In this document: in pieces, positions 1 through 64,000 of the stretch | How the letters are laid out: each line of letters starts with the position of its first letter | Position numbering within the stretch: the first letter of the stretch is position 1 | Virus record (IMG/VR): IMGVR_UViG_3300017917_003143 | Location: 128,095-192,094 of that record | Reading direction: 5' to 3' (one strand) | From: a virus | Length of the DNA stretch: 64,000 nt | Notes under the pieces: model-generated | Told to the model about the DNA's origin: nothing | The model's input: the letters and a program-made list of their open reading frames with translations, nothing else | The model's database searches: none | Position numbers and translations under genes: made by a program

Positions 1-1
1 T

Positions 2-3000
2 GGTGGCGATGGCGGTGGTGAATCAGTAAAAGAATCCACAGTCAATGTTGAAAAGAAATCGATTCCATTGGACAAAGTCGTGCGTCGTTTTGTACACTTT
101 GCTGCCAAGCATCTTAAATTAAAACAATTACCAAAGATTAAATTACGAAAAGGTGAGCTCAGCCACGACATACATTCCATGGGACACTATGTGGATGATA
201 AAAAGACCGTGGAAGTAGAAACCAAGGATCGCCATGTCATGGATATCCTGCGTACCCTGGCACACGAACTCACACACTATAGACAGCATGAACGCTTGGG
301 CAAAGACATGCCTGACACAGCAGGACGCACAGGCAGTCCCTATGAGAATGAAGCCAACACATTGGCTGGCATCATCATGCGTCATTTCCAGAACAAGTAT
401 CCAGAATTCTTTGCCAGCACTGTGAGCGAAGATGGTGACAGCGTGGCCGCCCAATACGGAGATCAGACTCCACCTGGACCAGAGTCCAAACCTACCATGC
501 CCAAGGGAACGGTGCGGGTTGATGTGTCAGACGTTTACGACTGGTATAAACTGGGACAAAATATCAGCAACCTCGATAGAGTGGATCCTAAAATTTTTGG
601 TAAAGGACCACCCAGCACTATCGTCAGTTTTGGTGATGAAGAAACTGAACACAAGTACATCGACCATTTAAAAAAATTAGGGTTGACGACCACTGATATC
701 GATCCTGTTGATCCCAATCAACCTCCTGGTATGCCGCGTCAAAAAGTTGATCCTACCTACAATGTAGACGAAACCATTGATGCTCCTGTGAGCAAAGATG
801 CCAAGGCCAACCTTGACTACTACAAATTTATCCGTGGCAAACAGCAGTTGGGTCGCCCGCTGACCAAATCAGAAATGCAGTTCCTTAGCAAGTATCAACT
901 CGCACAGCATCTTAAGAAACAAGTTGGTGAACAAGAACTCGAAGAAGGGATAGGTCGGGCATTGGGCACAGCCGCTGTGGCCGGTGCCATGGCCCTGGGG
1001 TCACCTGCTGCCAAAGCACAAAGCCCACTGCAAACAGCACACAACATTGGCAGTATAATTTACAACAAGAACATCACCCGAGCTGGCGCTGAAGAAGAGA
1101 TCAAAGGCATGGCCAGAGATTTGGCACGTGGCGATCAAGAAATACGTGTGGGTGGCAAACGCATCTGGGGAGGCCCTCAAGCACAGGGTGAGCGAGTGGC
1201 AGCCAATGGTGTAGGTGCCACTCCCGAAGCCGCATTCCAAGATGCGCTGAACAGAGCCTACACAGATGCCAATCGTCGTTACGGTCCTATCTCTGTAGGA
1301 GACTGGCGACCCATTGACCGAGAAAAAGAATTAGAACAAGTGGGTGGACAATATCGTGCGGCTGTGGTCATACAAGGTCCAGCACCTGTAAAAGAAGATG
1401 CGTCAGGTTATATTCCTACAAAAAAGCAGGCCAAGGATCCACGATTTAAAACAGCACTCACAGTGGATATCAAGCCTGGACAGTTAGGCAAAGAAGCCAA
1501 CAAGCTGGGATTACAAACAGACAGCCAAGGTCGTCCTGATCTCTTGATGAAAAACTTGGCCAATGCGTTGAAAGAATACAAAGAGACCGGAGTGTTTGAA
1601 GCTGTCAAACCTGTTGCTCCTGTCATACCATCACGAGCACCCAAGACAGAATACCCACCCATGGTCAAGCAAAAGACCAGTCTACCTCAAGATAAACCGA
1701 CACCGCGTCCAGACGGCACAGGTCGTATCATCAACTATGAAATACGAGAAGAAGAAGACTTGTTAGAAGTCAAAATGTCACCATCTTCTCTGGAAGCCTG
1801 GGCTCGTAGTCCCGAAGCTGAAGGCATACGTGCTGGATTTGAAGCCGAAATGATCTTCCGTGACACCAAGCGTGAAGACGATGAAGAGGAAATGGAGCCC
1901 GACTACGACTATGACGAGCGTCCGGATGACATTGATCATGTCGTAGACTTCTTCTCTAATGACGATTATGGTTATGGCTTGAGCTCACGTGGTGCTAGAA
2001 GCCTGCGCGAAGATCTATTCAACGAATTTATTGAATGGGCTGATGAACAAATAGCAGAATCATGGGACAACAATGCTGAGGACCAAGTCAAGGACTACAT
2101 GGAAAACAACGTCTGGGGCGATGACGAAGAACGTGAAAAACGCATCGCTGACAAAATAGACGAACTGTTTCCTGACGAAGATCCAGAACCAATATTGGCA
2201 GCTGGCGCAGGTGCTCCAAGATTTACCCGTAGTTCAGACCAAACAGCATATACACAAGAAAACGATTTATATGCCAAATACCGAGAAGCTTCAGATGCGG
2301 CCTATGAAGAGTTTGAAGCTGAAGCCGAGAGCGAATACGAAAACCAAGGGCACTACTACGACGAAGCTCGCGACTACTACTTTGAAATGATGCGAGAAGG
2401 CGGCGACTACGATGAACGAGAGTTCTTGCGTGACAAGTATGGTTACATGAGCGAGATCGCCAGCAGTTTCACTCTTGATTGGCCTTATTGGACCGGGGGT
2501 GGTAATTCAGGCTACGGCAGTAGAGATTGGGAAGATATCGCCACCAGCTTAGAACGTGCTGTGAGAATGGATGTCAAAGTAGGATCAGGCTATCACTCTG
2601 TGACCCGCCGAGACGATCGTTATATCATAGAACCTGACGGATCGTTAGACCCTGATGACTACGAGGATGCCGGTCTTGAAATCGTAAGTCCGCCAATGCC
2701 ATTGCCCACGGCCTTGGACCAGTTGCAGAAAGTCATAGAGTGGGGCAACAATACAGCCGACGCCTATACCAATGATTCAACAGGTCTTCACATGGGCGTG
2801 AGCATACCTTATGTGGGCGGTGATGTTGACTATGTCAAGCTGGTGTTGTTCATGGGCGACGAATATGTGCTAGAAAAATTTGGCCGTGCGTCAAACACCT
2901 ACACAGCATCGGCCATGCAGAAGCTACGTCAAAACATGGCAGGTGCCAGAAACCGTGGCGAACTCACAGAAGCCAAGTTAGACCCCTTGGGTGCATTAGA

Positions 3001-4207
3001 GTTAGTACAAAAGAATCTCATTGAGCTGGCCGCAAGATATGTGCAGAATGGTGTAGGTAATTCAAAATACACTTCAGCCCACATCAAAGATGGCTACATC
3101 GAGTTCCGTAGCCCCGGTGGAGACTACTTGGCCATGGAGAGCCGTGGCGAGTTTGATGACATCAAGAACACCATGTTGCGTTTTGCTCGTGCCATGCAGA
3201 TCGCTGGCAACCCTGCTCTTGAGCGCAAAGAGTATGCCAAGAAACTCTACAAATTGATCTCACCAGGCGCACAAGACGATGGGTTAAAACTGTTTTCCCA
3301 ATACGCCGCAGGTACTATCAGCCCTGAACAGCTCAAGAAGCAGTGGGCCGACGCTGTGCTACAGAAAGAGCTACCCACCACAGGCAAAGAAGAATACGAA
3401 GTCTATAGCATGGATAAAAAGAATAGCCCCGACGGCATCATTGATACATTCTATGCCAGAGACTACGACAGTGCCTATGACCAGTACAGGAAGAAATACA
3501 GCAATGATCCACGCTGGAACCAACTTGATGTGCGTTTAAAGATGCCTTGGTTTGATGTGTATGGACCCGACGGTGAGGAAGTCGCGACCATAAGATCTCG
3601 AGATATCAATCAAGCCAAAGAAAAGGCCATGAACCAGTTTGAATACTGGTCAGACGATTGGAAAATATATCGCAGGCCCGATAACACACCCGAACCAAAG
3701 TTAAGTGTACGAGCTCAAGTGGCCAAGCGTATCAAAGAGCCTAAAGTAAGCCCAGCACAGGCCGCAGACAATGCCCGGGATTCCCAACAGCTACAAGCTC
3801 GCATAGGAGAACCACGACCCGCTGGTGCTGTGGGCGACACTGGCTACTATCGCGTGACTTGGGATGAACGCAGGGACGGTGAGATACGCAGTGATGCACT
3901 GAACATAGATGCACCCAACGCCACAGCGGCCATGGATCGTGTGCGTGATGCACTGCAACTGCAAGGTCGAGATATCGTACAGATATCAGCTGATGCACAA
4001 CAACCTCCAGCTTGGCGAGATCAATTGGCCCAACAAGTTCGTACAGCATCACCTCGCGCCAACTATGAATTGTATCAATACGATGATCCAACACGAGTAA
4101 TAGGCGTGATGCATCATGCCACAGCTGATGAAGTACGTGCATACATTGATCAACAAGAACAAGAAGGCATGCCTCCAGGATTTTTACGAGTAAGACAGGT
4201 ATCATGA
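2..4207 (+). CDS. Large multidomain virion-type protein with HExxH and amidoligase-like domains (5' partial)
   Basis: The frame is open from base 2 with no stop, so the gene starts upstream of the window; the TTG at 68 is not a convincing start. Counting from that TTG, residues 66-70 read HELTH with downstream NEA, a zincin-type metalloprotease signature. Residues about 450-500 carry a DPRFKTALTVD motif that I associate with large internal proteins of marine T4-like phages. A long acidic stretch follows, and residues about 570-960 resemble the amidoligase (COOH-NH2 ligase) family: GFEAEM near 590, EPDGSL near 855, GLEIVSPP near 870 and TGLHMGVSI near 905. The C-terminal third holds repeated small alpha/beta segments. 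It overlaps the next gene by ATGA. Peptidase and ligase assignments are motif-level; the size, neighbours and composition suggest a protein packaged in or ejected from the capsid. Confidence 0.75.
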   Translation, partial: GGDGGGESVKESTVNVEKKSIPLDKVVRRFVHFAAKHLKLKQLPKIKLRKGELSHDIHSMGHYVDDKKTVEVETKDRHVMDILRTLAHELTHYRQHERLGKDMPDTAGRTGSPYENEANTLAGIIMRHFQNKYPEFFASTVSEDGDSVAAQYGDQTPPGPESKPTMPKGTVRVDVSDVYDWYKLGQNISNLDRVDPKIFGKGPPSTIVSFGDEETEHKYIDHLKKLGLTTTDIDPVDPNQPPGMPRQKVDPTYNVDETIDAPVSKDAKANLDYYKFIRGKQQLGRPLTKSEMQFLSKYQLAQHLKKQVGEQELEEGIGRALGTAAVAGAMALGSPAAKAQSPLQTAHNIGSIIYNKNITRAGAEEEIKGMARDLARGDQEIRVGGKRIWGGPQAQGERVAANGVGATPEAAFQDALNRAYTDANRRYGPISVGDWRPIDREKELEQVGGQYRAAVVIQGPAPVKEDASGYIPTKKQAKDPRFKTALTVDIKPGQLGKEANKLGLQTDSQGRPDLLMKNLANALKEYKETGVFEAVKPVAPVIPSRAPKTEYPPMVKQKTSLPQDKPTPRPDGTGRIINYEIREEEDLLEVKMSPSSLEAWARSPEAEGIRAGFEAEMIFRDTKREDDEEEMEPDYDYDERPDDIDHVVDFFSNDDYGYGLSSRGARSLREDLFNEFIEWADEQIAESWDNNAEDQVKDYMENNVWGDDEEREKRIADKIDELFPDEDPEPILAAGAGAPRFTRSSDQTAYTQENDLYAKYREASDAAYEEFEAEAESEYENQGHYYDEARDYYFEMMREGGDYDEREFLRDKYGYMSEIASSFTLDWPYWTGGGNSGYGSRDWEDIATSLERAVRMDVKVGSGYHSVTRRDDRYIIEPDGSLDPDDYEDAGLEIVSPPMPLPTALDQLQKVIEWGNNTADAYTNDSTGLHMGVSIPYVGGDVDYVKLVLFMGDEYVLEKFGRASNTYTASAMQKLRQNMAGARNRGELTEAKLDPLGALELVQKNLIELAARYVQNGVGNSKYTSAHIKDGYIEFRSPGGDYLAMESRGEFDDIKNTMLRFARAMQIAGNPALERKEYAKKLYKLISPGAQDDGLKLFSQYAAGTISPEQLKKQWADAVLQKELPTTGKEEYEVYSMDKKNSPDGIIDTFYARDYDSAYDQYRKKYSNDPRWNQLDVRLKMPWFDVYGPDGEEVATIRSRDINQAKEKAMNQFEYWSDDWKIYRRPDNTPEPKLSVRAQVAKRIKEPKVSPAQAADNARDSQQLQARIGEPRPAGAVGDTGYYRVTWDERRDGEIRSDALNIDAPNATAAMDRVRDALQLQGRDIVQISADAQQPPAWRDQLAQQVRTASPRANYELYQYDDPTRVIGVMHHATADEVRAYIDQQEQEGMPPGFLRVRQVS

Positions 4208-4980
4208 GAGCATCTGAATTTTCAAACTCCAAGCTGGTGATCTTTGACATTGATGATACCTTGGTCAACACAGATACACGGGTAAATGTCGTGCGAGATG
4301 GCGAAGTGATCAAGCAACTCAACAGCCACGATTTTACACACTATAAATTAGGCCCTGGTGAAGAGTTTGACTTTGGTGCGTTCAAAGACGCCAGAGAATT
4401 CTTTACCAAGGCCAAGCCAATACCTGGTATGATTCGACAACTAAAGCATGACATCGACACAGGAAATAAAGTTATCATGCTCACTGCCCGTAGTGATTTC
4501 AATGACCGAGACATATTCTTAGATACTTTCCGACGCTTTGGTATAGAAATGGATCGTGTGCATGTGTATCGTGCCGGCAACTTGACCATCAAAGCTGCCA
4601 CAGAAGAAAAGAAAAAGATCATGTTGCGTCATTTGTTGGGCAAGACGCACTATGACAAAATTATAATGTATGATGACAGTGTGCCTAATTTAAATGCATT
4701 TATAAGTCTTAAACAAGAATACCCTTGGAGCAAATTTTATGCTTGGCATGTGGATCCCAATGGGCAAGCCAGTGAATACCACAGAACAGATATGGAAGAA
4801 AACTTTCACGATGGCCGAGTAAAAGGCAAAAGTCGCCCAGGACGTGTCAAACGTGCAGGTGCCAGCTGTGCAGGAAGTGTCACGGACCTACGAGCAAAAG
4901 CCCGTAAATATGGCGGCGAGCGAGGCAAGATGTATCACTGGTGTGCCAACATGAAGAGTGGTCGCAAAAAGAATAAGTAA
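4204..4980 (+). CDS. HAD-superfamily phosphatase-like protein with MRAxEF N-terminus
   Basis: The protein has 258 residues. After an MRASEF start come the HAD motif I FDIDDTLVNT (two catalytic Asp), motif II MLTARSDF and a late acidic motif MYDDSVPN. This suggests phosphohydrolase or polynucleotide/nucleotide phosphatase activity. The last 60 residues are a separate basic, cysteine-containing tail (SRPGRVKRAGASC, then KMYHWCANMKSGRKK), a tail module I associate with virion proteins of T4-like marine phages. The start overlaps the upstream stop as ATGA. The N-terminus matches five or more neighbours and may be a capsid-targeting peptide, so the enzyme may be packaged. Confidence 0.75.
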   Translation: MRASEFSNSKLVIFDIDDTLVNTDTRVNVVRDGEVIKQLNSHDFTHYKLGPGEEFDFGAFKDAREFFTKAKPIPGMIRQLKHDIDTGNKVIMLTARSDFNDRDIFLDTFRRFGIEMDRVHVYRAGNLTIKAATEEKKKIMLRHLLGKTHYDKIIMYDDSVPNLNAFISLKQEYPWSKFYAWHVDPNGQASEYHRTDMEENFHDGRVKGKSRPGRVKRAGASCAGSVTDLRAKARKYGGERGKMYHWCANMKSGRKKNK

Positions 4981-4986
4981 TACATT

Positions 4987-5169
4987 ATGCGAGCACAAGA
5001 ACTCACTGGACACAAATGGATCTCCAAGATCACCATCAAGAACCCTAACTACACAGGCAGGGTTGAAGTGTCGGTGTATGCTCACAATCAAAGTGAAGCA
5101 CGACAACTGTTAAAAGCACAGTACGGCATAGAAGATCATCACATTGGCGCCATCAGGAGAGCTCAATGA
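4987..5169 (+). CDS. Small MRAxEL protein, unknown function
   Basis: Sixty residues starting MRAQELTGHKW. The rest is one beta-beta-alpha unit (VEVSVYAHN, then SEARQLLKAQYGI), a pattern also visible in the tiny protein at 14565-14663. It sits between two other MRAxE[FL] genes and overlaps the next by ATGA. A small capsid-internal protein is plausible; no biochemical role can be assigned. Confidence 0.6.
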   Translation: MRAQELTGHKWISKITIKNPNYTGRVEVSVYAHNQSEARQLLKAQYGIEDHHIGAIRRAQ

Positions 5170-5483
5170 GAGCCACTGAATTTGTCGCTGAAGATCTCAA
5201 TGCCGGTGGATTCCGTATCCGTGTGAGTCCGCACTTGGAAAACCGCGCAGAGAAGCGTGGCATATCCATGCCCGTGATTGTAGGCATACTCAATAGGCTG
5301 GATCGTGCCCGTAGACATATCAAAGAGTTGGATCCTAACACACAATTTAATATTTTTGATAGCCATCACAACATACACCTTGGCATGATGCGTTCAGCAT
5401 TTGATCCCAACAAACTGTTGTTGAACACAGTGTATCAAAATGAAAACTATCACGGGCGTAATCCTGTGTTGAAGGTACGGTAA
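5166..5483 (+). CDS. MRAxEF small protein, unknown function
   Basis: The protein has 105 residues and starts MRATEFVAEDLNAGG. MRATEFVAE closely parallels the T4 internal-protein targeting peptide, including a glutamate where the prohead protease would cut. The body has VSPHLENRAEKRGI followed by a short alpha/beta fold. Its start overlaps the preceding stop and its TAA overlaps the next ATG. I do not recognise a family with a known function. Confidence 0.65.
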   Translation: MRATEFVAEDLNAGGFRIRVSPHLENRAEKRGISMPVIVGILNRLDRARRHIKELDPNTQFNIFDSHHNIHLGMMRSAFDPNKLLLNTVYQNENYHGRNPVLKVR

Positions 5484-6085
5484 TGAGAGCATGGGAGTTG
5501 GGTGAGGTGCAGATACTACGCAAGGTCCAGAAAAAAGGCCGCAATCTCTATCAATTGCCTCGCCGTGGAAAGCCTATACCACAGGGTTGGGAATCTGAAT
5601 ATCTTGGTTTTCCAGTGGGTCGTACCAGCGGGCTAGAAATATGGCAGTTCAATGAAGGTCCTGTGACATCATACACTGTGTTTGATCCTGAGTCACGCAG
5701 AGCCACCCTGACTATCAGTGGAAGCAAGTACCCTGACAATCCTGACAGTTTCATCGTGTTTGGTCTATATGCCGCACCTGGCAATCCTGTGCGAGCCGCA
5801 GACTTTTACCGATATCTTATTACCAAGCAAGGCTTGACCATGATATCTGATCGACTGCAGAGTCCAGGTGGATTGCGAGTGTGGCAAGAGTTGGAACGTA
5901 GATTTCCACAGAGCGTCACTGTATACGGGTTTGATACCAAGACCGATGAACCCATAAACATTTCAACACAAGACACATCAGACACACACGTAGAACCCGA
6001 TGAGGTAGATCAAGCCGCACCTGGCATGAAGCGAGATCTACAGCATAAAGCACGTTACATTAGATTGGTAGCCACAGCAAGATGA
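5483..6085 (+). CDS. MRAxEL protein, unknown function
   Basis: The protein has 200 residues and starts MRAWELGEV. A central region contains TSYTVFDPESRRATLTISG and a later SDRLQSPGGLRVWQEL segment. The SPGGxxVW pattern recalls proteins often annotated as hypothetical in phage internal-protein clusters. It is coupled to both neighbours (TAATG upstream, ATGA downstream). No catalytic motif is visible. Confidence 0.65.
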   Translation: MRAWELGEVQILRKVQKKGRNLYQLPRRGKPIPQGWESEYLGFPVGRTSGLEIWQFNEGPVTSYTVFDPESRRATLTISGSKYPDNPDSFIVFGLYAAPGNPVRAADFYRYLITKQGLTMISDRLQSPGGLRVWQELERRFPQSVTVYGFDTKTDEPINISTQDTSDTHVEPDEVDQAAPGMKRDLQHKARYIRLVATAR

Positions 6086-6720
6086 GAGCACAAGATTTTA
6101 TTCCTACCAATCGAGAGTTTATACTCTATATCAACGGACGACCTGCAGTAAAGTATCAGCACGAAGGTGATGCCTTGCGAGACATGGATCACCTACGAAG
6201 AAAAGATCCTAACACACGATTAGAGCTCAAACATGAAGTGTGTGGCATTGAAACTCTCCGCAAGATCAACGAATACAAGATTAACAATCAATCAGGCATC
6301 GGTTCTGTGCCCAAGAATCAAGACATTGATTATTTTGGACTGCGTGTGGCCATGCGCCCTAGCACGTTCCTTAAGCTCAGTCTGCCTTTGCCCAATACGC
6401 CTCAAGATCAGCAGTCTATCGAATATGTCAAACAACACAAAGACACCGAAGGTATAGGCGCACCTTTCCTGGAAATAGACGTTCCTCAAGGCTGGGAGTC
6501 CGGTGATTTATCTAAACCTGCCAGGGTGGTAGGGCACGATGGACGACACAGGATGGCTGCTATATTGCAGAGCGAAGGCGACGATCCTGTGGAAACACAC
6601 ATATTCCCTTTGGGACTGCGCCGCCGTCATTTTGATGCCAATCCTGAATGGGCCAAAGAACTCAATCAAGTCATCATTGGCCAGCGCGGCAACACTGTGC
6701 CAGGCCCTATTTTTAAGTAA
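6082..6720 (+). CDS. MRAxDF protein with ParB/Srx-like motif
   Basis: The protein has 212 residues and starts MRAQDFIPTNREF. Residues near 150 read ARVVGHDGRHRMAA, resembling the GxHRxxA signature of ParB/sulfiredoxin-like nucleotide-binding folds. The assignment is weak because only this motif supports it. It is the last gene of the plus-strand virion block and its stop overlaps the end of the convergent minus-strand gene by 8 bases. Confidence 0.6.
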   Translation: MRAQDFIPTNREFILYINGRPAVKYQHEGDALRDMDHLRRKDPNTRLELKHEVCGIETLRKINEYKINNQSGIGSVPKNQDIDYFGLRVAMRPSTFLKLSLPLPNTPQDQQSIEYVKQHKDTEGIGAPFLEIDVPQGWESGDLSKPARVVGHDGRHRMAAILQSEGDDPVETHIFPLGLRRRHFDANPEWAKELNQVIIGQRGNTVPGPIFK

Positions 6721-7768
6721 AGTAATCCTCGAGAGTACCTTTGCGTTTCACGTCTAACGTGACACAGTGGAATCCACCGCTGAGGGTGCGGCTCTGGCGC
6801 ATGGGCAATCCAATGCTTTCAATACCCCAACGCTGTAGTTCTCGCATGAGTTCTGTTTGATTTTCATCCACTATGACCAAGCGTTCGTTGACGCTGAGCA
6901 AGTTCAATCCTATGTACTTGCTACAAGGACTGATGCCACCAGCAAGATTGCTGCCAACATCAGGAACTTTTTCTCCGGGCCAAAAGATCTTGTCCCAGGA
7001 TTCAAAGATCGGTGGATACCAGTCGGGTGTGCAACGGTCGCCATTGAACAACACCAGGCCTGGACGCAAAGGAATCACTGTAGAGTCAAAGTGTGCGAAA
7101 CTGTAATACTTTTCTGCCAAGTGTATGCGATACTTGTCTCCGATGATGCTCTTGAGCCATTGATAACCTAACAAGTTTCCGCTGTTGCTGACTTGGTACA
7201 GCAGGTCTCGGCCCAGTCGCACGATGTTGGGAGCATCAAACACTATCTCTCGATTGAGCAAAGTTGGATCTTCGAGATTGTCCAGCTGATAGCTGTCATC
7301 AGCCAAGACAGGTTTGGGTGCTGAAATCCATTTGGTACCATCGGCCATCCACTCATACAGCATGTCTCGATAGATGCGTGTTTCAAAATATCGACTGCGC
7401 ATAGGGCTTGGACATTCAATGATCATGCCGTCCAATGGCAACAGCAAGTCTCGCGGACAGTAGCTATACCAACCCGACGTGGTCCACTCAGGAGTGGAAA
7501 ATTTCGCGCTGTGATCTTGAGGTATGGGCCTGCGTACTTTGACGCCCAATTTTTTGAGCTCATCGCTGAGACGATCAAGATCCTCATTGGCTTCATCGAT
7601 GATGCGCCGATCATGTGGTCCTTCGAGATGTTGGATATTTTCCCAAGGTTCGTTGGCATAGCAAAAGCTGTGTGTGCTTTTGTTCAAGGTGGGCAACTGT
7701 GCATGGTCAGCGATTCCGACCACTATTTCTTCCAAGGGATCCCAGTCATTGTGACTGCATACGGGCAT
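6713..7768 (-). CDS. Glycine/inosamine amidinotransferase-like enzyme
   Basis: The protein has 351 residues. The start NDWDPLEEIVVGIAD and the near-terminal SGGFHCVTLDVKRKG are typical of L-arginine:glycine amidinotransferase relatives, which move an amidino group from arginine to an amine through an active-site cysteine (the Cys of GGFHC). FDAPNIVRLGRDLLYQVSNSGN carries the conserved Asp and polar residues of the alpha/beta propeller. Length fits the family. It overlaps the upstream aminotransferase by 23 bases on the same strand, so the two probably act in one short pathway making a guanidino compound. The acceptor amine cannot be told from sequence. Confidence 0.85.
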   Translation of the reverse strand: MPVCSHNDWDPLEEIVVGIADHAQLPTLNKSTHSFCYANEPWENIQHLEGPHDRRIIDEANEDLDRLSDELKKLGVKVRRPIPQDHSAKFSTPEWTTSGWYSYCPRDLLLPLDGMIIECPSPMRSRYFETRIYRDMLYEWMADGTKWISAPKPVLADDSYQLDNLEDPTLLNREIVFDAPNIVRLGRDLLYQVSNSGNLLGYQWLKSIIGDKYRIHLAEKYYSFAHFDSTVIPLRPGLVLFNGDRCTPDWYPPIFESWDKIFWPGEKVPDVGSNLAGGISPCSKYIGLNLLSVNERLVIVDENQTELMRELQRWGIESIGLPMRQSRTLSGGFHCVTLDVKRKGTLEDYFT

Positions 7769-8597
7769 AACGTTCTCCTATTTCTTGTGATATACAAACA
7801 CGGTTCCATTGGCTACCGCGGTTAAATTCTTGATATTGTTCTCCCCCGAGCCCAAACAAAATACATTTGGTAGGTTCAAGGTCCAATTCTTTGACTACTT
7901 GATCATAGATATCTTCGTAGGTTTTCCAGTTCCAATCTATGCTGTGATTCTCCATGAAATCTATGGCACAAGCCATGCTGTGTCCGGGTACTTGATGATT
8001 TTTATTAAAAAAATCAATTCCATCATCGATGTCTTCCCGTTGCCATCTGATGCCTGCACGTAAAAACTGTGCTCCATGGAATGCTTTGCTGATGCTGGAT
8101 GCCACGGTTTCGATACAAGCATGAGATAGATCCACTGAGAGATCTTTGCTGATAGCGATGTAAGCCATGTCTACCAACACAGGAATACCCAACTGTGTAC
8201 ATTTCCTCATGAGTGCATCCATGTCAGGATGCACATCGCCGAGGTCGCTGAATGGGCAACTGATTACCACAGCATCATTTTCGTGCAAAGGTTCATCATC
8301 GATATAACACCAGTCAATGGCATTTTTCAAGCAGACCTGGTGATACATAAATTCCCCACGGAAAAATCTCATCCTGCGAGTGTGGTGTTTGAGATAAAAA
8401 TGATCAAAGGCCTGCACGGATCCGTGGCAAAATGATGCATGGGTGAACTGATCAAAACCGTGGAGTTGGAACGACCCTCCTTTGACCCATGATGTAAAAG
8501 TTTTGGTATAAATTCCCAATAAATCTTCGTGCTGTACCGGCACTGGATTTAATTTTACCGAATCATTTTGTATGGGAAAGGCGCTACGGAGTGGCAT
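7746..8597 (-). CDS. PLP-dependent aminotransferase-like protein (fold type I)
   Basis: The protein has 283 residues. VASSISKAFHGAQF matches the PLP-lysine region of class I/II aminotransferases (S-x-S-K-A-F), and GIPVLVDMAYIA upstream gives the Asp that pairs with the pyridine nitrogen. It is shorter than typical aminotransferases (about 390 residues), lacking much of the usual N-terminal arm and small domain. It is the first gene of a two-gene minus-strand unit with the amidinotransferase and probably supplies or processes its amine substrate. A TATAAATC element lies 3 bases upstream of its ATG. Confidence 0.75.
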   Translation of the reverse strand: MPLRSAFPIQNDSVKLNPVPVQHEDLLGIYTKTFTSWVKGGSFQLHGFDQFTHASFCHGSVQAFDHFYLKHHTRRMRFFRGEFMYHQVCLKNAIDWCYIDDEPLHENDAVVISCPFSDLGDVHPDMDALMRKCTQLGIPVLVDMAYIAISKDLSVDLSHACIETVASSISKAFHGAQFLRAGIRWQREDIDDGIDFFNKNHQVPGHSMACAIDFMENHSIDWNWKTYEDIYDQVVKELDLEPTKCILFGLGGEQYQEFNRGSQWNRVCISQEIGERYARMQSQ

Positions 8598-8600
8598 GAT

Positions 8601-8608
8601 GATTTATA
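8601..8608 (-). promoter_or_regulatory. Candidate T4-like late promoter for the minus-strand pair
   Basis: The minus strand reads TATAAATC, one base off the T4 late consensus TATAAATA, ending 3 bases before the ATG at 8597. With T4 geometry (start site 6 bases past the octamer) transcription would begin inside the start codon. Confidence 0.45.
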
Positions 8609-8631
8609 TATGGTTATTGTGCTTGCGGACT

Positions 8632-8637
8632 TAAATA
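8632..8637 (+). promoter_or_regulatory. Candidate late promoter (TAAATA)
   Basis: TTAAATATATCATG lies immediately before the ATG at 8642, leaving only 4 bases between TAAATA and the start codon. It is divergent from the TATAAATC at 8601-8608. Confidence 0.5.
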
Positions 8638-8641
8638 TATC

Positions 8642-9199
8642 ATGACAAAAGAATACGGATTTTTCAAAAATATCCCCGGCGACTATCAACAAGTGATAGA
8701 AAATCTGCCCTGGAATTTTTCCGATCATTGCATGTGGCCCAGAGAAACATACAAAAAAGATCACGATGGAGAGATCGCTCCATTCTATGACACAGGATAT
8801 TACACTCCTGAAAACACACAGCTATGGCAGACCAGATTGGATGAAACCAGCATCGACGTCGCATCATCCGCACAACAAGTTCCCATACTGGATCACACCG
8901 TGACTTTTATCAAGTTGGATCCAGGGCACACTCTACCTTGGCATCGAGACGCATTCTATTTGCTCAAACAAAAACGTCCCAATTGGAAAGAACAAAATCT
9001 CAAGCCCATACGCTATCTGATCTTTCTTGAAGACTGGAAATTGGGCCATTTCGTGCAGTTGGAAGATCAGGTGGTAACACATTGGAAATCCGGTGACTGC
9101 TGGTATTTCTGCAATGACACTTATCATTTGGGCACCAATGCAGGATTAGAACCATTTGTCAGCATGCAAGTCAGCGGATTCAAACAAACTGCCATTTAG
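8642..9199 (+). CDS. 2OG-Fe(II) oxygenase-like protein
   Basis: The protein has 185 residues. GHTLPWHRDAF gives an H-x-D facial-triad start, and CNDTYHLGTNAG gives the distal His, a layout seen in aspartyl hydroxylase/cupin-like 2OG oxygenases. A paralogue at 29828-30370 conserves the same positions (PFHRDTF, VLHVSSNAG, MQVSGF). The gene ends in TAG, rare here. In-frame readthrough of that amber would run without a stop into the protein at 9233. The substrate is unknown; hydroxylation of a small molecule or residue is inferred. Confidence 0.7.
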   Translation: MTKEYGFFKNIPGDYQQVIENLPWNFSDHCMWPRETYKKDHDGEIAPFYDTGYYTPENTQLWQTRLDETSIDVASSAQQVPILDHTVTFIKLDPGHTLPWHRDAFYLLKQKRPNWKEQNLKPIRYLIFLEDWKLGHFVQLEDQVVTHWKSGDCWYFCNDTYHLGTNAGLEPFVSMQVSGFKQTAI

Positions 9200-9201
9200 A
9201 T

Positions 9202-9207
9202 TAAATA
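9202..9207 (+). promoter_or_regulatory. Candidate late promoter (TAAATA)
   Basis: TAAATA lies 25 bases upstream of the ATG at 9233, directly after the amber stop of the preceding gene. Confidence 0.4.
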
Positions 9208-9232
9208 CGTTATACCAAACAGCGAGGGTATC

Positions 9233-9496
9233 ATGTACAACTATCAAGCCCTGTTCGAACAGCTCGTTCCAGAGGATTTTGAAAGCTCAGTGGCACCAAG
9301 ATCTAAATCGATCAACACCAAACACAAAGCCGCTGCCTACCTTGGCAAGGACATCGACGAAACGATGAATCCCACAGATTTTAAACGTCTGCGAGCCAAG
9401 GCCAATAAAATGAAAAAGTCTCAAAACAAAGCCATCCGGGCACGTGGGGCCAAACTCAGTAGACAGCTATCGTGGTACAACAATTTCCATAATTGA
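9233..9496 (+). CDS. Small basic protein, unknown function
   Basis: The protein has 87 residues, rich in Lys/Arg, with a predicted helical C-terminal half (TDFKRLRAKANKMKKSQNKAIRAR written in two heptad-like runs). The N-terminus MYNYQALFEQLVPEDFE resembles the short hydrophobic-acidic leaders of capsid-packaged proteins. GAGGGT 5 bases upstream of the ATG is a weak ribosome site. No known family is recognised. Confidence 0.55.
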   Translation: MYNYQALFEQLVPEDFESSVAPRSKSINTKHKAAAYLGKDIDETMNPTDFKRLRAKANKMKKSQNKAIRARGAKLSRQLSWYNNFHN

Positions 9497-9515
9497 CCAG
9501 TCATTAAACACGCGG

Positions 9516-9521
9516 TAAATA
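9516..9521 (+). promoter_or_regulatory. Candidate late promoter giving a leaderless transcript
   Basis: TAAATATCTTTATG: the same 14 bases occur at 59475-59488. With T4 late spacing the start site falls on the A of the ATG at 9527. No Shine-Dalgarno sequence is visible. Confidence 0.55.
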
Positions 9522-9526
9522 TCTTT

Positions 9527-9826
9527 ATGAAAAATAAATTTGTCAAGGTCAATTTTGATTTGCACTGCGACTGGAATAAAGCGCCGCCTGTTTATCGAGT
9601 CTATGTTGGGCATGAGCTTTTTACAGAACGCACTTATATCTGGGGCGTGACACAGTTCCTCCAGGAAATATTACAGTTAAATGCTCCTCCAGGAAAATAC
9701 ACTATCAGGGTGGATAATCTCGGTGATCCTGAGTGCCAATTTAAAATACGCAACTTGACAGCGTCGCACGGTCCTGTGCGTATACTTGACAGCAAAACCT
9801 TTGAGATTACCAATGAGAGCGCATGA
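9527..9826 (+). CDS. Small beta-rich protein, unknown function
   Basis: The protein has 99 residues with alternating beta-strand pattern (KFVKVNFDLHCDW, YRVYVGHELFTERTY, GKYTIRVDNLG), resembling a small carbohydrate-binding-type or virion beta-sandwich. The fold is inferred only from composition. Expression is likely late and leaderless given the element at 9516. Its last codons overlap the start of the next MRAxEF gene. Confidence 0.6.
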   Translation: MKNKFVKVNFDLHCDWNKAPPVYRVYVGHELFTERTYIWGVTQFLQEILQLNAPPGKYTIRVDNLGDPECQFKIRNLTASHGPVRILDSKTFEITNESA

Positions 9827-9995
9827 ATTCATAGTGGAAACCACGGTTAGCGGCGGCATAGCCCCTGTGGTCATGCCCATAGGAGACATGCTGTCAAGAA
9901 CCCAGCCTACAGCGCCCGTAGATAAATATAAAAAGAATTCAAGAAAGAAGAAACCCAATGCTGTCAGACGATTTGAAAACTCTATTAGCCAGTAA
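9813..9995 (+). CDS. MRAxEF short protein
   Basis: Sixty residues from the ATG at 9813, chosen because MRAHEFIVETTVSGG matches the targeting-peptide consensus MRAxEF[VI]xE of its neighbours. An upstream TTG at 9786 would add nine residues and hide the motif. The tail is basic (KYKKNSRKKKPNAVRR). It overlaps the Dps gene by 38 bases. Confidence 0.6.
   Translation: MRAHEFIVETTVSGGIAPVVMPIGDMLSRTQPTAPVDKYKKNSRKKKPNAVRRFENSISQ
9923..9928 (+). promoter_or_regulatory. Candidate late promoter (TAAATA)
   Basis: GATAAATATAAA lies 29 bases upstream of the Dps start codon at 9958, inside the preceding small gene. Confidence 0.45.
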
Positions 9996-10398
9996 CTTTG
10001 CTTACTACATCAAAGCACAGATGTTCCACTGGAACGTGGAAGGTCCTGATTTCGTGCAACTGCACGAACTCTTTGCCAATGTCTACGAGTTTGCTTACAG
10101 TGGACATGACAAAGTGGCAGAGTACATCCGTACCATGGATGATTATGCTCCTGGCAGTCTTGAGCGTTTTTCCGAATTAAGTCAGATTCCTGGACAAACA
10201 AAGATTCCACGTGCCCGACTCATGATTGAAGAGCTGTTAAACGATACCGAAACATTGAAGGGCATCGTCATGCAGACTTTCCAGTCAGCACAAGCAGAAG
10301 GACGCGAAGACATCGCCAACTTCATGGCCGAGCGCCAAGATGGTCTGGGCAAATACACATGGCAGATACGTGCCACGCTAAAAGATTCGAGAGCATGA
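9958..10398 (+). CDS. dps: Dps-like ferritin-fold protein
   Basis: The protein has 146 residues. KAQMFHWNVEGPDFVQLHELF is the Dps ferroxidase-site helix (H, D and E ligands at the dimer interface), followed by YEFAYSGHDKVAEYIRTMD. Length fits the Dps family. Dps proteins oxidise Fe(II) with peroxide and protect DNA. In a phage it could shield the genome or help take over the host during oxidative stress; AhpC/AhpD-like genes at 63.1-64 kb fit the same theme. It follows a TAAATA element and lies among virion genes, so late expression is likely. Confidence 0.85.
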   Translation: MLSDDLKTLLASNFAYYIKAQMFHWNVEGPDFVQLHELFANVYEFAYSGHDKVAEYIRTMDDYAPGSLERFSELSQIPGQTKIPRARLMIEELLNDTETLKGIVMQTFQSAQAEGREDIANFMAERQDGLGKYTWQIRATLKDSRA

Positions 10399-10399
10399 C

Positions 10400-11254
10400 A
10401 TGGCTGATTTACGCAAGATCCTTGAATCCTTCTCCCGTATAGAACAAGAAAGCCTCAGCTCTCAGCAAAAGAGCGTGAAGCAACTGCCTGCCCTGTTCAA
10501 GCCACAAAAAACATCTCCACAGTTATCAGGCCCATATCCTGGCAAGAATGCCACCTTGGGTTATCTAGTGGGCGAAGGTGATGAGCAAGGTTATGGCAGT
10601 GAAGTTGGGGATACTGGCGCAGATGAAACACCAGATGGCGTAGATCCAGACACCAAATCATTCCTTGAAGGTAGATTAACAAATCCAGGTGAGCAAGACA
10701 CTCCTGTGGCACAGGCTATAATACGTCGCATACTCACACAGAGACTTGACCTATTGTCTAAATACGGCCCTGAGTTGGTTGGCAGTGCTGTTGACGATGT
10801 CGCTGACTGGGTTGGTGATGTAGAAGAAATAGGTACCAGTGATGTCAGTGGGTGGGTCAATCAAGTTGAACGCATGCTCAAAGAAAATCCACCTGAAGCG
10901 TTTGGTCTGTCAGAAGCACAAGCCACCGAAGACGTCATCTCTACAGTAAAGAAAAAGCTGGGCGACTATCTGTCCGACTTATCAAAAGAAATCAAATCAG
11001 ACTCTGACTTAAAAGACAAAATTCCGCAGGATGTAGATAAAATTTCTCCTGCTGTAAAGACCATTACAACTGATGATGGTAAAGAAATCAAGATACACGG
11101 CAACGAAGATGATGGTTTCCGTATCACCATACGAAATAAACCACACTCGGCAACTTTTGAAAGCCTGGACCATGCTGTCATGGCCTGTGAGATGTATTTG
11201 AATCGCCGCAGAATGCGCATGCCACACAACGAAGATTACTTGGAAGAACAATAA
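10400..11254 (+). CDS. Virion-type protein, unknown function
   Basis: The protein has 284 residues. The N-terminus MADLRKILESFSRIEQ is an amphipathic helix. A central segment (LTQRLDLLSKYGPELVG, AVDDVADWVGDVEEIG) is a helical module I have seen in internal proteins of T4-like marine phages. The C-terminal 60 residues form a beta-rich unit. It starts 1 base after dps stops and overlaps the next large gene by one base (TAATG). No enzyme motif is visible. Confidence 0.65.
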   Translation: MADLRKILESFSRIEQESLSSQQKSVKQLPALFKPQKTSPQLSGPYPGKNATLGYLVGEGDEQGYGSEVGDTGADETPDGVDPDTKSFLEGRLTNPGEQDTPVAQAIIRRILTQRLDLLSKYGPELVGSAVDDVADWVGDVEEIGTSDVSGWVNQVERMLKENPPEAFGLSEAQATEDVISTVKKKLGDYLSDLSKEIKSDSDLKDKIPQDVDKISPAVKTITTDDGKEIKIHGNEDDGFRITIRNKPHSATFESLDHAVMACEMYLNRRRMRMPHNEDYLEEQ

Positions 11255-14200
11255 TGAATTTACTGAACTTGATCGAAGACACTACCACAGGTTACGATAA
11301 CTTACGAGCCTTGATGCAAGCCTCGCAATCAGGGCAGGATGCTGTGCTTACAGTGGGTGGCGAAACTGTTACCTTGGATCCAATGGAAACACGTTGGATG
11401 TTTGGCAAATACAAAGCGTTCAACAAAGCCGGCCGCCAAGAAGAATTCTTGAATCACTTGGCTGATCCTGTGAAATTTGATCAGCACATGAAACAACTGC
11501 GCCAACTCATTGACAAACAAAAGAACTTCCGTGGCTCAGTGCCCGGTGAGCGTGGTGTGGAAGAAAACATAGTGGCCGGCATCGTTGGCCATGAGATTAA
11601 AAAATTCCTTGACGAGCCTACCCCCAACAATAATGTAGCAGAAGAAGAAGCAGTAGAAGAAATTGCCATGAACAATCCCGATCAACCCACTGCGCAAACA
11701 GCAGGTAAGATCAACTGGGAACGCATGATCAAAGATTACATGGACAATAAACCCTACAGTGAATTTGAATTCCCTAGTGATCGTCCACTCACACTTTATC
11801 GTTCGCAAGTCTATGCCATACTCAAAGACTTTGGACGCATGAAGCCGCAACAAAAAGTCAACTTGATTCTTAATACCTTTGGTGACAAGTATGCCATGGT
11901 TGATTACATCGACAAACTGCGTAGCAAAGGCATGATGCCCAAGAAAGTTCCTGCGTACAAAGCTCCCGGTGTTGAAGCGCCAGCTCCTGGTCAGATGACG
12001 TTGCCTGGTATGGATGTTCCCAAGATCAAAGAAGCCCAGGCTCAAAAAAAAAATTCTGACAAAGCAGGTTTAGACCGCGATACCGCGATAAACCCCAGAG
12101 TAGCTCGTGCTCTACAGTTGGCCCGAGCTCGACAGAGCGCAGCCGGCAGTGACATTGAAGCCTTTGTACAAGACGAACTAGAAAAAGCTCAGTCTGCACA
12201 GGCGCAGATCGATCAACTTGAAAAAGACAATCAACAACAGGCTGATCAGATATCACGCTTGTCGTCACAGCTATCTCAGCAAGATCAGGAAATACAACAG
12301 ATCAAGAGCCAGCCAGAGCCAGAACCTCAATCACCTGCTCCAGCAGTGCAACCGGCACCTACACCAGCACCTGCTGAGCCTGATGCCAAGGCTCAACCAG
12401 CTCCTAAATCCACCGAGCCTGCCAAGACTGAACCCACAGCAGAACCACAACCCGTGCCTGTGCCACAACGGCAACCTGCGCCCAAGGCCAAGAAAACACC
12501 CAAAAAACGTACCACTCGTAAAAAGGCTCCAGCAACTACGCCTGACAATGTCATACCATTTCCAGGCAAGAAAAAAACACCCGCAGATGATGAATTGTCA
12601 GCGGCCTTGCAAGGTGTTGACATGGATTCCGACGATCTGTTTGCCCGAGCAGTGGGTATGAACGAAGACACTGGCGATCTGAATGTTGGCGATCCTGTGA
12701 TCATCCGTGGCAACGTAGAGTTTGAAGGCAAGACCGGCGATGTCGCAGGTTTTGGACGAGACAAACACTTTGTCATAGTGGATCTGTATAACTTTGGCAA
12801 ACATGCGTTCCATGCTTCCAATGTCAAGTACAACGAATATGCTGATCAAGAAGTAGACGAAGGACGTTTAAAAAACGATGAACTCGAGCGCCAGTGGCAA
12901 GCTGGACAACAGGCCACACGCAGTTTCCAGAATCGCGAACGCACTGCTGGTGAAGAAGAACCAGTAGGTGACTTCCGTGTGGTACGCCGCAAAGATGGTG
13001 TAGTAGGCGATCTCAAACAGCACTACAGTTCCAACGAAGCATTCCGTCATGCACGAGCACTCAAGAAAAAATATCCCAGCATGGAAGTAGGTGTGAAGTG
13101 GCCTACAGGACAAATCAACTGGGTAGGACTGACCTTTGAGGACGATGTCACAGAGATGCAGACCAAGCTGGACAGATACAATGTCAATCAGCCTCCTCCG
13201 GGCGGTACCAACAAGCAACGTGAACAGTTTTTAGATGCTCGAGACAAGTTGTTCCGATTGATGAAAAATGCTTCTACAGCAGACAAAGAAGTTATCAGAC
13301 TCAAGATAGCAGATCTAGAAGCCAAGGCACAGGCCAAAGGTATCAAGATACGAGAAGCTGGAGAGTTTAATCGTAGTGGATACAATGCCATCAAAGATGT
13401 CAGCGACTGGCGTGAAAAAATCCGTGTGATGCAAGAGCTTATGAAGGATCGTGCTCTTATGAGCGATCCCGAAGCCAAAGCGGCCATTGAACAACGCATT
13501 GGAGATCTGATCCGTGTGGGCCAAGAACAAGGCTATGTCACAGAAGCTCTCAGCGATAAAGCTATGTCTGTATTACGTGGACTCAAGAGCCAACCACAAG
13601 CCACCCAACCTGCCGCAATGGATCCTGCTAAACAAGCAGAGGTTGATGCTTGGGCACGAGATGTTGAGCGCAATCTTGCTCCTAAACTAAAACCACAAGC
13701 AGTCGCAAAGCCTGCGATTGACCTCAATGTTCCTCAACCAAAAAACATTGAAGATACGTTGCCTGATGATTTGCCAACCTTGCAACGTCGCATCAAGCAG
13801 TTGGACGAGTTGATCAAAATGAAAGAGATGATCGACAAGTTATTCTTGAAAGCACAGAATGTGCGTGGTGGCATCTATCCAGGCTTGCAAAGTGACATCG
13901 AAGACGAAGAGATGTACGGTGTTCCAACCAATGATCAAGACTTTGAGGAATTGAAAAACAAGTACACACGAGACTTGGCAGCACTGCAAAAGTTTTTGGC
14001 CATGAAGAAGGCTGTGTATCGTGAAGATGAAGAACTCGTCGGCGAAAGCGCCGCTCTTGTAAGACTACAACGAGCACGTCAGCAGTTGGCACAGCAAGGC
14101 GTGGCAGAAGCACAAACAGATTATCAAAAGCGTAGACAGCGTGAGCGTGATGTAGACGCAGGTAAGCCTGTGAGCCGTCAACCCAAGAATCCACAGAATG

Positions 14201-14559
14201 ACTATTTTGCTCGCCGCAAAAAAGAAAAAAAGCATGACATGGAAGAGCAGAAAGACAAAGCCGGCAATCCAATGTATCGCCGTGAAGAAGTCTACATGGT
14301 AGTACACAATGGCAAGGAAGTAGCATTCTACAAACCCGAAAGCATGGCACGAGCCTACAGCGATGCCGAAGATCTCGTCAAGCGTTTTGGTGGCGAAGCT
14401 CATGTAAAGAAAGTCATGCGCGAAGCAAAAAAGAAAGATCGCAGTCCAGGTAAGATAACCAAGAGCGAAGATCCTTGCTGGTCAGGTTATCACATGGTAG
14501 GCAAGAAAATAAAGAACGGTCGTGAAGTTCCTAACTGCGTACCGGGTAAGAAAGGTTAA
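11254..14559 (+). CDS. Very large coiled-coil, Pro-rich virion-type protein
   Basis: The protein has 1101 residues. An N-terminal helical domain starts MNLLNLIEDTTTGYDNLRAL. Residues about 305-350 form a coiled coil (QIDQLEKDNQQQADQ and following), then an Ala/Pro/Glu-rich linker runs to about 410, a basic KKTPKKRTTRKK stretch, a beta domain with GDPVIIRGNVEFEG (KOW-like), and several helical modules. The C-terminus DPCWSGYHMVGKKIKNG then VPNCVPGKKG is a two-cysteine tail module typical of phage internal proteins. Such modular size suggests an ejected or internal head protein. Function is inferred only from architecture and context. Confidence 0.7.
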   Translation: MNLLNLIEDTTTGYDNLRALMQASQSGQDAVLTVGGETVTLDPMETRWMFGKYKAFNKAGRQEEFLNHLADPVKFDQHMKQLRQLIDKQKNFRGSVPGERGVEENIVAGIVGHEIKKFLDEPTPNNNVAEEEAVEEIAMNNPDQPTAQTAGKINWERMIKDYMDNKPYSEFEFPSDRPLTLYRSQVYAILKDFGRMKPQQKVNLILNTFGDKYAMVDYIDKLRSKGMMPKKVPAYKAPGVEAPAPGQMTLPGMDVPKIKEAQAQKKNSDKAGLDRDTAINPRVARALQLARARQSAAGSDIEAFVQDELEKAQSAQAQIDQLEKDNQQQADQISRLSSQLSQQDQEIQQIKSQPEPEPQSPAPAVQPAPTPAPAEPDAKAQPAPKSTEPAKTEPTAEPQPVPVPQRQPAPKAKKTPKKRTTRKKAPATTPDNVIPFPGKKKTPADDELSAALQGVDMDSDDLFARAVGMNEDTGDLNVGDPVIIRGNVEFEGKTGDVAGFGRDKHFVIVDLYNFGKHAFHASNVKYNEYADQEVDEGRLKNDELERQWQAGQQATRSFQNRERTAGEEEPVGDFRVVRRKDGVVGDLKQHYSSNEAFRHARALKKKYPSMEVGVKWPTGQINWVGLTFEDDVTEMQTKLDRYNVNQPPPGGTNKQREQFLDARDKLFRLMKNASTADKEVIRLKIADLEAKAQAKGIKIREAGEFNRSGYNAIKDVSDWREKIRVMQELMKDRALMSDPEAKAAIEQRIGDLIRVGQEQGYVTEALSDKAMSVLRGLKSQPQATQPAAMDPAKQAEVDAWARDVERNLAPKLKPQAVAKPAIDLNVPQPKNIEDTLPDDLPTLQRRIKQLDELIKMKEMIDKLFLKAQNVRGGIYPGLQSDIEDEEMYGVPTNDQDFEELKNKYTRDLAALQKFLAMKKAVYREDEELVGESAALVRLQRARQQLAQQGVAEAQTDYQKRRQRERDVDAGKPVSRQPKNPQNDYFARRKKEKKHDMEEQKDKAGNPMYRREEVYMVVHNGKEVAFYKPESMARAYSDAEDLVKRFGGEAHVKKVMREAKKKDRSPGKITKSEDPCWSGYHMVGKKIKNGREVPNCVPGKKG

Positions 14560-14564
14560 TAATA

Positions 14565-14663
14565 ATGAGAACATATAACTTTACTGTCAACGGTGTCATA
14601 CATACTATACTGGCAGAGAACTTCAATGCCGCACTAGATAAACTCAAGCAGTTGATAAAATAA
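14565..14663 (+). CDS. Tiny MR-start protein
   Basis: There are 32 residues from the ATG at 14565: MRTYNFTVNGVIHTILAENF and a short helix. The beta-hairpin-helix layout parallels the body of the protein at 4987. The stop abuts the next ATG with no spacer, which supports translation. Confidence 0.45.
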   Translation: MRTYNFTVNGVIHTILAENFNAALDKLKQLIK

Positions 14664-15071
14664 ATGAGAAACTATATCAATTTGATGGAAGCTCTGGAAA
14701 AAGGTTGTCCACCAGCAACACAGAGCATCAAACTCAATCTTGAAAATCGCCAAAAGGCCATAGATGAGTATGGCCACGGTCCATTGAATCCCAATGAGCC
14801 CAATGAAGAGTTTTGGCAAGCCAAGGCTGACGAGTGGAACATATCTAATCCTGAAGATGCTAAATCAGCACGTTGCGGAAACTGTGCGGCGTTTGACATG
14901 AGTGATGACATGATGGACTGTATCGCTAAAGGCATTGGTGCAGAACCTGGAAGTGATCCTCATGACACCATTGATGCTGGACATTTAGGTTATTGTAAGT
15001 TTCTCAAGTTTAAGTGTGCGGCCAAACGTACCTGCGATGCTTGGGTAGAAGGCGGACCTGTAACAAAATGA
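14664..15071 (+). CDS. Cysteine-rich small protein, possible metal or Fe-S binder
   Basis: The protein has 135 residues. Eight cysteines lie in the C-terminal half: RCGNCAAFDMSDDMMDC, then GYCKFLKFKCAAKRTCDAW. The spacing is conserved in phage proteins I recall and recalls high-potential iron-sulfur or zinc modules. MRNYINLMEALEKG at the N-terminus resembles the targeting-type leaders nearby. It overlaps the next gene by ATGA. Confidence 0.6.
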   Translation: MRNYINLMEALEKGCPPATQSIKLNLENRQKAIDEYGHGPLNPNEPNEEFWQAKADEWNISNPEDAKSARCGNCAAFDMSDDMMDCIAKGIGAEPGSDPHDTIDAGHLGYCKFLKFKCAAKRTCDAWVEGGPVTK

Positions 15072-15598
15072 GAGCTCAAGAATTTGTCAGCGAAAAGTGG
15101 AGCGAGAAATACAAACGCTCTATCAACTGTGCCAATCCCAAAGGATTCAGTCAACGAGCCCACTGTCAAGGTCGCAAAAAGAATGAAGATTTAAATGAAT
15201 TCGCTCCAAGTGACAGCGGCGATGGTGATGACGGATTCAGTGATGACATGTTAAAACATCTTGCCGCACAGTGGTGGCACGGTGATGAAGACCCTAGAGT
15301 AGAACAAATACTGGCTGCGGCTGGTTGGGAAATAGGTCAAGACGAAGGCTACGACAATGGCGGAGTGTTTGTTGTACGAGCAGGAGATGTCAATGGCAAC
15401 AGTTTTATAAGTTGGCCAGCAGAAGAACTTGAAGTTGATCTGGAAGAACAGTTGACTTTCAAGGGCTCTCCTTGTACAGTAGATTGTTCAGGGCACAGAG
15501 CAGGTTATGATTGGAGCCGCCGCAAAGGCATGCGTGTTCCAAATTCTTGGAGCCAGAGTTTCAACAACGGCGCCGCACTACACAGAGCAGGCAAATGA
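15068..15598 (+). CDS. MRAxEF protein with two cysteine modules
   Basis: The protein has 176 residues from the ATG at 15068, coupled to the upstream stop by ATGA. MRAQEFVSEKWSEKY fits the MRAxEF[VI]xE leader. Residues about 16-36 carry the INCANPKGFSQRAHC module and residues near 140 carry GSPCTVDCSGHRAGYDWSRR. Both modules recur in unrelated internal proteins of T4-like marine phages. No catalytic function is evident. Confidence 0.65.
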   Translation: MRAQEFVSEKWSEKYKRSINCANPKGFSQRAHCQGRKKNEDLNEFAPSDSGDGDDGFSDDMLKHLAAQWWHGDEDPRVEQILAAAGWEIGQDEGYDNGGVFVVRAGDVNGNSFISWPAEELEVDLEEQLTFKGSPCTVDCSGHRAGYDWSRRKGMRVPNSWSQSFNNGAALHRAGK

Positions 15599-15666
15599 AC
15601 GAATACCCAGTGTACCCCGAAGATGACGGTTCGGATCGTCCAAGAAATCCCTACAGCCCAGTATGA
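15595..15666 (+). CDS. Tiny protein, 23 residues
   Basis: MNEYPVYPEDDGSDRPRNPY plus three residues. ATGA overlaps at both ends place it tightly between two genes, which is the main evidence that it is translated. It is acidic and proline-rich; function unknown. Confidence 0.4.
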   Translation: MNEYPVYPEDDGSDRPRNPYSPV

Positions 15667-16202
15667 GATTAAACGAGATACAACTAGGTCGTAGCGTAAC
15701 CTACAATTTCTACGATATCTACAAATTAGTACAACAACGACAAGGTCGCCCTGGCTTGACCATACGTCTGCGCGATGACCGTCCGGCAGAAACTCGCAAG
15801 AGTGGCATCTATGTTTGGAAGCATCCTGACTGGGGTTACTTCTACGTGGGCATTGCCGCTGCCGACAACTTCACAGCACGTTGGCACAAGCACATACAAA
15901 AACTCCTGGATCAATGCACATCGGCCGCACAGATGCACAACTGGAAACAGTTTGCTGACCGGTTTGCCGCGGCTGGTTACGGCATCAATGATTTAAAAGA
16001 TGTACAACTGAGATTCTATCCCATTACCACTGTAGCACAACACGGCAACAAAGAATTGTTAAAACAAGAACTCAAAGCCATAGAGGATCGATTGACTGCT
16101 TGGCTCAACCCGGCATGCAACTATCAGCACGATCCTTCTCGACCCAGTGCTACTAAGTACCCACAACCAAGAAATGTTACACCTGACCAACAACAAGTTT
16201 AA
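15663..16202 (+). CDS. GIY-YIG-like nuclease domain protein
   Basis: The protein has 179 residues. SGIYVWKHPDWGYFYVGIA supplies the GIY and YVG strands of the GIY-YIG fold, followed by ARWHKHIQKLL with the usual basic helix. The N-terminus MRLNEIQLGR is a variant of the MRAxEF-type leader. It could be a packaged nuclease acting on incoming host DNA, or a homing-type relic. The catalytic Glu is not certain. Confidence 0.6.
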   Translation: MRLNEIQLGRSVTYNFYDIYKLVQQRQGRPGLTIRLRDDRPAETRKSGIYVWKHPDWGYFYVGIAAADNFTARWHKHIQKLLDQCTSAAQMHNWKQFADRFAAAGYGINDLKDVQLRFYPITTVAQHGNKELLKQELKAIEDRLTAWLNPACNYQHDPSRPSATKYPQPRNVTPDQQQV

Positions 16203-16809
16203 CTCCGACGGATATTGGCATTCAGCAACAGATTCTATGTTGTTTATTCCGTTGGTTGAAGACTTTGCGCTGTTTGATCAGAATGGATTTGATCTCTGTC
16301 CATTGGAGAAAAGATTTGCCAATGCCAATCGCACACAATTCTTCAATCATAGAGAACACAGACATGCCATCAAAACACCTTGGTTCGAACAAGGTTATCG
16401 AATAGAAGGTGCTGTGTTGAATCACAGTTATCTATTTGAACGCAAAGGCTACACTGATCGGGCCCGCGAACAATTACTACAGTGGAGCCGGGAAATGCCC
16501 TTGTGCCACAAGCTCGTACAACTGCGACCCAAGTGGGGATTAGACTTTTCTATGGATTGGGTAGACCGTGCAGGCAATGCATTTGAAGTCCTGCACTGGG
16601 AATACGATGGATTTGACTTTGAAGAAGTTGACGCTGTAAGGCAGTACATGGAAGAAAAGATAAAAAGCATAGACTGGCAACAGGCCGGACACGACATACT
16701 AAAGAACAAAGACCAGTGGCATCATTTGGATTTCTTTGCGCAGAGTGATTGGAAGTGTGATTACTTTGGCGTACCCAAAGAAAGATTTAAAATGGTGGCG
16801 TGGGCATGA
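16174..16809 (+). CDS. Conserved phage-type protein, unknown function
   Basis: About 211 residues from the ATG at 16174; a GTG at 16147 is possible but less likely. It has many aromatic residues and His (NHREHRHAIKTPWFEQGYR, DQWHHLDFFAQSDWK). DFSMDWVDRAGNAFEVLHWEYD suggests a small alpha/beta protein. It overlaps the preceding gene by 29 bases. No family recognised. Confidence 0.55.
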   Translation: MLHLTNNKFNSDGYWHSATDSMLFIPLVEDFALFDQNGFDLCPLEKRFANANRTQFFNHREHRHAIKTPWFEQGYRIEGAVLNHSYLFERKGYTDRAREQLLQWSREMPLCHKLVQLRPKWGLDFSMDWVDRAGNAFEVLHWEYDGFDFEEVDAVRQYMEEKIKSIDWQQAGHDILKNKDQWHHLDFFAQSDWKCDYFGVPKERFKMVAWA

Positions 16810-16900
16810 ACACACCTTAGGACCGCTATGGTGCGTGGCCGGCTGCTGGCCTGACTGACGGATTCGCTACCCCTAGGTCAAAAGTGAGCATAATTACTGG

Positions 16901-17905
16901 ATGCAACAGATTATCAAATTTTCCAATCTCAAACCTGTTCCCAAACCCCACCTCAAAGGAAAATTTTGTCCTGTACCCTTTACTGATATTTCTGTAGATC
17001 CTGATGGAAATTTCACCATGTGCAAATGCCAACTGCACATGCCATTTGTAGTAGGCAACACCAAGTCGACTACTATAGAACAAGCATGGAATTCAGATCT
17101 TGCCAATGCTGTGCGAGATTCTGTGTTGACCGGAACATTCGATTACTGTAGTTGGAAGTGCCCTGGGCTCAAGGAATTACAAGACAGCGTACCGCCCGGA
17201 GTAAAGTCGTCAGGCTATCCAAAATGGATCAACATCAGCAACGATCTTTCTTGCAATCTAAAATGTCCTAGCTGTAGAGAACAAGTGATCATCGAAAAAG
17301 ATCCTGCGGTGCTGGAAAAACAAAATCGACTCATTGATCAGATAGTTGGATTCAAAGAACCAGTGATAGTCAATCCCTGCAACAACGGTGAACCCTTGGT
17401 CAGCCCGTCTACCATGTATCTACTGAAGAACATAGACCAGATGGATCTCAAGCACGTGAAGCTGTACCTATCTACCAATGGTACATTGATCTATCGATAT
17501 CGAGAGTTGATAGAATCGATCAGCGATCGCATAGTAGGCTTTGGCATCAGTATCGATGCGGCCACGGAACAAACCTATCAAAAGGTAAGAGGAGACTTGT
17601 GGAACGATCTGATGCAAGGCATACGATGGTTGGGTACGCTGAACAAACCATTGCATCTGACTGCACGATTTGTAGTGCAAGGAAAGAACTATCACGAAAT
17701 GCGAGATTTTGTGCTCATGGTCAAAGAATTAGGATTCAAGGACGTGCATTTCCAATTGATAAGAGATTGGGGCCATTGGTCCGATCAGTGGTGGAATGAA
17801 AATCGATTGTCTTTGGAAGAAATGCGATGTGTACAGCAACAGTCTCAGGCCATGAAAGAAGAATTTGGCAATTTTATCACGTTCGATTCGGAGTTTTTGA
17901 TCTAA
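16901..17905 (+). CDS. Radical SAM enzyme with N-terminal SPASM-like domain
   Basis: The protein has 334 residues. Residues 118-125 read CNLKCPSC, the C-x3-C-x2-C cluster motif. Residues about 20-90 (FCPVPFTDISVDPDGNFTMC, then SWKCPG) look like a SPASM auxiliary-cluster domain placed before rather than after the radical SAM barrel. NPCNNGEPLV and STNGTLI match the barrel strands. The reaction is unknown; SPASM enzymes usually modify peptides or sugars. The final TAA overlaps a TAAATA element. About 90 bases upstream (16810-16900) hold no gene I can support. Confidence 0.8.
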   Translation: MQQIIKFSNLKPVPKPHLKGKFCPVPFTDISVDPDGNFTMCKCQLHMPFVVGNTKSTTIEQAWNSDLANAVRDSVLTGTFDYCSWKCPGLKELQDSVPPGVKSSGYPKWINISNDLSCNLKCPSCREQVIIEKDPAVLEKQNRLIDQIVGFKEPVIVNPCNNGEPLVSPSTMYLLKNIDQMDLKHVKLYLSTNGTLIYRYRELIESISDRIVGFGISIDAATEQTYQKVRGDLWNDLMQGIRWLGTLNKPLHLTARFVVQGKNYHEMRDFVLMVKELGFKDVHFQLIRDWGHWSDQWWNENRLSLEEMRCVQQQSQAMKEEFGNFITFDSEFLI

Positions 17906-17908
17906 ATA
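17903..17908 (+). promoter_or_regulatory. Candidate late promoter (TAAATA)
   Basis: CTAAATAG overlaps the stop codon of the radical SAM gene, 57 bases upstream of the DsbA-like start. A sigma70-type promoter follows directly at 17912-17940. Confidence 0.35.
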
Positions 17909-17911
17909 GTG

Positions 17912-17940
17912 TTGCATATTATCAAAACATAGTGTACAAT
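17912..17940 (+). promoter_or_regulatory. sigma70-type promoter
   Basis: TTGCAT, 17-base spacer, TACAAT. It lies 25 bases upstream of the DsbA-like gene, which has a good GGAG ribosome site. Confidence 0.55.
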
Positions 17941-17965
17941 AATTAAACTTTACGGAGAGTATCAA

Positions 17966-18223
17966 ATGGACAAAACATTCAACAACGAACAAAAAATCAA
18001 ACTCACACAGATCATCAATGAAGGCATGCAGGTCATGCACGAGATTGAAACACTCAACGGTGGACTTAATGATACCATCAAAGCCGTGGCAGAGGAAATG
18101 GAAATCAAGCCTTCGATCCTCAAGAAAGCCATCAAGCTGGCACACAAAGCAGAGTTTGGTCGTGAGCAACAGGATCATGCCTTGCTTGAAACAATTTTGA
18201 CCACTGTTGGCAAAACTCTATAA
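17966..18223 (+). CDS. dsbA: DsbA-like dsDNA-binding protein (late transcription)
   Basis: The protein has 85 helical residues: MDKTFNNEQKIKLTQIINEG and EIKPSILKKAIKLAHKAEF. Length and helix-turn-helix pattern match the T4 DsbA family, which binds double-stranded DNA near late promoters and aids gp45/gp33/gp55-dependent transcription. Its position just upstream of the DNA polymerase and clamp genes, and its own sigma70-type promoter, support the call. Family assignment is from remembered pattern, so moderate. Confidence 0.55.
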   Translation: MDKTFNNEQKIKLTQIINEGMQVMHEIETLNGGLNDTIKAVAEEMEIKPSILKKAIKLAHKAEFGREQQDHALLETILTTVGKTL

Positions 18224-18247
18224 TTACTGTTATCTCAACAGCGTCTC

Positions 18248-18300
18248 GCCCACGTCACGGGCATGAAGAACGGTATGTGTGGGCCATAAGCCACCGGGAG
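18248..18300 (+). promoter_or_regulatory. Structured leader of the DNA polymerase gene, possible autogenous operator
   Basis: GTGG (18279-18282), an 8-base loop and CCAC (18291-18294) form a short hairpin directly before GGGAG (18296-18300), the ribosome site of the polymerase. GCCCAC (18248-18253) can instead pair with GTGGGC (18279-18284). T4/RB69 gp43 represses its own translation by binding an 8-base-loop hairpin at this place; the parallel is inference. Confidence 0.4.
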
Positions 18301-18304
18301 AACA

Positions 18305-20965
18305 ATGAGTTACGTAGACGCACTATTTGATCGTGAACACGATCGCATACATGTAGTAGAACGCAAGAATGGTCTTCGCGAGTATCGCGAATATCCAGCA
18401 ACTTATGTGTTCTACTATGATGATCCTCGAGGCAAGTTCCGTAGTATCCACGGCAATCCTGTTTCGAGATTTTCCACCCGCAACAACAAAGAGTTCCGCA
18501 AAGAACTACGCATCCAATCAGGTAAAGGTATCTATGAGTCAGATATCAACCCTGTGTTCCGGTGCTTTGAAGAAAACTACAAAGGACAGGACGCACCTCG
18601 ACTGCAGACATGCTTCTTCGACATTGAGGTAGACTTTGATCCTGTGCGTGGATTCAGCCGCCCAGAAGATCCTTTCAACCCTATCACAGCTATTTCTGTG
18701 TATCTTGACTGGCTTGACCAACTCGTGACCTTGGTCATACCGCCCAAGTCAATGAGCCGAGAAACTGCCCAAGAGATCGCTGGCCAGTTTGAAAATACCA
18801 TGATCTTTGATCGAGAAGAGGACATGCTCAACACATTCCTGGATCTCATCGATGACGCTGATGTGCTGTCGGGTTGGAACTCAGAGGGTTTCGATATTCC
18901 ATATACGGTACAACGTATCACTCGTGTGCTGAGCAAGGATGACACACGGCGCATGTGTTTGTGGAATCAGTTTCCCAAGCAAAGAACTTTTGAACGTTTT
19001 GGTGCAGAGAACTTGACCTTTGATTTGATTGGTCGGGTACACATGGACTATATGCAACTTTATAGGAAGTACACATATGAAGAACGACACAGTTACTCGC
19101 TGGATGCCATCGGCGATCATGAGCTTGGAGAGAGAAAAACTCAGTTTGAGGGAACGCTTGATCAGTTATACAATCAAAACTTCAAGACGTTCATCGACTA
19201 CAACCGGCAGGACACCATGTTGCTTGCCCGCTTGGACAAAAAGTTACGATTTTTAGATCTTGCCAATGAACTGGCACATGCCAATACTGTGTTGTTGCAG
19301 ACCACCATGGGTGCTGTGGCAGTGACAGAGCAGGCCATCATCAATGAAGCCCACGAACGTGGCTTGGTAGTTCCCAACCGTAAAGAGAGACTCACAGATG
19401 AAGACACGCAAGCCGCAGGTGCCTATGTTGCTTATCCCAAAAAAGGCATCCACGAATGGGTCGGTGCCATTGACATCAACTCGCTGTATCCCTCGGCTAT
19501 TAGAGCCCTCAACATGGCTCCAGAAACAATCATTGGACAACTCCGTCCAACAATGACTGATAGGTACATCCGAGAGAAAATGAACTCTGGTGCCAGCTTC
19601 GCGGCCGCCTGGGAAGGTTTGTTTGGTAGCCTTGAGTACACAGCCGTGATGGAACAACAGCGTGGCACAGAGATCACTATAGACTGGCAAGATGGAGAAG
19701 AGACTGTACATTCTGCTCCTGAAGTTTGGAAGATGATATTTGATAGCAATCAACCTTGGATCCTATCAGCCAATGGCACGATATTCACATTTGAAAAAGA
19801 AGGTGTGATCCCTGGCTTGCTGGCACGTTGGTATAGAGAGCGCAAAGAGCTACAGGCCAAACTTAAAGAAGCTACCAGCAAGGCCGACCAGGAGTTCTGG
19901 GACAAGCGACAACTGGTCAAGAAGATTAACTTGAACTCATTGTATGGCGCTATTCTTAATCCTGGCTGCCGCTTTTTTGATAAGCGCATTGGACAGTCAA
20001 CTACGCTAACTGGTCGTGCCATTGCATATCACATGGATGCCTATGTCAACGAGTGTATCACTGGCAAATATGATCATGTAGGCGAAGCTATCATCTATGG
20101 TGACACAGACTCTGTGTACTTCAGTGCTTGGCCAGTGTTGGCCAAAGAAGTCAAAGAAGGCCGCATGGAATGGTCAAAAGAGATGTGCGTACAACTCTAC
20201 GACAACATAGCTGATCAGGTCAATGACAGTTTTCCTGGCTTCATGGAGCGAGCGTTCCATTGTCCTAGAGAGATGGGTTCTATCATCAAGGGCGGTCGTG
20301 AACTGGTAGCAGATCGCAGTCTGTTTATCACCAAGAAGCGTTACGCTGTCAACATCTATGACAAAGAAGGCAAGCGCAAGGACACCGAAGGCAAGACTGG
20401 TTCGATCAAGGCCATGGGCTTGGACTTGAAACGCAGTGATACACCCAAGGTCATCCAAGACTTCTTGTGGGACTTGCTGGAACGTGTGCTAAATGGTAGC
20501 CAGAAGGACGAGATTGTAGAACGCATCCGTGAATTCAAGTATGAGTTCAAGGAGCGACCAGGTTGGGAGAAAGGTAGTCCCAAGCGTGTAAACAACTTGA
20601 CTACCTATCAGAAGAAAGAAGAACGTGAAGGACGTGCCAACATGCCAGGGCATGTGCGAGCCGCACTGAACTGGAACAACATGCGTCGCATGAACAGCGA
20701 TAACTATTCATTGCAGATTGTTGATGGTATGAAGACCATTGTGTGTAAGTTAAAGTCTAATGCGTTAGGATGGACATCAATTGGTTATCCCACTGACGAA
20801 ATGCATCTTCCGCAATGGTTCAAAGACTTGCCGTTTGACGATGCAGAAATGGAAGCCACTGTAGTAGATCAGAAGATCGACAACTTGTTGGGTGTGCTGG
20901 GTTGGGATCTGCAATCAGCAACGAATACCACTAACACTTTCCAATCTCTATTTGATTTCGAATGA
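18305..20965 (+). CDS. 43: Family B DNA polymerase (T4 gp43-like)
   Basis: The protein has 886 residues. The 3'-5' exonuclease motif I is FFDIEVDF (D106, E108), and exo III is YNRQDTMLLARLD. Polymerase motif A is DINSLYPSAI (D390), motif B is KKINLNSLYGAIL and motif C is YGDTDSVYF (D600, D602). All catalytic residues are present, so it should replicate and proofread. The C-terminus FQSLFDFE is a clamp-binding tail like that of T4 gp43, fitting the gp45-like clamp two genes downstream. Length matches T4 (898). Its stop overlaps the next ATG. Confidence 0.97.
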   Translation: MSYVDALFDREHDRIHVVERKNGLREYREYPATYVFYYDDPRGKFRSIHGNPVSRFSTRNNKEFRKELRIQSGKGIYESDINPVFRCFEENYKGQDAPRLQTCFFDIEVDFDPVRGFSRPEDPFNPITAISVYLDWLDQLVTLVIPPKSMSRETAQEIAGQFENTMIFDREEDMLNTFLDLIDDADVLSGWNSEGFDIPYTVQRITRVLSKDDTRRMCLWNQFPKQRTFERFGAENLTFDLIGRVHMDYMQLYRKYTYEERHSYSLDAIGDHELGERKTQFEGTLDQLYNQNFKTFIDYNRQDTMLLARLDKKLRFLDLANELAHANTVLLQTTMGAVAVTEQAIINEAHERGLVVPNRKERLTDEDTQAAGAYVAYPKKGIHEWVGAIDINSLYPSAIRALNMAPETIIGQLRPTMTDRYIREKMNSGASFAAAWEGLFGSLEYTAVMEQQRGTEITIDWQDGEETVHSAPEVWKMIFDSNQPWILSANGTIFTFEKEGVIPGLLARWYRERKELQAKLKEATSKADQEFWDKRQLVKKINLNSLYGAILNPGCRFFDKRIGQSTTLTGRAIAYHMDAYVNECITGKYDHVGEAIIYGDTDSVYFSAWPVLAKEVKEGRMEWSKEMCVQLYDNIADQVNDSFPGFMERAFHCPREMGSIIKGGRELVADRSLFITKKRYAVNIYDKEGKRKDTEGKTGSIKAMGLDLKRSDTPKVIQDFLWDLLERVLNGSQKDEIVERIREFKYEFKERPGWEKGSPKRVNNLTTYQKKEEREGRANMPGHVRAALNWNNMRRMNSDNYSLQIVDGMKTIVCKLKSNALGWTSIGYPTDEMHLPQWFKDLPFDDAEMEATVVDQKIDNLLGVLGWDLQSATNTTNTFQSLFDFE

Positions 20966-21906
20966 AGCTCAGCAGACTAATCACTTACAAACACATGGTT
21001 GATGGATTAACTGTCAATCATATACACGACGAGATTGAAACTTTGCTCGGTCATGTCAGCACGGATTTGGCCATACAAAAAATAGACTTTGACAATCTTA
21101 AAAATAAAATAGATCAAAACAGCCAGTTAGTGCTTGACAAATTACAAGAGATCAATGCTGATCTATTATCGTTCAAAGAAAAGTTACAAGAGTTTGTTAC
21201 TGGCATAGAGGCTCCCTATTACGCAAAGAGTCATACTATCTATCAAGAAGGTCTCAAGGATTCTGCTGACTATATCTTAGATCGTCACAATTTTAAAAAG
21301 TTACTGTATCAAGAAGAAACACTGGACTTTTTCAAGAGCCGTGTCTTGATGCATTCCAGCTGGAAATGGCCTGCCTTGGAAATACGTCCATGCTATGGCG
21401 AGATCACTGACAGCTTGATAGCCTGTGATCCATTGTACCTTGTCGACACTGACAAAGACATGTTCAAGCAGGTAAAGCAAAAATGGACTCCCGAGTATCA
21501 GCAAAGATTGAGATACTATACCGTCAATGAGACAGATAAAAAAATATTACATCAACTACCACTCATGCAGTTTGGCGTTGTAGTAGCAGTTGATTTCTTC
21601 AACTTCAGACCTTTGGAACTCATAAAACGTTATCTCGAAGAGATATTTGGAGTGCTGAGACCCGGAGGAGTAGCGATCTTTACTTACAATAATTGTGATC
21701 ACCCGATAGGGGTTGACAATTTTGAGAATTCGTATTATTGTTATACACCAGGCCGTGAAATCAAAGCCATGTGTGAACAGATAGGATTCAGAGTGGCTGC
21801 CAGTTTCGATCTTGAAAACAACGTGAGTTGGTTGGAAATACAAAGACCAGGAACAAGAAACAGTTTGCGTGGCGGACAAACATTAGGCAAAATACAACAC
21901 ATTTAA
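20962..21906 (+). CDS. SAM-dependent methyltransferase-like protein with N-terminal coiled coil
   Basis: The protein has 314 residues. Residues about 20-75 are coiled-coil-like (IDFDNLKNKIDQNSQLVLDK). The C-terminal part has LRPGGVAIFTYNN, a class I methyltransferase post-motif, and a variant SAM-binding region (ALEIRPCYGEITDSLIACDP). Target unknown. It sits between polymerase and clamp and overlaps the polymerase stop by ATGA, so it may act on DNA or replication-linked metabolism, but that is only positional. Confidence 0.6.
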   Translation: MKLSRLITYKHMVDGLTVNHIHDEIETLLGHVSTDLAIQKIDFDNLKNKIDQNSQLVLDKLQEINADLLSFKEKLQEFVTGIEAPYYAKSHTIYQEGLKDSADYILDRHNFKKLLYQEETLDFFKSRVLMHSSWKWPALEIRPCYGEITDSLIACDPLYLVDTDKDMFKQVKQKWTPEYQQRLRYYTVNETDKKILHQLPLMQFGVVVAVDFFNFRPLELIKRYLEEIFGVLRPGGVAIFTYNNCDHPIGVDNFENSYYCYTPGREIKAMCEQIGFRVAASFDLENNVSWLEIQRPGTRNSLRGGQTLGKIQHI

Positions 21907-21918
21907 ACGGAGAAAAAG

Positions 21919-22650
21919 ATGAGAGATTATTTGTTAGATTTGGTAGAACACAGCTACGATCTTGGCTGTATTGATTTGATCAAGATCACAGGCACAGACA
22001 AAGAAACCACAGTGGATGGTTTGGCCGAAGACAAGAGCGTGGTATTACAGGCCAAGTTCGCTACTCCAGTGGCAGAATTTATTGGTACCTTTGGTATGCC
22101 AAACTTGAGCAAACTCAAAATCTTATTGAACCTACAAGAGTACAAGGAAGATGCACAGATCACTGTGTTGCGCCAGGATCGCAACGGAGTAGACTCGCCA
22201 GTGGGCTTGCACTTTGAAAACAAGACAGGCGACTTTAAAAACGATTATCGTTTCATGGTTTCTGAAATCGTCAGTGAAAAACTCAAGACAGCCAAGATGA
22301 AACCTTTGACTTGGCACGTGGAATTTGAACCCACTGTGGCAGCCATCCAGCGTCTCAAGATGCAGGCACAGGCCAATGCTGAAGAAGTCAATTTCATGGC
22401 CAAGACTGAAAACGGTGACTTGAAGTTCTTCTTTGGTGATCATTCCACACATGCTGGTAACTTTGTGTTCCACCCAGGCACCACAGGCAAACTGAGCCGC
22501 TCATGGTTATGGCCTGTGTCGCAGTTTATCGCTATCATGAATCTCACAGGAGATAAAACTGTCCGCATCAGCGATGACGGGGCAGCCAAGATCACCGTGA
22601 ATTCGGGCATAGCTGTCTATGACTATATCCTGCCAGCCTTGACCAAGTGA
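21919..22650 (+). CDS. 45: Sliding clamp (T4 gp45-like)
   Basis: The protein has 243 residues. The two-domain clamp pattern is visible: VVLQAKFATPVAEFIGTFGM, LSKLKILLNLQEYKEDAQIT and a C-terminal half with FVFHPGTTGKLSRSWLWPV and KTVRISDDGAAKITVNSGIA. T4 gp45 (228 residues) is a trimeric ring that tethers polymerase and also activates late transcription. CGGAG lies a good distance before the ATG. The polymerase's clamp-binding tail and the DsbA-like gene nearby support both roles. Confidence 0.9.
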   Translation: MRDYLLDLVEHSYDLGCIDLIKITGTDKETTVDGLAEDKSVVLQAKFATPVAEFIGTFGMPNLSKLKILLNLQEYKEDAQITVLRQDRNGVDSPVGLHFENKTGDFKNDYRFMVSEIVSEKLKTAKMKPLTWHVEFEPTVAAIQRLKMQAQANAEEVNFMAKTENGDLKFFFGDHSTHAGNFVFHPGTTGKLSRSWLWPVSQFIAIMNLTGDKTVRISDDGAAKITVNSGIAVYDYILPALTK

Positions 22651-23297
22651 TTAGAGACGTCGTCCGATACAAGGCACCCCCGGTATGGGGAGTGCTTTGC
22701 ATTGACGTTTGGCACCGAGATGGCGCAAATGAACAGTTTTACCAAACTGCCATAGACCATCTATCTAAATACAATGTACAGGCAGTGGTAAACTGCACCA
22801 TGGACTTGCGTCTTGACTATCAAGACAAAAGTGTGTATAATACACTTAATCAATATCTTTGGACAGATGGTGGCATCGTAGAAGAGCAGAAACGCAGAGT
22901 ACTATCAGAGTTGATACATTCTGCAGGACATCAAGAAACTTCCCATGTGTTGCATGAAAAATTATTTGATTCCAACACAGTGCATCTAAGTAGTAGATTC
23001 ACTTTCCTTGAACACTGCCATACGTTTTTTCCAACAGTCAAAGATTGGATCATGTTAGGCAGTGCCTGGGGCATGTGTTTCCATAGAGGTCCTATGGGTG
23101 TTGACACAGTGGTTGACGTTGGAGACATGAAGTTCCATATGTTTCCTGAGTGGAGTGTGCAGACTGAAACCGGTTCGCCGCCTACGCTACAACAACTGCA
23201 TGATGATTTTTATGTATGGGCCCCCATAGATGATGGTGGATATAGATTGATAACGAGAGCACAAAATCACAAATGGTTCGAGAACAAGACGATTTAA
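22647..23297 (+). CDS. Conserved phage-type protein, unknown function
   Basis: The protein has 216 residues from GTG at 22647, coupled to the clamp stop (GTGA). APPVWGVLCIDVWHRDG at the start and VKDWIMLGSAWGMCFHRGPMG suggest an alpha/beta fold of the isochorismatase-like type, but no catalytic triad can be traced. Its end overlaps the DpdA-like gene by 25 bases. Confidence 0.55.
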   Translation: MIRDVVRYKAPPVWGVLCIDVWHRDGANEQFYQTAIDHLSKYNVQAVVNCTMDLRLDYQDKSVYNTLNQYLWTDGGIVEEQKRRVLSELIHSAGHQETSHVLHEKLFDSNTVHLSSRFTFLEHCHTFFPTVKDWIMLGSAWGMCFHRGPMGVDTVVDVGDMKFHMFPEWSVQTETGSPPTLQQLHDDFYVWAPIDDGGYRLITRAQNHKWFENKTI

Positions 23298-24802
23298 CTT
23301 CTAAACAAAGCGACTATGCTGTGTTCCTTCCGGCTATCAGCAGTTTCTATGCTGGCTATATTGGACGAGAGCGCCACGGTGTAGGACTTGATCCAGGCCG
23401 ATTGCCACAAGGCATCGGTGACATGGAAGCCATGAACTGGCTCGACCCACAGAAAGCATTGTTTCCCTATCGCTGGAGCCTGTATTCAGCAGGACACGCT
23501 AACTTGGATCTTACCAAGTTTGATGCCAAAGAGGACATGCTACGCAATCGAGATCCTAACACTGTTATGTTAGCCGACTCCGGCGGATTCCAGATTGCCA
23601 AGGGTGTATGGCCCGGTCGTTGGGCAGACCCCACAGATAAAAAAGCCGAAGCACAACGAGAAAAAGTGCTCAAATGGCAGATGGGCATAGCCACATACGG
23701 TATGACCATGGATATCCCTACCTGGACATTCCGTGACCCCAAAGCCGCCGAAGCATCAGGTATCCATAGCTACGATGATGCTGTGACAGCGACACAATAC
23801 AACAACGAATATTGGATCAACAACCGTTATGGTGACACCAAGATCCTAAACGTGCTACAGGGCGGTAATCACGCCGAAGCAGATCACTGGTATGACTTGA
23901 TGAAGCACTACTGCGATCCTGCCAAGTATCCAGATCGACATTTCAACGGTTGGGGCATGGGAGGTCAGAACATGTGTGACGTACACTTGGTGCTGAAACG
24001 CTTGGTGACCTTGATCCACGATGGCTTGTTGGAAAAAGGTGTACATGATTGGATGCACTTCTTGGGCACATCAAAGCTGGAGTGGGCATGTTTGCTCACT
24101 GATGTACAACGTGCCATCCGCAAGTATCATAACTCAAACTTCACTATCTCCTTTGATTGTGCATCGCCATTCTTGGCCACTGCCAACGGACAGATCTACA
24201 CACAGTTGAGAACAGAAGATCGAGGCAAATGGTCTTACATGATGAGTCCCACCGCTGATGATAAAAAGTATGCCACCGATTCAAGATCTTTCCGTGATGC
24301 TGTGCTACAAGATCGGATACATGACATTTTTGAAGACAGTCCAATTTCATCTAGGATGGCTATCAAGGATGTGTGCATATACAAACCGGGCGATCTAAAC
24401 AAAATCGGTAAAGAAGGAAAAACCTCTTGGGACTCATTCTCTTATGCTCTAATGATGGGCCATAATGTTTGGCACCATATCCGGGCAGTACAAGAAGCAA
24501 ATCGGAGATATGACCAAGGTTTAGTGCCCGGAATGCTTGTACAAGAAACCTTTGATCGTGTATACTTTAGAGACTTAGTAGATACAATCTTCAAACAGCA
24601 AGATCGAGCAAAGAGTTTGAGCATCATTGACAACAATTCTAAATTTTGGGATCAGATCATTGGCACACGTGGGTTCACTGGCAAGAAAACTACCAACGCT
24701 CATACCCAATACAACAACTTGTTCGAAGTCGATGACGAAGAAACCGAAACAGAAGAATTTGACGAATCATTGTTAGATCAACTGGAGAATCAAAATGTAT
24801 GA
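23273..24802 (+). CDS. dpdA: DpdA/TGT-like 7-deazaguanine transglycosylase
   Basis: The protein has 509 residues. LADSGGFQIAKG (D102) matches the first catalytic Asp region of tRNA-guanine transglycosylases, and SFDCASPFLATANGQ (D295) the second; LNVLQGG and GWGMGGQNMCD match the base-pocket loops. No CxCxxC zinc site of bacterial Tgt is visible, as in phage DpdA proteins, which swap guanine in DNA for a 7-deazaguanine. folE, queD and queE in the same window support a DNA-modification role. The alternative is a tRNA-directed enzyme. Confidence 0.8.
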   Translation: MVREQDDLTSKQSDYAVFLPAISSFYAGYIGRERHGVGLDPGRLPQGIGDMEAMNWLDPQKALFPYRWSLYSAGHANLDLTKFDAKEDMLRNRDPNTVMLADSGGFQIAKGVWPGRWADPTDKKAEAQREKVLKWQMGIATYGMTMDIPTWTFRDPKAAEASGIHSYDDAVTATQYNNEYWINNRYGDTKILNVLQGGNHAEADHWYDLMKHYCDPAKYPDRHFNGWGMGGQNMCDVHLVLKRLVTLIHDGLLEKGVHDWMHFLGTSKLEWACLLTDVQRAIRKYHNSNFTISFDCASPFLATANGQIYTQLRTEDRGKWSYMMSPTADDKKYATDSRSFRDAVLQDRIHDIFEDSPISSRMAIKDVCIYKPGDLNKIGKEGKTSWDSFSYALMMGHNVWHHIRAVQEANRRYDQGLVPGMLVQETFDRVYFRDLVDTIFKQQDRAKSLSIIDNNSKFWDQIIGTRGFTGKKTTNAHTQYNNLFEVDDEETETEEFDESLLDQLENQNV

Positions 24803-24980
24803 ATCTCGCATCAAGCATCTTGAAGAAGCACACCATGCCTTGGACAAACAGATCAAAGGTCTGGAACTCACAGGTGTTTTTGAAGATGAACGCTTGCATG
24901 AACTCAAAAAACTCAAGCTCAAACTAAAAGACGACATCGAATCTTTGCGCCGTAAACAACAAGAAGAAAATGAAAACTGA
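24795..24980 (+). CDS. DUF465/YdcH-like small coiled-coil protein
   Basis: Sixty-one residues forming two heptad helices: RIKHLEEAHHALDKQIKGLE and DERLHELKKLKLKLKDDIES. The pattern matches the YdcH/DUF465 family of unknown role. It is coupled to both neighbours by overlaps. Confidence 0.6.
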   Translation: MYESRIKHLEEAHHALDKQIKGLELTGVFEDERLHELKKLKLKLKDDIESLRRKQQEENEN

Positions 24981-25359
24981 TCTCGATCAACTGCTGTGTG
25001 AGAAATATCCTAAAATCTTTGCCGACAGGCACAAGACAATGACAGAAACCTGTATGTGTTGGGGCTTTGAGCACGGAGACGGTTGGTACAACATCATCGA
25101 TCAACTATGCTCCAACATCCAACATCACATTGATTGGAAAGAAAAGCAAGGACATGTTGTACCTCAAGTAGTGGCTGAACAGGTCAAAGAAAAGTTTGGC
25201 ACACTACGATTTTATTATCGTGGCGGCGATGATGCTATTGACGGTATGGTGCGTATGGCCGAATCCATGAGTGGTGTGACTTGTGAAGAGTGCGGAGCAC
25301 CAGGCACCACAGGCGGTCAAGGTTGGATCTCAACTCTTTGTGAAACTCATAGGAAATAA
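24970..25359 (+). CDS. Small protein with C-terminal CxxC-type site
   Basis: The protein has 129 residues. CMCWGFEHGDGWYNIIDQLC then VKEKFGTLRFYYRGGDD is a pattern common in phage hypothetical proteins. The end (CEECGAPG, then LCETHRK) looks like a zinc knuckle. Function unknown. Confidence 0.6.
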   Translation: MKTDLDQLLCEKYPKIFADRHKTMTETCMCWGFEHGDGWYNIIDQLCSNIQHHIDWKEKQGHVVPQVVAEQVKEKFGTLRFYYRGGDDAIDGMVRMAESMSGVTCEECGAPGTTGGQGWISTLCETHRK

Positions 25360-25360
25360 C

Positions 25361-25876
25361 ATGGATAGACCCGGACACGAAACTGTTAAGTTTTTTATTG
25401 GTACTGAAGTAGAGCATACTCCAGCGTTTGGTCTTAAAACCTTGTTCGTGGTGGGTGTACATGATCACGACACTATCATGGACATAGCATTAGCCAATGA
25501 TTGCACACATATCTATTTTGGTGCCAACCAGAGTTTTCCTCGACTGCCAGTTAATGATGCCGAAGGGTGGCGTCAGTGGGAAACCATGATCGATCAATGC
25601 TTGGACGGAGGATTCTTGTGTACCTTGGATCTTGATGTATCCTGTGCCGAAGGCTTGCTGGAATCATTCCTGGTTGAAAAAAATAACTTTATTCCCATGC
25701 TGTCGGTCAAGCTCCCTTATATCCGGCAGTTCAATTACAATGCCACACTGAAGATCGATGACCGTGATTTCCAAGCTACCAATCCTGGAGTCTGGTGCCA
25801 CAGTCTACAAGATTTACAAAAAAGGTCAGTATTCACTGACTGGTCTAAATACACCCAAGACAAGGTAATAGAATAA
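25361..25876 (+). CDS. Conserved phage-type protein, unknown function
   Basis: The protein has 171 residues from the ATG at 25361, one base after the upstream stop; longer upstream starts would overlap that gene. TVKFFIGTEVEHTPAFGLKT and HIYFGANQSFPRLP appear in T4-like cyanophage hypothetical proteins I recall. It is alpha/beta with no clear catalytic residues. Confidence 0.55.
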   Translation: MDRPGHETVKFFIGTEVEHTPAFGLKTLFVVGVHDHDTIMDIALANDCTHIYFGANQSFPRLPVNDAEGWRQWETMIDQCLDGGFLCTLDLDVSCAEGLLESFLVEKNNFIPMLSVKLPYIRQFNYNATLKIDDRDFQATNPGVWCHSLQDLQKRSVFTDWSKYTQDKVIE

Positions 25877-26394
25877 TGGCACAACTATATCGTATCACAC
25901 CGCTGGAAAAAAAGTCAATGGAATATTTCGTTGACGTGTTTGAGCGTCGAGAGGACGGTAGCATCCGTGGATTCCAAGTCACCGAAACCTGGCGTTGGGG
26001 TCAAGCGTTCCGTGAACTCGACGATCCTGTGTATGAAACAGAAATGGACCGTGTGCATTGCCGACCTGAAATTGGTTGGGGGTGCGAGCTTGACGATCTC
26101 TGTGCTGTCTGGGTAGAGTTCGACGAAGATGAGTTTACCGAAGAAGAAATGGACGAAATCCGCAGTATCCTGAATTGGGAGTCTGAAGACGAAGATGGAC
26201 GTTGTGGCACTGCTTGGTTATACGATGGCGATCACAATTGGGAAATCGAAGATGATCATGTTGCTGTTTTGGGCCCAGTAAAGATTGACCTTATCGACGA
26301 AGATTCGTATAATGAGATTATTGAAGAAAATGTAAAACCTACCAAACTGGAACCATCCACTGGATGGCCGTTTAAGCCCAAGGAATCAGAATGA
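25876..26394 (+). CDS. Acidic protein, unknown function
   Basis: The protein has 172 residues and is very acidic (VEFDEDEFTEEEMDEI). RREDGSIRGFQVTETWRWGQ and WGCELDDLCAVWVEFD form the ordered core. Acidic small phage proteins can mimic DNA, but nothing here proves it. It overlaps both neighbours. Confidence 0.5.
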   Translation: MAQLYRITPLEKKSMEYFVDVFERREDGSIRGFQVTETWRWGQAFRELDDPVYETEMDRVHCRPEIGWGCELDDLCAVWVEFDEDEFTEEEMDEIRSILNWESEDEDGRCGTAWLYDGDHNWEIEDDHVAVLGPVKIDLIDEDSYNEIIEENVKPTKLEPSTGWPFKPKESE

Positions 26395-26840
26395 ATCAAG
26401 AACAAAGAGCCACAGTAGACCGTATCATAGAATCAGCAGATCGCAAGATCTGGGTCACATTCCGTAGAGAAGGCATCCATAAATATCCTGCGGCGCTGAC
26501 GGATCCTGCGCTGGCCACAGGAGATGAATATGATGTATCGTTTTTGGGTTATCCTCATCGCCACATCTTTCATTTCAGGGTGTGGATCGATGTGTTCCAC
26601 AATGATCGGGACATCGAGTTCATCCAGTTCAAACGATGGATCGAGTCGCTGTATAATGGTCAAGGTTCCGTTTTAAGCCTTGATTACAAGTCTTGCGAAA
26701 TGATCGCAGACGATCTGTATCTACAAATAGCCGGTCGTTATCCAGGCCGTGCTGTGTGGATTGAAGTAGCCGAAGATGGTGAGAACGGCTGCCTCATTAA
26801 GTATGAAACTCACCGTCCCTATAATTCAATCGTTATCTAA
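26391..26840 (+). CDS. Protein with QueF-like features, function uncertain
   Basis: The protein has 149 residues. KYPAALTDPALATGDEYDV and HIFHFRVWIDVFHNDRDIEF then IQFKRWIES recall the tunnelling-fold layout of FolE/QueF relatives, but the QueF cysteine and QYS motif are absent, so the resemblance is weak. Overlaps the preceding stop by ATGA. Confidence 0.45.
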   Translation: MNQEQRATVDRIIESADRKIWVTFRREGIHKYPAALTDPALATGDEYDVSFLGYPHRHIFHFRVWIDVFHNDRDIEFIQFKRWIESLYNGQGSVLSLDYKSCEMIADDLYLQIAGRYPGRAVWIEVAEDGENGCLIKYETHRPYNSIVI

Positions 26841-26851
26841 AGGAAATCATC

Positions 26852-27121
26852 ATGGGCCGAACCTTGTTCAAACCCAATCCTCGCAGTCGTCAGGTCTGGG
26901 AAGACCTCGATCGTTATCTCAACTTTTGTGTGGACTATGGCTATCGCTATGATCCAGCAGATCTCTATAACAACCGGAGTTATCCATTCCAGCAGTTCCG
27001 TAAATTAGAAGCTGGCAAGGATCCTAAAGACATGTGGACTGAAGACAGCCGCAGATTTGCAGGCTATCGTCCAGATTTCAAGCGTGACGATCGCCGCCCT
27101 CGTGGAGATCGCCGTGCGTAA
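26852..27121 (+). CDS. Small basic protein, unknown function
   Basis: The protein has 89 residues with an AAGGA ribosome site. MGRTLFKPNPRSRQVWEDLD and a strongly basic end (KRDDRRPRGDRRA) suggest nucleic-acid contact. The glycosyltransferase GTG lies within its last codons. Confidence 0.5.
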   Translation: MGRTLFKPNPRSRQVWEDLDRYLNFCVDYGYRYDPADLYNNRSYPFQQFRKLEAGKDPKDMWTEDSRRFAGYRPDFKRDDRRPRGDRRA

Positions 27122-28307
27122 ACTATACTACATGGGCCTTGAGTCATACGAGGCTCGTTATACACTACAACTCACAGAATGGAATCGACGTGTTTTTGAC
27201 CGCCGTGGCCTAGATGTTGTGTATGTGCCTGGATCAACTATTGACAATACCAAGAGTATTTCAGTAGGTCAGGTTTTAGACGCACACGGTCGCAGTTATT
27301 TTGGCATGAGCCAGATGATGAATCTTGTACAGATGATGCGAAATGGAGAGGTCACAAATGAAGATGTCATTTATTTCGAAGATATGTTCCAGCCCGGTAT
27401 CGAGAGCTTACCTTACATTATGGATCAGATCCCTGCAAATGATCGCCCTCGCATTTACGTTCGCTGTCTTGCTCAATCCATTGATCCTGATGATTTCGTA
27501 CATGTATGGGGTATGGCGAAATGGATGGGACTCTACGAACAAATGGTTAACGAGTTTGTTACAGGAGTTCTCGCCACAAACGAAGAGATGGTTGCTCATA
27601 TGCGGATTGCTGGATGGACTGCTCCTATATACAATATTAGTGGTCTAGCATTTGGCAAAGATGAAGTTCTCAGTCGAGTACAACTTCCTACTCCTTTTGA
27701 ACAAAGACCCAAGCGTGTGGGTTTTGCCGCGAGATTCGATCAAGAAAAGCAACCAGGATTCTTCATGGACTTGGTAGAAGAATATCAAAAGGTCTACCCA
27801 GATGTACAGTTTGCTATCTATCAGGGCGGACCATTGCGTTCGAACAATCCTGAATACATCGATCGCGCTCGTCGATTAGAGTCCGAAGGTAAACTTTTGA
27901 TTTTTGAAAATCTAAGCAAGAACGAATACTACCATCATCTGGCACACAACACTCGAGTGTTGTTTAACTGTGCCTTGCAAGACTGGGTTTCAAACACTGT
28001 CAGCGAAGCAGATACCTTGGGCTGTAATGTGCTGTATCCTGCTTATCGTAGTTTCCCAGAAACCTTTGCCAATGATCCTGATCGTTTGTATATTCCTTGG
28101 AGCGAAGACGATGCCTTCAACAAGTTGACAAATCTCTTGCGCACTCCACATCACAACATGGGATTGATTTCTGAATGGAACAATCGAACCATCGATCGTA
28201 TCGTAGATATCATCGAAGGCAATGGTGAACAATGGAATCGTAGCGGTAATCGTTACAGAGATCACGTTCCATACGCCAAATACCCAGTGGTCAAGATTGA
28301 AGAATGA
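27114..28307 (+). CDS. GT-B-type glycosyltransferase
   Basis: About 397 residues from the GTG at 27114, overlapping the upstream gene end. RVGFAARFDQEKQPGFFMDL, QFAIYQGGPL and NEYYHHLAHNTRVLFNCALQ are the C-terminal nucleotide-sugar half of GT-B enzymes, and DWVSNTVSEADTLGCNVLYP has the donor-binding Glu. It probably transfers a sugar from an NDP-sugar. It starts a run with GalE-like and DegT-like genes and overlaps GalE by ATGA. Confidence 0.75.
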   Translation: MRKLYYMGLESYEARYTLQLTEWNRRVFDRRGLDVVYVPGSTIDNTKSISVGQVLDAHGRSYFGMSQMMNLVQMMRNGEVTNEDVIYFEDMFQPGIESLPYIMDQIPANDRPRIYVRCLAQSIDPDDFVHVWGMAKWMGLYEQMVNEFVTGVLATNEEMVAHMRIAGWTAPIYNISGLAFGKDEVLSRVQLPTPFEQRPKRVGFAARFDQEKQPGFFMDLVEEYQKVYPDVQFAIYQGGPLRSNNPEYIDRARRLESEGKLLIFENLSKNEYYHHLAHNTRVLFNCALQDWVSNTVSEADTLGCNVLYPAYRSFPETFANDPDRLYIPWSEDDAFNKLTNLLRTPHHNMGLISEWNNRTIDRIVDIIEGNGEQWNRSGNRYRDHVPYAKYPVVKIEE

Positions 28308-29257
28308 GTAGAATAATTGTAACAGGCGCAGGTGGATACATCGGAGGCCAGACAGTATTGAAACTGTTAGATCAAGGTCATAGTGTATATGCAGTTGATC
28401 AAACACTTCCGCCACCTCATCTAATGGACGTCGGATGCAAATGGCTCACAGGTGACTTTGCCGGAGAAGTATTTTTAAGCTCTATCAAAAGTTTCAATCC
28501 AGAAGCCATCATCCATTGCGCCGGGACCAGTCTAGTAGGCCCTAGTGTAACCAATCCAATGTTGTACTATGACAATAACTTTGTCAAAACTAAAACAATG
28601 TTGGATTACTTGATCCAAAACAAACTCACTGACATTCGTGTGATTTTTAGTTCTTCAGCGGCTACATATGGAGAACCGATAATGACTCCGTGCCAAGAAG
28701 AAGATCCAGCATTGCCGATCAGTCCTTATGGTGAAAGCAAACTCATGATCGAAATGATGATGAAAGCCTACGCCAATGCTTACGACTTGGATTTTGTTGC
28801 CTTCCGTTACTTCAATGCTTGCGGTGCTGATAGCCAAGCTCGTCATGGGCAAGCACCAGGTGCCACGCATATCATTGCTCGGGTACTTGAAAGTATTAGA
28901 GACGGCAAAGATTTTACTTTGTATGGCGATAACTATCCCACTCCTGATGGAACATGTATAAGAGATTACATACACGTGGAAGACATCGCTAATGCACACA
29001 TCATGGCGATAAACTCGTCCGTTCCTGCAGGTGTTTATAACCTTGGCACGAATCAAGGCGCCAGCAATCGAGAAATCATTGCCATGTCTGAAAAAGTAAC
29101 AGGACAACAGGTTGATCTTGCAGTGGGTCCTATCCGTGCTGGAGATCCTGCTGTGCTCACTGCGTCAGCTGAACGATTTAACTCTATCAGTGGGTGGGCA
29201 CCACAGTTTAATCTCGAAGACATGGTCCGACATGCCTGGACTTGGTATGTTCGATAA
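28304..29257 (+). CDS. galE: NAD-dependent sugar epimerase (UDP-glucose 4-epimerase-like)
   Basis: The protein has 317 residues. VTGAGGYIGGQTVLKLLDQG is the Rossmann NAD site, FSSSAATYGEP gives the Ser/Thr, and SPYGESKLMIE the catalytic Tyr and Lys (YxxxK). FRYFNACGAD and DGTCIRDYIHVEDIA are the GalE sugar-binding signatures. It should interconvert UDP-hexose 4-epimers and feed the glycosyltransferases either side. Confidence 0.9.
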   Translation: MSRIIVTGAGGYIGGQTVLKLLDQGHSVYAVDQTLPPPHLMDVGCKWLTGDFAGEVFLSSIKSFNPEAIIHCAGTSLVGPSVTNPMLYYDNNFVKTKTMLDYLIQNKLTDIRVIFSSSAATYGEPIMTPCQEEDPALPISPYGESKLMIEMMMKAYANAYDLDFVAFRYFNACGADSQARHGQAPGATHIIARVLESIRDGKDFTLYGDNYPTPDGTCIRDYIHVEDIANAHIMAINSSVPAGVYNLGTNQGASNREIIAMSEKVTGQQVDLAVGPIRAGDPAVLTASAERFNSISGWAPQFNLEDMVRHAWTWYVR

Positions 29258-29825
29258 GATACTAAAGTTTGAAAATGAGTTGGCAGAGTACACAGGTGCT
29301 CCCTATGCCATCATGACTGACTGCTGTACACATGCCATCGAACTGTGTTTGCGGCATGACAAGATCAGAGAATGCCAGTTCACTGCTTATACATATCTTT
29401 CAATACCCATGCTCATGCACAAGTTGGGCATAGAGTATCAATTGATAGATCAGACTTGGACTGGCGAATATCATTTTATCAATACCAGAGTCTGGGATAG
29501 TGCTCGCAGATTAGAAAGAGGAATGTATCGCCCTGGATCCATGCAGTGCTTGAGCTTTGGTTACGGAAAACCCCTGGAGATTGGCCGTGGCGGAGCGATA
29601 TTGTTGGATGATCAACGAGCTTACGAAATCATGATAAAGCAACGCTATGATGGGCGAGACTTGTCTATCATGCCCTGGCAAGATCAGCGAGAATTCAGTG
29701 TTGGATATCATTACAAACCCACCATCGAAGAAGCCGTGCGAGGTTCAGAATTATTGCCTCTGGTCAATGAGGAACCTAAATATGTACAGTACCCAGACTG
29801 TAGAAATTTTATAATTAAGGATTAA
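29247..29825 (+). CDS. Partial DegT/DnrJ-type aminotransferase-like protein
   Basis: The protein has 192 residues from the ATG at 29247, overlapping GalE by 11 bases. ENELAEYTGAPYAIMTDCCTHAIELC matches the N-terminal PLP region, split by the usual variations, and MQCLSFGYGKPLEIGRGG keeps the catalytic-lysine segment. About half the usual family length (370-400), lacking the C-terminal domain. It may be a minimal phage version or a degraded gene. Sugar amination is the natural family role. Confidence 0.7.
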   Translation: MFDKILKFENELAEYTGAPYAIMTDCCTHAIELCLRHDKIRECQFTAYTYLSIPMLMHKLGIEYQLIDQTWTGEYHFINTRVWDSARRLERGMYRPGSMQCLSFGYGKPLEIGRGGAILLDDQRAYEIMIKQRYDGRDLSIMPWQDQREFSVGYHYKPTIEEAVRGSELLPLVNEEPKYVQYPDCRNFIIKD

Positions 29826-29827
29826 AA

Positions 29828-30370
29828 ATGTTTAACGCGGTTCATCTCGATTTTGATTTTAAACCCCTGCTCGATGCTGACTATTCAGTACACATGGGCA
29901 GTTGTATCAAGCACCAGGTCTACGAACTAACTGATATACACGAAAAGTATGGCGGTTTTCCTGACAGCTATAATATACACAATACCAAGATACACCAACT
30001 ATGGTGGGACAAGACACAGGTGGATTACGACGAGCTTGGCCGACAGCTGGGCATGGAAGTGATCACAGTGTCAACCATCAAGCAACCACCAGGGTGCGTG
30101 GTTCCGTTCCATAGAGATACCTTTTTCCAGATCGGCAAACAATACCCAGATCGTACTGAAACCAAAGTCCGAGCCAACATCTATATGGAAGACTATCGCA
30201 TGGGACAGTTTATACAGTACGAGCTCAATGGTAAATTTGAAACCAGTACCAATTGGAAAGCTGGCGATGGATTCATATGGGGTAGTGATGTACTACATGT
30301 GAGTTCAAACGCTGGATTTCAGGACAAGTACACCATGCAGGTTTCTGGATTTCTATTGACAACGGCCTAA
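29828..30370 (+). CDS. 2OG-Fe(II) oxygenase-like protein (paralogue of 8642-9199)
   Basis: The protein has 180 residues. CVVPFHRDTFFQIGKQYPDR gives H-x-D; SDVLHVSSNAGFQDKYTMQV gives the distal His. Alignment to the 8642 protein by eye runs through the whole C-terminal half (EDYRMGQFIQYE against EDWKLGHFVQLE). Unlike that gene it ends in TAA. Substrate unknown; its place among sugar genes suggests a hydroxylated sugar or lipid intermediate, which is inference. Confidence 0.7.
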   Translation: MFNAVHLDFDFKPLLDADYSVHMGSCIKHQVYELTDIHEKYGGFPDSYNIHNTKIHQLWWDKTQVDYDELGRQLGMEVITVSTIKQPPGCVVPFHRDTFFQIGKQYPDRTETKVRANIYMEDYRMGQFIQYELNGKFETSTNWKAGDGFIWGSDVLHVSSNAGFQDKYTMQVSGFLLTTA

Positions 30371-30373
30371 ATA
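30368..30373 (+). promoter_or_regulatory. Candidate late promoter (TAAATA)
   Basis: CCTAAATAAAC overlaps the stop codon of the oxygenase and lies 54 bases upstream of folE. Confidence 0.35.
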
Positions 30374-30427
30374 AACTTTACAATAGCAACAAGACTGGTC
30401 ATCCTCGACCCTAACTCGGAGAAAAAA

Positions 30428-31261
30428 TTGACAACATTTACATCAGAAGATCTAGAAAATTCTAAAAAATTAGTAGCAGAAGCACCATACCATCCCGGCT
30501 ATGAAGATGCAGTGATAGACAATGTCCTTGTCGGAGCAGAGCAACAAGGCGATGACGACAAAAATTATCAAGAAGCCTATCTCGGTGATGCTATCCGTTT
30601 CAAGATGAAGCGTGATCGCAAACGTTTCTGGGCAGGAGACAACATCAGCGACTATGTCAGCGAAGAAGATAAAAAAATCTTGATCGACGAAGCCGCAGAG
30701 GCGTTTGAACTGGTTCTTGATCGTTTGCTGATCGATCGTGAAAACGACCCCAACTCCAAAGGCACAGCACGACGCTTGGCCAAGATGTACTTCAATGAAA
30801 TAATGGCAGGACGTTATGACCCAGCACCCAGTGCCACAGCATTTCCAAATGATTCGGAGGACCGTTACGAAGGTATGTTGGTTGTCCGTAGTGAGCTTCG
30901 CAGTATGTGTAGCCATCATCACCAGCCCGTTAGTGGTGTTGCTTATATTGGTATTATTGCCGCTCATAAACTTATCGGTCTATCAAAGTACACACGCATC
31001 GCACAGTGGTGTGCCCGACGTGGTACTCTCCAGGAGGAACTTGCTAATGATATTTGCAGGGAAATCAGCAAAGCAACCGACAGTCAAAACGTAGGGGTGT
31101 ATATCCAAGCAATACATGGTTGCTGTGAGAATCGTGGTATCATGGCACACTCAAGTCTTACACAGACCACTGTGCTCACAGGAGTATTCAAAACAGATCC
31201 TGCTGTGAAAAAAGAGTTCATGGATAATATCAAACTGCAACAAGAGTTTGCACCACGATGA
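30428..31261 (+). CDS. folE: GTP cyclohydrolase I
   Basis: The protein has 277 residues from a TTG with a CGGAG site upstream. KGTARRLAKMYFNEIMAGRY, RSMCSHHHQPVSGVAYIGII (zinc Cys and His) and IHGCCENRGIMA (second zinc Cys) are the FolE signatures. It turns GTP into dihydroneopterin triphosphate, the first step to 7-deazaguanines as well as folate. With queD (34.5 kb) and queE (40.6 kb) it makes CDG, fitting the DpdA-like gene. The N-terminal 80 residues are an extension over the core. Confidence 0.92.
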   Translation: MTTFTSEDLENSKKLVAEAPYHPGYEDAVIDNVLVGAEQQGDDDKNYQEAYLGDAIRFKMKRDRKRFWAGDNISDYVSEEDKKILIDEAAEAFELVLDRLLIDRENDPNSKGTARRLAKMYFNEIMAGRYDPAPSATAFPNDSEDRYEGMLVVRSELRSMCSHHHQPVSGVAYIGIIAAHKLIGLSKYTRIAQWCARRGTLQEELANDICREISKATDSQNVGVYIQAIHGCCENRGIMAHSSLTQTTVLTGVFKTDPAVKKEFMDNIKLQQEFAPR

Positions 31262-31932
31262 CATATTGTCTGAGTCCAATGACCACAAAAGAAATTAGCA
31301 CCCTGGTTGGTGCTAATTTTGTTTCTACTTTCCAAACAGAGATGGATGCTGTGTTGGCACCACTGAGAAAATATATTGCGTTGGGCCGACCGTTGAGCTT
31401 AGGCAAAGAACTTTGGGAATACGCAGTAAGCGATAGTATACCCGGTGCTGTTTGGAATGGTGCAGGACACAGTCTCATCGATGTTAAAATTGGATCAGAC
31501 ATTGGCATCGACGTTAAAAGTGTGAGCAAACAAGAAAAGTCAAAATTGACCACTGAAGCCAGCATATTCCAAAATTTTAATCAAGATGCCAAGACACATT
31601 TTTCTAACAAGAATACCCAAGGTGTTTGGGACATACATGTCCAGGGGTGGCTTGATAAAATATCCACGATCAAAAAATACTATATGCTAGGCATTATTCG
31701 AGACAAAGCCACATTGGATTGTTGTCTCTGTGGATTTAAAGTAGTCAGTACTTCTGCCATTTTGTCTGAGTGTCAGCATAGATACACAGGGGCTACTATC
31801 AAGTTCCATGATTTGGTAGATCCAGATTTTGCCGATGTACACTACTACAACAGCAAAAGCCGGTTGGAAATCAAATTTAAAAAACGGTGCTGGTCCGATC
31901 CAAATTATCATCTCCCAATTTACCAATTTTGA
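31258..31932 (+). CDS. Possible PD-(D/E)xK nuclease
   Basis: The protein has 224 residues. GHSLIDVKIGSDIGIDVKSV has Asp and Asp-x-Lys spacing like restriction-type nucleases, followed by a basic helix (SKQEKSKLTTEASIF). A zinc-like CCLCGF appears later. The call is from motif spacing only. It overlaps folE by ATGA. Confidence 0.45.
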   Translation: MTYCLSPMTTKEISTLVGANFVSTFQTEMDAVLAPLRKYIALGRPLSLGKELWEYAVSDSIPGAVWNGAGHSLIDVKIGSDIGIDVKSVSKQEKSKLTTEASIFQNFNQDAKTHFSNKNTQGVWDIHVQGWLDKISTIKKYYMLGIIRDKATLDCCLCGFKVVSTSAILSECQHRYTGATIKFHDLVDPDFADVHYYNSKSRLEIKFKKRCWSDPNYHLPIYQF

Positions 31933-31948
31933 TTTGGACAGTTAGAAT

Positions 31949-31977
31949 TTGACTTATAATCGGTTTTCACGTATTAT
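31949..31977 (+). promoter_or_regulatory. sigma70-type promoter of the subtilase gene
   Basis: TTGACT, 17-base spacer, TATTAT, ending 29 bases before the ATG at 32007, with GGAG as ribosome site. Confidence 0.7.
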
Positions 31978-32006
31978 ATTAAAAGTCATATCGTCTTGGA
32001 GAAACT

Positions 32007-33911
32007 ATGCGTAAAACCATTTTGGCTGTCATTGCAATGGCCGCCTTTCCGGTTTATAGCCAAACACCACAGTCCTTTTTAGATATAGAAACCAATAGGA
32101 CTTCGGCCGCGGCTGTGGGTGCCAATTGGGCTTGGAGCCGTGGATATACCGGCAAGGGTGCCACTATCTTGATCATGGACTCGGGTATCGATGTCAACAA
32201 TCGAGAGTTTGCAGGGCGTATCAAATATTCCATTGACTATACTGCAACAGGATTACAAGACAAAGTAGGACACGGTACCCATGTGGCCGGTATTGCGGCC
32301 GCAGCCAACAATGGATTGGGCACACAAGGTATCGCATATGATGCCAACATCGCAGTGGCCAAGATAACCAATACCAGTTCCGTGAGCATGCAATCAGCGC
32401 AGAGAGCATTGGTCTGGGCCGGACAGTACAGTGATATAGTAGTAGCCAATCTTTCTGCCAACGTCAACTATAGCACCGCATATCTATCAGCCATGCGCCA
32501 AGTGGCACCAGGCATGTTTGTCAACACAGACAGGATCTATGGCGGTAAAAATTATTACAATCTTGAAAATCCAGGCTCGTGGAAGCTACCAGCCGAAATG
32601 GTTCTCACGGTGTCTGCTGGTAACAGCCGAGCTGGATTTGTACAAAGTCCGGCAGTATTCGCCACAGCAACAGATGCCTCAGGTAACTTGGTCTTGGGCG
32701 GTCGCATGTTGGTAGTAGGCAACTGGAACACCAGCCTCAATGTAGTAGAAGGTGCCCAGGCAGGGCATATATGTAAAGACTTTGTCAACAACACTTGCCA
32801 AGATCGTTATCGTACCAGTGATTTTTATATCCTAGCACCAGGATCTGGTATCGTCAGCACTGGTATCGGAGATACCACCCGTACTATGAGTGGTACCAGC
32901 CAAGCCGCGCCTACTGTGGCCGGAGCAGTGGCGGTGATCAATCAAATGTGGCCTTATATGAAAGGTGAGCAGATCGCACAGTTATTGCTCAAGACTGCCA
33001 ACAAAAATCTTCCTGGATATCGTGTTGAAGTCATGGGACAAGGTCTTTTAGATCTTAACAGAGCAACTCAACCCATAGGCAACCTAGGTATCTCAACTAC
33101 AGGACGCACTGGTCCTGCTAGACCCATCACAGGATCGATCAGTGTGGCTAATGTGGGTGCTGTAGCTGGTAAATTAAGCTCAGTCACTGTGGTCGATGAA
33201 TTCCAGAGAGATTACCGCGTAGACATCAGCAGTATGGCCACTAAAAACATGTGGACGCAGTCAGCGTTCCTACTTGATGCCGCTCCAGGACAAAGCTGGT
33301 CAAGTCGTTGGACCGGAGTTCCAGTGGCATCAAACATGGGTGTATATGGTCAAACATTAGGAAACAATTCTACAGTGACTATTGACACAAGGCATCTCAA
33401 CCCTACTGCACAGTTCAGTCATCAAGTCACTGTGACCAACACAGAAGTCAATCCATTTATACAATTTTCAGGCATGTGGGGCACTGTGCAAGGGGCGACT
33501 ACATTTGAATACTCTACAATGTATCGTCCCAAACCCGAAGGGTGGTATGGTCAGATGGGAGTTATGCAAACTTCCACCCGATATCAACCAGGCATGATCG
33601 AACGGGTAGATCCAATTTACAGCGTTCACGCCATGGCCGGTTACCAGATACAAGGTTGGAACCTATTTGGCGGAATCAAACCCACAGTGATCCACGGAAA
33701 TATAACCATGCGATTACCGGGCGATGTTGACAGTGATGGCAATTTACAGTATAATACTACAAAAGTAAGTCTGGCAGGTGCCCGACCAGTGAGTTACATT
33801 GGTACCGGTTGGCAACATCAGTGGCGAGGCGGTCATGGATTTGCTTTCCGTACCATGCTTGCCGAAGACAAATCTAACATGACCCGGGTCAACTATACAT
33901 ATAGGTTTTAA
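32007..33911 (+). CDS. Exported subtilisin-like serine protease (S8)
   Basis: The protein has 634 residues. A Sec signal peptide (MRKTILAVIAMAAFPVYS) probably cuts after residue 18. Catalytic triad: D58 in LIMDSGIDV, H89 in GHGTHVAG, S298 in SGTSQAAP, so it should be active. The 300-residue C-terminal part is beta-rich and ends NYTYRF with terminal Phe, as in outer-membrane proteins and autotransporters. It has its own host-type promoter. It may act in the periplasm or on the cell surface, for example in receptor loss, superinfection exclusion or nutrient gain. Recent acquisition from a bacterium is possible. Confidence 0.88.
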   Translation: MRKTILAVIAMAAFPVYSQTPQSFLDIETNRTSAAAVGANWAWSRGYTGKGATILIMDSGIDVNNREFAGRIKYSIDYTATGLQDKVGHGTHVAGIAAAANNGLGTQGIAYDANIAVAKITNTSSVSMQSAQRALVWAGQYSDIVVANLSANVNYSTAYLSAMRQVAPGMFVNTDRIYGGKNYYNLENPGSWKLPAEMVLTVSAGNSRAGFVQSPAVFATATDASGNLVLGGRMLVVGNWNTSLNVVEGAQAGHICKDFVNNTCQDRYRTSDFYILAPGSGIVSTGIGDTTRTMSGTSQAAPTVAGAVAVINQMWPYMKGEQIAQLLLKTANKNLPGYRVEVMGQGLLDLNRATQPIGNLGISTTGRTGPARPITGSISVANVGAVAGKLSSVTVVDEFQRDYRVDISSMATKNMWTQSAFLLDAAPGQSWSSRWTGVPVASNMGVYGQTLGNNSTVTIDTRHLNPTAQFSHQVTVTNTEVNPFIQFSGMWGTVQGATTFEYSTMYRPKPEGWYGQMGVMQTSTRYQPGMIERVDPIYSVHAMAGYQIQGWNLFGGIKPTVIHGNITMRLPGDVDSDGNLQYNTTKVSLAGARPVSYIGTGWQHQWRGGHGFAFRTMLAEDKSNMTRVNYTYRF

Positions 33912-33912
33912 T

Positions 33913-34293
33913 ATGACAGCAACACTAAAACAAGCCCAAGAACAAGGCATCGCTCCCTGGGACGATGTTTACTTCGAAGACAAAACACTTTGGATTTTCC
34001 GAGATCGGTATCCAGTGAGCCCAGGGCATTTGCTCTTTGTCCCTAAGATCAACAACGACGATAACATCCTGGACTGTTTCCGGTTGGCTCGTAGATACGG
34101 TGAATGGGCAGTACTCAAAGGCGAAGCTGATGGTTACAATGTTGGAATCAACTCAGGTGAGGCAGGCGGACAGACTGTGATGTATCCGCACGTACACATG
34201 ATTCCTCGACGGCACGGCGACTGTGAAGATCCTGTGGGCGGTGTGCGTAATGTGATCCCAGGACAAGGAAATTATCGTAAATGGAAATCTTGA
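33913..34293 (+). CDS. HIT-family nucleotide hydrolase
   Basis: The protein has 126 residues. GQTVMYPHVHMIPRRHGD holds the histidine triad region (PHVHMIP), and NVGINSGEAGGQ the nucleotide loop. HIT enzymes cleave Ap4A-like dinucleotides or AMP-amine conjugates. The first His of the usual HxHxH is replaced by Tyr/Pro, so two of the three are clear. The DPVGGVRNVIPG tail is phage-typical. Confidence 0.8.
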   Translation: MTATLKQAQEQGIAPWDDVYFEDKTLWIFRDRYPVSPGHLLFVPKINNDDNILDCFRLARRYGEWAVLKGEADGYNVGINSGEAGGQTVMYPHVHMIPRRHGDCEDPVGGVRNVIPGQGNYRKWKS

Positions 34294-34469
34294 CCGCACT
34301 CATGGTTGTGTTATTGGGCTACCAGGTGACCATGCCTGCGGTAGACAATGCCAAATACACATTCACGGTACACAATGGACAAATCATACGCATGAATACT
34401 CAGAACGGTTCGTTCGAACGATGCGACGAAGAGCTGAAATGCACACCAGTAAAAGACAACAATAAATAA
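34281..34469 (+). CDS. Small protein with N-terminal hydrophobic helix
   Basis: Sixty-two residues. MEILTALMVVLLGYQVTMPA is a signal or membrane segment; the rest is polar with two Cys (RCDEELKC) that could form a disulfide outside the cytoplasm. It overlaps the HIT gene by 13 bases. Function unknown. Confidence 0.5.
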   Translation: MEILTALMVVLLGYQVTMPAVDNAKYTFTVHNGQIIRMNTQNGSFERCDEELKCTPVKDNNK

Positions 34470-34540
34470 TGACCTCGACAGCGGCCTTCCTGGCACTTCA
34501 TCCCGCTATACAAATTCTGCAGGCCTATGCTATAATCTAA
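34469..34540 (+). CDS. Possible 23-residue hydrophobic peptide
   Basis: The ATG overlaps the preceding stop (TAATG). MTSTAAFLALHPAIQILQAY plus three residues is hydrophobic enough for a membrane helix. It spans the next gene's promoter and there is no other support. Confidence 0.25.
   Translation: MTSTAAFLALHPAIQILQAYAII
34528..34536 (+). promoter_or_regulatory. Extended -10 promoter of queD
   Basis: TGCTATAAT is an extended -10 with a perfect hexamer, 19 bases before the ATG at 34556. No good -35 is visible. AGGAG provides the ribosome site. Confidence 0.55.
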
Positions 34541-34555
34541 CATAGGAGAATTAAC

Positions 34556-35095
34556 ATGGCAAAATATCTTTCTACAAAAACATATGGCAACGATCGTGGA
34601 CTATCATGCTGTTTCCGCCAATGGCGTTCAACACATAGTCACTGCTCATTGCTACATGGATATTCCATCGGTATCAAACTAATCTTTGAAAGTGAAACAC
34701 TAGACGACCGTAATTGGGTCATGGACTTCGGTGGACTCAAAGCATTCAAAGAATGGAGCGAATACATGTTCGATCACACACTGGTCATTGCTGAAGATGA
34801 TCCTCATCGTGAAATGTTTGAAAAAATGGCCGAGCTTGGTTTACAAGATCAAGGCGGAGTATGTGACATTCGTATTGTGCCAGCTGTAGGTTGTGAAAAG
34901 TTTAGTGAACTGGCTTACAAAACTATGGAAAATATTCTCCGAGCATTCCAAGCAGGCAATTCTTGGTTCCTTGTAGCACAAGATGGAATTACCTTAAAAG
35001 AATTCAATTGCCGTTACCCTGTTGGTCAAGGTGTCAAGTTACGTTCTGTAGAAGTATTCGAACACAACGCAAACTCAGCAGTCTACGAAGGTTAA
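34556..35095 (+). CDS. queD: 6-carboxytetrahydropterin synthase (QueD family)
   Basis: The protein has 179 residues. The N-terminus has STHSHCSLLHGYSIGI: the catalytic Cys (C30) four residues before HG fits the family's C-x2-LHGH, but the second His of HGH is Tyr36, so one zinc ligand differs from textbook QueD. WVMDFGGLKAFKEW and the MFDHTLVI Asp-His pair match the active site. It converts dihydroneopterin triphosphate to CPH4, the second step after folE. Own promoter upstream. Confidence 0.82.
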   Translation: MAKYLSTKTYGNDRGLSCCFRQWRSTHSHCSLLHGYSIGIKLIFESETLDDRNWVMDFGGLKAFKEWSEYMFDHTLVIAEDDPHREMFEKMAELGLQDQGGVCDIRIVPAVGCEKFSELAYKTMENILRAFQAGNSWFLVAQDGITLKEFNCRYPVGQGVKLRSVEVFEHNANSAVYEG

Positions 35096-35097
35096 TC

Positions 35098-35955
35098 ATG
35101 AGCACAACGCCAAAAGTAGGTATCAACAAAATATGGTCTCAACCAGCCACTCATCAAATATCAGTTTTGCTCCCCACTCGGGGCAGGACTGACATGCTGA
35201 AAAGAAGCCTAATGAGTTTGCTTGATTTGGCCAGCGATCCTACCGAGATAGAGTTGATGATGGCGTTTGACAACGATGACAAAGAGTCTCTTGCATGGTG
35301 TCAACAAAACATTTTTCCTGAATTAGAAAAACGTGGAGTTGACGCCATGGTAATCGAGTTTACTCCGTTAGGGTATCTTAGATTGCATGAATATCTCAAT
35401 GCCTTGGCCGGATTGGCCAATGGCGGTTGGTTGATGTTTTGGAACGATGATGCAGTGATGCAAACCCAAGACTGGGATAAAAAAATTACCGAGCACAATG
35501 GAAAGTTCTTGTGTTTGCGTATGCCCACACACAATCAACATCCTTATGCTATCTTTCCTATCGTACCTAGAGACTGGTACTACTTGTTGGGACATCTCAG
35601 CAATCATCAGCTCACTGATGCCACTATCAGCCAAATATCCTATGTGCTGAATATCATGAAAAACATTGATGTCGAAGTTTTGCATGATAGATTTGACATC
35701 ACTGGCAACAACGGTGATACAACATTTAAAAATCGTCCAATGCTGGAAGGGAATCATGAGGATCCTCGAGACTTCAATCATGTGATTTTCCGCAACAAAC
35801 GCATAGCAGATGCCAATCGCATCGCATGGTATCTCGAGCGCATCGGTCAGCCCAGCGAATGGTTTACGGAAGTGATGACAGGAAAAAAAGACCCCTGGGA
35901 ATACATGCTCAGTGAAGAACAAGATCCAAATGGACAAGTAAGAATACATGCTTAA
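35098..35955 (+). CDS. GT-A-type glycosyltransferase-like protein
   Basis: The protein has 285 residues from the ATG at 35098, two bases past the queD stop. ISVLLPTRGRTDMLKRSLMS is the family 2 nucleotide-binding start; GGWLMFWNDDAVM gives the acidic metal motif. Acceptor unknown. The end overlaps the methyltransferase ATG. Confidence 0.7.
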   Translation: MSTTPKVGINKIWSQPATHQISVLLPTRGRTDMLKRSLMSLLDLASDPTEIELMMAFDNDDKESLAWCQQNIFPELEKRGVDAMVIEFTPLGYLRLHEYLNALAGLANGGWLMFWNDDAVMQTQDWDKKITEHNGKFLCLRMPTHNQHPYAIFPIVPRDWYYLLGHLSNHQLTDATISQISYVLNIMKNIDVEVLHDRFDITGNNGDTTFKNRPMLEGNHEDPRDFNHVIFRNKRIADANRIAWYLERIGQPSEWFTEVMTGKKDPWEYMLSEEQDPNGQVRIHA

Positions 35956-36736
35956 TATCGATCAACACTTATTAGATAAAATCAAGGCTTACTGGAATCG
36001 CCAGCCTTGTAACATATTACACGGTCGTAGCGAGCTTGGGACTCCTGAGTTTTATCAAGAAGTGTCCGAGCGCCGTTATCGTGTAGAACCACACATCAGA
36101 GAGTTTGCTGGATTCCATCTATGGGCTGGCAAGCGAGTGCTGGAGATTGGCTCAGGCATCGGCAGTGATGCTGAAGAGTTTGCCAAGCGTGGTGCTGAAT
36201 ACGTAGGTGTGGACTACAGCGATCAGAGTGTAGAGATTTCCCGACAACGGTTCCAAGTCCTTGAACTTGATGGCGAGTTCCACAATATTGACGCCAGCGA
36301 TACCTCGGCTTTAGAGTCATTGGGACAGTTCGATCTTGTGTACAGTTATGGTGTGATACATCACTTTCCTGCCATTGACACCATCATCGACAATGTACAT
36401 CGTGTGCTCAAACCCGATGGAGAATTCCGATTCATGGTGTATGCCAAGAACTCTTGGAAATATGCTATGATACAAAAAGGTCTGGATCAATTTGAAGCAC
36501 AAAGCGGTTGTCCTTATGCACAGGCATATACCAGAGAAGATATCTATCGCATGCTGGAAGGTCAATTCCATGTGGAACGACTACGCCAGGATCATTGCTT
36601 TATGTACAATGTACCTGCGTACAAACGTGGTGAATATGAACTAGAACCGTGGTTTGAAGCCATGCCTGAAGATGTTCGACAAGCAGTAAAAGAATACTTG
36701 GGATGGCATTTGCTGGTCAAGGCTAAAAAGATATAA
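35948..36736 (+). CDS. Class I SAM-dependent methyltransferase
   Basis: The protein has 262 residues. VLEIGSGIGSDAEEFAKRGA is SAM motif I and YVGVDYSDQSVEISRQRF motif II; VYSYGVIHHFP and VLKPDGEFRFMVYA complete the fold. Similar to small-molecule or sugar O-methyltransferases of the Methyltransf_11/25 type. Part of the sugar cassette by position. Confidence 0.82.
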   Translation: MLNIDQHLLDKIKAYWNRQPCNILHGRSELGTPEFYQEVSERRYRVEPHIREFAGFHLWAGKRVLEIGSGIGSDAEEFAKRGAEYVGVDYSDQSVEISRQRFQVLELDGEFHNIDASDTSALESLGQFDLVYSYGVIHHFPAIDTIIDNVHRVLKPDGEFRFMVYAKNSWKYAMIQKGLDQFEAQSGCPYAQAYTREDIYRMLEGQFHVERLRQDHCFMYNVPAYKRGEYELEPWFEAMPEDVRQAVKEYLGWHLLVKAKKI

Positions 36737-37479
36737 TGAGAAACTTACAACGATACCTACAAGATGTTGCCAACGCCAGGAGGCAAGAACTACTTCCTTA
36801 TATGTTCCATGTCACTGATGCCCAGGTACAGACTGGGCCATTCGCTGGGATCACTCTTATACCCAGATACATGTGGGGCGATGGAGACACAGCGGCCAAG
36901 CTCATGGGCGTCTATGAAGATGAACTACATGACTTTGTTGAACAAGCGATCAAACAAGATCCGGACACTGTGATCAATGTTGGCTGTGCCGAAGGTTATT
37001 ACAGCGTGGGATTCGCAAAGCGTTTGCCCAAGGCCAAAGTGCTGGCAGTAGACATCGATCTAAGAGCGGCGCTGATAGTGAGAGACACAGCATCGGCTAA
37101 CCAGCTTACGAATCTTGAAGCTGTAACTTATACTGTAGATCATTCTTGGTTGGAACAAAAATGCCAACCTACAACAAATCCTTTGTTGGTATTTGACTGT
37201 GAAGGTGCCGAGTTGGATCTGCTTGATCCTGTCAAAGTTCCTTCCTTGACCAAGTGTTCGATCATGGTTGAGTGTCATGACTGCATGAATCTGCCAATCA
37301 CATCTACACTGCTGTCACGATTTGGATCTACACACGACATCCAGCAAGTGTCTCAGACCTACAAAGATTCTTACCAATTTGAGTTTTTAAAACATCTCAG
37401 TGACTGCGACAAGTGGGCCTTGGTCCATGAAGGAAGACCCAGCACTATGAGTTGGTTATACATGGTGCCCAAACAATGA
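36736..37479 (+). CDS. FkbM-like methyltransferase
   Basis: The protein has 247 residues. TVINVGCAEGYYSVGFAKRL is SAM motif I and VLAVDIDLRA motif II; NPLLVFDCEGAELDLLDP matches the FkbM-type active-site strand. It overlaps the preceding stop (TAATG) and the next gene by 4 bases. Probably O-methylates a sugar. Confidence 0.75.
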   Translation: MRNLQRYLQDVANARRQELLPYMFHVTDAQVQTGPFAGITLIPRYMWGDGDTAAKLMGVYEDELHDFVEQAIKQDPDTVINVGCAEGYYSVGFAKRLPKAKVLAVDIDLRAALIVRDTASANQLTNLEAVTYTVDHSWLEQKCQPTTNPLLVFDCEGAELDLLDPVKVPSLTKCSIMVECHDCMNLPITSTLLSRFGSTHDIQQVSQTYKDSYQFEFLKHLSDCDKWALVHEGRPSTMSWLYMVPKQ

Positions 37480-38201
37480 AAAACTATCTATTCAAAAGTT
37501 TGTTCCAAGTACGCGATCCAAACTGGCATTTCAAAGACCGCAGTGGCGAACAAGATCTACATAAAAAATATGTAGAGATGCATCAAATTTCCGTTGGCAG
37601 TTACACACGTCATCTCAAAGGCAACTGGGAACTAAAATTCATACAAGGCACGGTTGACAACATCAATGATGCGTTCAAACGAACCTTTAGAGAAATTTAC
37701 GACCTGTGGCGGCAAGGCAACACAAACATCTTTTATACAGATCCTGATACCATTGCTATCAAAGACATTGATCCTTGGCAAATATCTGATCAGTTTATGA
37801 TGTTTAATTTTACAGATCCTAAGAGTTTGGGAACCAACAATCAATACGGTCGCAAGTTTCCACACTTTTTCAATGCTGGTGTAAGATTCTTCCCTGCAGG
37901 CATGGAACAGCGGATCTGGGACATTGGGCTAGAAATGCTTGACAACTGGGAAGAAGGCACATATAACACAGAACAAACCATACTCAATGCCATGCTTTGG
38001 GATCAAGGAGTCACCTTAGATCAAGTGTTGCGCCCCGAATGGGCATACCAAGCGCAATGGTTGCCTAATCAAGCACCGCTGTGGGTACAGGATACATGGA
38101 ATGGTGTTGATATCAATCGAAGCTTGATCATACACACCCATAGCAGTAGAGACATCGATGAGAAGCTGGCCTTCATGAAACAACTGTCTGGACAGGCATG
38201 A
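37476..38201 (+). CDS. Glycosyltransferase with DxD motif (GT8-like)
   Basis: The protein has 241 residues from the ATG at 37476 (ATGA overlap). NIFYTDPDTIAIKDIDPW contains the DxD (DPD) metal-sugar site and FPHFFNAGVRFFPAG the acceptor-loop signature of GT8/GT-A enzymes. Donor and acceptor unknown. Confidence 0.72.
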   Translation: MKNYLFKSLFQVRDPNWHFKDRSGEQDLHKKYVEMHQISVGSYTRHLKGNWELKFIQGTVDNINDAFKRTFREIYDLWRQGNTNIFYTDPDTIAIKDIDPWQISDQFMMFNFTDPKSLGTNNQYGRKFPHFFNAGVRFFPAGMEQRIWDIGLEMLDNWEEGTYNTEQTILNAMLWDQGVTLDQVLRPEWAYQAQWLPNQAPLWVQDTWNGVDINRSLIIHTHSSRDIDEKLAFMKQLSGQA

Positions 38202-38803
38202 AAGATATATTCACCAACATCGTTGAGCACGGACAGTGGAGAGCAGGCCACACAGTGTGTGGTAATGGTAGCACCATGCACTACACTGATTATCTGCGCC
38301 AACACCTCAGCGCATTCCTAGAGAAGCACCAAATCAGTTCGATGTTTGATGCACCTTGTGGGGATTACACATGGATGAGCCAAATCCAGCTTTCAGCTAA
38401 CTTACGTTATATCGGCGGGGACATTGTTGACAGTTTGATTGAAAAAAACAAGCAATCTTATCCAACTGTAGATTTTCGTGTAGTTGACATAGCCCAAGAT
38501 GATTTACCTGATGTAGATTTGCTTTTTTGTCGAGATTGTTTGATACATTTTAGTCATGCTGATATACGCAGAGTGTTTGAAAATATCTCTCGTAGCAGTA
38601 TAAAATATGTGTTGATGACTAACTATGCTCATTCAGACAACTCAGACATTGCCACCGGAGGATTCCGTGGAGTTAATTTTCTTCAGGCACCGTACGAATT
38701 TGAAGCACCCATAGACAGTATCGAAGATTGGGTACCAGGGTATGCACCAAGAAGTATGTGCCTTTGGAACCGTGAAACCATTATTGGATATTTAGAAAAA
38801 TGA
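38198..38803 (+). CDS. Class I SAM-dependent methyltransferase
   Basis: The protein has 201 residues. SMFDAPCGDYTWMSQI is a variant SAM motif I, YIGGDIVDSLIEKN motif II, and DLLFCRDCLIHFSHADIRR motif IV. The whole layout matches a family common in phage and bacterial sugar clusters. Coupled to both neighbours by 4-base overlaps. Confidence 0.75.
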   Translation: MKDIFTNIVEHGQWRAGHTVCGNGSTMHYTDYLRQHLSAFLEKHQISSMFDAPCGDYTWMSQIQLSANLRYIGGDIVDSLIEKNKQSYPTVDFRVVDIAQDDLPDVDLLFCRDCLIHFSHADIRRVFENISRSSIKYVLMTNYAHSDNSDIATGGFRGVNFLQAPYEFEAPIDSIEDWVPGYAPRSMCLWNRETIIGYLEK

Positions 38804-39378
38804 AAAAAGTTTATGTAAGCTGGACCGATGTACAAAGACAAACACAAGAAATCATAAGACAGATGTATCTAGATGAGTGGCGCCCAGACTACATCGTAGG
38901 TATCACTCGAGGAGGCTTGGTACCGGCCAATCTTATCAGTCAATATCTTGACGTACCAATGTATGCTCTGCAAGTACGATTAAGAGATGGCGGCGATGAA
39001 GATTGTGAAAGCAATCTCTGGATGAGCGAAGAAGCATTTGGATATCACAGAACCGATGACTTGCCTGGGGCAAGCAATCCTACCCTTAGGAAAAATATTC
39101 TCATCGTAGACGATATAAACGACTCAGGCGCCACTATAAACTGGATACGCCAAGACTGGCAAACAACTTGCTTGCCCGACGACCCGGCCTGGGCCAATAT
39201 CTGGGGCAACAATGTACGTATAGCCACACTGTATGACAACGAGACCAGTGCCGCGGAAATTTATGTAAATTACACAGCCGAAACAGTAAACAAATTCGAA
39301 GATCCGCAGTGGATAGTATTCCCCTGGGAAGAGTGGTGGAAGAAATGGCATCCCAATGAAGAACACATCAAGTCCTGA
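38800..39378 (+). CDS. Type I phosphoribosyltransferase
   Basis: The protein has 192 residues. ILIVDDINDSGATINWIR is the PRPP-binding motif, and YIVGITRGGLVPANLISQYL the upstream loop. Closest to hypoxanthine/xanthine-guanine PRTases. It could salvage a purine, or act on a deazapurine given folE/queD/queE here; the substrate cannot be read from sequence. The insert between the two motifs is longer than usual. Confidence 0.82.
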   Translation: MKKVYVSWTDVQRQTQEIIRQMYLDEWRPDYIVGITRGGLVPANLISQYLDVPMYALQVRLRDGGDEDCESNLWMSEEAFGYHRTDDLPGASNPTLRKNILIVDDINDSGATINWIRQDWQTTCLPDDPAWANIWGNNVRIATLYDNETSAAEIYVNYTAETVNKFEDPQWIVFPWEEWWKKWHPNEEHIKS

Positions 39379-39847
39379 AATACTTTTGGTCATGGTGCAT
39401 GTTTGGCAGGACATGCCCGAATTAGAAAACATACGCTGGCAAGAATTTAGCCAATTGATAGTAGACAAGGCCAACAGTATCAATTGGCCAAAAATTTGGC
39501 AATTTGATTTTATCGATAAAAATACATTCAATTCGTTGAAACAAAACAAGATCGTTCAAAACAGCCAGGTGATGCCTCAAGGAAAAGTACCACACACCGA
39601 TATCGTATATGGACCCAATGATTGGATCTCTACTTCAGATTCGCAAACTGCCCAGATCATAAAATCGATAAATCCCACGATAGTCATCTTCGGCGGGCTA
39701 CACAAAGATCTATGTGTGACCGGAGTAAAACTGGCTGTAGAGGATGATCAAAGAGAATATTTTGTTAGTGACAGACTGGCGTACACTTGGAAAGAAACCG
39801 CAGCCGCTGTTTACAAGGATTGGGGAAATGATACAACCGTTACGTGA
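39356..39847 (+). CDS. Isochorismatase-like cysteine hydrolase
   Basis: The protein has 163 residues. PTIVIFGGLHKDLCVTGVKL holds the nucleophilic Cys and cis-peptide region of the nicotinamidase/isochorismatase family, and YFVSDRLA follows as usual. The N-terminal catalytic Asp (usually in LLVIDxQ) is replaced: the strand reads LLVMVHVWQDM. Either a shifted Asp serves or activity is altered. Confidence 0.65.
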   Translation: MKNTSSPEILLVMVHVWQDMPELENIRWQEFSQLIVDKANSINWPKIWQFDFIDKNTFNSLKQNKIVQNSQVMPQGKVPHTDIVYGPNDWISTSDSQTAQIIKSINPTIVIFGGLHKDLCVTGVKLAVEDDQREYFVSDRLAYTWKETAAAVYKDWGNDTTVT

Positions 39848-40253
39848 TGACTTGATGGTACAGCAACAGCTACCAAAGATAACCGATTGGACGCATCGTT
39901 GGTTACACATGGTGGCTGTGATAATGCTCAATCAAACAGGACGCAAGCCCGTGAAAACAGTGTTTCCAGTATTTGCCGAACGCTGGCCACATCCACTGAA
40001 TTTCCTGGAAGCTACCGAAACTGAAGTCAAAGATGTGATCTGGCCCTTGGGCATGGTCAATGTTCGGTACAATAGGTTAAGAAGAATGACCCAAGACTAC
40101 TTTACTTGGGACGGAGAAGATGCTACAATGTTATATGGTATTGGCAAATATGGGTCGGACAGCTATGAGATATTCTTCAAACAGAACTATGCTGTTGAGC
40201 CCACAGACAAAGAACTAAAAAGGTACTTAGATGAAGAAGTATTCGTTTCATGA
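39828..40253 (+). CDS. MBD4-like HhH DNA glycosylase
   Basis: The protein has 141 residues from the ATG at 39828; upstream starts overlap the isochorismatase-like gene further. LYGIGKYGSDSYEIFF closely matches the helix-hairpin-helix of vertebrate MBD4, with the catalytic Asp in SDSY. VIMLNQTGRKPVKTVFPVF is the first HhH helix. No Fe-S cysteines. MBD4 removes T or U from G mismatches; here it may excise damaged or unmodified bases. Confidence 0.75.
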   Translation: MIQPLRDDLMVQQQLPKITDWTHRWLHMVAVIMLNQTGRKPVKTVFPVFAERWPHPLNFLEATETEVKDVIWPLGMVNVRYNRLRRMTQDYFTWDGEDATMLYGIGKYGSDSYEIFFKQNYAVEPTDKELKRYLDEEVFVS

Positions 40254-40572
40254 TGTTGGTGGCGAGATAGTCAAAGACAACGAAGTTTATTTGTTGAAAG
40301 ACAATCACGATCTAAATAATCTCGTGCTGAGCTCTACCAAGCTCTACAGGCATCAACAAACTCGTGGGCACAGGCACCCTGGACAAGAAGAAGTATATTT
40401 CTTTATACAAGGCACAGGAAAGATGATCGTAGGCGAAGAAACCGATGAACCTTTTTCTGTCAGTGCTGGAGATATTGTGTTGATCCCTGATGGTGCATTT
40501 CATCGTGTGATCAACGATGGAGAGACACATTTAATTTTTAATTGCGTATTTGATGGCAAAAGGAATCATTGA
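40231..40572 (+). CDS. Small cupin-fold protein
   Basis: The protein has 113 residues. RGHRHPGQEEVYFFIQGTGK is cupin motif 1 (H, H, E) and PDGAFHRVINDG is motif 2 (H). Such single-domain cupins isomerise or bind sugars and small acids. It lies between the glycosylase and queE and overlaps both. Confidence 0.75.
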   Translation: MKKYSFHDVGGEIVKDNEVYLLKDNHDLNNLVLSSTKLYRHQQTRGHRHPGQEEVYFFIQGTGKMIVGEETDEPFSVSAGDIVLIPDGAFHRVINDGETHLIFNCVFDGKRNH

Positions 40573-41453
40573 TGGAAAAGATTACATACACAGAGATATT
40601 TTACAGCATCCAAGGTGAAGGACGTTGGGCAGGTGTGCCCAGTGTATTCTTCCGCACATATGGATGCAACTTCCGCTGTCGTAAGTTTGGTCGTCCGCGA
40701 GACGAACAGCTGGAAGGACACAATCCTGAAGTGATCGAGATCATCAAGAACATCGATCAATACAAAAAGTTTGAAGACTTGCCTTTGGCCAAAACTGGCT
40801 GTGACAGCTATGCCAGCATTTACCCTGAGTTCAAGCGATTCAACGAACAAGACAGCGTAGAAACTATCGTAGACAAGATGCATGCTCTCATACCCAACAA
40901 TCGTTGGGATCAAGGCATAGGTGATGACGTGCATCTCGTGATTACAGGTGGTGAGCCATTGCTGGGTTATCAGCAACTGTATCCTGATCTCATCGAATAC
41001 TGTCGTCGAGCTGGTCTACGCAATCTAACATTCGAGACCAACGGCAGCCAGCCTTTGCATCCAGAAGTGTATGAATATTTGTTTGAAGAGTTTACACGTC
41101 ATGGCAGAGACTACGACAAGCTGACATTCAGTGTGAGCCCAAAACTACCTTGCTCGGGCGAAGCATGGGATGTAGCAATCAATCCCAAAGTGGTCAAGAG
41201 CTATGAAATGGTAGGCATGACTTATCTCAAGTTTGTTGTGGCCACACCACAGGATGTGGCAGATGCTGAACGTGCTGTGGAAGAATATCGAGAAGCCGGT
41301 TTTGGCGGCCCTGTGTATCTCATGCCCATGGGCGGTGTACCTGATGTATACAATCTCAACACACAGCAAGTGGCAACATTGGCCATGGAACGTGGATGGC
41401 GTTACAGTCCTAGACTACAAGTGGATATCTGGCGTAATGCTTGGGGTACCTGA
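40572..41453 (+). CDS. queE: 7-carboxy-7-deazaguanine synthase (QueE)
   Basis: The protein has 293 residues from the ATG at 40572, overlapping the cupin stop by 1 base. FYSIQGEGRWAGVPSVFFRT and YGCNFRC start the QueE radical SAM fold, and VITGGEPLL and TFETNGSQPL follow. The cluster motif is unusual: C32 and C36 are present but the third Cys position is Phe39; a later TGCDSY (C77) may supply it. QueE rearranges CPH4 to CDG, the third step to preQ0. Confidence 0.9.
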   Translation: MEKITYTEIFYSIQGEGRWAGVPSVFFRTYGCNFRCRKFGRPRDEQLEGHNPEVIEIIKNIDQYKKFEDLPLAKTGCDSYASIYPEFKRFNEQDSVETIVDKMHALIPNNRWDQGIGDDVHLVITGGEPLLGYQQLYPDLIEYCRRAGLRNLTFETNGSQPLHPEVYEYLFEEFTRHGRDYDKLTFSVSPKLPCSGEAWDVAINPKVVKSYEMVGMTYLKFVVATPQDVADAERAVEEYREAGFGGPVYLMPMGGVPDVYNLNTQQVATLAMERGWRYSPRLQVDIWRNAWGT

Positions 41454-41454
41454 C

Positions 41455-41691
41455 ATGGGTGACGTGATGGCAGCCCCACGTGAAGAAGACTGGGGTCTGC
41501 AACAAGCACGTGGTTGGAAGTTGAAGCTATGCTGGCGGCCACAGACATGTTTCTTGACTGGAAAACAGTTATGGGGACGTCGTGCCTATCACGGTGTACG
41601 TATGATCACAGGCCCGGGTGAACCGGTGTTTGATCATTATTGGGTCGAGCGTGATCAGTTCTTGTTGTGGAACTTAATGCGTGGAAAATAA
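41455..41691 (+). CDS. Small protein, unknown function
   Basis: Seventy-eight residues from the ATG at 41455, one base after the queE stop. CWRPQTCFLTGKQLWGRRAY and a Trp/Arg-rich end. Likely co-translated with queE; no family recognised. Confidence 0.5.
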   Translation: MGDVMAAPREEDWGLQQARGWKLKLCWRPQTCFLTGKQLWGRRAYHGVRMITGPGEPVFDHYWVERDQFLLWNLMRGK

Positions 41692-42163
41692 CAACGCCAA
41701 AGGCCGAAACAGTTTTGATGTTACTACCGGTAATGTAGTAGTTCAGTTCTTTAACAGAAACATAACTCCCTACCCTACAGAAGCTGGCGGGCCTAAGTTT
41801 GACCTCATACCAGTTGAAAAACAAAAAGACATCATGGTCAATGTGGCCAGGATGCATGCCCAACAAGAATACGACCGCATACTTGAACTGGTTGCAGTGC
41901 TACAGCGTCAGGCGGCCGGAATTAAACGACGTCTAGACATCACTGACATGGTACATTCGGCTCAATATCAATTCCAAACTTACCATGGACAGGTCTATTG
42001 GTTAGTACAAGACACACGACACAATAAAATTATACTGTCACATCTTGGTCCCAGCGACTGGAGCACTGGTTCTCCAGAAAACTATCAATACATCGCCAGA
42101 GTAAAATGGCTGGGTGATTATACATGGTGTGAAGTAGATGAATATGGAAATCCAGTAGAATGA
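41681..42163 (+). CDS. DUF2452-like protein
   Basis: The protein has 160 residues from a GTG at 41681. ILELVAVLQRQAAGIKRRLD and ITDMVHSAQYQFQTYHGQVY then VKWLGDYTWCEVDE match the DUF2452 family of unknown role. It overlaps the next gene by ATGA. Confidence 0.7.
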   Translation: MENNNAKGRNSFDVTTGNVVVQFFNRNITPYPTEAGGPKFDLIPVEKQKDIMVNVARMHAQQEYDRILELVAVLQRQAAGIKRRLDITDMVHSAQYQFQTYHGQVYWLVQDTRHNKIILSHLGPSDWSTGSPENYQYIARVKWLGDYTWCEVDEYGNPVE

Positions 42164-42870
42164 CAGTGATGTTTAACGGTTGCAGTTTTGTAGAACAAAG
42201 CCATCTTGAACTGGAAAGCGATCAGTGGAGGCAACAATACTGGCCTGCACTGCTGTTTGATCATCACGACAACATATCAGCATCAGGAGCATCAAACACT
42301 AGGATCTTCCGCACCACGATAGATTATTTGTACACCCATTCTCCCAGTGTTGTTTTTATTGGGTGGACTGGTTTAGATCGAGAAGAACTACCCTGTGCCA
42401 ATGGCGATCGCATGCGATTGAGAGCTGACTGCACCAGCTTTGAAAATGACCAGGATTCCATCTCTCGAGAAGTACACAAGACATGGTATGTGGAAAACCA
42501 CAATGAGTGGTTGAGTTTTGAGCAACTGCTAAGACAAATATTGATCATCCAAGATCTATGTAGCATGCGAGGCATCACGTGTTGGATGTTCAATGCGTTC
42601 CATCACAATTACATCGCTTACCCTGGACAACTGCTACAGCACAATTTCAATGTAAAGAATGAAAAATGGTTCCATAAGAGAATAGATGATCTCGAGCATG
42701 TAAAACAGTTGATATCAAACATCAATCAGGACCAGTGGATATGGCCGTTTAAATCTTCCCTGGGTGGCTGGGCAAGACAACAGAATCTTGAGTTTGAATC
42801 TGCTGGGCACCCTGCACTGTCTGCACAAGCATCAATCGCTAATTTTATAAAAAGTCGAATCAATGAGTAA
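42160..42870 (+). CDS. SGNH-hydrolase-like protein (paralogue 1)
   Basis: The protein has 236 residues. MFNGCSFVEQSHLE is block I with the nucleophile Ser, ISASGASNTRIFR block II/III, and SAGHPALSAQASIANFI the C-terminal His block. Paralogues at 43635 and 46716 share this layout. SGNH enzymes often add or remove acyl groups on glycans. It overlaps the DUF2452 gene by ATGA. Confidence 0.65.
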   Translation: MTVMFNGCSFVEQSHLELESDQWRQQYWPALLFDHHDNISASGASNTRIFRTTIDYLYTHSPSVVFIGWTGLDREELPCANGDRMRLRADCTSFENDQDSISREVHKTWYVENHNEWLSFEQLLRQILIIQDLCSMRGITCWMFNAFHHNYIAYPGQLLQHNFNVKNEKWFHKRIDDLEHVKQLISNINQDQWIWPFKSSLGGWARQQNLEFESAGHPALSAQASIANFIKSRINE

Positions 42871-43228
42871 AGTCTATATAGAACCACCGGATCATCGAGC
42901 AAAGATAGTTTACGAAATTGAAGAGCCCGATGGAGGTTGGCGTAGAGTATTTACTGACGAAGAAAAGCGAAAGCTCAAACCCATAGCCGAAACCTTGGCC
43001 ATGCTGGATGGCAATGCTTTTTTTGGTATCAGCATAGATCACTATGAAGGCTACTTGGCCGAGGCCGATGCTGTATATCGTAACAATGGTGGAGATGACG
43101 GTTGGGCATCAACAGCGAGTTGGGTGCAGGATTTTAAGATGATCCAAGAAGATCCTACTCTCAAGGATGCATATGATAAATTACAAGTGCTATTAGAACT
43201 TAAAAGGAAAGAAAATGGGGATATTTGA
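42863..43228 (+). CDS. Conserved phage-type protein, unknown function
   Basis: The protein has 121 residues. ISIDHYEGYLAEADAVYRNN and IYRNNGGDDGWASTASWV are the ordered parts. No enzyme motif. It overlaps the neighbours by 8 and 14 bases. Confidence 0.5.
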   Translation: MSKVYIEPPDHRAKIVYEIEEPDGGWRRVFTDEEKRKLKPIAETLAMLDGNAFFGISIDHYEGYLAEADAVYRNNGGDDGWASTASWVQDFKMIQEDPTLKDAYDKLQVLLELKRKENGDI

Positions 43229-43631
43229 TCTATTCAAAAGAAAAGAAAAAGTTGGCAAAACCGCGGATTCTAAAGAAAAAGTAGAAGAAGGTACGAAAAA
43301 GTCTGCAGAACCAACAAAAAGTAAGAAAAAGTCTGACAAGGACTTGGCCACAGAACGCGGCGAACCTTACATCGCCATACTCAGCATGGATGTAGACCCT
43401 AACGATATCAACTCAGGTGCATTTGAGTTCGACTGGAACGATAAATTTATCGCTAATCTTTCACGTGCAGGTTACCAAGGTAAAACTGATGCTGACTTGG
43501 TAGATCAATGGTTCCAGGCTGTGTGCCGCAACGTGGTCTTGGAAACCTATGAGCAAGCCGAAGCCATCAACAACTCCATGCGTTTTACACAAAGCAGAGA
43601 CATCGGCGACGGACGTAGAGAACATTCCTGA
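43215..43631 (+). CDS. Protein with Lys-rich N-terminus
   Basis: The protein has 138 residues. After MGIFDLFKRKEK comes a 40-residue Lys/Glu-rich linker, then a compact domain with IAILSMDVDPNDINSGAFEF and QWFQAVCRNVVLETYEQAEA. The latter half resembles small proteins of T4-like cyanophages. Function unknown. Confidence 0.55.
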   Translation: MGIFDLFKRKEKVGKTADSKEKVEEGTKKSAEPTKSKKKSDKDLATERGEPYIAILSMDVDPNDINSGAFEFDWNDKFIANLSRAGYQGKTDADLVDQWFQAVCRNVVLETYEQAEAINNSMRFTQSRDIGDGRREHS

Positions 43632-43634
43632 TCG

Positions 43635-44339
43635 ATGTATAAACAGATCCTGGTTTTTGGTGACAGCGTTGTTTTTGGTGATGAGCTCACTGATCACTAC
43701 GATCCACCTACACAAAACTCTTTGGCTTTTCCCGGTGTGCTTGGACAAGCACTGGACATACCTGTGATCAACTGTGCCATGATCGGTGGTAGTAATGTGC
43801 GCAGTCTTAGATTACTGCCCGAGATGCTGTTGAGTTACCCTGACAGCTTGGTACTGTTTTGTTATACATCCTTTGACAGATCTGAATTCTATCTGCCCAC
43901 TGCCGGCAGAGACATACCCAATGATCGTTTCCATGTTCCATTGGGCATCAATTTTTCACATGTTGATGTAGGGCAAGAACATCGCACCTACAATGATGTT
44001 TACCTTAAATACTTTTGTCATCCAGTGCATGAAAAATTCAACTGGAGAGAGTACAATGCTTTGTTTACTGTGCAGACTTTCTGCGATCAGTATGCCATTG
44101 ACTATAGACACATATTCCTCTATAATGATATGATATACCAACACAACAGCGAACAGCGCATTGTTTTAGAAAACATCAACAAAGAAAAAATAGTTAAGTT
44201 TGGAAACTTTGAAGACAATCTTGGCAAGGGCAGTGTATACGGCTGGTTGCAACAACAACAGGCAGGATTCTGCCCTGGCGGCCATCCTGACCAGCGATCA
44301 CATGAATTGATAGCAAAACACATACAACAACAATTATGA
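43635..44339 (+). CDS. SGNH-hydrolase-like protein (paralogue 2)
   Basis: The protein has 234 residues. QILVFGDSVVFGDEL is block I (GDS), IGGSNVRSLRL block II, and FCPGGHPDQRSHELIAKHI the C-terminal His block. Clear GDSL-type order. It sits between an unknown gene and the cytidylyltransferase and overlaps the latter by ATGA. Confidence 0.7.
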   Translation: MYKQILVFGDSVVFGDELTDHYDPPTQNSLAFPGVLGQALDIPVINCAMIGGSNVRSLRLLPEMLLSYPDSLVLFCYTSFDRSEFYLPTAGRDIPNDRFHVPLGINFSHVDVGQEHRTYNDVYLKYFCHPVHEKFNWREYNALFTVQTFCDQYAIDYRHIFLYNDMIYQHNSEQRIVLENINKEKIVKFGNFEDNLGKGSVYGWLQQQQAGFCPGGHPDQRSHELIAKHIQQQL

Positions 44340-44797
44340 TATTCAACCACATCAAAGAACTTAAACAACAAGGTAAAAAAGTAGGTATCACCTTCTCTAC
44401 CTTTGACATGCTACATGCTGGACACATAGCCATGCTGAGTGAAGCCAAGAATCACTGCGACTATCTCATCGCAGGGTTACAAACAGATCCTACCATAGAT
44501 CGTCCTGACACCAAGAACAAACCCATACAGAGCATCGTGGAACGCCAGATACAGTTGGCCGCTTGTCGCTATGTGGACGAAGTAGTGGTGTATTCCACAG
44601 AGCAAGACCTACGTGACTTGTTGTTGATCCTACCTGTGGATGTGCGTATCCTGGGTATAGAATATCAAGGTACCAACTTCTCGGGTCAAGCCGAGTGCGA
44701 AAAACGCAACATCGACATAGTGTTCAACGGCAGAGATCACTCTTTTTCAAGCTCAAGTTTACGCAAACGTGTGGCCGAATCGGAATCTAAAAAATGA
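44336..44797 (+). CDS. Cytidylyltransferase-like nucleotidyltransferase
   Basis: The protein has 153 residues. VGITFSTFDMLHAGHIAMLS has the HxGH motif, and FSSSSLRKRV ends with an (R/S)xSS-type loop seen in glycerol-3-phosphate cytidylyltransferase and relatives. It would activate a small alcohol or sugar phosphate as a CDP derivative for the cassette. Confidence 0.82.
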   Translation: MIFNHIKELKQQGKKVGITFSTFDMLHAGHIAMLSEAKNHCDYLIAGLQTDPTIDRPDTKNKPIQSIVERQIQLAACRYVDEVVVYSTEQDLRDLLLILPVDVRILGIEYQGTNFSGQAECEKRNIDIVFNGRDHSFSSSSLRKRVAESESKK

Positions 44798-46719
44798 CAA
44801 AGAAAAAAGTAAGTTTCGTGCAGGTCAATTTCCAAATGGGGCCGAAGTCCTGTAACTCATTCCATTTGCCTTACAGCGTGGGATGTCTATGGGCGTATGC
44901 ATCAAGCCATGATTCGATAAAAGAAAATTTCCAGTTGGAGCATATCTTTTGGCGCAGAGGATCTGTGGAAGAAGTAGCACATCAGCTCAAAGATTCTCAT
45001 GTGGTAGGATTCAGCACATACATCTGGAACAGGAATTACAATGCTGGCGTGGCCAAACGACTCAGAGAGCTCAATCCCAACTGTGTGATCATATTTGGAG
45101 GCCCTGAACCTGCCATCAGCGATCCAGAAATCTTCAAAAAGAACCCTTGGATCACTGCCATCATCAAAAACGAAGGCGAGATTACTTTCAAGAATGTGCT
45201 GGAAAATCTCGACGACCTTTATTCTGTGCCCGGCCTGTTGATCAACCAAGATGGCGCAGTCAAAGACACAGGCGATGCCGAACGCATCACAGACTTGTCT
45301 ATATTGCCGAGTCCGTATCTCACTGGATTGTTTGATCACTTGATCGAGCAACATCCTGAAGTCGAGTGGACTGCCACTGTAGAAACCAATCGCGGGTGCC
45401 CATATCAGTGTACCTTCTGCGACTGGGGCAGTCTTACCTACAGTAAAGTCAAAGTATTCCCCATGGAGAGAGTGTTCGCAGAGCTTGAGTGGGCGTCTGA
45501 AAAGCGTGTGGCTTTCTTGAGCTTGGCCGATGCTAACTTTGGTATTTTTCCTGATCGAGATCCTCTCATAGCAGAAAAGTTCGTTGAGCTACAGAACAAA
45601 CACGATTTCCCTTATGGGTTCGTCACCAGCTTTGCTAAGAATCAAAAGAAAGAAGTGGTTGACATCATTGAAACCCTGATCAAGAAAAGCAAGAACTACA
45701 ACACTGGTCTCATGGTCAGCCTGCAGACCTTGGACGAAAACACCCTGGACATCATCAAGAGGAAGAATCTTGAAACCAACAAGATCGAACAGATATTAAA
45801 GATAGCTAGAGAGCGTGACCTACCAGTGGGCACAGAACTCATACTTGGATTGCCCGGAGAGACATTACAGACCTGGAGCCGCAACATCTGGAAACTGCTT
45901 GAACTAAACATGCACGACGGTGTGGATATCTACTACAGCCAGATGCTGGAAAATTCAGAACTCAATCAAGTACAAAAACAAATCTATGACATCAAGGCCG
46001 TGGAGATATATGATTATTTCAGCCCGTCCACAGATGAAAACGTCGGTGAATATGCTGAATCTATATTGGTGACCAAACAGACTGCCGATCTTCCCTTTGA
46101 AGACATGCTCAAGGCCAGCATACTGAACTGGTTTATTTTTACTTGGCACGTGGGTGGTCTCAGCGACATAGTCAGCAGATTCTTGCGCCGCTATCTTGAT
46201 GTAGAATATGAAAAGTTTTACACAGATCTATTCGCCGAGCTAGAACAACAGGCATGGTATCAAGATCTCAAACACAATCAAGAACAGATGATCATTGACT
46301 GGTTCGATCATGGTCGTGTGACCAAGCCCAACGAGCTGGGTATAAAGGTCTATGGTAACAGCATTATTTTTTACACACGACAGTTGCTACATGCCCGTCC
46401 TGAAAAGCGAGAGCAATGGTATGTGTTCCTTGATCAGTATCTAAAAAAGTATCAGCTCGACGATCAGCTACATCAAGAACTGGTCAGGCTACAGAGAGAA
46501 CAGATAATCGACATGCCCAACAGAGATCAGTATCCTGTACACAGTGAGTACAGCTACAACCTCTGGAACTATGTCATGAAAGATCAAGAGCTCAAACAAG
46601 GATCATTCAAGCTGGAATACTACTATCCTGAAAAGGCCATGAGTGACAGCGAGTACATAGATCGTCTGTTCTGGAATCGCAAACGCAAGTTTGGTCGTGT
46701 GTGGGTAAACGTGCTATGA
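44794..46719 (+). CDS. B12-binding-type radical SAM enzyme
   Basis: The protein has 641 residues. Residues 1-150 form a Rossmann-like B12-type domain (HVVGFSTYIWNRNY, IIFGGPEP). GCPYQCTFCDWGS gives C202, C206 and C209. TELILGLPGETLQTW follows. Typical cobalamin-dependent radical SAM proteins methylate or rearrange unactivated carbons. The classical DxHxxG is not visible, so cobalamin may be bound without a lower His ligand. It overlaps both neighbours. Confidence 0.85.
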   Translation: MTKKKVSFVQVNFQMGPKSCNSFHLPYSVGCLWAYASSHDSIKENFQLEHIFWRRGSVEEVAHQLKDSHVVGFSTYIWNRNYNAGVAKRLRELNPNCVIIFGGPEPAISDPEIFKKNPWITAIIKNEGEITFKNVLENLDDLYSVPGLLINQDGAVKDTGDAERITDLSILPSPYLTGLFDHLIEQHPEVEWTATVETNRGCPYQCTFCDWGSLTYSKVKVFPMERVFAELEWASEKRVAFLSLADANFGIFPDRDPLIAEKFVELQNKHDFPYGFVTSFAKNQKKEVVDIIETLIKKSKNYNTGLMVSLQTLDENTLDIIKRKNLETNKIEQILKIARERDLPVGTELILGLPGETLQTWSRNIWKLLELNMHDGVDIYYSQMLENSELNQVQKQIYDIKAVEIYDYFSPSTDENVGEYAESILVTKQTADLPFEDMLKASILNWFIFTWHVGGLSDIVSRFLRRYLDVEYEKFYTDLFAELEQQAWYQDLKHNQEQMIIDWFDHGRVTKPNELGIKVYGNSIIFYTRQLLHARPEKREQWYVFLDQYLKKYQLDDQLHQELVRLQREQIIDMPNRDQYPVHSEYSYNLWNYVMKDQELKQGSFKLEYYYPEKAMSDSEYIDRLFWNRKRKFGRVWVNVL

Positions 46720-47420
46720 TATTGTATGTCAATGGTGACAGCCATGCCGCGGCAGCCGAAGCAGTGAATCCTCATGCATTTGCCGAGGATGATCCCAAGC
46801 TGGCACATCTAAAGAGATTGCCTCATCCAGACAATCTGGCTGTGAGCTGGGGCAAAATCCTGAGTGATCTTTTCAAAGCTATTTTTATATGCCATGCAGA
46901 ATCTGCATCCAGTAACACACGGATCCTTCGCACCACCCGTGCCTGGGTTGAACAAAACAAACACGAGTGGCATCGTGCATTCATCGTCATTGGTTGGAGC
47001 ACATGGGAGCGAGAAGAGTGGTTACACAACGGTACTTACTATCAAGTCGGATCTAGTGGCATCGACGATGTACCAGCAGAACTGCAAGAAAAATATCGCA
47101 ACTTTGTCATAGGAACCGACTGGCGATTCAAGACCGAACAAGCACACAAAGAGATCTGGGAATTACATCAGGAACTGTCTGAAAAAGGAATCAAGCATTT
47201 CTTCTTCAACTGCAACAACGACTTTTCAAAAATAACGGAACGACAGGACTGGGCAGGCTGTTACTTGGATCCCTACGATCCTGGTATGACCTATCACAGC
47301 TTGTTAAAAACCTCTGGGCATGACACAGTGTCTACTGACAGCTGGCACTATGATCAACATGCGCACAGCTGGTGGGCGAGATACGTCCTCAATCACTTGT
47401 TAAAAACAAAAATGGTATGA
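46716..47420 (+). CDS. SGNH-hydrolase-like protein (paralogue 3)
   Basis: The protein has 234 residues from the ATG at 46716 (ATGA overlap). LYVNGDSHAAAAEA is block I, AESASSNTRILR block II, and DSWHYDQHAHSWWARYVLN the C-terminal His block. The ASSNTRILR pattern matches ASNTRIFR of paralogue 1. Confidence 0.65.
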   Translation: MILYVNGDSHAAAAEAVNPHAFAEDDPKLAHLKRLPHPDNLAVSWGKILSDLFKAIFICHAESASSNTRILRTTRAWVEQNKHEWHRAFIVIGWSTWEREEWLHNGTYYQVGSSGIDDVPAELQEKYRNFVIGTDWRFKTEQAHKEIWELHQELSEKGIKHFFFNCNNDFSKITERQDWAGCYLDPYDPGMTYHSLLKTSGHDTVSTDSWHYDQHAHSWWARYVLNHLLKTKMV

Positions 47421-48520
47421 TAACCGTCTGTGATCCGAAAAATTGGATGAGGGATCATCAATTCAATGTCAAGGGTCAAATATTATCAAACCCAGTTGAC
47501 ATACATCGCTTTACTGGACCCAGGGTACTGATCAACAGATACATCGAGCCCTTTGACTACGAACCCAGAGACTATGATCTAACAATCTGGACTGGGCTGG
47601 AAAACTTAGATGTACATTTAAAGAATTTGTTGCCGTATCTGTGTGCAGGAAAACATGTGTTTGTCAGTGATTCTTATATCGAAAAACTGGAGACCATTTG
47701 CCATCCTGGATATCTTTATCCCTTGGCCAGCATGCCTGACATACCACGACCTCGTGCCAATTATCAAGCCAAATACACAGCAGACGTGCTGATAGGACGC
47801 ATCGATGCATGGCACAAGATAAACCGAGCTTGGTGCTACTACGAGATCAAGAAAAGGAATCTACAATCCAAGATGCTGATGCCAGTGAGACAAGACATCA
47901 GGCTATGGGATCTGCTGGGCACGATAAAACATCCTGACATAGCCAGCGATCTTAAAAATTCTTTGGAAATGTTTGGAGATATAAAAGCATCATACGATCA
48001 AGACATTGATTCTTTGGAACACCCGCAAGTCATGACAGAATTCCGCCAGGGACTTGACCCGCACGACGTGTTTGGATCAGTGTTTGAACACAGCGCACAA
48101 AAAAACATCCCCGAGGGCATATACCAGCAGGCAGCCTACAGCCTGGTCATGCCTGACTGGAATGTGCCCATGATCTGCGAAAAAGTATCTAAGGCACTGA
48201 TCATGGGCAGGCCATTTATCGCAGTGGGTCCACAAGGATATCTGGCTAACTTACGAGACTTAGGGTTCCAGACTTTCCATCCGATAATCGATGAGAGTTA
48301 CGACAACGAACCAGATCATCTGAAACGCTGGCAACAGGCCATGGACTCTTTGGAAGAACTCTCCCAAAAATCGGTCCAAAGTGTGTACGATAGGTTGAAA
48401 AAAAGGTTGAAACACAACCGGAAAATGTCGTATAATAACTTATATTGGATCAATCGATTGAAAACTTGGTTGAATTTTAAAATAGAAAAATACACAGGAA
48501 TCGAATGCGCTATCTACTGA
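47417..48520 (+). CDS. Glycosyltransferase-like protein
   Basis: The protein has 367 residues from the ATG at 47417. The C-terminal region KALIMGRPFIAVGPQGYLAN and GFQTFHPIIDESYDNEPD matches a donor-site pattern also present in the minus-strand gene at 50804 (TLLAIAARHPFMCIGH, GFKNYSDVFDLNYDSEDR). Distant relation to fucosyltransferase-like GT-B enzymes is suspected. Confidence 0.6.
   Translation: MITVCDPKNWMRDHQFNVKGQILSNPVDIHRFTGPRVLINRYIEPFDYEPRDYDLTIWTGLENLDVHLKNLLPYLCAGKHVFVSDSYIEKLETICHPGYLYPLASMPDIPRPRANYQAKYTADVLIGRIDAWHKINRAWCYYEIKKRNLQSKMLMPVRQDIRLWDLLGTIKHPDIASDLKNSLEMFGDIKASYDQDIDSLEHPQVMTEFRQGLDPHDVFGSVFEHSAQKNIPEGIYQQAAYSLVMPDWNVPMICEKVSKALIMGRPFIAVGPQGYLANLRDLGFQTFHPIIDESYDNEPDHLKRWQQAMDSLEELSQKSVQSVYDRLKKRLKHNRKMSYNNLYWINRLKTWLNFKIEKYTGIECAIY
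48407..48436 (+). promoter_or_regulatory. Candidate sigma70 promoter of the FEN nuclease gene
   Basis: TTGAAA, 18-base spacer, TATAAT, inside the end of the glycosyltransferase-like gene and 68 bases upstream of the nuclease ATG. Confidence 0.45.
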
Positions 48521-49506
48521 TTGACACTGCCAACATGTTCTTCCGTGCCCGACATGTGGCATTCCGTGCTGAAGATCCTTGGGAAAAAGTAGGCTATGCC
48601 CTACACATTACCTTGAGTGCTGTAAACAAGGTATTCAATAAATTCCAAGCAGACCATGTGGTGTTTGCCTTGGAAGGTCGTAGCTGGCGAAAAGATTTTT
48701 ACACACCTTACAAAAAGAATCGCAGTGATGCCCGTGCCGCGCATACAGAAAAAGAAGCCGAAGAAGACAAGCTGTTCTGGGAAACATTTGACATGTTCAA
48801 AGAGTATCTAGAAAAGCGCACCAACTGCTCTGTGATCCGTGAGCCCAATGCTGAAGCTGATGACATCATCGCCCGCTGGATCGCCTTGCATCCGCAAGAT
48901 GAACACTATATTATTTCGTCAGACACAGATTTTGTGCAACTCCTGGCAGAAAATGTGCATCAATACAATGGCATCACAGATGAGCTACTCACTGTCAAGG
49001 GTATCTTTGATGCCCGGGGCAAAGCAGTGATCGACAAAAAGACCAAAGAGCCCAAGATCATTCCTGATCCTGAATGGCTACTTTTTGAGAAGTGTATGCG
49101 TGGCGATACATCAGACAATGTATTTTCAGCATATCCTGGAGTGCGTACCAAGGGTACCAAAAACAAAGTGGGTCTGCTGGAAGCCTTTGCTGATCGCAAT
49201 GCCAAGGGCTATAACTGGAACAATTTGATGCTACAACGCTGGACTGATCACAATGGCGAAGAGCACCGTGTGCTGGACGATTATCTGCGCAATCGCAGCC
49301 TCATTGATCTAACAGCACAGCCCGAGCCTGTAAAAGCGGCTGTAGACGGTGCTATCCGCGAGCAGATCAGCCACAAAGATGTAGGGCAAGTTGGTAGCCA
49401 CTTCATGAAATTCTGCGGTAAATACGAACTTAACCGCGCGAGCGAAAACGCTGAACAATTTGGGCGATGGCTCAACAAAACGTACCAAGGAGTGTTGAAT
49501 AAATGA
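48505..49506 (+). CDS. rnh: FEN/RNase H-type 5'-3' exonuclease (T4 rnh-like)
   Basis: The protein has 333 residues. RYLLIDTANMFFRARHVAFR, REPNAEADDIIARW, ISSDTDFVQLL and RGDTSDNVF are the metal-binding acidic motifs of T4 RNase H and FEN-1 relatives. They are all present, so the enzyme should remove RNA primers and flaps during lagging-strand synthesis. Length is close to T4 RNase H (305). It works with the polymerase and clamp at 18-22 kb. Confidence 0.9.
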   Translation: MRYLLIDTANMFFRARHVAFRAEDPWEKVGYALHITLSAVNKVFNKFQADHVVFALEGRSWRKDFYTPYKKNRSDARAAHTEKEAEEDKLFWETFDMFKEYLEKRTNCSVIREPNAEADDIIARWIALHPQDEHYIISSDTDFVQLLAENVHQYNGITDELLTVKGIFDARGKAVIDKKTKEPKIIPDPEWLLFEKCMRGDTSDNVFSAYPGVRTKGTKNKVGLLEAFADRNAKGYNWNNLMLQRWTDHNGEEHRVLDDYLRNRSLIDLTAQPEPVKAAVDGAIREQISHKDVGQVGSHFMKFCGKYELNRASENAEQFGRWLNKTYQGVLNK

Positions 49507-49946
49507 TTTTAGCTAAACCCGTAGTAGCAAACAAATATTGGATCCTTAAAGAAAATGATCAGAAAATTGGAACAGTAGAAGCCAGTTCCAGCGGATTTAC
49601 TGTTCGCATGTACAATGATGCAGTGGAATTTAAAACCATCCGCACCATAAAGAACAAAACAAAAATCACTTTCGAAGAACCACCTGCACGAAAGAAAGAA
49701 AAGAAAGAGCACTCAGTAAATGGGTTTGCCACTGATGCCACACCATACAATGCCATTTACGATGTGCAACGCAGATTGCCCATTTATACCAAACAAAAGA
49801 AATCTAAATCATGGTTTGCCGCAGGTTGGTATCAGATCAATGCCAATGGGCACTGGACCACTGAGTTCTGCCCCAAGCTGATTTTATTGCAGAGATATGA
49901 ATATCGCGGTCCTGCTCACTCTGCTGATTCGTTCACATTCCAATAA
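49503..49946 (+). CDS. Conserved T4-like phage protein, unknown function
   Basis: The protein has 147 residues. NKYWILKENDQKIGTVEASS, then NAIYDVQRRLPIYTKQKKSK and GWYQINANGHWTTEFCPKLI. I recall similar proteins in T4-like cyanophages next to replication genes. It overlaps rnh by ATGA. Confidence 0.6.
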   Translation: MILAKPVVANKYWILKENDQKIGTVEASSSGFTVRMYNDAVEFKTIRTIKNKTKITFEEPPARKKEKKEHSVNGFATDATPYNAIYDVQRRLPIYTKQKKSKSWFAAGWYQINANGHWTTEFCPKLILLQRYEYRGPAHSADSFTFQ

Positions 49947-50152
49947 TGAGTGGACTTTACATAAAGAAATTCGTGGATCGACTGCAACATTTTGAAAGTC
50001 GTGGCACCAAGGACTTTTCTTGTCCTTTGCACGATGCCAAAATGTTGCACAGCGAGATAACTAAATTGTTGTTAGATATCGAGCAGTTACGCACCCAACC
50101 TCAACCAACATCTGAGGTCATCACAGTGGAAATGCAAGGAGGATCATTTTAA
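49946..50152 (+). CDS. Small protein, unknown function
   Basis: Sixty-eight residues, mostly helical, with DFSCPLHDAKMLHSEI carrying Cys and His. TAATG overlap with the upstream gene. Function unknown. Confidence 0.45.
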   Translation: MSGLYIKKFVDRLQHFESRGTKDFSCPLHDAKMLHSEITKLLLDIEQLRTQPQPTSEVITVEMQGGSF

Positions 50153-50168
50153 TCTACGTAGTTTATCA

Positions 50169-50174
50169 TAAATA
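50169..50174 (+). promoter_or_regulatory. Candidate late promoter (TAAATA)
   Basis: CATAAATAAAC lies 16 bases upstream of the ATG at 50191, with GGAGA between them. Confidence 0.5.
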
Positions 50175-50190
50175 AACTGGAGAGATTATT

Positions 50191-50487
50191 ATGAGCCGAC
50201 CAAAACCTAAAGTTCTTGTAGAACTCACAAACAAAAGCACTTACAAAACTGAACAGGTATTAGCCAGCGAAGGTATCTGGGCTGTGTTCTTTGATGACAA
50301 GCCCATCAACCTCAAGACTTCCAACTATCTGGTACAGTACCCAGGTCCCAAGTACAAAAAGGTTTCCTTCTCCAATCCTGGACATGCCATCAACTTGGCT
50401 AAAAAATTAAACACACAATTCAAGACCGACAAGTTTTCGGTAGTGTTACTCAAAAGCGGGGATCGTATCTACCCCGATGAGAAATAA
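50191..50487 (+). CDS. Small protein, unknown function
   Basis: The protein has 98 residues. GIWAVFFDDKPINLKTSNYL and KKVSFSNPGHAINLAKKLN suggest a compact beta/alpha fold. Good GGAGA site. Similar proteins occur in T4-like marine phages, without known role. Confidence 0.55.
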   Translation: MSRPKPKVLVELTNKSTYKTEQVLASEGIWAVFFDDKPINLKTSNYLVQYPGPKYKKVSFSNPGHAINLAKKLNTQFKTDKFSVVLLKSGDRIYPDEK

Positions 50488-50833
50488 GTTAGAACTCACC
50501 CGCACCATAATGGAACTGTTGCCCGACGGGCACGGACAGACCATTGAAGCTGTGATGAAACTGTGGTGGATGAACATACGCAGTACCGGCGGCTTGAGAT
50601 TGACCAGCATAGGATATCAGGTACTCAAGACCTTGGACATGCAGAGTTGGATGATCAACATCGATGACCCTCGCAAAATAAACAAACGTGTGATCTTGGA
50701 ACTGGATCACAAACTACAGTACCCCTACTATCTGGATACCAAGAAGCGTCAGTTGATATTGTTCAGCAGTCGCGAAGCCATGATGGCCACGCTGTACGGG
50801 GACTTAGAAGCGTGGCTCAAAAATCTTCCTTAG
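50477..50833 (+). CDS. Protein with possible winged-helix fold
   Basis: The protein has 118 residues. Helix-turn-helix-like GLRLTSIGYQVLKTLDMQSW followed by beta strands (NKRVILELDHKL, RQLILFSSREA). It ends in TAG, one of few here, and its last 30 bases overlap the convergent minus-strand gene. Confidence 0.55.
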   Translation: MRNKLELTRTIMELLPDGHGQTIEAVMKLWWMNIRSTGGLRLTSIGYQVLKTLDMQSWMINIDDPRKINKRVILELDHKLQYPYYLDTKKRQLILFSSREAMMATLYGDLEAWLKNLP

Positions 50834-51796
50834 ATCATCTTCGGCCCGCTGGCGTATGCTCTCAGCATAACCGCCCATGAGCCAGTCAAAATTCTCATTG
50901 ATTTTTTCTTGTACATGATCCACGTTGACCAAGTCAGCTAGGTTCTTTTTGTTTTTCTCTATGGCTGAATACATCCTGGTAGCACGGTCTTCTGAATCAT
51001 AGTTGAGATCAAACACATCACTGTAGTTTTTGAATCCCAAGCGAGCCACATCCTCGTGACAGTATCTATGTCCGATGCACATGAATGGATGTCGTGCCGC
51101 TATGGCCAGCAGGGTTTTTTCTGTGACTATGCCGCCCACATCTTGATACAGGCTTTCTGTTATGACAGAAGCATGGGCTGATTGATAAACCGGTTGGAGT
51201 TTGATGAAATTATCTACGTTGTTGAAATTGTAGTCTTGATATGGGTGTATGGGTATAGGGTTGAATATAGAATGGCTACAAAATCCCTGCGGTTCATGAC
51301 GCAACATATTGTAGACTTCCTGGCGATATTCCCTGGCTCGTCCATTCAGACAGATCCAATTATATTGTATGTTCTTTTTGTGTACGTCCTTCCACTCACT
51401 CCAGCGGGCTTTTAATTGATGCACCAGTTCATAACTGTGGCTGGCAAAGTTCACTATCTTGATATTGCCTTCATATATTTCTCCCAGCCTGTGATCCCAA
51501 CACACAAAAATGATCTTGCTCTGTTGCTCGGGCGTGAACTGTTGTTCCAGCCAATGTAGTTCCACACAAAGATTATCATAAAAATGGATAAAATCCTGTG
51601 CGTGTATGACCAAGCGAAAATTCTTCTGATTCCAGCGATAGGCAGGAATATCGGGCAGATTGATGTTCCAGCGACTGCTGACTATGGGTCGGCCCAGAGC
51701 ACAGGGCAAGAACTCAAAATCCAGCCCTCGTGCTTTTAACAGCAATATCATTTCTTTGTTGAAGTTGGGTTCTGTGTAATTGGGCACGGTTGACAA
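50804..51796 (-). CDS. Glycosyltransferase-like protein on the minus strand
   Basis: About 330 residues if started at the TTG at 51796; GTG at 51787 is an alternative and no ribosome site favours either. The C-terminal donor-site region (VGGIVTEKTLLAIAARHPFM, GFKNYSDVFDLNYDSEDR) resembles the gene at 47417. FNPIPIHPYQDYNF and WICLNGRAREYRQEV are further ordered parts. It is alone on this strand. A strong plus-strand promoter overlaps its 5' end. Confidence 0.6.
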   Translation of the reverse strand: MSTVPNYTEPNFNKEMILLLKARGLDFEFLPCALGRPIVSSRWNINLPDIPAYRWNQKNFRLVIHAQDFIHFYDNLCVELHWLEQQFTPEQQSKIIFVCWDHRLGEIYEGNIKIVNFASHSYELVHQLKARWSEWKDVHKKNIQYNWICLNGRAREYRQEVYNMLRHEPQGFCSHSIFNPIPIHPYQDYNFNNVDNFIKLQPVYQSAHASVITESLYQDVGGIVTEKTLLAIAARHPFMCIGHRYCHEDVARLGFKNYSDVFDLNYDSEDRATRMYSAIEKNKKNLADLVNVDHVQEKINENFDWLMGGYAESIRQRAEDDLRKIFEPRF

Positions 51797-51818
51797 GTAA
51801 TTCAGAATTTCGTATAAT
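51790..51818 (+). promoter_or_regulatory. Consensus sigma70 promoter 1 of the small-gene array
   Basis: TTGACA, 17-base spacer, TATAAT: a perfect consensus. It lies within and just past the start of the minus-strand gene and fires rightward into the small-gene array. Confidence 0.75.
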
Positions 51819-51859
51819 TGTGGCGAAAATACAACACCAAAAACCCCCTAAAATACAGG

Positions 51860-51875
51860 GTTAGTACGCACTAAC
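51860..51875. promoter_or_regulatory. Inverted repeat between tandem promoters, possible operator or hairpin
   Basis: GTTAGT, ACGC, ACTAAC: a perfect 6-base inverted repeat lying 18 bases before the -35 of promoter 2. It could bind a repressor or fold in RNA made from promoter 1. Confidence 0.4.
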
Positions 51876-51893
51876 TTACAGGATTTTTGCTGG

Positions 51894-51922
51894 TTGACCA
51901 GAAACGCCATTTCGGTTATAAT
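51894..51922 (+). promoter_or_regulatory. sigma70 promoter 2, near-leaderless
   Basis: TTGACC, 17-base spacer, TATAAT. The ATG at 51929 begins 6 bases after the -10, so the start site falls at the start codon. The spacer resembles that of the promoter at 52428. Confidence 0.75.
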
Positions 51923-51928
51923 ATATGT

Positions 51929-52270
51929 ATGGAAAGTAAAAAAGCAACCCGCAAAAAACGAGTAGATCGCTTGCATATCATCTATGTGATACGCTCGGGC
52001 GAGGACTTCTACATTGGTGTCACTGCTAAAACAGAAAGCACTGTGGCCAAAAGTCTACGAGTCCGAATGAACAAGCATCTCTATCGTAGCCGTTCAGAAG
52101 ACAAATCCTGGGCACTCTACGAAGCCTTGCGTGAGCGTGGTACTGAGTCGTTCAACTACGGTATTCTAGAAGTGGTGCGCGGCAAGGCAGATGCTCACCG
52201 ATTAGAGCGTGAACTGATCCGCACTCACCGCCCAAACCTGAACACCGATGTACGTGAAAGGAAAGCATGA
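51929..52270 (+). CDS. GIY-YIG nuclease-like protein
   Basis: The protein has 113 residues from the ATG at 51929. HIIYVIRSGEDFYIGVTAKT is the GIY-YIG strand pair, LRVRMNKHLYRSRS has the basic helix, and HRLERELIRTHRPNLNTDVR the conserved Glu and Asn. A single-domain nuclease, possibly for host DNA breakdown. No ribosome site is visible; a leaderless transcript is expected. Confidence 0.75.
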   Translation: MESKKATRKKRVDRLHIIYVIRSGEDFYIGVTAKTESTVAKSLRVRMNKHLYRSRSEDKSWALYEALRERGTESFNYGILEVVRGKADAHRLERELIRTHRPNLNTDVRERKA

Positions 52271-52431
52271 TGGGATATTTTTCAAACTTGGCCCTGGACA
52301 TCGAAGAGGCCTTTTGTCAAGGTGCCACTGTAGATCAACTGGCCAGACAGTTCAATCTCAGCAGGGAAGATGTACGAGAGTTCATTGATCAGCTGGACGA
52401 GTGTGATCGCGACCCTGCGGAATTGGGTTGA
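52267..52431 (+). CDS. Small helix-turn-helix-like protein
   Basis: There are 54 residues from the ATG at 52267 (ATGA overlap), or from the ATG at 52270. ATVDQLARQFNLSREDVREF looks like a helix-turn-helix. It may regulate nearby early promoters. Its stop codon overlaps the -35 box of the next promoter. Confidence 0.5.
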   Translation: MMGYFSNLALDIEEAFCQGATVDQLARQFNLSREDVREFIDQLDECDRDPAELG

Positions 52432-52456
52432 CCAGAAATGGCCCATTTGTTATAAT
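52428..52456 (+). promoter_or_regulatory. sigma70 promoter 3, sibling of promoter 2
   Basis: TTGACC, 17-base spacer, TATAAT. The spacer starts AGAAA, like promoter 2, and both end GT before the -10; about 10 of 17 spacer bases agree. Confidence 0.75.
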
Positions 52457-52477
52457 AAAGAAAATAAAGGAGCAGAC

Positions 52478-52705
52478 ATGTATAGATCAGACATTGAAGA
52501 ATACGACACACGGCACGGTGGTGCATTTGATCGTGGTAGTGCAGACAGTTATTATGGCCGTCCACGCCGTCCTCACCTGTATCTAGGTGGCACTGGCAAC
52601 AGTCCCGAAATCACAGCAGACGTCATGGACCCTGCAGACATCGAAGCCTACAATGCAGGCTACGATTGGAACGAGCGTTATGGTGACAAAAAGAATTGGG
52701 ATTGA
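52478..52705 (+). CDS. Small protein, unknown function
   Basis: Seventy-five residues from the ATG at 52478, chosen because it follows promoter 3 and a GGAG site. Rich in Gly, Asp and Tyr (SADSYYGRPRRPHLYLGG). DPADIEAYNAGYDWNERYGD is a helix pattern seen in phage proteins. Function unknown. Confidence 0.55.
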   Translation: MYRSDIEEYDTRHGGAFDRGSADSYYGRPRRPHLYLGGTGNSPEITADVMDPADIEAYNAGYDWNERYGDKKNWD

Positions 52706-52706
52706 A

Positions 52707-52895
52707 ATGACAGAAGTAAATTCATTGGAAGCCATGTTGGTCCACAAGGACATGCAGGACAAAGGATATACCAATTTTAGCATCCGTCCAGGCAACGATT
52801 GTGTCTGGGCCAGTGTAAGTCGTGGCAACGGCATTTGGTTGGATTTTTATTATATTTTCCGTGAAGGGCGGATCGTAGACATACAGGTGGACTAA
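52707..52895 (+). CDS. Small protein, unknown function
   Basis: Sixty-two residues from the ATG at 52707, one base after the previous stop. MLVHKDMQDKGYTNFSIRPG and WLDFYYIFREGRIVDIQVD form a compact alpha/beta unit. Confidence 0.5.
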   Translation: MTEVNSLEAMLVHKDMQDKGYTNFSIRPGNDCVWASVSRGNGIWLDFYYIFREGRIVDIQVD

Positions 52896-52896
52896 A

Positions 52897-53049
52897 ATGG
52901 TCAGTGTGATGAAGCGAGCGAAACAACGCAACTGGGTAGCGAAGAACAACTTCAATCGCCCTGTGCGCCATCGCGACCCTACACAATATCGTCGTAACGA
53001 AAAACATCGGGTGGACTATGCAAAAGAAGCGAGCAATGACACGAAATAA
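52897..53049 (+). CDS. Very basic 50-residue protein
   Basis: The ATG at 52897 (or 52909) gives MKRAKQRNWVAKNNFNRPVR and KEASNDTK at the end. I recall near-identical small basic proteins in T4-like marine phages. Probably nucleic-acid or ribosome binding. It overlaps the next gene by 32 bases. Confidence 0.5.
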   Translation: MVSVMKRAKQRNWVAKNNFNRPVRHRDPTQYRRNEKHRVDYAKEASNDTK

Positions 53050-53389
53050 ACTCATAGACTGGGATCTTGCAGACGATCGGTTCATGATGATGCAGTTCAG
53101 TGAAGACTTCAAAGGTAGTACGGAACGCTATTTGTTGAATGGCTATGCTCCAGGTGGATTCGCCACTGCCATGCTGGCCTGCGACATGGAACGTGCATTG
53201 TATTCAGCCGATGTGCATAACCGCAAAGTATTTTGGGCCATAGCCATGTGGGTGCGTGAACGGGCACCTGAGGGTTCGTGGGGTAGTTACGAAGCAGTAG
53301 ATGCTTGGTGCCGTGACACAGACGGTCGCCGTAGCAGATTCAAAGAGCAATATGACAAGGAGTCAGTATGGCTGACACTGGTAAAATGA
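53018..53389 (+). CDS. Small protein, unknown function
   Basis: The protein has 123 residues; the ATG at 53036 is an alternative start. LNGYAPGGFATAMLACDMER and VRERAPEGSWGSYEAVDAW suggest a helical fold. No known family. Confidence 0.5.
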   Translation: MQKKRAMTRNKLIDWDLADDRFMMMQFSEDFKGSTERYLLNGYAPGGFATAMLACDMERALYSADVHNRKVFWAIAMWVRERAPEGSWGSYEAVDAWCRDTDGRRSRFKEQYDKESVWLTLVK

Positions 53390-53820
53390 GATTCCTAAAA
53401 CGCTTTCCCGAAAGCAAGCATGAGCAAATCAAACAGCTCATGAGCTACATCACTATGTGTGGTGTGAGTGGTCGCGACCTTGTGAGCATTGGTGGTTACA
53501 TTGACCGCCAACGTGCCAACGAGCAATATCAACTGGCCAAGGCTCGTGTACAAGAATACATTGATCAGAAAACTATCCGACCCATTGGTGCAGATCGTCC
53601 TGATCAGATCGTCAATCGTTTCAAGTTCAAAACCATCAGCGGCGACTATAACTTTAGTGGCGATTGGGGTAGTTGGGAAGTGGTCAGTGCCAAGACCAAG
53701 GTACGGCAACGATACCACTCAACATCTCGCTCATGGCCCAGTCACTTGCATTATAACCGTCGCAGTTTTTACGACATGGTGCTGGATATCATTGAAGGCA
53801 ACATTCAACTAAACTTTTAA
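53368..53820 (+). CDS. Small protein, unknown function
   Basis: The protein has 150 residues. An N-terminal helical part (SKHEQIKQLMSYITMCGVSG) and a C-terminal beta part (KFKTISGDYNFSGDWGSWEV). It overlaps the upstream gene by 22 bases. Confidence 0.5.
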   Translation: MADTGKMRFLKRFPESKHEQIKQLMSYITMCGVSGRDLVSIGGYIDRQRANEQYQLAKARVQEYIDQKTIRPIGADRPDQIVNRFKFKTISGDYNFSGDWGSWEVVSAKTKVRQRYHSTSRSWPSHLHYNRRSFYDMVLDIIEGNIQLNF

Positions 53821-53828
53821 GGTAGTAT

Positions 53829-54275
53829 ATGAAGATTGGTTTTAGTTATAGCCGTTGTGTTCGTGACATCGTTGATGGTGTAGTCAACATTGATGATGTT
53901 CTGGTCATTATCTCTCGCACGGATTTTGATCCCAATGATGATGGACAGTGGGCCAGCATCTGGAAGGGCTACGGTGGTGGCGAAGGTGGCAGTGAACTCC
54001 GCGGACTGTTCAGTGGTAGTCTTCCAGAATGGGGCAAGTATGGTGACGACATGGAGCAACAGGTTCGGGATATTAGCCGGCAACTCTGGAATGAAGGCAA
54101 ACTACATCAGCCTAGAAAGTTTGGTGCCCATCCTCGCCGTAGTTCCTATATTTGGGTAGACACAGGTCCTATTGGACACGAACAATATCAACAACCCGAG
54201 GCAGTGCAACAGGCATGGCAAAACTATCTTGTACTCAATGCCCTGACTCGCAACAAGGAGTATGACCATGGATGA
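53829..54275 (+). CDS. Small protein, unknown function
   Basis: The protein has 148 residues. MKIGFSYSRCVRDIVDGVVN and a Gly-rich loop (WKGYGGGEGGSELRG) resemble small proteins of T7-like and T4-like phages annotated hypothetical. Overlaps the next gene by 14 bases. Confidence 0.55.
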   Translation: MKIGFSYSRCVRDIVDGVVNIDDVLVIISRTDFDPNDDGQWASIWKGYGGGEGGSELRGLFSGSLPEWGKYGDDMEQQVRDISRQLWNEGKLHQPRKFGAHPRRSSYIWVDTGPIGHEQYQQPEAVQQAWQNYLVLNALTRNKEYDHG

Positions 54276-54486
54276 CATGCTTTATCGAGTAGTACGCAAT
54301 CGGTGCCAGTGCCGTCAATGTGATGATATCATTGAGAGCCGGCATAGGCACGATTTTGTGTCGTGCAAGTGCGGTGCTATCTTTACAGATGGCGGTACTG
54401 CCTACATCCGTCGTGGTGCCAAGGACTTTGCTGACATTATTGACCTTTCTGAATACGAACTCAAGGAGATTAACCATGGAGTATAA
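54262..54486 (+). CDS. Small zinc-finger-like protein
   Basis: Seventy-four residues. RCQCRQCDDIIESRHRHDFV and SCKCGAIFTDGG give CxCxxC and CxC pairs suited to one zinc. TAYIRRGAKDFADIIDLSEY is the rest. Resembles DUF7695-type phage zinc proteins. Start at 54262; ATG 54268 possible. Confidence 0.6.
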   Translation: MTMDDMLYRVVRNRCQCRQCDDIIESRHRHDFVSCKCGAIFTDGGTAYIRRGAKDFADIIDLSEYELKEINHGV

Positions 54487-54706
54487 GATCGACGGCTTGA
54501 CCAAAAAGCAGGTAGCTCTGTTGGACATCATGTGGACTCTAGATGACGAACAATCAGTTGAAAACTTTGTCCGTAGTTTGCCTGTGGCAGATCAGCAACA
54601 AGCACAGAGTCTCAAAACTTTGCTGATACACGAAGCCCTGGAAGAATGGTTGGAAGGCATCACCGAGTTTCCTGATGCCGCAGAAGTGATCGAAAGGGTG
54701 AAATAA
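54476..54706 (+). CDS. Small protein, unknown function
   Basis: Seventy-six residues from the ATG at 54476. LTKKQVALLDIMWTLDDEQS and LLIHEALEEWLEGITEFPDA are helices seen in phage hypothetical proteins. It overlaps neighbours at both ends. Confidence 0.5.
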   Translation: MEYKIDGLTKKQVALLDIMWTLDDEQSVENFVRSLPVADQQQAQSLKTLLIHEALEEWLEGITEFPDAAEVIERVK

Positions 54707-55377
54707 TGTTGGCCTATGAAAACATCTACGCTATCCGCGATGCAGAAGAACGCCTGCGTGGGAACTATCGATGGGGCACAGGTAATCACACCCGAGACAG
54801 CGATACTCTGTTGGTGTTTACCATTGGACCCAAAGCCGAAAAGGATGCCACCAACAACTTGGAGTTCTTGATAGCTCTGGGCCAAAAACACAAGGCCAGT
54901 CATCTTGTGTTGCATGGAAACAAGATCCAATATCTAGCTGATCATGCCAACAATGGACTGGAACAAGATCTGTTGCCGCGAGAATGGGTCAAAAAATATC
55001 TGGAATGGGTGGATTCTAAAAATCTAGAGTTTGGAATACAAGATTCCGGGCAGGGTTTTTGCCACAGTTTCAGACCCTGGCGACGTGCTTTTGCCACACG
55101 CAAGACACACGGCATCTATGATTTGGCCACTGGTCGTAGACTGACCAATCGACAAGAAATCATCGAGCGCATGTGGGATCATGGCTTTGCGGCCTGGCGC
55201 GGTCGTCCACTCAGTGTGGCCAATATCAAGTGGTCTGGTTCTAGAGAAGATCTGGAAGATCTTACCCATATCGCTGATCGATACTGGAGTAGGCGCCATA
55301 AAAGCGACATGGCCAAAAAGATGTGTTCGGCTTATACTTCGATCAATCGCTATTGTGCTTGGCCAGGGGCTTGGTAA
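54706..55377 (+). CDS. Protein of unknown function
   Basis: The protein has 223 residues, the longest of this array. LLVFTIGPKAEKDATNNLEF and ASHLVLHGNKIQYLADHAN form an alpha/beta core; RRHKSDMAKKMCSAYTSINR is a basic end. No motif that names an activity. Confidence 0.5.
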   Translation: MLAYENIYAIRDAEERLRGNYRWGTGNHTRDSDTLLVFTIGPKAEKDATNNLEFLIALGQKHKASHLVLHGNKIQYLADHANNGLEQDLLPREWVKKYLEWVDSKNLEFGIQDSGQGFCHSFRPWRRAFATRKTHGIYDLATGRRLTNRQEIIERMWDHGFAAWRGRPLSVANIKWSGSREDLEDLTHIADRYWSRRHKSDMAKKMCSAYTSINRYCAWPGAW

Positions 55378-55378
55378 C

Positions 55379-55615
55379 ATGAGCATCGTACGCAACACAG
55401 ATACTTGGATTCCCAACGAAACAGGACTGTATGAGTTGGCTGAAGATCGAAAAAATACCATAACCTGTTTGGCCGGGTCCGAAGAAATGTTACGCATTGG
55501 TCCGGATGGGTTTTGGGTACGTGGTGTCAAAGTCGAGCAGGATGACAAGGAAGCTGAAACCGTGTATAATGCTTTCAAAGAGTTCCTAACATGGTCGCAA
55601 CTGACCCGTAGATGA
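55379..55615 (+). CDS. Small protein, unknown function
   Basis: Seventy-eight residues from the ATG at 55379, one base after the previous stop. EEMLRIGPDGFWVRGVKVEQ is a beta-hairpin pattern seen in short phage proteins. Function unknown. Confidence 0.5.
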   Translation: MSIVRNTDTWIPNETGLYELAEDRKNTITCLAGSEEMLRIGPDGFWVRGVKVEQDDKEAETVYNAFKEFLTWSQLTRR

Positions 55616-56071
55616 ATGACTACACTATACAAAAAAGTCGGACGTAGATATGAGCCCGTTGCCGAATACAGCAACGAAGCCATAGATAGTTTTCCTCGAG
55701 GTACGCATCTTGTGATGTGTTATCCTGGCGGACAAAGTCGACGTTTCAACATTGATCCTGCCTATGCTCCCTTGATTGCGGCTGGCCGAGTAGCAGAAGA
55801 TGCTATCTGCCGTGCTATCAGTAAAGCCAGCGAACTACGTCCACAAACAACACCGCTGACCAAAAAGCAGAAAGAGGCATGGGAAGCTCTAAAAGAATCG
55901 TTCGGAGACGAGATCAGTACCCTTCGAGGTCTCAGCATACATGACTGCGCCGAAGCAGGTGTGCAGGCCATGATCGCAGAAGCAGAAAAACTCATGACTC
56001 ATCAAAGTGTGCGACAAGCATACGATCATTTTTTATTGGTATGCGAATTAGCCCGAAACCCAACGACATGA
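55616..56071 (+). CDS. Small protein, unknown function
   Basis: The protein has 151 residues. LYKKVGRRYEPVAEYSNEAI and GTHLVMCYPGGQSRRFNIDP form the N-terminal part; the rest is helical. Similar proteins are widespread in beta- and gammaproteobacterial phages. Confidence 0.55.
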   Translation: MTTLYKKVGRRYEPVAEYSNEAIDSFPRGTHLVMCYPGGQSRRFNIDPAYAPLIAAGRVAEDAICRAISKASELRPQTTPLTKKQKEAWEALKESFGDEISTLRGLSIHDCAEAGVQAMIAEAEKLMTHQSVRQAYDHFLLVCELARNPTT

Positions 56072-56343
56072 TCAAGATGCCACACAGTACGTGGCAAGAT
56101 ATCATGTTGATCCTTACACAAGAGTACCGGGATGAGCCCAGTGTGCTGTTGATACGCGACAAGATGCGTCGTGTGTTGGGTTTCACTCAACGCTATCACA
56201 AGGAATGGGTAGAAAAAGGCACCCGAGAAGATGGCCGAAATTATGGCTATTATCGAGAATACACTGTGTTAGACTTTTACAACGAGTCAGCCAAAAGCTG
56301 GTTCCTGATCAAGTTTGCTGAACAACTCAACATTATGAAATAG
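56068..56343 (+). CDS. Small protein, unknown function
   Basis: Ninety-one residues from the ATG at 56068 (ATGA overlap); 56041 is possible. STWQDIMLILTQEYRDEPSV and IRDKMRRVLGFTQRYHKEWV. It ends in TAG; readthrough would add only two residues before TAA. Confidence 0.5.
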   Translation: MIKMPHSTWQDIMLILTQEYRDEPSVLLIRDKMRRVLGFTQRYHKEWVEKGTREDGRNYGYYREYTVLDFYNESAKSWFLIKFAEQLNIMK

Positions 56344-56349
56344 GATTAA

Positions 56350-56565
56350 GTGAATTTTTGGTCATTGTTAATCGCTCGTGTGATATCAGGTGTGATGAGC
56401 ATCTTGGATGCCAGCAACCTTCGCAACCGTGTGTATGACCTACAAGACGAACATGAGCTGATGTGGACTGCCTTGGATGATATCAAGCGCATGTATCCTG
56501 ATCATGGGAGTGCCGAATTTGCCCGCAGAACGCTAGAAAAAATAAAAAGGACTTACGGACGATGA
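56350..56565 (+). CDS. Small membrane-anchored protein
   Basis: Seventy-one residues from a GTG. NFWSLLIARVISGVMSIL is a membrane-type helix, then a polar coiled segment. It may act at the host inner membrane. Overlaps the next gene by ATGA. Confidence 0.45.
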   Translation: MNFWSLLIARVISGVMSILDASNLRNRVYDLQDEHELMWTALDDIKRMYPDHGSAEFARRTLEKIKRTYGR

Positions 56566-56834
56566 TAGATTACTACTACGAATTTCCGCACGGACATAGT
56601 GTGTTTGGTGAACACACACGCTATGCTCTCATGCGAGGATATCATCCTGAACAAGCATCTACTTCACAACACTTGTTTCATAGCCAGTGTTGCATTGAAG
56701 CTACCAGAGTATGGTTGGAAAACGCCAACGGCGCTGTGTTGGTACGACAGCATGGTCGAGACACTCATGAAAAGATCCAACCCAAGGAGTTGACATGGAT
56801 CAAACTACAAGCCCGAGAGATAGAAATACTCTAA
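56562..56834 (+). CDS. Small protein, unknown function
   Basis: Ninety residues. FPHGHSVFGEHTRYALMRGY and LFHSQCCIEATRVWLEN. His- and Cys-containing, no clear site. It shares 40 bases with the next gene. Confidence 0.45.
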   Translation: MIDYYYEFPHGHSVFGEHTRYALMRGYHPEQASTSQHLFHSQCCIEATRVWLENANGAVLVRQHGRDTHEKIQPKELTWIKLQAREIEIL

Positions 56835-57262
56835 AAGGCAAGACACTGCGGCGCAGAGTCATACTGCGTGAGCGTGATTATTTGACCTTACATCGTGAGG
56901 CCTTGGCCTGCGGATATCACAGAACTGACTGGGAACCTGTGACCTACGAGAACATACGTCGAGAAATGACCTGGCAAGTGTTACGTGGTGCGGATTTTGA
57001 AAATACTTTGTTTTTTAGTACACGAGAACAACGTTACCGAGACAACCTATCTGAGTGGCAAAAGAGCTTGCTCAAAGTCATCGACGATGAAGAAAAGTTT
57101 ATGCGTCAGTACATACATTGGCTCAAACAAAACAATCGACTGTATAATAAACGTTGGGATCATTGGTCCTGGCGAGTGCAAGACAGTGGCATTGAAATAC
57201 GTTGGGCGCAAAATCGCGAGTATGAACCCTTGGGTGTGGCCACCCTGGAGAGAGATTATTGA
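56795..57262 (+). CDS. Small protein, unknown function
   Basis: The protein has 155 residues. LRRRVILRERDYLTLHREAL and DEEKFMRQYIHWLKQNNRLY suggest a basic helical protein. Long overlap with the upstream gene argues for tight co-translation. Confidence 0.45.
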   Translation: MDQTTSPRDRNTLKGKTLRRRVILRERDYLTLHREALACGYHRTDWEPVTYENIRREMTWQVLRGADFENTLFFSTREQRYRDNLSEWQKSLLKVIDDEEKFMRQYIHWLKQNNRLYNKRWDHWSWRVQDSGIEIRWAQNREYEPLGVATLERDY

Positions 57263-57516
57263 TGGATCTTGAAAAAGCCATACTTGATGAAATGAGCCAG
57301 CAGTTGGCCAATGAAATGGACCAACACATCCTGATTGGTTTCATGATCGAGCTGGGCTGGTATGAAATCATAGTGGATCCTTGGCAACACGGAAGTTTAT
57401 CGGCTATACAGGGTTGGATCAAAAACAACATCACAAATCCACACATGAATATGGGCAACCGTTGGGTGTTTGAAAATGAAAAAGATGCTACAATGTTTGC
57501 ATTAAAGTGGAGTTGA
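57262..57516 (+). CDS. Small protein, unknown function
   Basis: Eighty-four residues from the ATG at 57262. ILIGFMIELGWYEIIVDPWQ and SAIQGWIKNNITNPHM match small hypothetical proteins of phages. Confidence 0.5.
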   Translation: MDLEKAILDEMSQQLANEMDQHILIGFMIELGWYEIIVDPWQHGSLSAIQGWIKNNITNPHMNMGNRWVFENEKDATMFALKWS

Positions 57517-57517
57517 C

Positions 57518-58078
57518 ATGACAGCAGATGAACTACGACAAGGTATCTTTTTATTGAATACAAGACGATTTGGCAAAGTGGCCGAAGTCATGATCAAGCT
57601 GATCAAGCAGTTGGGCAAAGGTAAAAACATCTTCCATGATTTGTACGACGAAACAAAGAAACAGCGAGTAGAAGTCAAGTTCTCCACTGTGCGACAGAGC
57701 TTGCCCCCGATCACAGAAGCAAACATCCTGGAAAGCATACAAGCAGAGATGCTGGCCAATCGTGCTGTAAAGTTTAAGAACTGGAAAAAGCACGATTTCT
57801 GGTGCAACATACAGCAGGTAAAGAAAACTGAATTTGAAGTCTTGTACTACGGATTGTTTTTTGATGACTGCATCAAGATCTTCCGCATCACACCTGATCG
57901 CATTGACGCCACCATTGGATACAACAACAAACAGCACAAAGGCAATGTGGGAGAAGGTCAATTCCATATCAACCCGGAAACCTTACAGACTCACTTAGAC
58001 AACTACTTGATACAGACACTGAGCTATCAAGATCTATTAAATCTATTATCACCATGTACACCTCCAACATCCGAGTAG
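57518..58078 (+). CDS. Restriction-endonuclease-like protein
   Basis: The protein has 186 residues. RRFGKVAEVMIKLIKQLGKG, then HDLYDETKKQRVEVKFSTVR gives an Asp and Glu-x-Lys arrangement of the PD-(D/E)xK fold, as in several type II-like enzymes. It may degrade host DNA or be an orphan. Ends in TAG. The next gene starts inside it. Confidence 0.6.
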   Translation: MTADELRQGIFLLNTRRFGKVAEVMIKLIKQLGKGKNIFHDLYDETKKQRVEVKFSTVRQSLPPITEANILESIQAEMLANRAVKFKNWKKHDFWCNIQQVKKTEFEVLYYGLFFDDCIKIFRITPDRIDATIGYNNKQHKGNVGEGQFHINPETLQTHLDNYLIQTLSYQDLLNLLSPCTPPTSE

Positions 58079-58335
58079 ATTATGACGATCCTCCAGTGGG
58101 TCGTGCTTACATAGTCAATAAAAAAATTTGGAACGATGACACACAACAATTTGAACCTCGTGTGTTTATACGTATCCATTGTACTTCTGCTGAGCTAAGA
58201 ACGCAGAAGGAATGGATGACTGCACAGTTTGGGGAAGCTCGTTATCAAGGATCATGGTGGTACCAAGAACTCACTAATGATCTTTGGATGGCCGATAGTT
58301 TGGCTACATTTTGGTATCTCAAAAACGGTAAATGA
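58054..58335 (+). CDS. Small protein, unknown function
   Basis: Ninety-three residues. FEPRVFIRIHCTSAELRTQK and YQGSWWYQELTNDLWM. No known family. Overlaps the endonuclease-like gene by 25 bases. Confidence 0.45.
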   Translation: MYTSNIRVDYDDPPVGRAYIVNKKIWNDDTQQFEPRVFIRIHCTSAELRTQKEWMTAQFGEARYQGSWWYQELTNDLWMADSLATFWYLKNGK

Positions 58336-58349
58336 CGCCAAAAAAATTA

Positions 58350-58378
58350 TTGCTCTCTAAAGATTATTCCAGTATAAT
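58350..58378 (+). promoter_or_regulatory. sigma70 promoter of the AAA+ ATPase
   Basis: TTGCTC, 17-base spacer, TATAAT, 30 bases before the ATG at 58409. Confidence 0.6.
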
Positions 58379-58408
58379 AAAAACATTATTAGTTTCAAAG
58401 GTTGTACA

Positions 58409-59467
58409 ATGTCCTATTTCCTCAAGTCAGGCAACACTTTCCGAGTAAGTTCCAAAGAAGCCATGGATCTACATGATCGGCTGCCTGCTGGCAACTACGT
58501 GATCAAACAGGATCCATTCAAAAACTTTTACCTTGAGCAGATCGAATCGTTTGAGATCACGGGCAAGATCTACGGTGACACTTTAAAGAACACCGACCGT
58601 ATCCTTACCACCTTTGCTGATCGTCCCAACTCCACTGGTGTCATGCTCACTGGCGAAAAAGGTTCAGGCAAAACACTCTTGGCCAAGAATATCTGTGCCC
58701 AGGCCTACCACAATGGTATCCCTACTATCGTGATCAATGCTGATTGGCAGGGAGATGCGTTCAATGCCTTGATCCAAAGCATCGAACAACCCACTATCAT
58801 CTTGTTTGATGAATTTGAAAAGGTCTACGATCGCGAAGGCCAAGAAGCTATCCTCACACTATTAGATGGTGTGTTTCCTTCAAAGAAATTGTTCGTGCTG
58901 ACCTGCAACGACAAATGGCGTGTTGACAGCCACATGCGTAACCGCCCTGGCCGTATCTTCTACATGCTGGACTTCAAAGGTCTGGATGCAGAGTTCATCC
59001 GCGAATACTGCGTTGACAACTTGAAAGAAAAACAGCATACCGAACAGATCTGCCGCATCGCTACCATGTTTGACGAGTTCAACTTTGACATGCTCAAGGC
59101 TGTGGTGGAAGAGATGAATCGTTTCAACGAAACACCGCAGGATGCCATGAAGATGTTGAACGCTCGTCCGGAGTTTGCTAACGAAATCCGGTATTCTGTG
59201 GAACTCACTGTGGATGGTGAAATCGTACCCAAAGATCGTCTTGAAGACGATGTGTGGCACGGCAATCCTCTGAGCCAGGTCATCAGCACAGATTATCGGG
59301 TGCCCGGACTGGATGGTGATTTTGACTGGGAGAATGTACGTTTCTTCACAGAAGATCTCAAACGTGTAGATGCCAATGGCGGCAATTTTGTGTTTGAGAA
59401 CGACAGTGGCAAACGCCTCAAACTAACTAAAATCAAATCCAAGGGCTTTAACTACTGGGCTTTTTAA
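58409..59467 (+). CDS. AAA+ ATPase
   Basis: The protein has 352 residues. GEKGSGKTLLAKNICAQ is Walker A, TIILFDEFEKVYD Walker B, LFVLTCNDKWRV sensor 1 (Asn), and RNRPGRIFYMLDF an Arg finger-like region. Single AAA domain plus a beta-rich tail ending FNYWAF. The family is common in T4-like phages, where it is thought to remodel a protein complex; the target is not known. It has its own promoter. Confidence 0.85.
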   Translation: MSYFLKSGNTFRVSSKEAMDLHDRLPAGNYVIKQDPFKNFYLEQIESFEITGKIYGDTLKNTDRILTTFADRPNSTGVMLTGEKGSGKTLLAKNICAQAYHNGIPTIVINADWQGDAFNALIQSIEQPTIILFDEFEKVYDREGQEAILTLLDGVFPSKKLFVLTCNDKWRVDSHMRNRPGRIFYMLDFKGLDAEFIREYCVDNLKEKQHTEQICRIATMFDEFNFDMLKAVVEEMNRFNETPQDAMKMLNARPEFANEIRYSVELTVDGEIVPKDRLEDDVWHGNPLSQVISTDYRVPGLDGDFDWENVRFFTEDLKRVDANGGNFVFENDSGKRLKLTKIKSKGFNYWAF

Positions 59468-59474
59468 TTTTTGT

Positions 59475-59480
59475 TAAATA
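59475..59480 (+). promoter_or_regulatory. Candidate late promoter giving a leaderless transcript
   Basis: The 14-base block TAAATATCTTTATG is identical to that at 9516-9529. The T4-type start site falls on the A of the ATG at 59486. Confidence 0.55.
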
Positions 59481-59485
59481 TCTTT

Positions 59486-59767
59486 ATGAGCAAAGAAGAA
59501 GATAAAATCAAACACTCTCGGCGTTTGCTCAAAGATGAAAACGCCATTAAAAAGCAATCCAAGATTGCTAAATCACATGGATTTCCCACTGGTCCTGAGC
59601 ATAGATTATCAAAGATCCATGCTACCACTTGCGGAGATCCCAACTGTGCTATGTGTGGTAATCCTAGAAAGTTTTTCAAAGAGCCCACAGTACAAGAAAA
59701 ACGTCTATTCCAAGACATTGACACACCCACCGACCGCAAGAGCAATGGATTAAAAACTGATGAGTGA
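59486..59767 (+). CDS. Small Cys-containing phage protein
   Basis: Ninety-three residues from the ATG at 59486. HATTCGDPNCAMCGNPRKFF holds three Cys and a basic turn, a pattern conserved in T4-like phage and proteobacterial proteins; probably a zinc knuckle. No ribosome site, in keeping with a leaderless transcript. Confidence 0.6.
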   Translation: MSKEEDKIKHSRRLLKDENAIKKQSKIAKSHGFPTGPEHRLSKIHATTCGDPNCAMCGNPRKFFKEPTVQEKRLFQDIDTPTDRKSNGLKTDE

Positions 59768-59960
59768 TTTGTTCGACGATGCAGATGCCGCAACAGAATT
59801 TTGGCTACAAACAAACTTAAATCGTAGACCCAAGGTGCCAGCCACCACAGGCTACTGTTTGGTATGCGAAGAGCCTACCCCTGGAGCATTTTGTTCCAAA
59901 GAATGCGGTGAGGATTTTGAAAAAATCACCCGGCAACGAAAGATCACTGGTAGAGAATAG
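59760..59960 (+). CDS. Small zinc-finger protein
   Basis: Sixty-six residues. YCLVCEEPTPGAFCSKECGE has the C-x2-C...C-x3-C spacing of DksA/TraR-like or similar fingers. It ends in TAG, followed in frame by a second TAG five codons later. Confidence 0.6.
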   Translation: MSDLFDDADAATEFWLQTNLNRRPKVPATTGYCLVCEEPTPGAFCSKECGEDFEKITRQRKITGRE

Positions 59961-59968
59961 ACGATCAA

Positions 59969-59974
59969 TAAATA
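59969..59974 (+). promoter_or_regulatory. Candidate late promoter (TAAATA)
   Basis: CAATAAATAG heads the structured leader of the gene at 60053. Confidence 0.45.
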
Positions 59975-59977
59975 GAT

Positions 59978-60037
59978 TTGCAGGAAGGTCCTGCAACCAA
60001 CAGACTTTAAGATTACTAGGTGTTTAGTCTGTACACC
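59978..60037 (+). promoter_or_regulatory. Structured 5' leader with competing hairpins
   Basis: TTGCAGGA/TCCTGCAA (59978-59996) is a perfect 8-base stem with a 3-base loop. ACAGACT (60000-60006) pairs with AGTCTGT (60026-60032), but GGTGT (60019-60023) can pair with ACACC (60033-60037), and the latter two stems exclude each other. Ends 6 bases before the AAGGAG ribosome site. Confidence 0.45.
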
Positions 60038-60052
60038 GTAAAAGGAGAAACC

Positions 60053-60811
60053 ATGATGTATGGAAACAAGCTCGCCGCGGCTATCAAAGTAAACGGCAAA
60101 GTCCTTCGTGAATTCAAAGACACAGTCTATGTCCCATTTGGATCAGAATATATTATCACTCTTAAGAACTTACACACGACCCGCGCTGTCGTTAATGTTT
60201 TTATTGATGGTGACAATATGGTCCCTGGGGGACTTGTTCTCAACGCAGGCCAAAGTGTCGATCTCGAAAGATCGATCAAGAACAACAACCTCACAGAAGG
60301 CAATCGATTCAAGTTTATCGAACGTACAGGGGCTGTGGAACAGCACAGGGGCATCGGAGTTGAAGACGGACTGGTAAGAGTTGAATACCAGTTTGAAAAG
60401 GTCTATCGTCCTGTAACCTGGACCACCAATACGTATGATTCTGGCATCTACCCCATGGGCGGTATCCTGCGTGGGCAGACATACGACAGTTACAGTGTAA
60501 ACTGTTCTGCCACTGCCGCAAGTTATGATGCCACGTCTGTGAACTCAGCACACAGTCTGTTGAACGACACAGGCATTACCGTTCCAGGTAGCAAGAGCAC
60601 ACAATCTTTTTCTAGTACCTATGTTGGTGCGTTGGAAGAAGAAAAACACAACCTGGTGTTTAAGTTGGTCGGAGATCTTGGGCAAAACAAACCTGTTACC
60701 GAACCTGTCACAGTCAAACACAAACCCAAGTGCGTGACTTGTGGCAAGCAAAACAAGCATTCGGCTAACTTTTGCGCAGGATGTGGCACGGCGCTAGAAA
60801 TATTTGCGTAA
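60053..60811 (+). CDS. Beta-rich protein with C-terminal zinc ribbon
   Basis: The protein has 252 residues from the ATG at 60053, placed by AAGGAG. TTRAVVNVFIDGDNMVPGGL and GQSVDLERSIKNNN are a jelly-roll-like pattern seen in phage-associated proteins of unknown role. The last 30 residues hold CVTCGKQNKHSANFCAGCG, a CxxC...CxxC zinc ribbon. A terminator follows at 60817. Confidence 0.65.
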   Translation: MMYGNKLAAAIKVNGKVLREFKDTVYVPFGSEYIITLKNLHTTRAVVNVFIDGDNMVPGGLVLNAGQSVDLERSIKNNNLTEGNRFKFIERTGAVEQHRGIGVEDGLVRVEYQFEKVYRPVTWTTNTYDSGIYPMGGILRGQTYDSYSVNCSATAASYDATSVNSAHSLLNDTGITVPGSKSTQSFSSTYVGALEEEKHNLVFKLVGDLGQNKPVTEPVTVKHKPKCVTCGKQNKHSANFCAGCGTALEIFA

Positions 60812-60816
60812 ACAAA

Positions 60817-60844
60817 ATAAAAGGGTCTTGACAGGCCCTTTTAT
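60817..60844. terminator. Terminator whose loop is the next promoter's -35
   Basis: ATAAAAGGGTC (60817-60827) pairs with GGCCCTTTTAT (60834-60844), 11 pairs including one G-T, with a T-run in the 3' arm and an A-run opposite, so it could work both ways. Its 6-base loop is exactly TTGACA. Confidence 0.7.
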
Positions 60845-60856
60845 CGCATATATACT
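60828..60856 (+). promoter_or_regulatory. sigma70 promoter of the amber tRNA
   Basis: TTGACA (60828-60833), 17-base spacer, TATACT (60851-60856), 8 bases before the tRNA. Confidence 0.75.
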
Positions 60857-60864
60857 ATTGGTAT

Positions 60865-60939
60865 GCGCTAGTAGCCAAGTGGCAAGGCAGGAGCCTCTAA
60901 AACTCCCTAGCGTGGGTTCGAGCCCCACCTAGCGCACCA
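60865..60939 (+). tRNA. tRNA with CUA anticodon (amber suppressor)
   Basis: GCGCTAG pairs perfectly with CTAGCGC, discriminator A, then encoded CCA (60937-60939). D stem GCC/GGC, T stem GTGGG/CCCAC. The 7-base anticodon loop is CTCTAAA: U33 is 60896 and the anticodon 60897-60899 is CTA, which reads UAG. One C-A mismatch closes the anticodon stem (60894/60902). The D arm (GCCAAGTGGCAAGGCA) closely resembles tRNA-Gln, so charging with Gln is likely but not shown; the Gln-type discriminator G is absent. The gene just downstream has UAG as its third codon. Confidence 0.9.
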
Positions 60940-60959
60940 TTTAACTTAAGGAAAATAAA

Positions 60960-61529
60960 ATGTCATAGATTGAATACGCATGTAGAGATGTAGTCTTCCA
61001 TTTCAACAAAAAACACTTAGAAGACGAGACCGTACCAATGTGGGTCTTAAAAACACATGGTGAAACCTTTTATGTCAATCATGTCGACGCAGACATGCCT
61101 TGGAGCACCAAGGAAACGCCCGACAATTCCCATACCAAAGGCAGTATCAAGTTTAAAGAAGTGTTACTTCAGATCGATGAGCATAACTGTGCCCATTTGT
61201 CTAAGTTAAACATGTTTGATAAGATTCGATTGCGTAATCAAAAGTTAGGCATTACTCGAATCATGTTTAGGCCTAGAACTGATATTCATCAAGCATTACA
61301 AAAAAACGAAGTCAAACATTCACCTTTTAAAACAGTTGAAGGTGCTTGTAGCACATCATTTGTGATTTGCGATATCCTAAAAAAAGAAGAGATGACTTTG
61401 TTGGGATTGAAGTATTCTGGGCAGTTTCGAATCCTAATGCCCAATGAAGGTTACTATCAGTTCTACGATGGTAAAAAGGATTGGATGCACGAGGAATATG
61501 AAGATGAAGATGACGACGAATACAGTTGA
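60960..61529 (+). CDS. Conserved phage protein with in-frame amber at codon 3
   Basis: From the ATG at 60960 (AAGGA 7 bases upstream) the frame reads Met-Ser-UAG-Ile-Glu-Tyr-Ala and then stays open for 186 more codons. The segment between the UAG and the next ATG at 61038 (IEYACRDVVFHFNKKHLEDE) reads as real protein; as I recall, homologues in T4-like cyanophages begin this way. A start at 61038 would drop it. Expression therefore likely needs the amber-reading tRNA 20 bases upstream. Function unknown; later segments include DKIRLRNQKLGITRIMF and an acidic tail. Confidence 0.8.
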
Positions 61530-61554
61530 CAAGTATCGAGAATAAGCATATAAT
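61526..61554 (+). promoter_or_regulatory. sigma70 promoter of tRNA-Ile2
   Basis: TTGACA, 17-base spacer, TATAAT, 9 bases before the tRNA; the -35 overlaps the stop codon of the upstream gene. Confidence 0.75.
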
Positions 61555-61563
61555 AATGCTTAT

Positions 61564-61640
61564 GGGCCTATAGCTCAGTTGGTTAGAGCAGTGGACTCAT
61601 AATCCATTGGTCCCTGGTTCGAGTCCAGGTGGGCCCACCA
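61564..61640 (+). tRNA. tRNA with CAU anticodon, probably tRNA-Ile2
   Basis: GGGCCTA/TGGGCCC acceptor with one G-T pair, D stem GCTC/GAGC, T stem CCTGG/CCAGG, encoded CCA. The loop CTCATAA gives anticodon CAT. The GACTCATAATC arm matches bacterial tRNA-Ile(CAU), whose C34 becomes lysidine to read AUA; AUA codons are frequent in these genes. Elongator Met is the alternative. Confidence 0.85.
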
Positions 61641-61655
61641 TAACAAGGAAAAAGC

Positions 61656-61922
61656 ATGACGTTACCAGATGAAAGATATCGAGCCATAGTGTGGGCCAAG
61701 CACTTTTGCGAAGATTTGCTGGATCCTAAAAAGACTCCTAGAGTATCAAAAGATATAAGACGTCAAGCACTCAGCGTATTAAGACATTTCCCCGATGAAT
61801 ACTATCTCAGCATGTTGGCAGAAGCACGACCAGACATCTTAGAACGCAAAGGAGACCCAATGGAACCGCTGTATAAGATGATCAGACAATATGAGTTGGA
61901 GAAAGAAAATGAAAAAAGGTAA
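61656..61922 (+). CDS. BPSL0761-like small protein
   Basis: Eighty-eight residues. RYRAIVWAKHFCEDLLDPKK and IRRQALSVLRHFPDEYYLSM match the BPSL0761 family, best known from Burkholderiales; function unknown. It starts 15 bases after the tRNA and could be transcribed with it. Confidence 0.7.
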   Translation: MTLPDERYRAIVWAKHFCEDLLDPKKTPRVSKDIRRQALSVLRHFPDEYYLSMLAEARPDILERKGDPMEPLYKMIRQYELEKENEKR

Positions 61923-62217
61923 AAAACTCAAGATGGCTGCCTCGGGTACTTTTGAAGATACCAACGATGGCAAGCTCAAGGTGGTCTTCGAGCCTGGGTG
62001 TTTTGATCATCTTGACGTGGAAAGCCAAGAAGAGCTTGATGCACTCATGGCCGAAATCCAAAACATATTTGAGACTTTGACTCCCGAGGAACTACAAGCA
62101 CAGAGTCGTCCTATCACCGAAGAAGACATCGATGCCATGGATCCTGATGAACGAGAAGCTCTACTAAAAGCCTTTAACAATATTGACACAGATGAAAGAA
62201 AGAAACGATTGCAATGA
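61909..62217 (+). CDS. Small acidic protein, unknown function
   Basis: The protein has 102 residues from the ATG at 61909. After MKKGKKLKMAASG comes an acidic helical part (EELDALMAEIQNIFETLTPE, DIDAMDPDEREALLKAF). Overlaps both neighbours. Confidence 0.5.
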   Translation: MKKGKKLKMAASGTFEDTNDGKLKVVFEPGCFDHLDVESQEELDALMAEIQNIFETLTPEELQAQSRPITEEDIDAMDPDEREALLKAFNNIDTDERKKRLQ

Positions 62218-62486
62218 GCCAACTCAATCTTTGGAGTCGACCTTGGATAGTTTTCGATCCCGCTAACAAACAGCATCGTCGATGGTTCACTGAGTTCCAA
62301 AGAACTCGCACTTGGGGCCACTGTCCGGTAAGATTTGTGTTAGACGAACCCGAAGGTGAATTGATAACGCAGATACAAAATCAATTGATCACTTATTACA
62401 TCAATAGAGAATTCCGTGAATCAAAAACGAATAAAACCCAGCCGCAGTCCCGAAAGAAATACGTTTCAAAAAAACGCATATCTTGA
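62214..62486 (+). CDS. Small protein, unknown function
   Basis: Ninety residues. KQHRRWFTEFQRTRTWGHCP and LITQIQNQLITYYINREF are typical of small phage helical proteins. Overlaps the next by 71 bases, long for this genome; the next gene could start later. Confidence 0.5.
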   Translation: MSQLNLWSRPWIVFDPANKQHRRWFTEFQRTRTWGHCPVRFVLDEPEGELITQIQNQLITYYINREFRESKTNKTQPQSRKKYVSKKRIS

Positions 62487-62970
62487 ACGCTGTGCCGAAG
62501 AAGGCAAAGAACCCAACCCTGGTTACTTGGCCATGTACGACAAAGAGGCTGAGCTGGATCTGCAATGGGCTGAGCAAGAGCACGAAAATGATCTTGAATA
62601 CGATCTGCGGAGCACTGCCTGGGTAGTAGACAAAGCCCGGACCAGTGAAAGCTATGCCCAGAATATCTACGCGGCTCTGTGTAACATGAAATGGCAACGC
62701 ATTGATGTGTGGCCCGTCCTTAAAGATGAGACTTGGTCATGCTCTTGGAGATCGGCTGGAGGTATCGTTGCTGACATGCGCGGTGAGGGCGACTACATCG
62801 ATTGGTACTGTTCGGGCATGGGCGGACTCAATCGAGAATATGAAGGCGAAGAAACCAACGATCAATGGAAACAACGCACTCAGTATGTTTCTGAAGGAAC
62901 TGTAACCGACGAGATCCGAGAGGACTTTGCTCGGTTGGGATGGGCACCGGTTCCCTGGGAAGACGAGTGA
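62416..62970 (+). CDS. Protein of unknown function
   Basis: The protein has 184 residues from a GTG. NMKWQRIDVWPVLKDETWSC and SWRSAGGIVADMRGEGDYID form a conserved-looking core with several Trp and Cys, and DWYCSGMGGLNREYE follows. It resembles small phage proteins but no role is known. Confidence 0.55.
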   Translation: MNQKRIKPSRSPERNTFQKNAYLERCAEEGKEPNPGYLAMYDKEAELDLQWAEQEHENDLEYDLRSTAWVVDKARTSESYAQNIYAALCNMKWQRIDVWPVLKDETWSCSWRSAGGIVADMRGEGDYIDWYCSGMGGLNREYEGEETNDQWKQRTQYVSEGTVTDEIREDFARLGWAPVPWEDE

Positions 62971-63032
62971 ACGTTATTGATTTTATCAATGAGCGTTATT
63001 AAAATATTTTCTGGAAAAACCTATTAAATCGC

Positions 63033-63061
63033 TTGATTTAATTGATATATACTATTACAAT
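63033..63061 (+). promoter_or_regulatory. sigma70 promoter of ahpC
   Basis: TTGATT, 17-base spacer, TACAAT, 58 bases before the ATG at 63120, which has AAGGAG. The AT-rich 63000-63119 gap holds nothing else I can support. Confidence 0.55.
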
Positions 63062-63119
63062 AAACTATCAGTATAAACACTGAGAAGCTCGAAGATTTTC
63101 AAACTTAAAGGAGATTTAA

Positions 63120-63659
63120 ATGAAAACAGTAGGACACAAACTTGAAGCATTTGCTATCACTGGCGTTAAGCCTGGTCAACCCGACGACGCATTCTTTCCA
63201 ATCACCGAGGAGTCATTTCCTGGCAAGTGGAAAGTGATCGTTTACTATCCAAAAGATTTCACATTTGTTTGCCCAACAGAAATCGTAGCTTACGACAAGT
63301 TGGCCAAGGACTTTGAAGACCGTGATGCTGTGTTGCTCACAGGCTCAACAGACAATGAGTTCTGCAAAGTAAGCTGGCAGAAAGCTCACGAAGATCTCAA
63401 GAAGATTACACACACCCAGTTTGCAGATGTTGCACGTGGCGAAAAGTCATTGGTTAACCAACTGGGTGTCTTTTTTGAACCAGCAGGTGCCGCACTCCGT
63501 GCCACCTTTATCGTTGACCCTGACAATGTTATCCAACACGTCACTGTCAACAACTTGAACGTTGGCCGTAGCCCAGAAGAAACTTTGCGTATCCTTGATG
63601 CGTTACAGACAGGTGAACTCTGTGCATGTAACCGTGCAGTCGGCGGCGAGACACTGTAA
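63120..63659 (+). CDS. ahpC: 2-Cys peroxiredoxin (AhpC/Prx)
   Basis: The protein has 179 residues. KDFTFVCPTEIVAYDKLAKD holds the peroxidatic Cys, FIVDPDNVIQHVTVNN the conserved core and GELCACNRAVGGETL the resolving Cys region. It reduces peroxides using thiol partners. With the AhpD-like gene just downstream and Dps at 9.9 kb it forms an antioxidant set, unusual in a phage. It has its own host-type promoter. Confidence 0.92.
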   Translation: MKTVGHKLEAFAITGVKPGQPDDAFFPITEESFPGKWKVIVYYPKDFTFVCPTEIVAYDKLAKDFEDRDAVLLTGSTDNEFCKVSWQKAHEDLKKITHTQFADVARGEKSLVNQLGVFFEPAGAALRATFIVDPDNVIQHVTVNNLNVGRSPEETLRILDALQTGELCACNRAVGGETL

Positions 63660-63671
63660 GGAGATCGGGCG

Positions 63672-63755
63672 ATGACAAATTTTAATGAATACTTTTATTG
63701 GTTGAAGCAGTATCATTGCCCTTCTTGTAACAACTACAAAGGACAAAACAAATGA
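63672..63755 (+). CDS. Tiny protein between ahpC and ahpD-like genes
   Basis: There are 27 residues: MTNFNEYFYWLKQYHCPSCN plus seven. It has a CPSC pair and ATGA coupling to the next gene. It may be a real small zinc or redox peptide. Confidence 0.4.
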   Translation: MTNFNEYFYWLKQYHCPSCNNYKGQNK

Positions 63756-64000
63756 GTTGGGTAGATCAAATCAAGGAGGCCTTGCCGGATTATGCCAAAG
63801 ACACACGTCTCAATATTGACAGCGTTGTCAATCGTAGCACTCTTGATCTTGTTGAAGCCAATGGCTGTGCTCTCGCAGCCGCTATGGCAACAGGCAATGG
63901 AAAACTCGTTACATTTATTCAGTCAGGCATGGAAGATACCACTGAACGAGACGCGGCCTTGACAGCCGCTAGCCTAATGGCCATGAACAATGTATGGTAC
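63752..64000 (+). CDS. AhpD/CMD-like alkylhydroperoxidase (3' partial)
   Basis: The frame runs off the window edge after 83 codons. SWVDQIKEALPDYAKDTRLN then STLDLVEANGCALAAAMATG match the AhpD-like carboxymuconolactone decarboxylase fold; the CxxC site would lie further on. It likely partners AhpC as reductant. Confidence 0.75.
   Translation, partial: MSWVDQIKEALPDYAKDTRLNIDSVVNRSTLDLVEANGCALAAAMATGNGKLVTFIQSGMEDTTERDAALTAASLMAMNNVWY

Follow-up and report, generated by a model that had tools for sequence, protein, structure and literature searches.

A suppressor tRNA and an early in-frame stop codon in the window

The analysed stretch of DNA, hereafter the window, comprises 64,000 nt of the IMG/VR virus record IMGVR_UViG_3300017917_003143 (343,632 bases; G000), a phage whose DNA polymerase has its closest relatives in the jumbo phages Phosso and Atu_ph07, followed by the 121Q/GAP32 group. 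The locus under study contains the following features:

60828-60856, plus strand: sigma-70-type promoter motif TTGACA-17-TATACT, 8 nt upstream of the tRNA gene
60865-60939, plus strand: suppressor tRNA with anticodon CUA (ARAGORN, Rfam), with G1:C72, A73 and an encoded CCA
60948-60952, plus strand: Shine-Dalgarno sequence AAGGA of the putatively gated gene
60960-61529, plus strand: putatively stop-gated gene of the 'FHFNKKHL' family (FHFNK), 189 residues if UAG is read as an amino acid
60966-60968, plus strand: candidate gate, an in-frame UAG as codon 3, kept as TAG in close homologues
60969-61037, plus strand: conserved coding stretch from the UAG to the next ATG, holding the first beta-strand (residues 4-15)

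The first-pass annotation had described a tRNA with a CUA anticodon, followed after 20 bases by a ribosome-binding site and an ATG that open a frame with UAG as its third codon and the next ATG at 61038, and each of these features was recovered. The tRNA gene folds into a cloverleaf with the anticodon CTA and an encoded CCA in ARAGORN and reaches 60.3 bits with the Rfam tRNA model (cut-off 29), thus scoring well; ARAGORN's label 'tRNA-Pyl' reflects the CUA anticodon and nothing more. The frame begins ATG TCA TAG ATT GAA, and 186 open codons follow the TAG before a TGA at 61527-61529. Since no terminator-like site lies between the tRNA and the gene, both are probably on one transcript. Promoter-like sites are also enriched upstream of the tRNA-CUA genes of relatives, with a mean of 2.6 mismatches compared to 4.5 at random places. 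A perfect TTGACA-17-TATAAT motif at 61526-61554 overlaps the stop codon of the FHFNK gene and probably drives the tRNA-Met gene behind it (61564-61640), and the window also encodes an AhpC/TSA-type peroxiredoxin (63120-63659).

The FHFNK protein of the window has no match in Pfam or PHROGs and belongs to no recognisable T4-like family, and its initial description as a conserved T4-like phage protein is therefore not supported. Sequence and fold searches against the PDB yielded no function and no matching solved fold, and one clear relative, an uncharacterised phage protein of 160 residues, was found in a viral fold library. A remote relationship to the peptidyl-tRNA hydrolase PTH2 was rejected (hhalign probability 0.3%), and the PTH2 model PF01981 has no match anywhere in the record from which the window derives. 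The N-terminal domain alone, ungated, occurs in Paenibacillus-type phages (L190, about 7965-8225, and L261-L263), where it adjoins genes for tRNA-Cys and, in two cases, also for tRNA-Met or tRNA-Asp; this domain thus accompanies tRNA genes even without a visible suppressor.

Outside this gene, UAG appears to retain its standard meaning. Across the whole genome of the window phage, 27 of 386 open reading frames of at least 80 amino acids (7%) end in TAG, in line with the earlier estimate of about 5 in 100 and the claim that the genome is not recoded as a whole. A scan of one distant phage and of four related genomes, all four complete or nearly so, turned up no further coding gene in which an in-frame TAG is conserved; what else it hit were frames over tRNA genes or gene ends. 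As FHFNK is the one coding gene that keeps an in-frame UAG across the four related genomes, the code is otherwise standard. The phage shares a cognate suppressor tRNA with phages using genetic code 15, and lacks the many genes with in-frame UAG that characterise such recoding. Back-up stops behind TAG-ended genes, considered as a sign of genome-wide suppression, were not seen; if anything, the trend was the reverse.

Conservation of the UAG and its tRNA among close relatives

A search of viral contigs returned 233 relatives, 80 of which were kept, giving 81 loci including the window. The close homologues share 61-90% identity, and all 80 that are readable at this position, the window counted in, carry an in-frame TAG at the same place, one to eight codons after the ATG (codon 2-4 counting the ATG, codon 9 in two cases). 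The codons between ATG and UAG are variable, and the ATG of the readable homologues follows an SD-like motif. By contrast with this early TAG, the genes themselves end in TAA (46) or TGA (34) and never in TAG. After removal of redundancy, TAG is retained in 51/51 homologues with a mean nucleotide identity of 0.74 (minimum 0.63), and the codons flanking it drift synonymously. The conservation in both sets (80/80 and 51/51) excludes chance or a sequencing error, the latter having been named at the outset as a possible refutation.

From the UAG to the next methionine (Met 27), the sequence is nearly invariant among close homologues, the conserved N-terminus of FHFNK proteins reaches up to the UAG, and the first beta-strand in an AlphaFold model of the window protein starts at residue 4. 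The suggestion that this stretch is genuine protein is thereby borne out, and homologues do not start at the equivalent of 61038. These comparisons show that the frame codes for protein on both sides of the stop and that the stop is under strong selection.

A tRNA-CUA gene was found for 74 of the 81 loci, and the remaining seven are truncated or short contigs. ARAGORN identified 67, a pattern scan added five with odd D-arms or a truncated 5' end that ARAGORN had missed, and a covariance model added two elsewhere in the record. The gene lies within 40 nt of the gated gene in the window and in eight other relatives, and kilobases away from it in some. In G002, G004 and G005, three of the four complete genomes, the tRNA-CUA gene is separated from the main tRNA array by over 90 kb and lies 0.1-4.7 kb from the UAG-containing gene; in the window's own record, the main array is 8 kb away. 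All 47 distinct tRNA-CUA sequences (the window and 46 others) start with G1C2 and have A73, and their D-arms are very variable. In 40 of the 47, a mismatch at positions 31-39 (C-A in 28, including the window, A-C in eight and C-C in four) reduces the anticodon stem to four pairs. Four-pair anticodon stems, made by opening pairs other than 31-39, have been linked to stop codon reading in E. coli (PMC13092985). The variable loop of the phage tRNA has about five bases; the tRNA-Pyl architecture, with its six-pair anticodon stem and three-base variable loop, is not present. A role as a UAG-reading initiator tRNA was dropped because the acceptor begins with a G1:C72 pair and an SD-ATG start precedes the stop.

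Putatively gated PTH2 genes and cognate stop-anticodon pairs in distant phages

Among distant FHFNK homologues, 44 distinct sequences contain their own UAG and 21 others do not. The cultured Rhizobium phage RHph_I1_18 encodes a UAG-gated FHFNK gene, left unannotated, directly upstream of its tRNA-CUA. Of the 21 that lack a UAG, 15 have an upstream PTH2 gene with a start-proximal UAG, and L269 represents a further case. The same order is found in the cultured Sinorhizobium phage Phosso, whose PTH2 begins ATG AAG TAT TAG GTT ahead of an ungated FHFNK gene and whose tRNA-CUA lies far away at 446,731. The exceptions are L240, where FHFNK is ungated although the genome has a tRNA-CUA, the incomplete fragment L259, and the Paenibacillus-type L261-263, in whose loci no tRNA-CUA was seen. 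L221, with ATG in place of the UAG, was initially taken for an ungated case without tRNA-CUA and was rejected as such, as it has a gated PTH2 upstream as well as tRNA-CUA genes. Judging from gene order, the stop is carried by whatever gene happens to lead the operon.

The gated PTH2 proteins of L325, L253, Phosso, Atu_ph07 and L265 score above the Pfam cut-off (PF01981), and those of L333 and L334, which have no PF01981 match, were placed by alignment with members. A divergent PTH2 family with the motif FREPDLGN comprises 39 distinct UAG-gated loci, one UAA-gated and 19 ungated loci, and a suppressor tRNA is encoded within about 6 kb in 50/59 of them. Seven gated PTH2 loci have no suppressor tRNA in the stretch examined, and 14 of the 19 ungated FREPDLGN-type genes have a tRNA-CUA nearby. 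None of the canonical PTH2 copies checked is gated, including some from the same genomes. Six ungated FREPDLGN-type genes (L381, L394, L397, L399, L402 and L405) have a tRNA-CUA directly downstream, so that PTH2 and the suppressor tRNA stay associated even where no gate is present.

The stop is not always UAG. PTH2 of the cultured Agrobacterium phage Atu_ph07 begins ATG ATT GGC GAA CAC TTT TGA ATT, with UGA as codon 7, and the only suppressor tRNA of this phage has the anticodon UCA, which reads UGA. In the metagenomic phage L414, ATG ACG TAA GTA precedes the PTH2 frame and a tRNA-UUA is encoded nearby; this is the weaker case because the PTH2 frame carries a frameshift. Gate stop and anticodon are thus cognate and covary as UAG/CUA in most phages, UGA/UCA in Atu_ph07 and UAA/UUA in L414. 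The pairing of tRNA and early stop that was to be sought in related phages hence recurs there and in unrelated phages, in distinct lineages and with all three stop codons.

This covariation bears on the possibility that the UAG mainly senses the level or activity of RF1, with the tRNA as a mere helper. Autoregulation of prfB, which encodes RF2, relies on an early in-frame UGA and a +1 frameshift, and resembles the phage arrangement in that an early in-frame stop senses the termination machinery, although prfB has no dedicated tRNA. The extent of readthrough invariably depends on competition with a release factor, which an early stop can sense at little cost. However, the anticodon changes along with the gate stop where the latter is UGA or UAA, which suggests that the tRNA is the partner, and UGA is read by RF2 and not by RF1, making a release factor sensor improbable.

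A regulatory leader of the form ATG-codon-TAG, with the protein starting at a near-cognate codon after the UAG (often AUU) or at Met 61038, would account for the ATT directly after TAG in 48 of the 51 non-redundant homologues, since AUU can initiate. In other gated genes, however, Asn, Glu, Gly, Arg or Thr codons follow the stop (e.g. AAC in RHph_I1_18 and GAA in L265), none of which is a usable start. As such a leader also conflicts with the near-invariance of the residues ahead of Met 27 and explains neither why TAG is kept in 51/51 homologues nor why it covaries with the tRNA, we consider it very improbable.

Likewise, the UAG might insert one residue needed for function, as in selenocysteine or pyrrolysine decoding, with which the phage system shares a dedicated stop codon tRNA acting on few genes under an otherwise standard code. 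Within the FHFNK family, the UAG position is indeed nearly fixed relative to the first beta-strand. In gated PTH2, however, the stop lies about 2 to 40 residues ahead of the fold, and this varying position, combined with constant proximity to the start, is better explained by regulation than by a special residue. Moreover, the homologues L221 and L240 have Met at the UAG position, the phage tRNA lacks tRNA-Pyl features and, unlike in those systems, no special RNA element was seen at the phage gate, so that a required residue is the least credible of these explanations.

Proposed gate, its possible purpose and known systems

Taken together, conservation and cognate pairing favour a start-proximal in-frame stop that gates a translation-maintenance operon and is opened by a dedicated cognate suppressor tRNA, to which we assign a probability of about 0.9. 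They also support the original proposal that the adjacency of the tRNA and the UAG-containing gene constitutes a gate. The pairing is imperfect, and the 19 ungated FREPDLGN-type PTH2 genes, the seven gated PTH2 loci with no suppressor tRNA in the stretch examined, L240 and the Xanthomonas phage XacN1 count against a gate. Without charged tRNA-CUA, ribosomes starting at 60960 would synthesise a dipeptide and terminate at the UAG, and across the gated genes such a peptide would have two to nine residues. With charged tRNA-CUA, the stop would be read as an amino acid, for which Lys or Gln are our guesses, the full protein would be made and the operon translated, so that gate output would report the level of stop codon suppression in the cell. 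We infer that readthrough occurs and is caused by the suppressor tRNA.

In the clade of the window, the gated product is the FHFNK protein itself. The gated products that can be named appear to be translation-maintenance proteins, with PTH2 heading an operon with the FHFNK protein in several lineages. PTH2 recycles peptidyl-tRNA, a function that suggests, tentatively and at somewhat below even odds, homeostasis as the likeliest purpose, whereby synthesis of the protein would require active suppression and scale with it, and the protein would deal with the peptidyl-tRNAs and read-through ribosomes caused by the suppressor tRNA itself. Alpha-type tmRNA signals were detected in 18 of 25 records, nine of them above the Rfam cut-off, and in combination with the role of PTH2 they tentatively favour a homeostatic suppression sensor over a timer.

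A timer would delay the operon to late infection, until the suppressor tRNA has built up, which is the version of the first-pass annotation and an idea that has also been put forward in print for gut phages with a recoded genome. A readthrough-dependent gene must indeed lag behind its tRNA, and where both are kilobases apart, separate promoters are possible. However, the probable shared transcript in the window and the eight relatives with a tRNA within 40 nt would leave little room for a delay, and the nameable gated products are peptidyl-tRNA hydrolases and not lysis or structural genes; overall, we regard a timer as unlikely. For the window gate, a sensor of dosage or activity is no less likely than a timer, because tRNA and gene are probably cotranscribed. 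If the homeostatic sensor holds, the suppressor tRNA would serve a single operon whose gated product (PTH2 or FHFNK) repairs suppression damage, with the stop as sensor in a feedback loop; such a new class of natural control circuit is conceivable, although we would not yet bet on it.

Stop codon recoding, including code 15, has been described for gut phages with suppressor tRNAs, for which a regulatory role was proposed (Borges et al. 2022, as cited in PMC11210395). Measured against that summary, both systems involve a phage suppressor tRNA reading in-frame stops in a standard-code host, whereas here the code is otherwise standard, one operon is affected by a single stop located no more than about 10 codons from the start, all three stop/anticodon versions occur, and the operon encodes a peptidyl-tRNA hydrolase. 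Atu_ph07 has the same arrangement as reported here, its tRNA-UCA being cognate to the UGA of PTH2; the original description lists 32 canonical tRNAs plus the suppressor tRNA-UCA, treats the latter and the hydrolases separately, and states only that several genes could be targets (PMC6102473). XacN1, another jumbo phage, likewise has PTH2 alongside tRNA-CUA genes, and its authors looked for read-through targets of tRNA-CUA and found none (PMC5852040); in contrast to the phages above, its PTH2 (ORF295) is ungated. Phage suppressor tRNAs that alter translation are thus already known, while a dedicated one-operon gate with cognate stop/anticodon switching appears undescribed, as no published description was found in the literature searched.

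Standard-code phages often carry suppressor tRNAs of unassigned target, and the gate would supply a concrete one, also in the cultured phages Phosso, Atu_ph07 and RHph_I1_18. It would furthermore represent, in nature, what synthetic biologists construct as amber switches. In addition, it exposes a systematic mis-annotation, as genes are start-truncated or missed because of the early in-frame stop: in public records, those of RHph_I1_18 (L082, 3977-4224), Phosso (L083, 2887-3378) and Atu_ph07 (L084, 2932-3381) are missed or called from an internal ATG, which is the annotated start of Phosso PTH2. Directly behind its tRNA-CUA, Phosso also has about 1.3 kb without an annotated gene (L191, 3307-4604; Phosso 446806-448103), which may harbour a structured RNA.

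Among these phages, permuted (alpha-type) tmRNA genes occur frequently. The record of the window has a below-cut-off match only (G000:C1:203320-203634, 40.6 bits), and several tmRNA genes lie directly behind or before a UAG-gated gene, one of which (L012, 6546-6944) overlaps the end of that gene.
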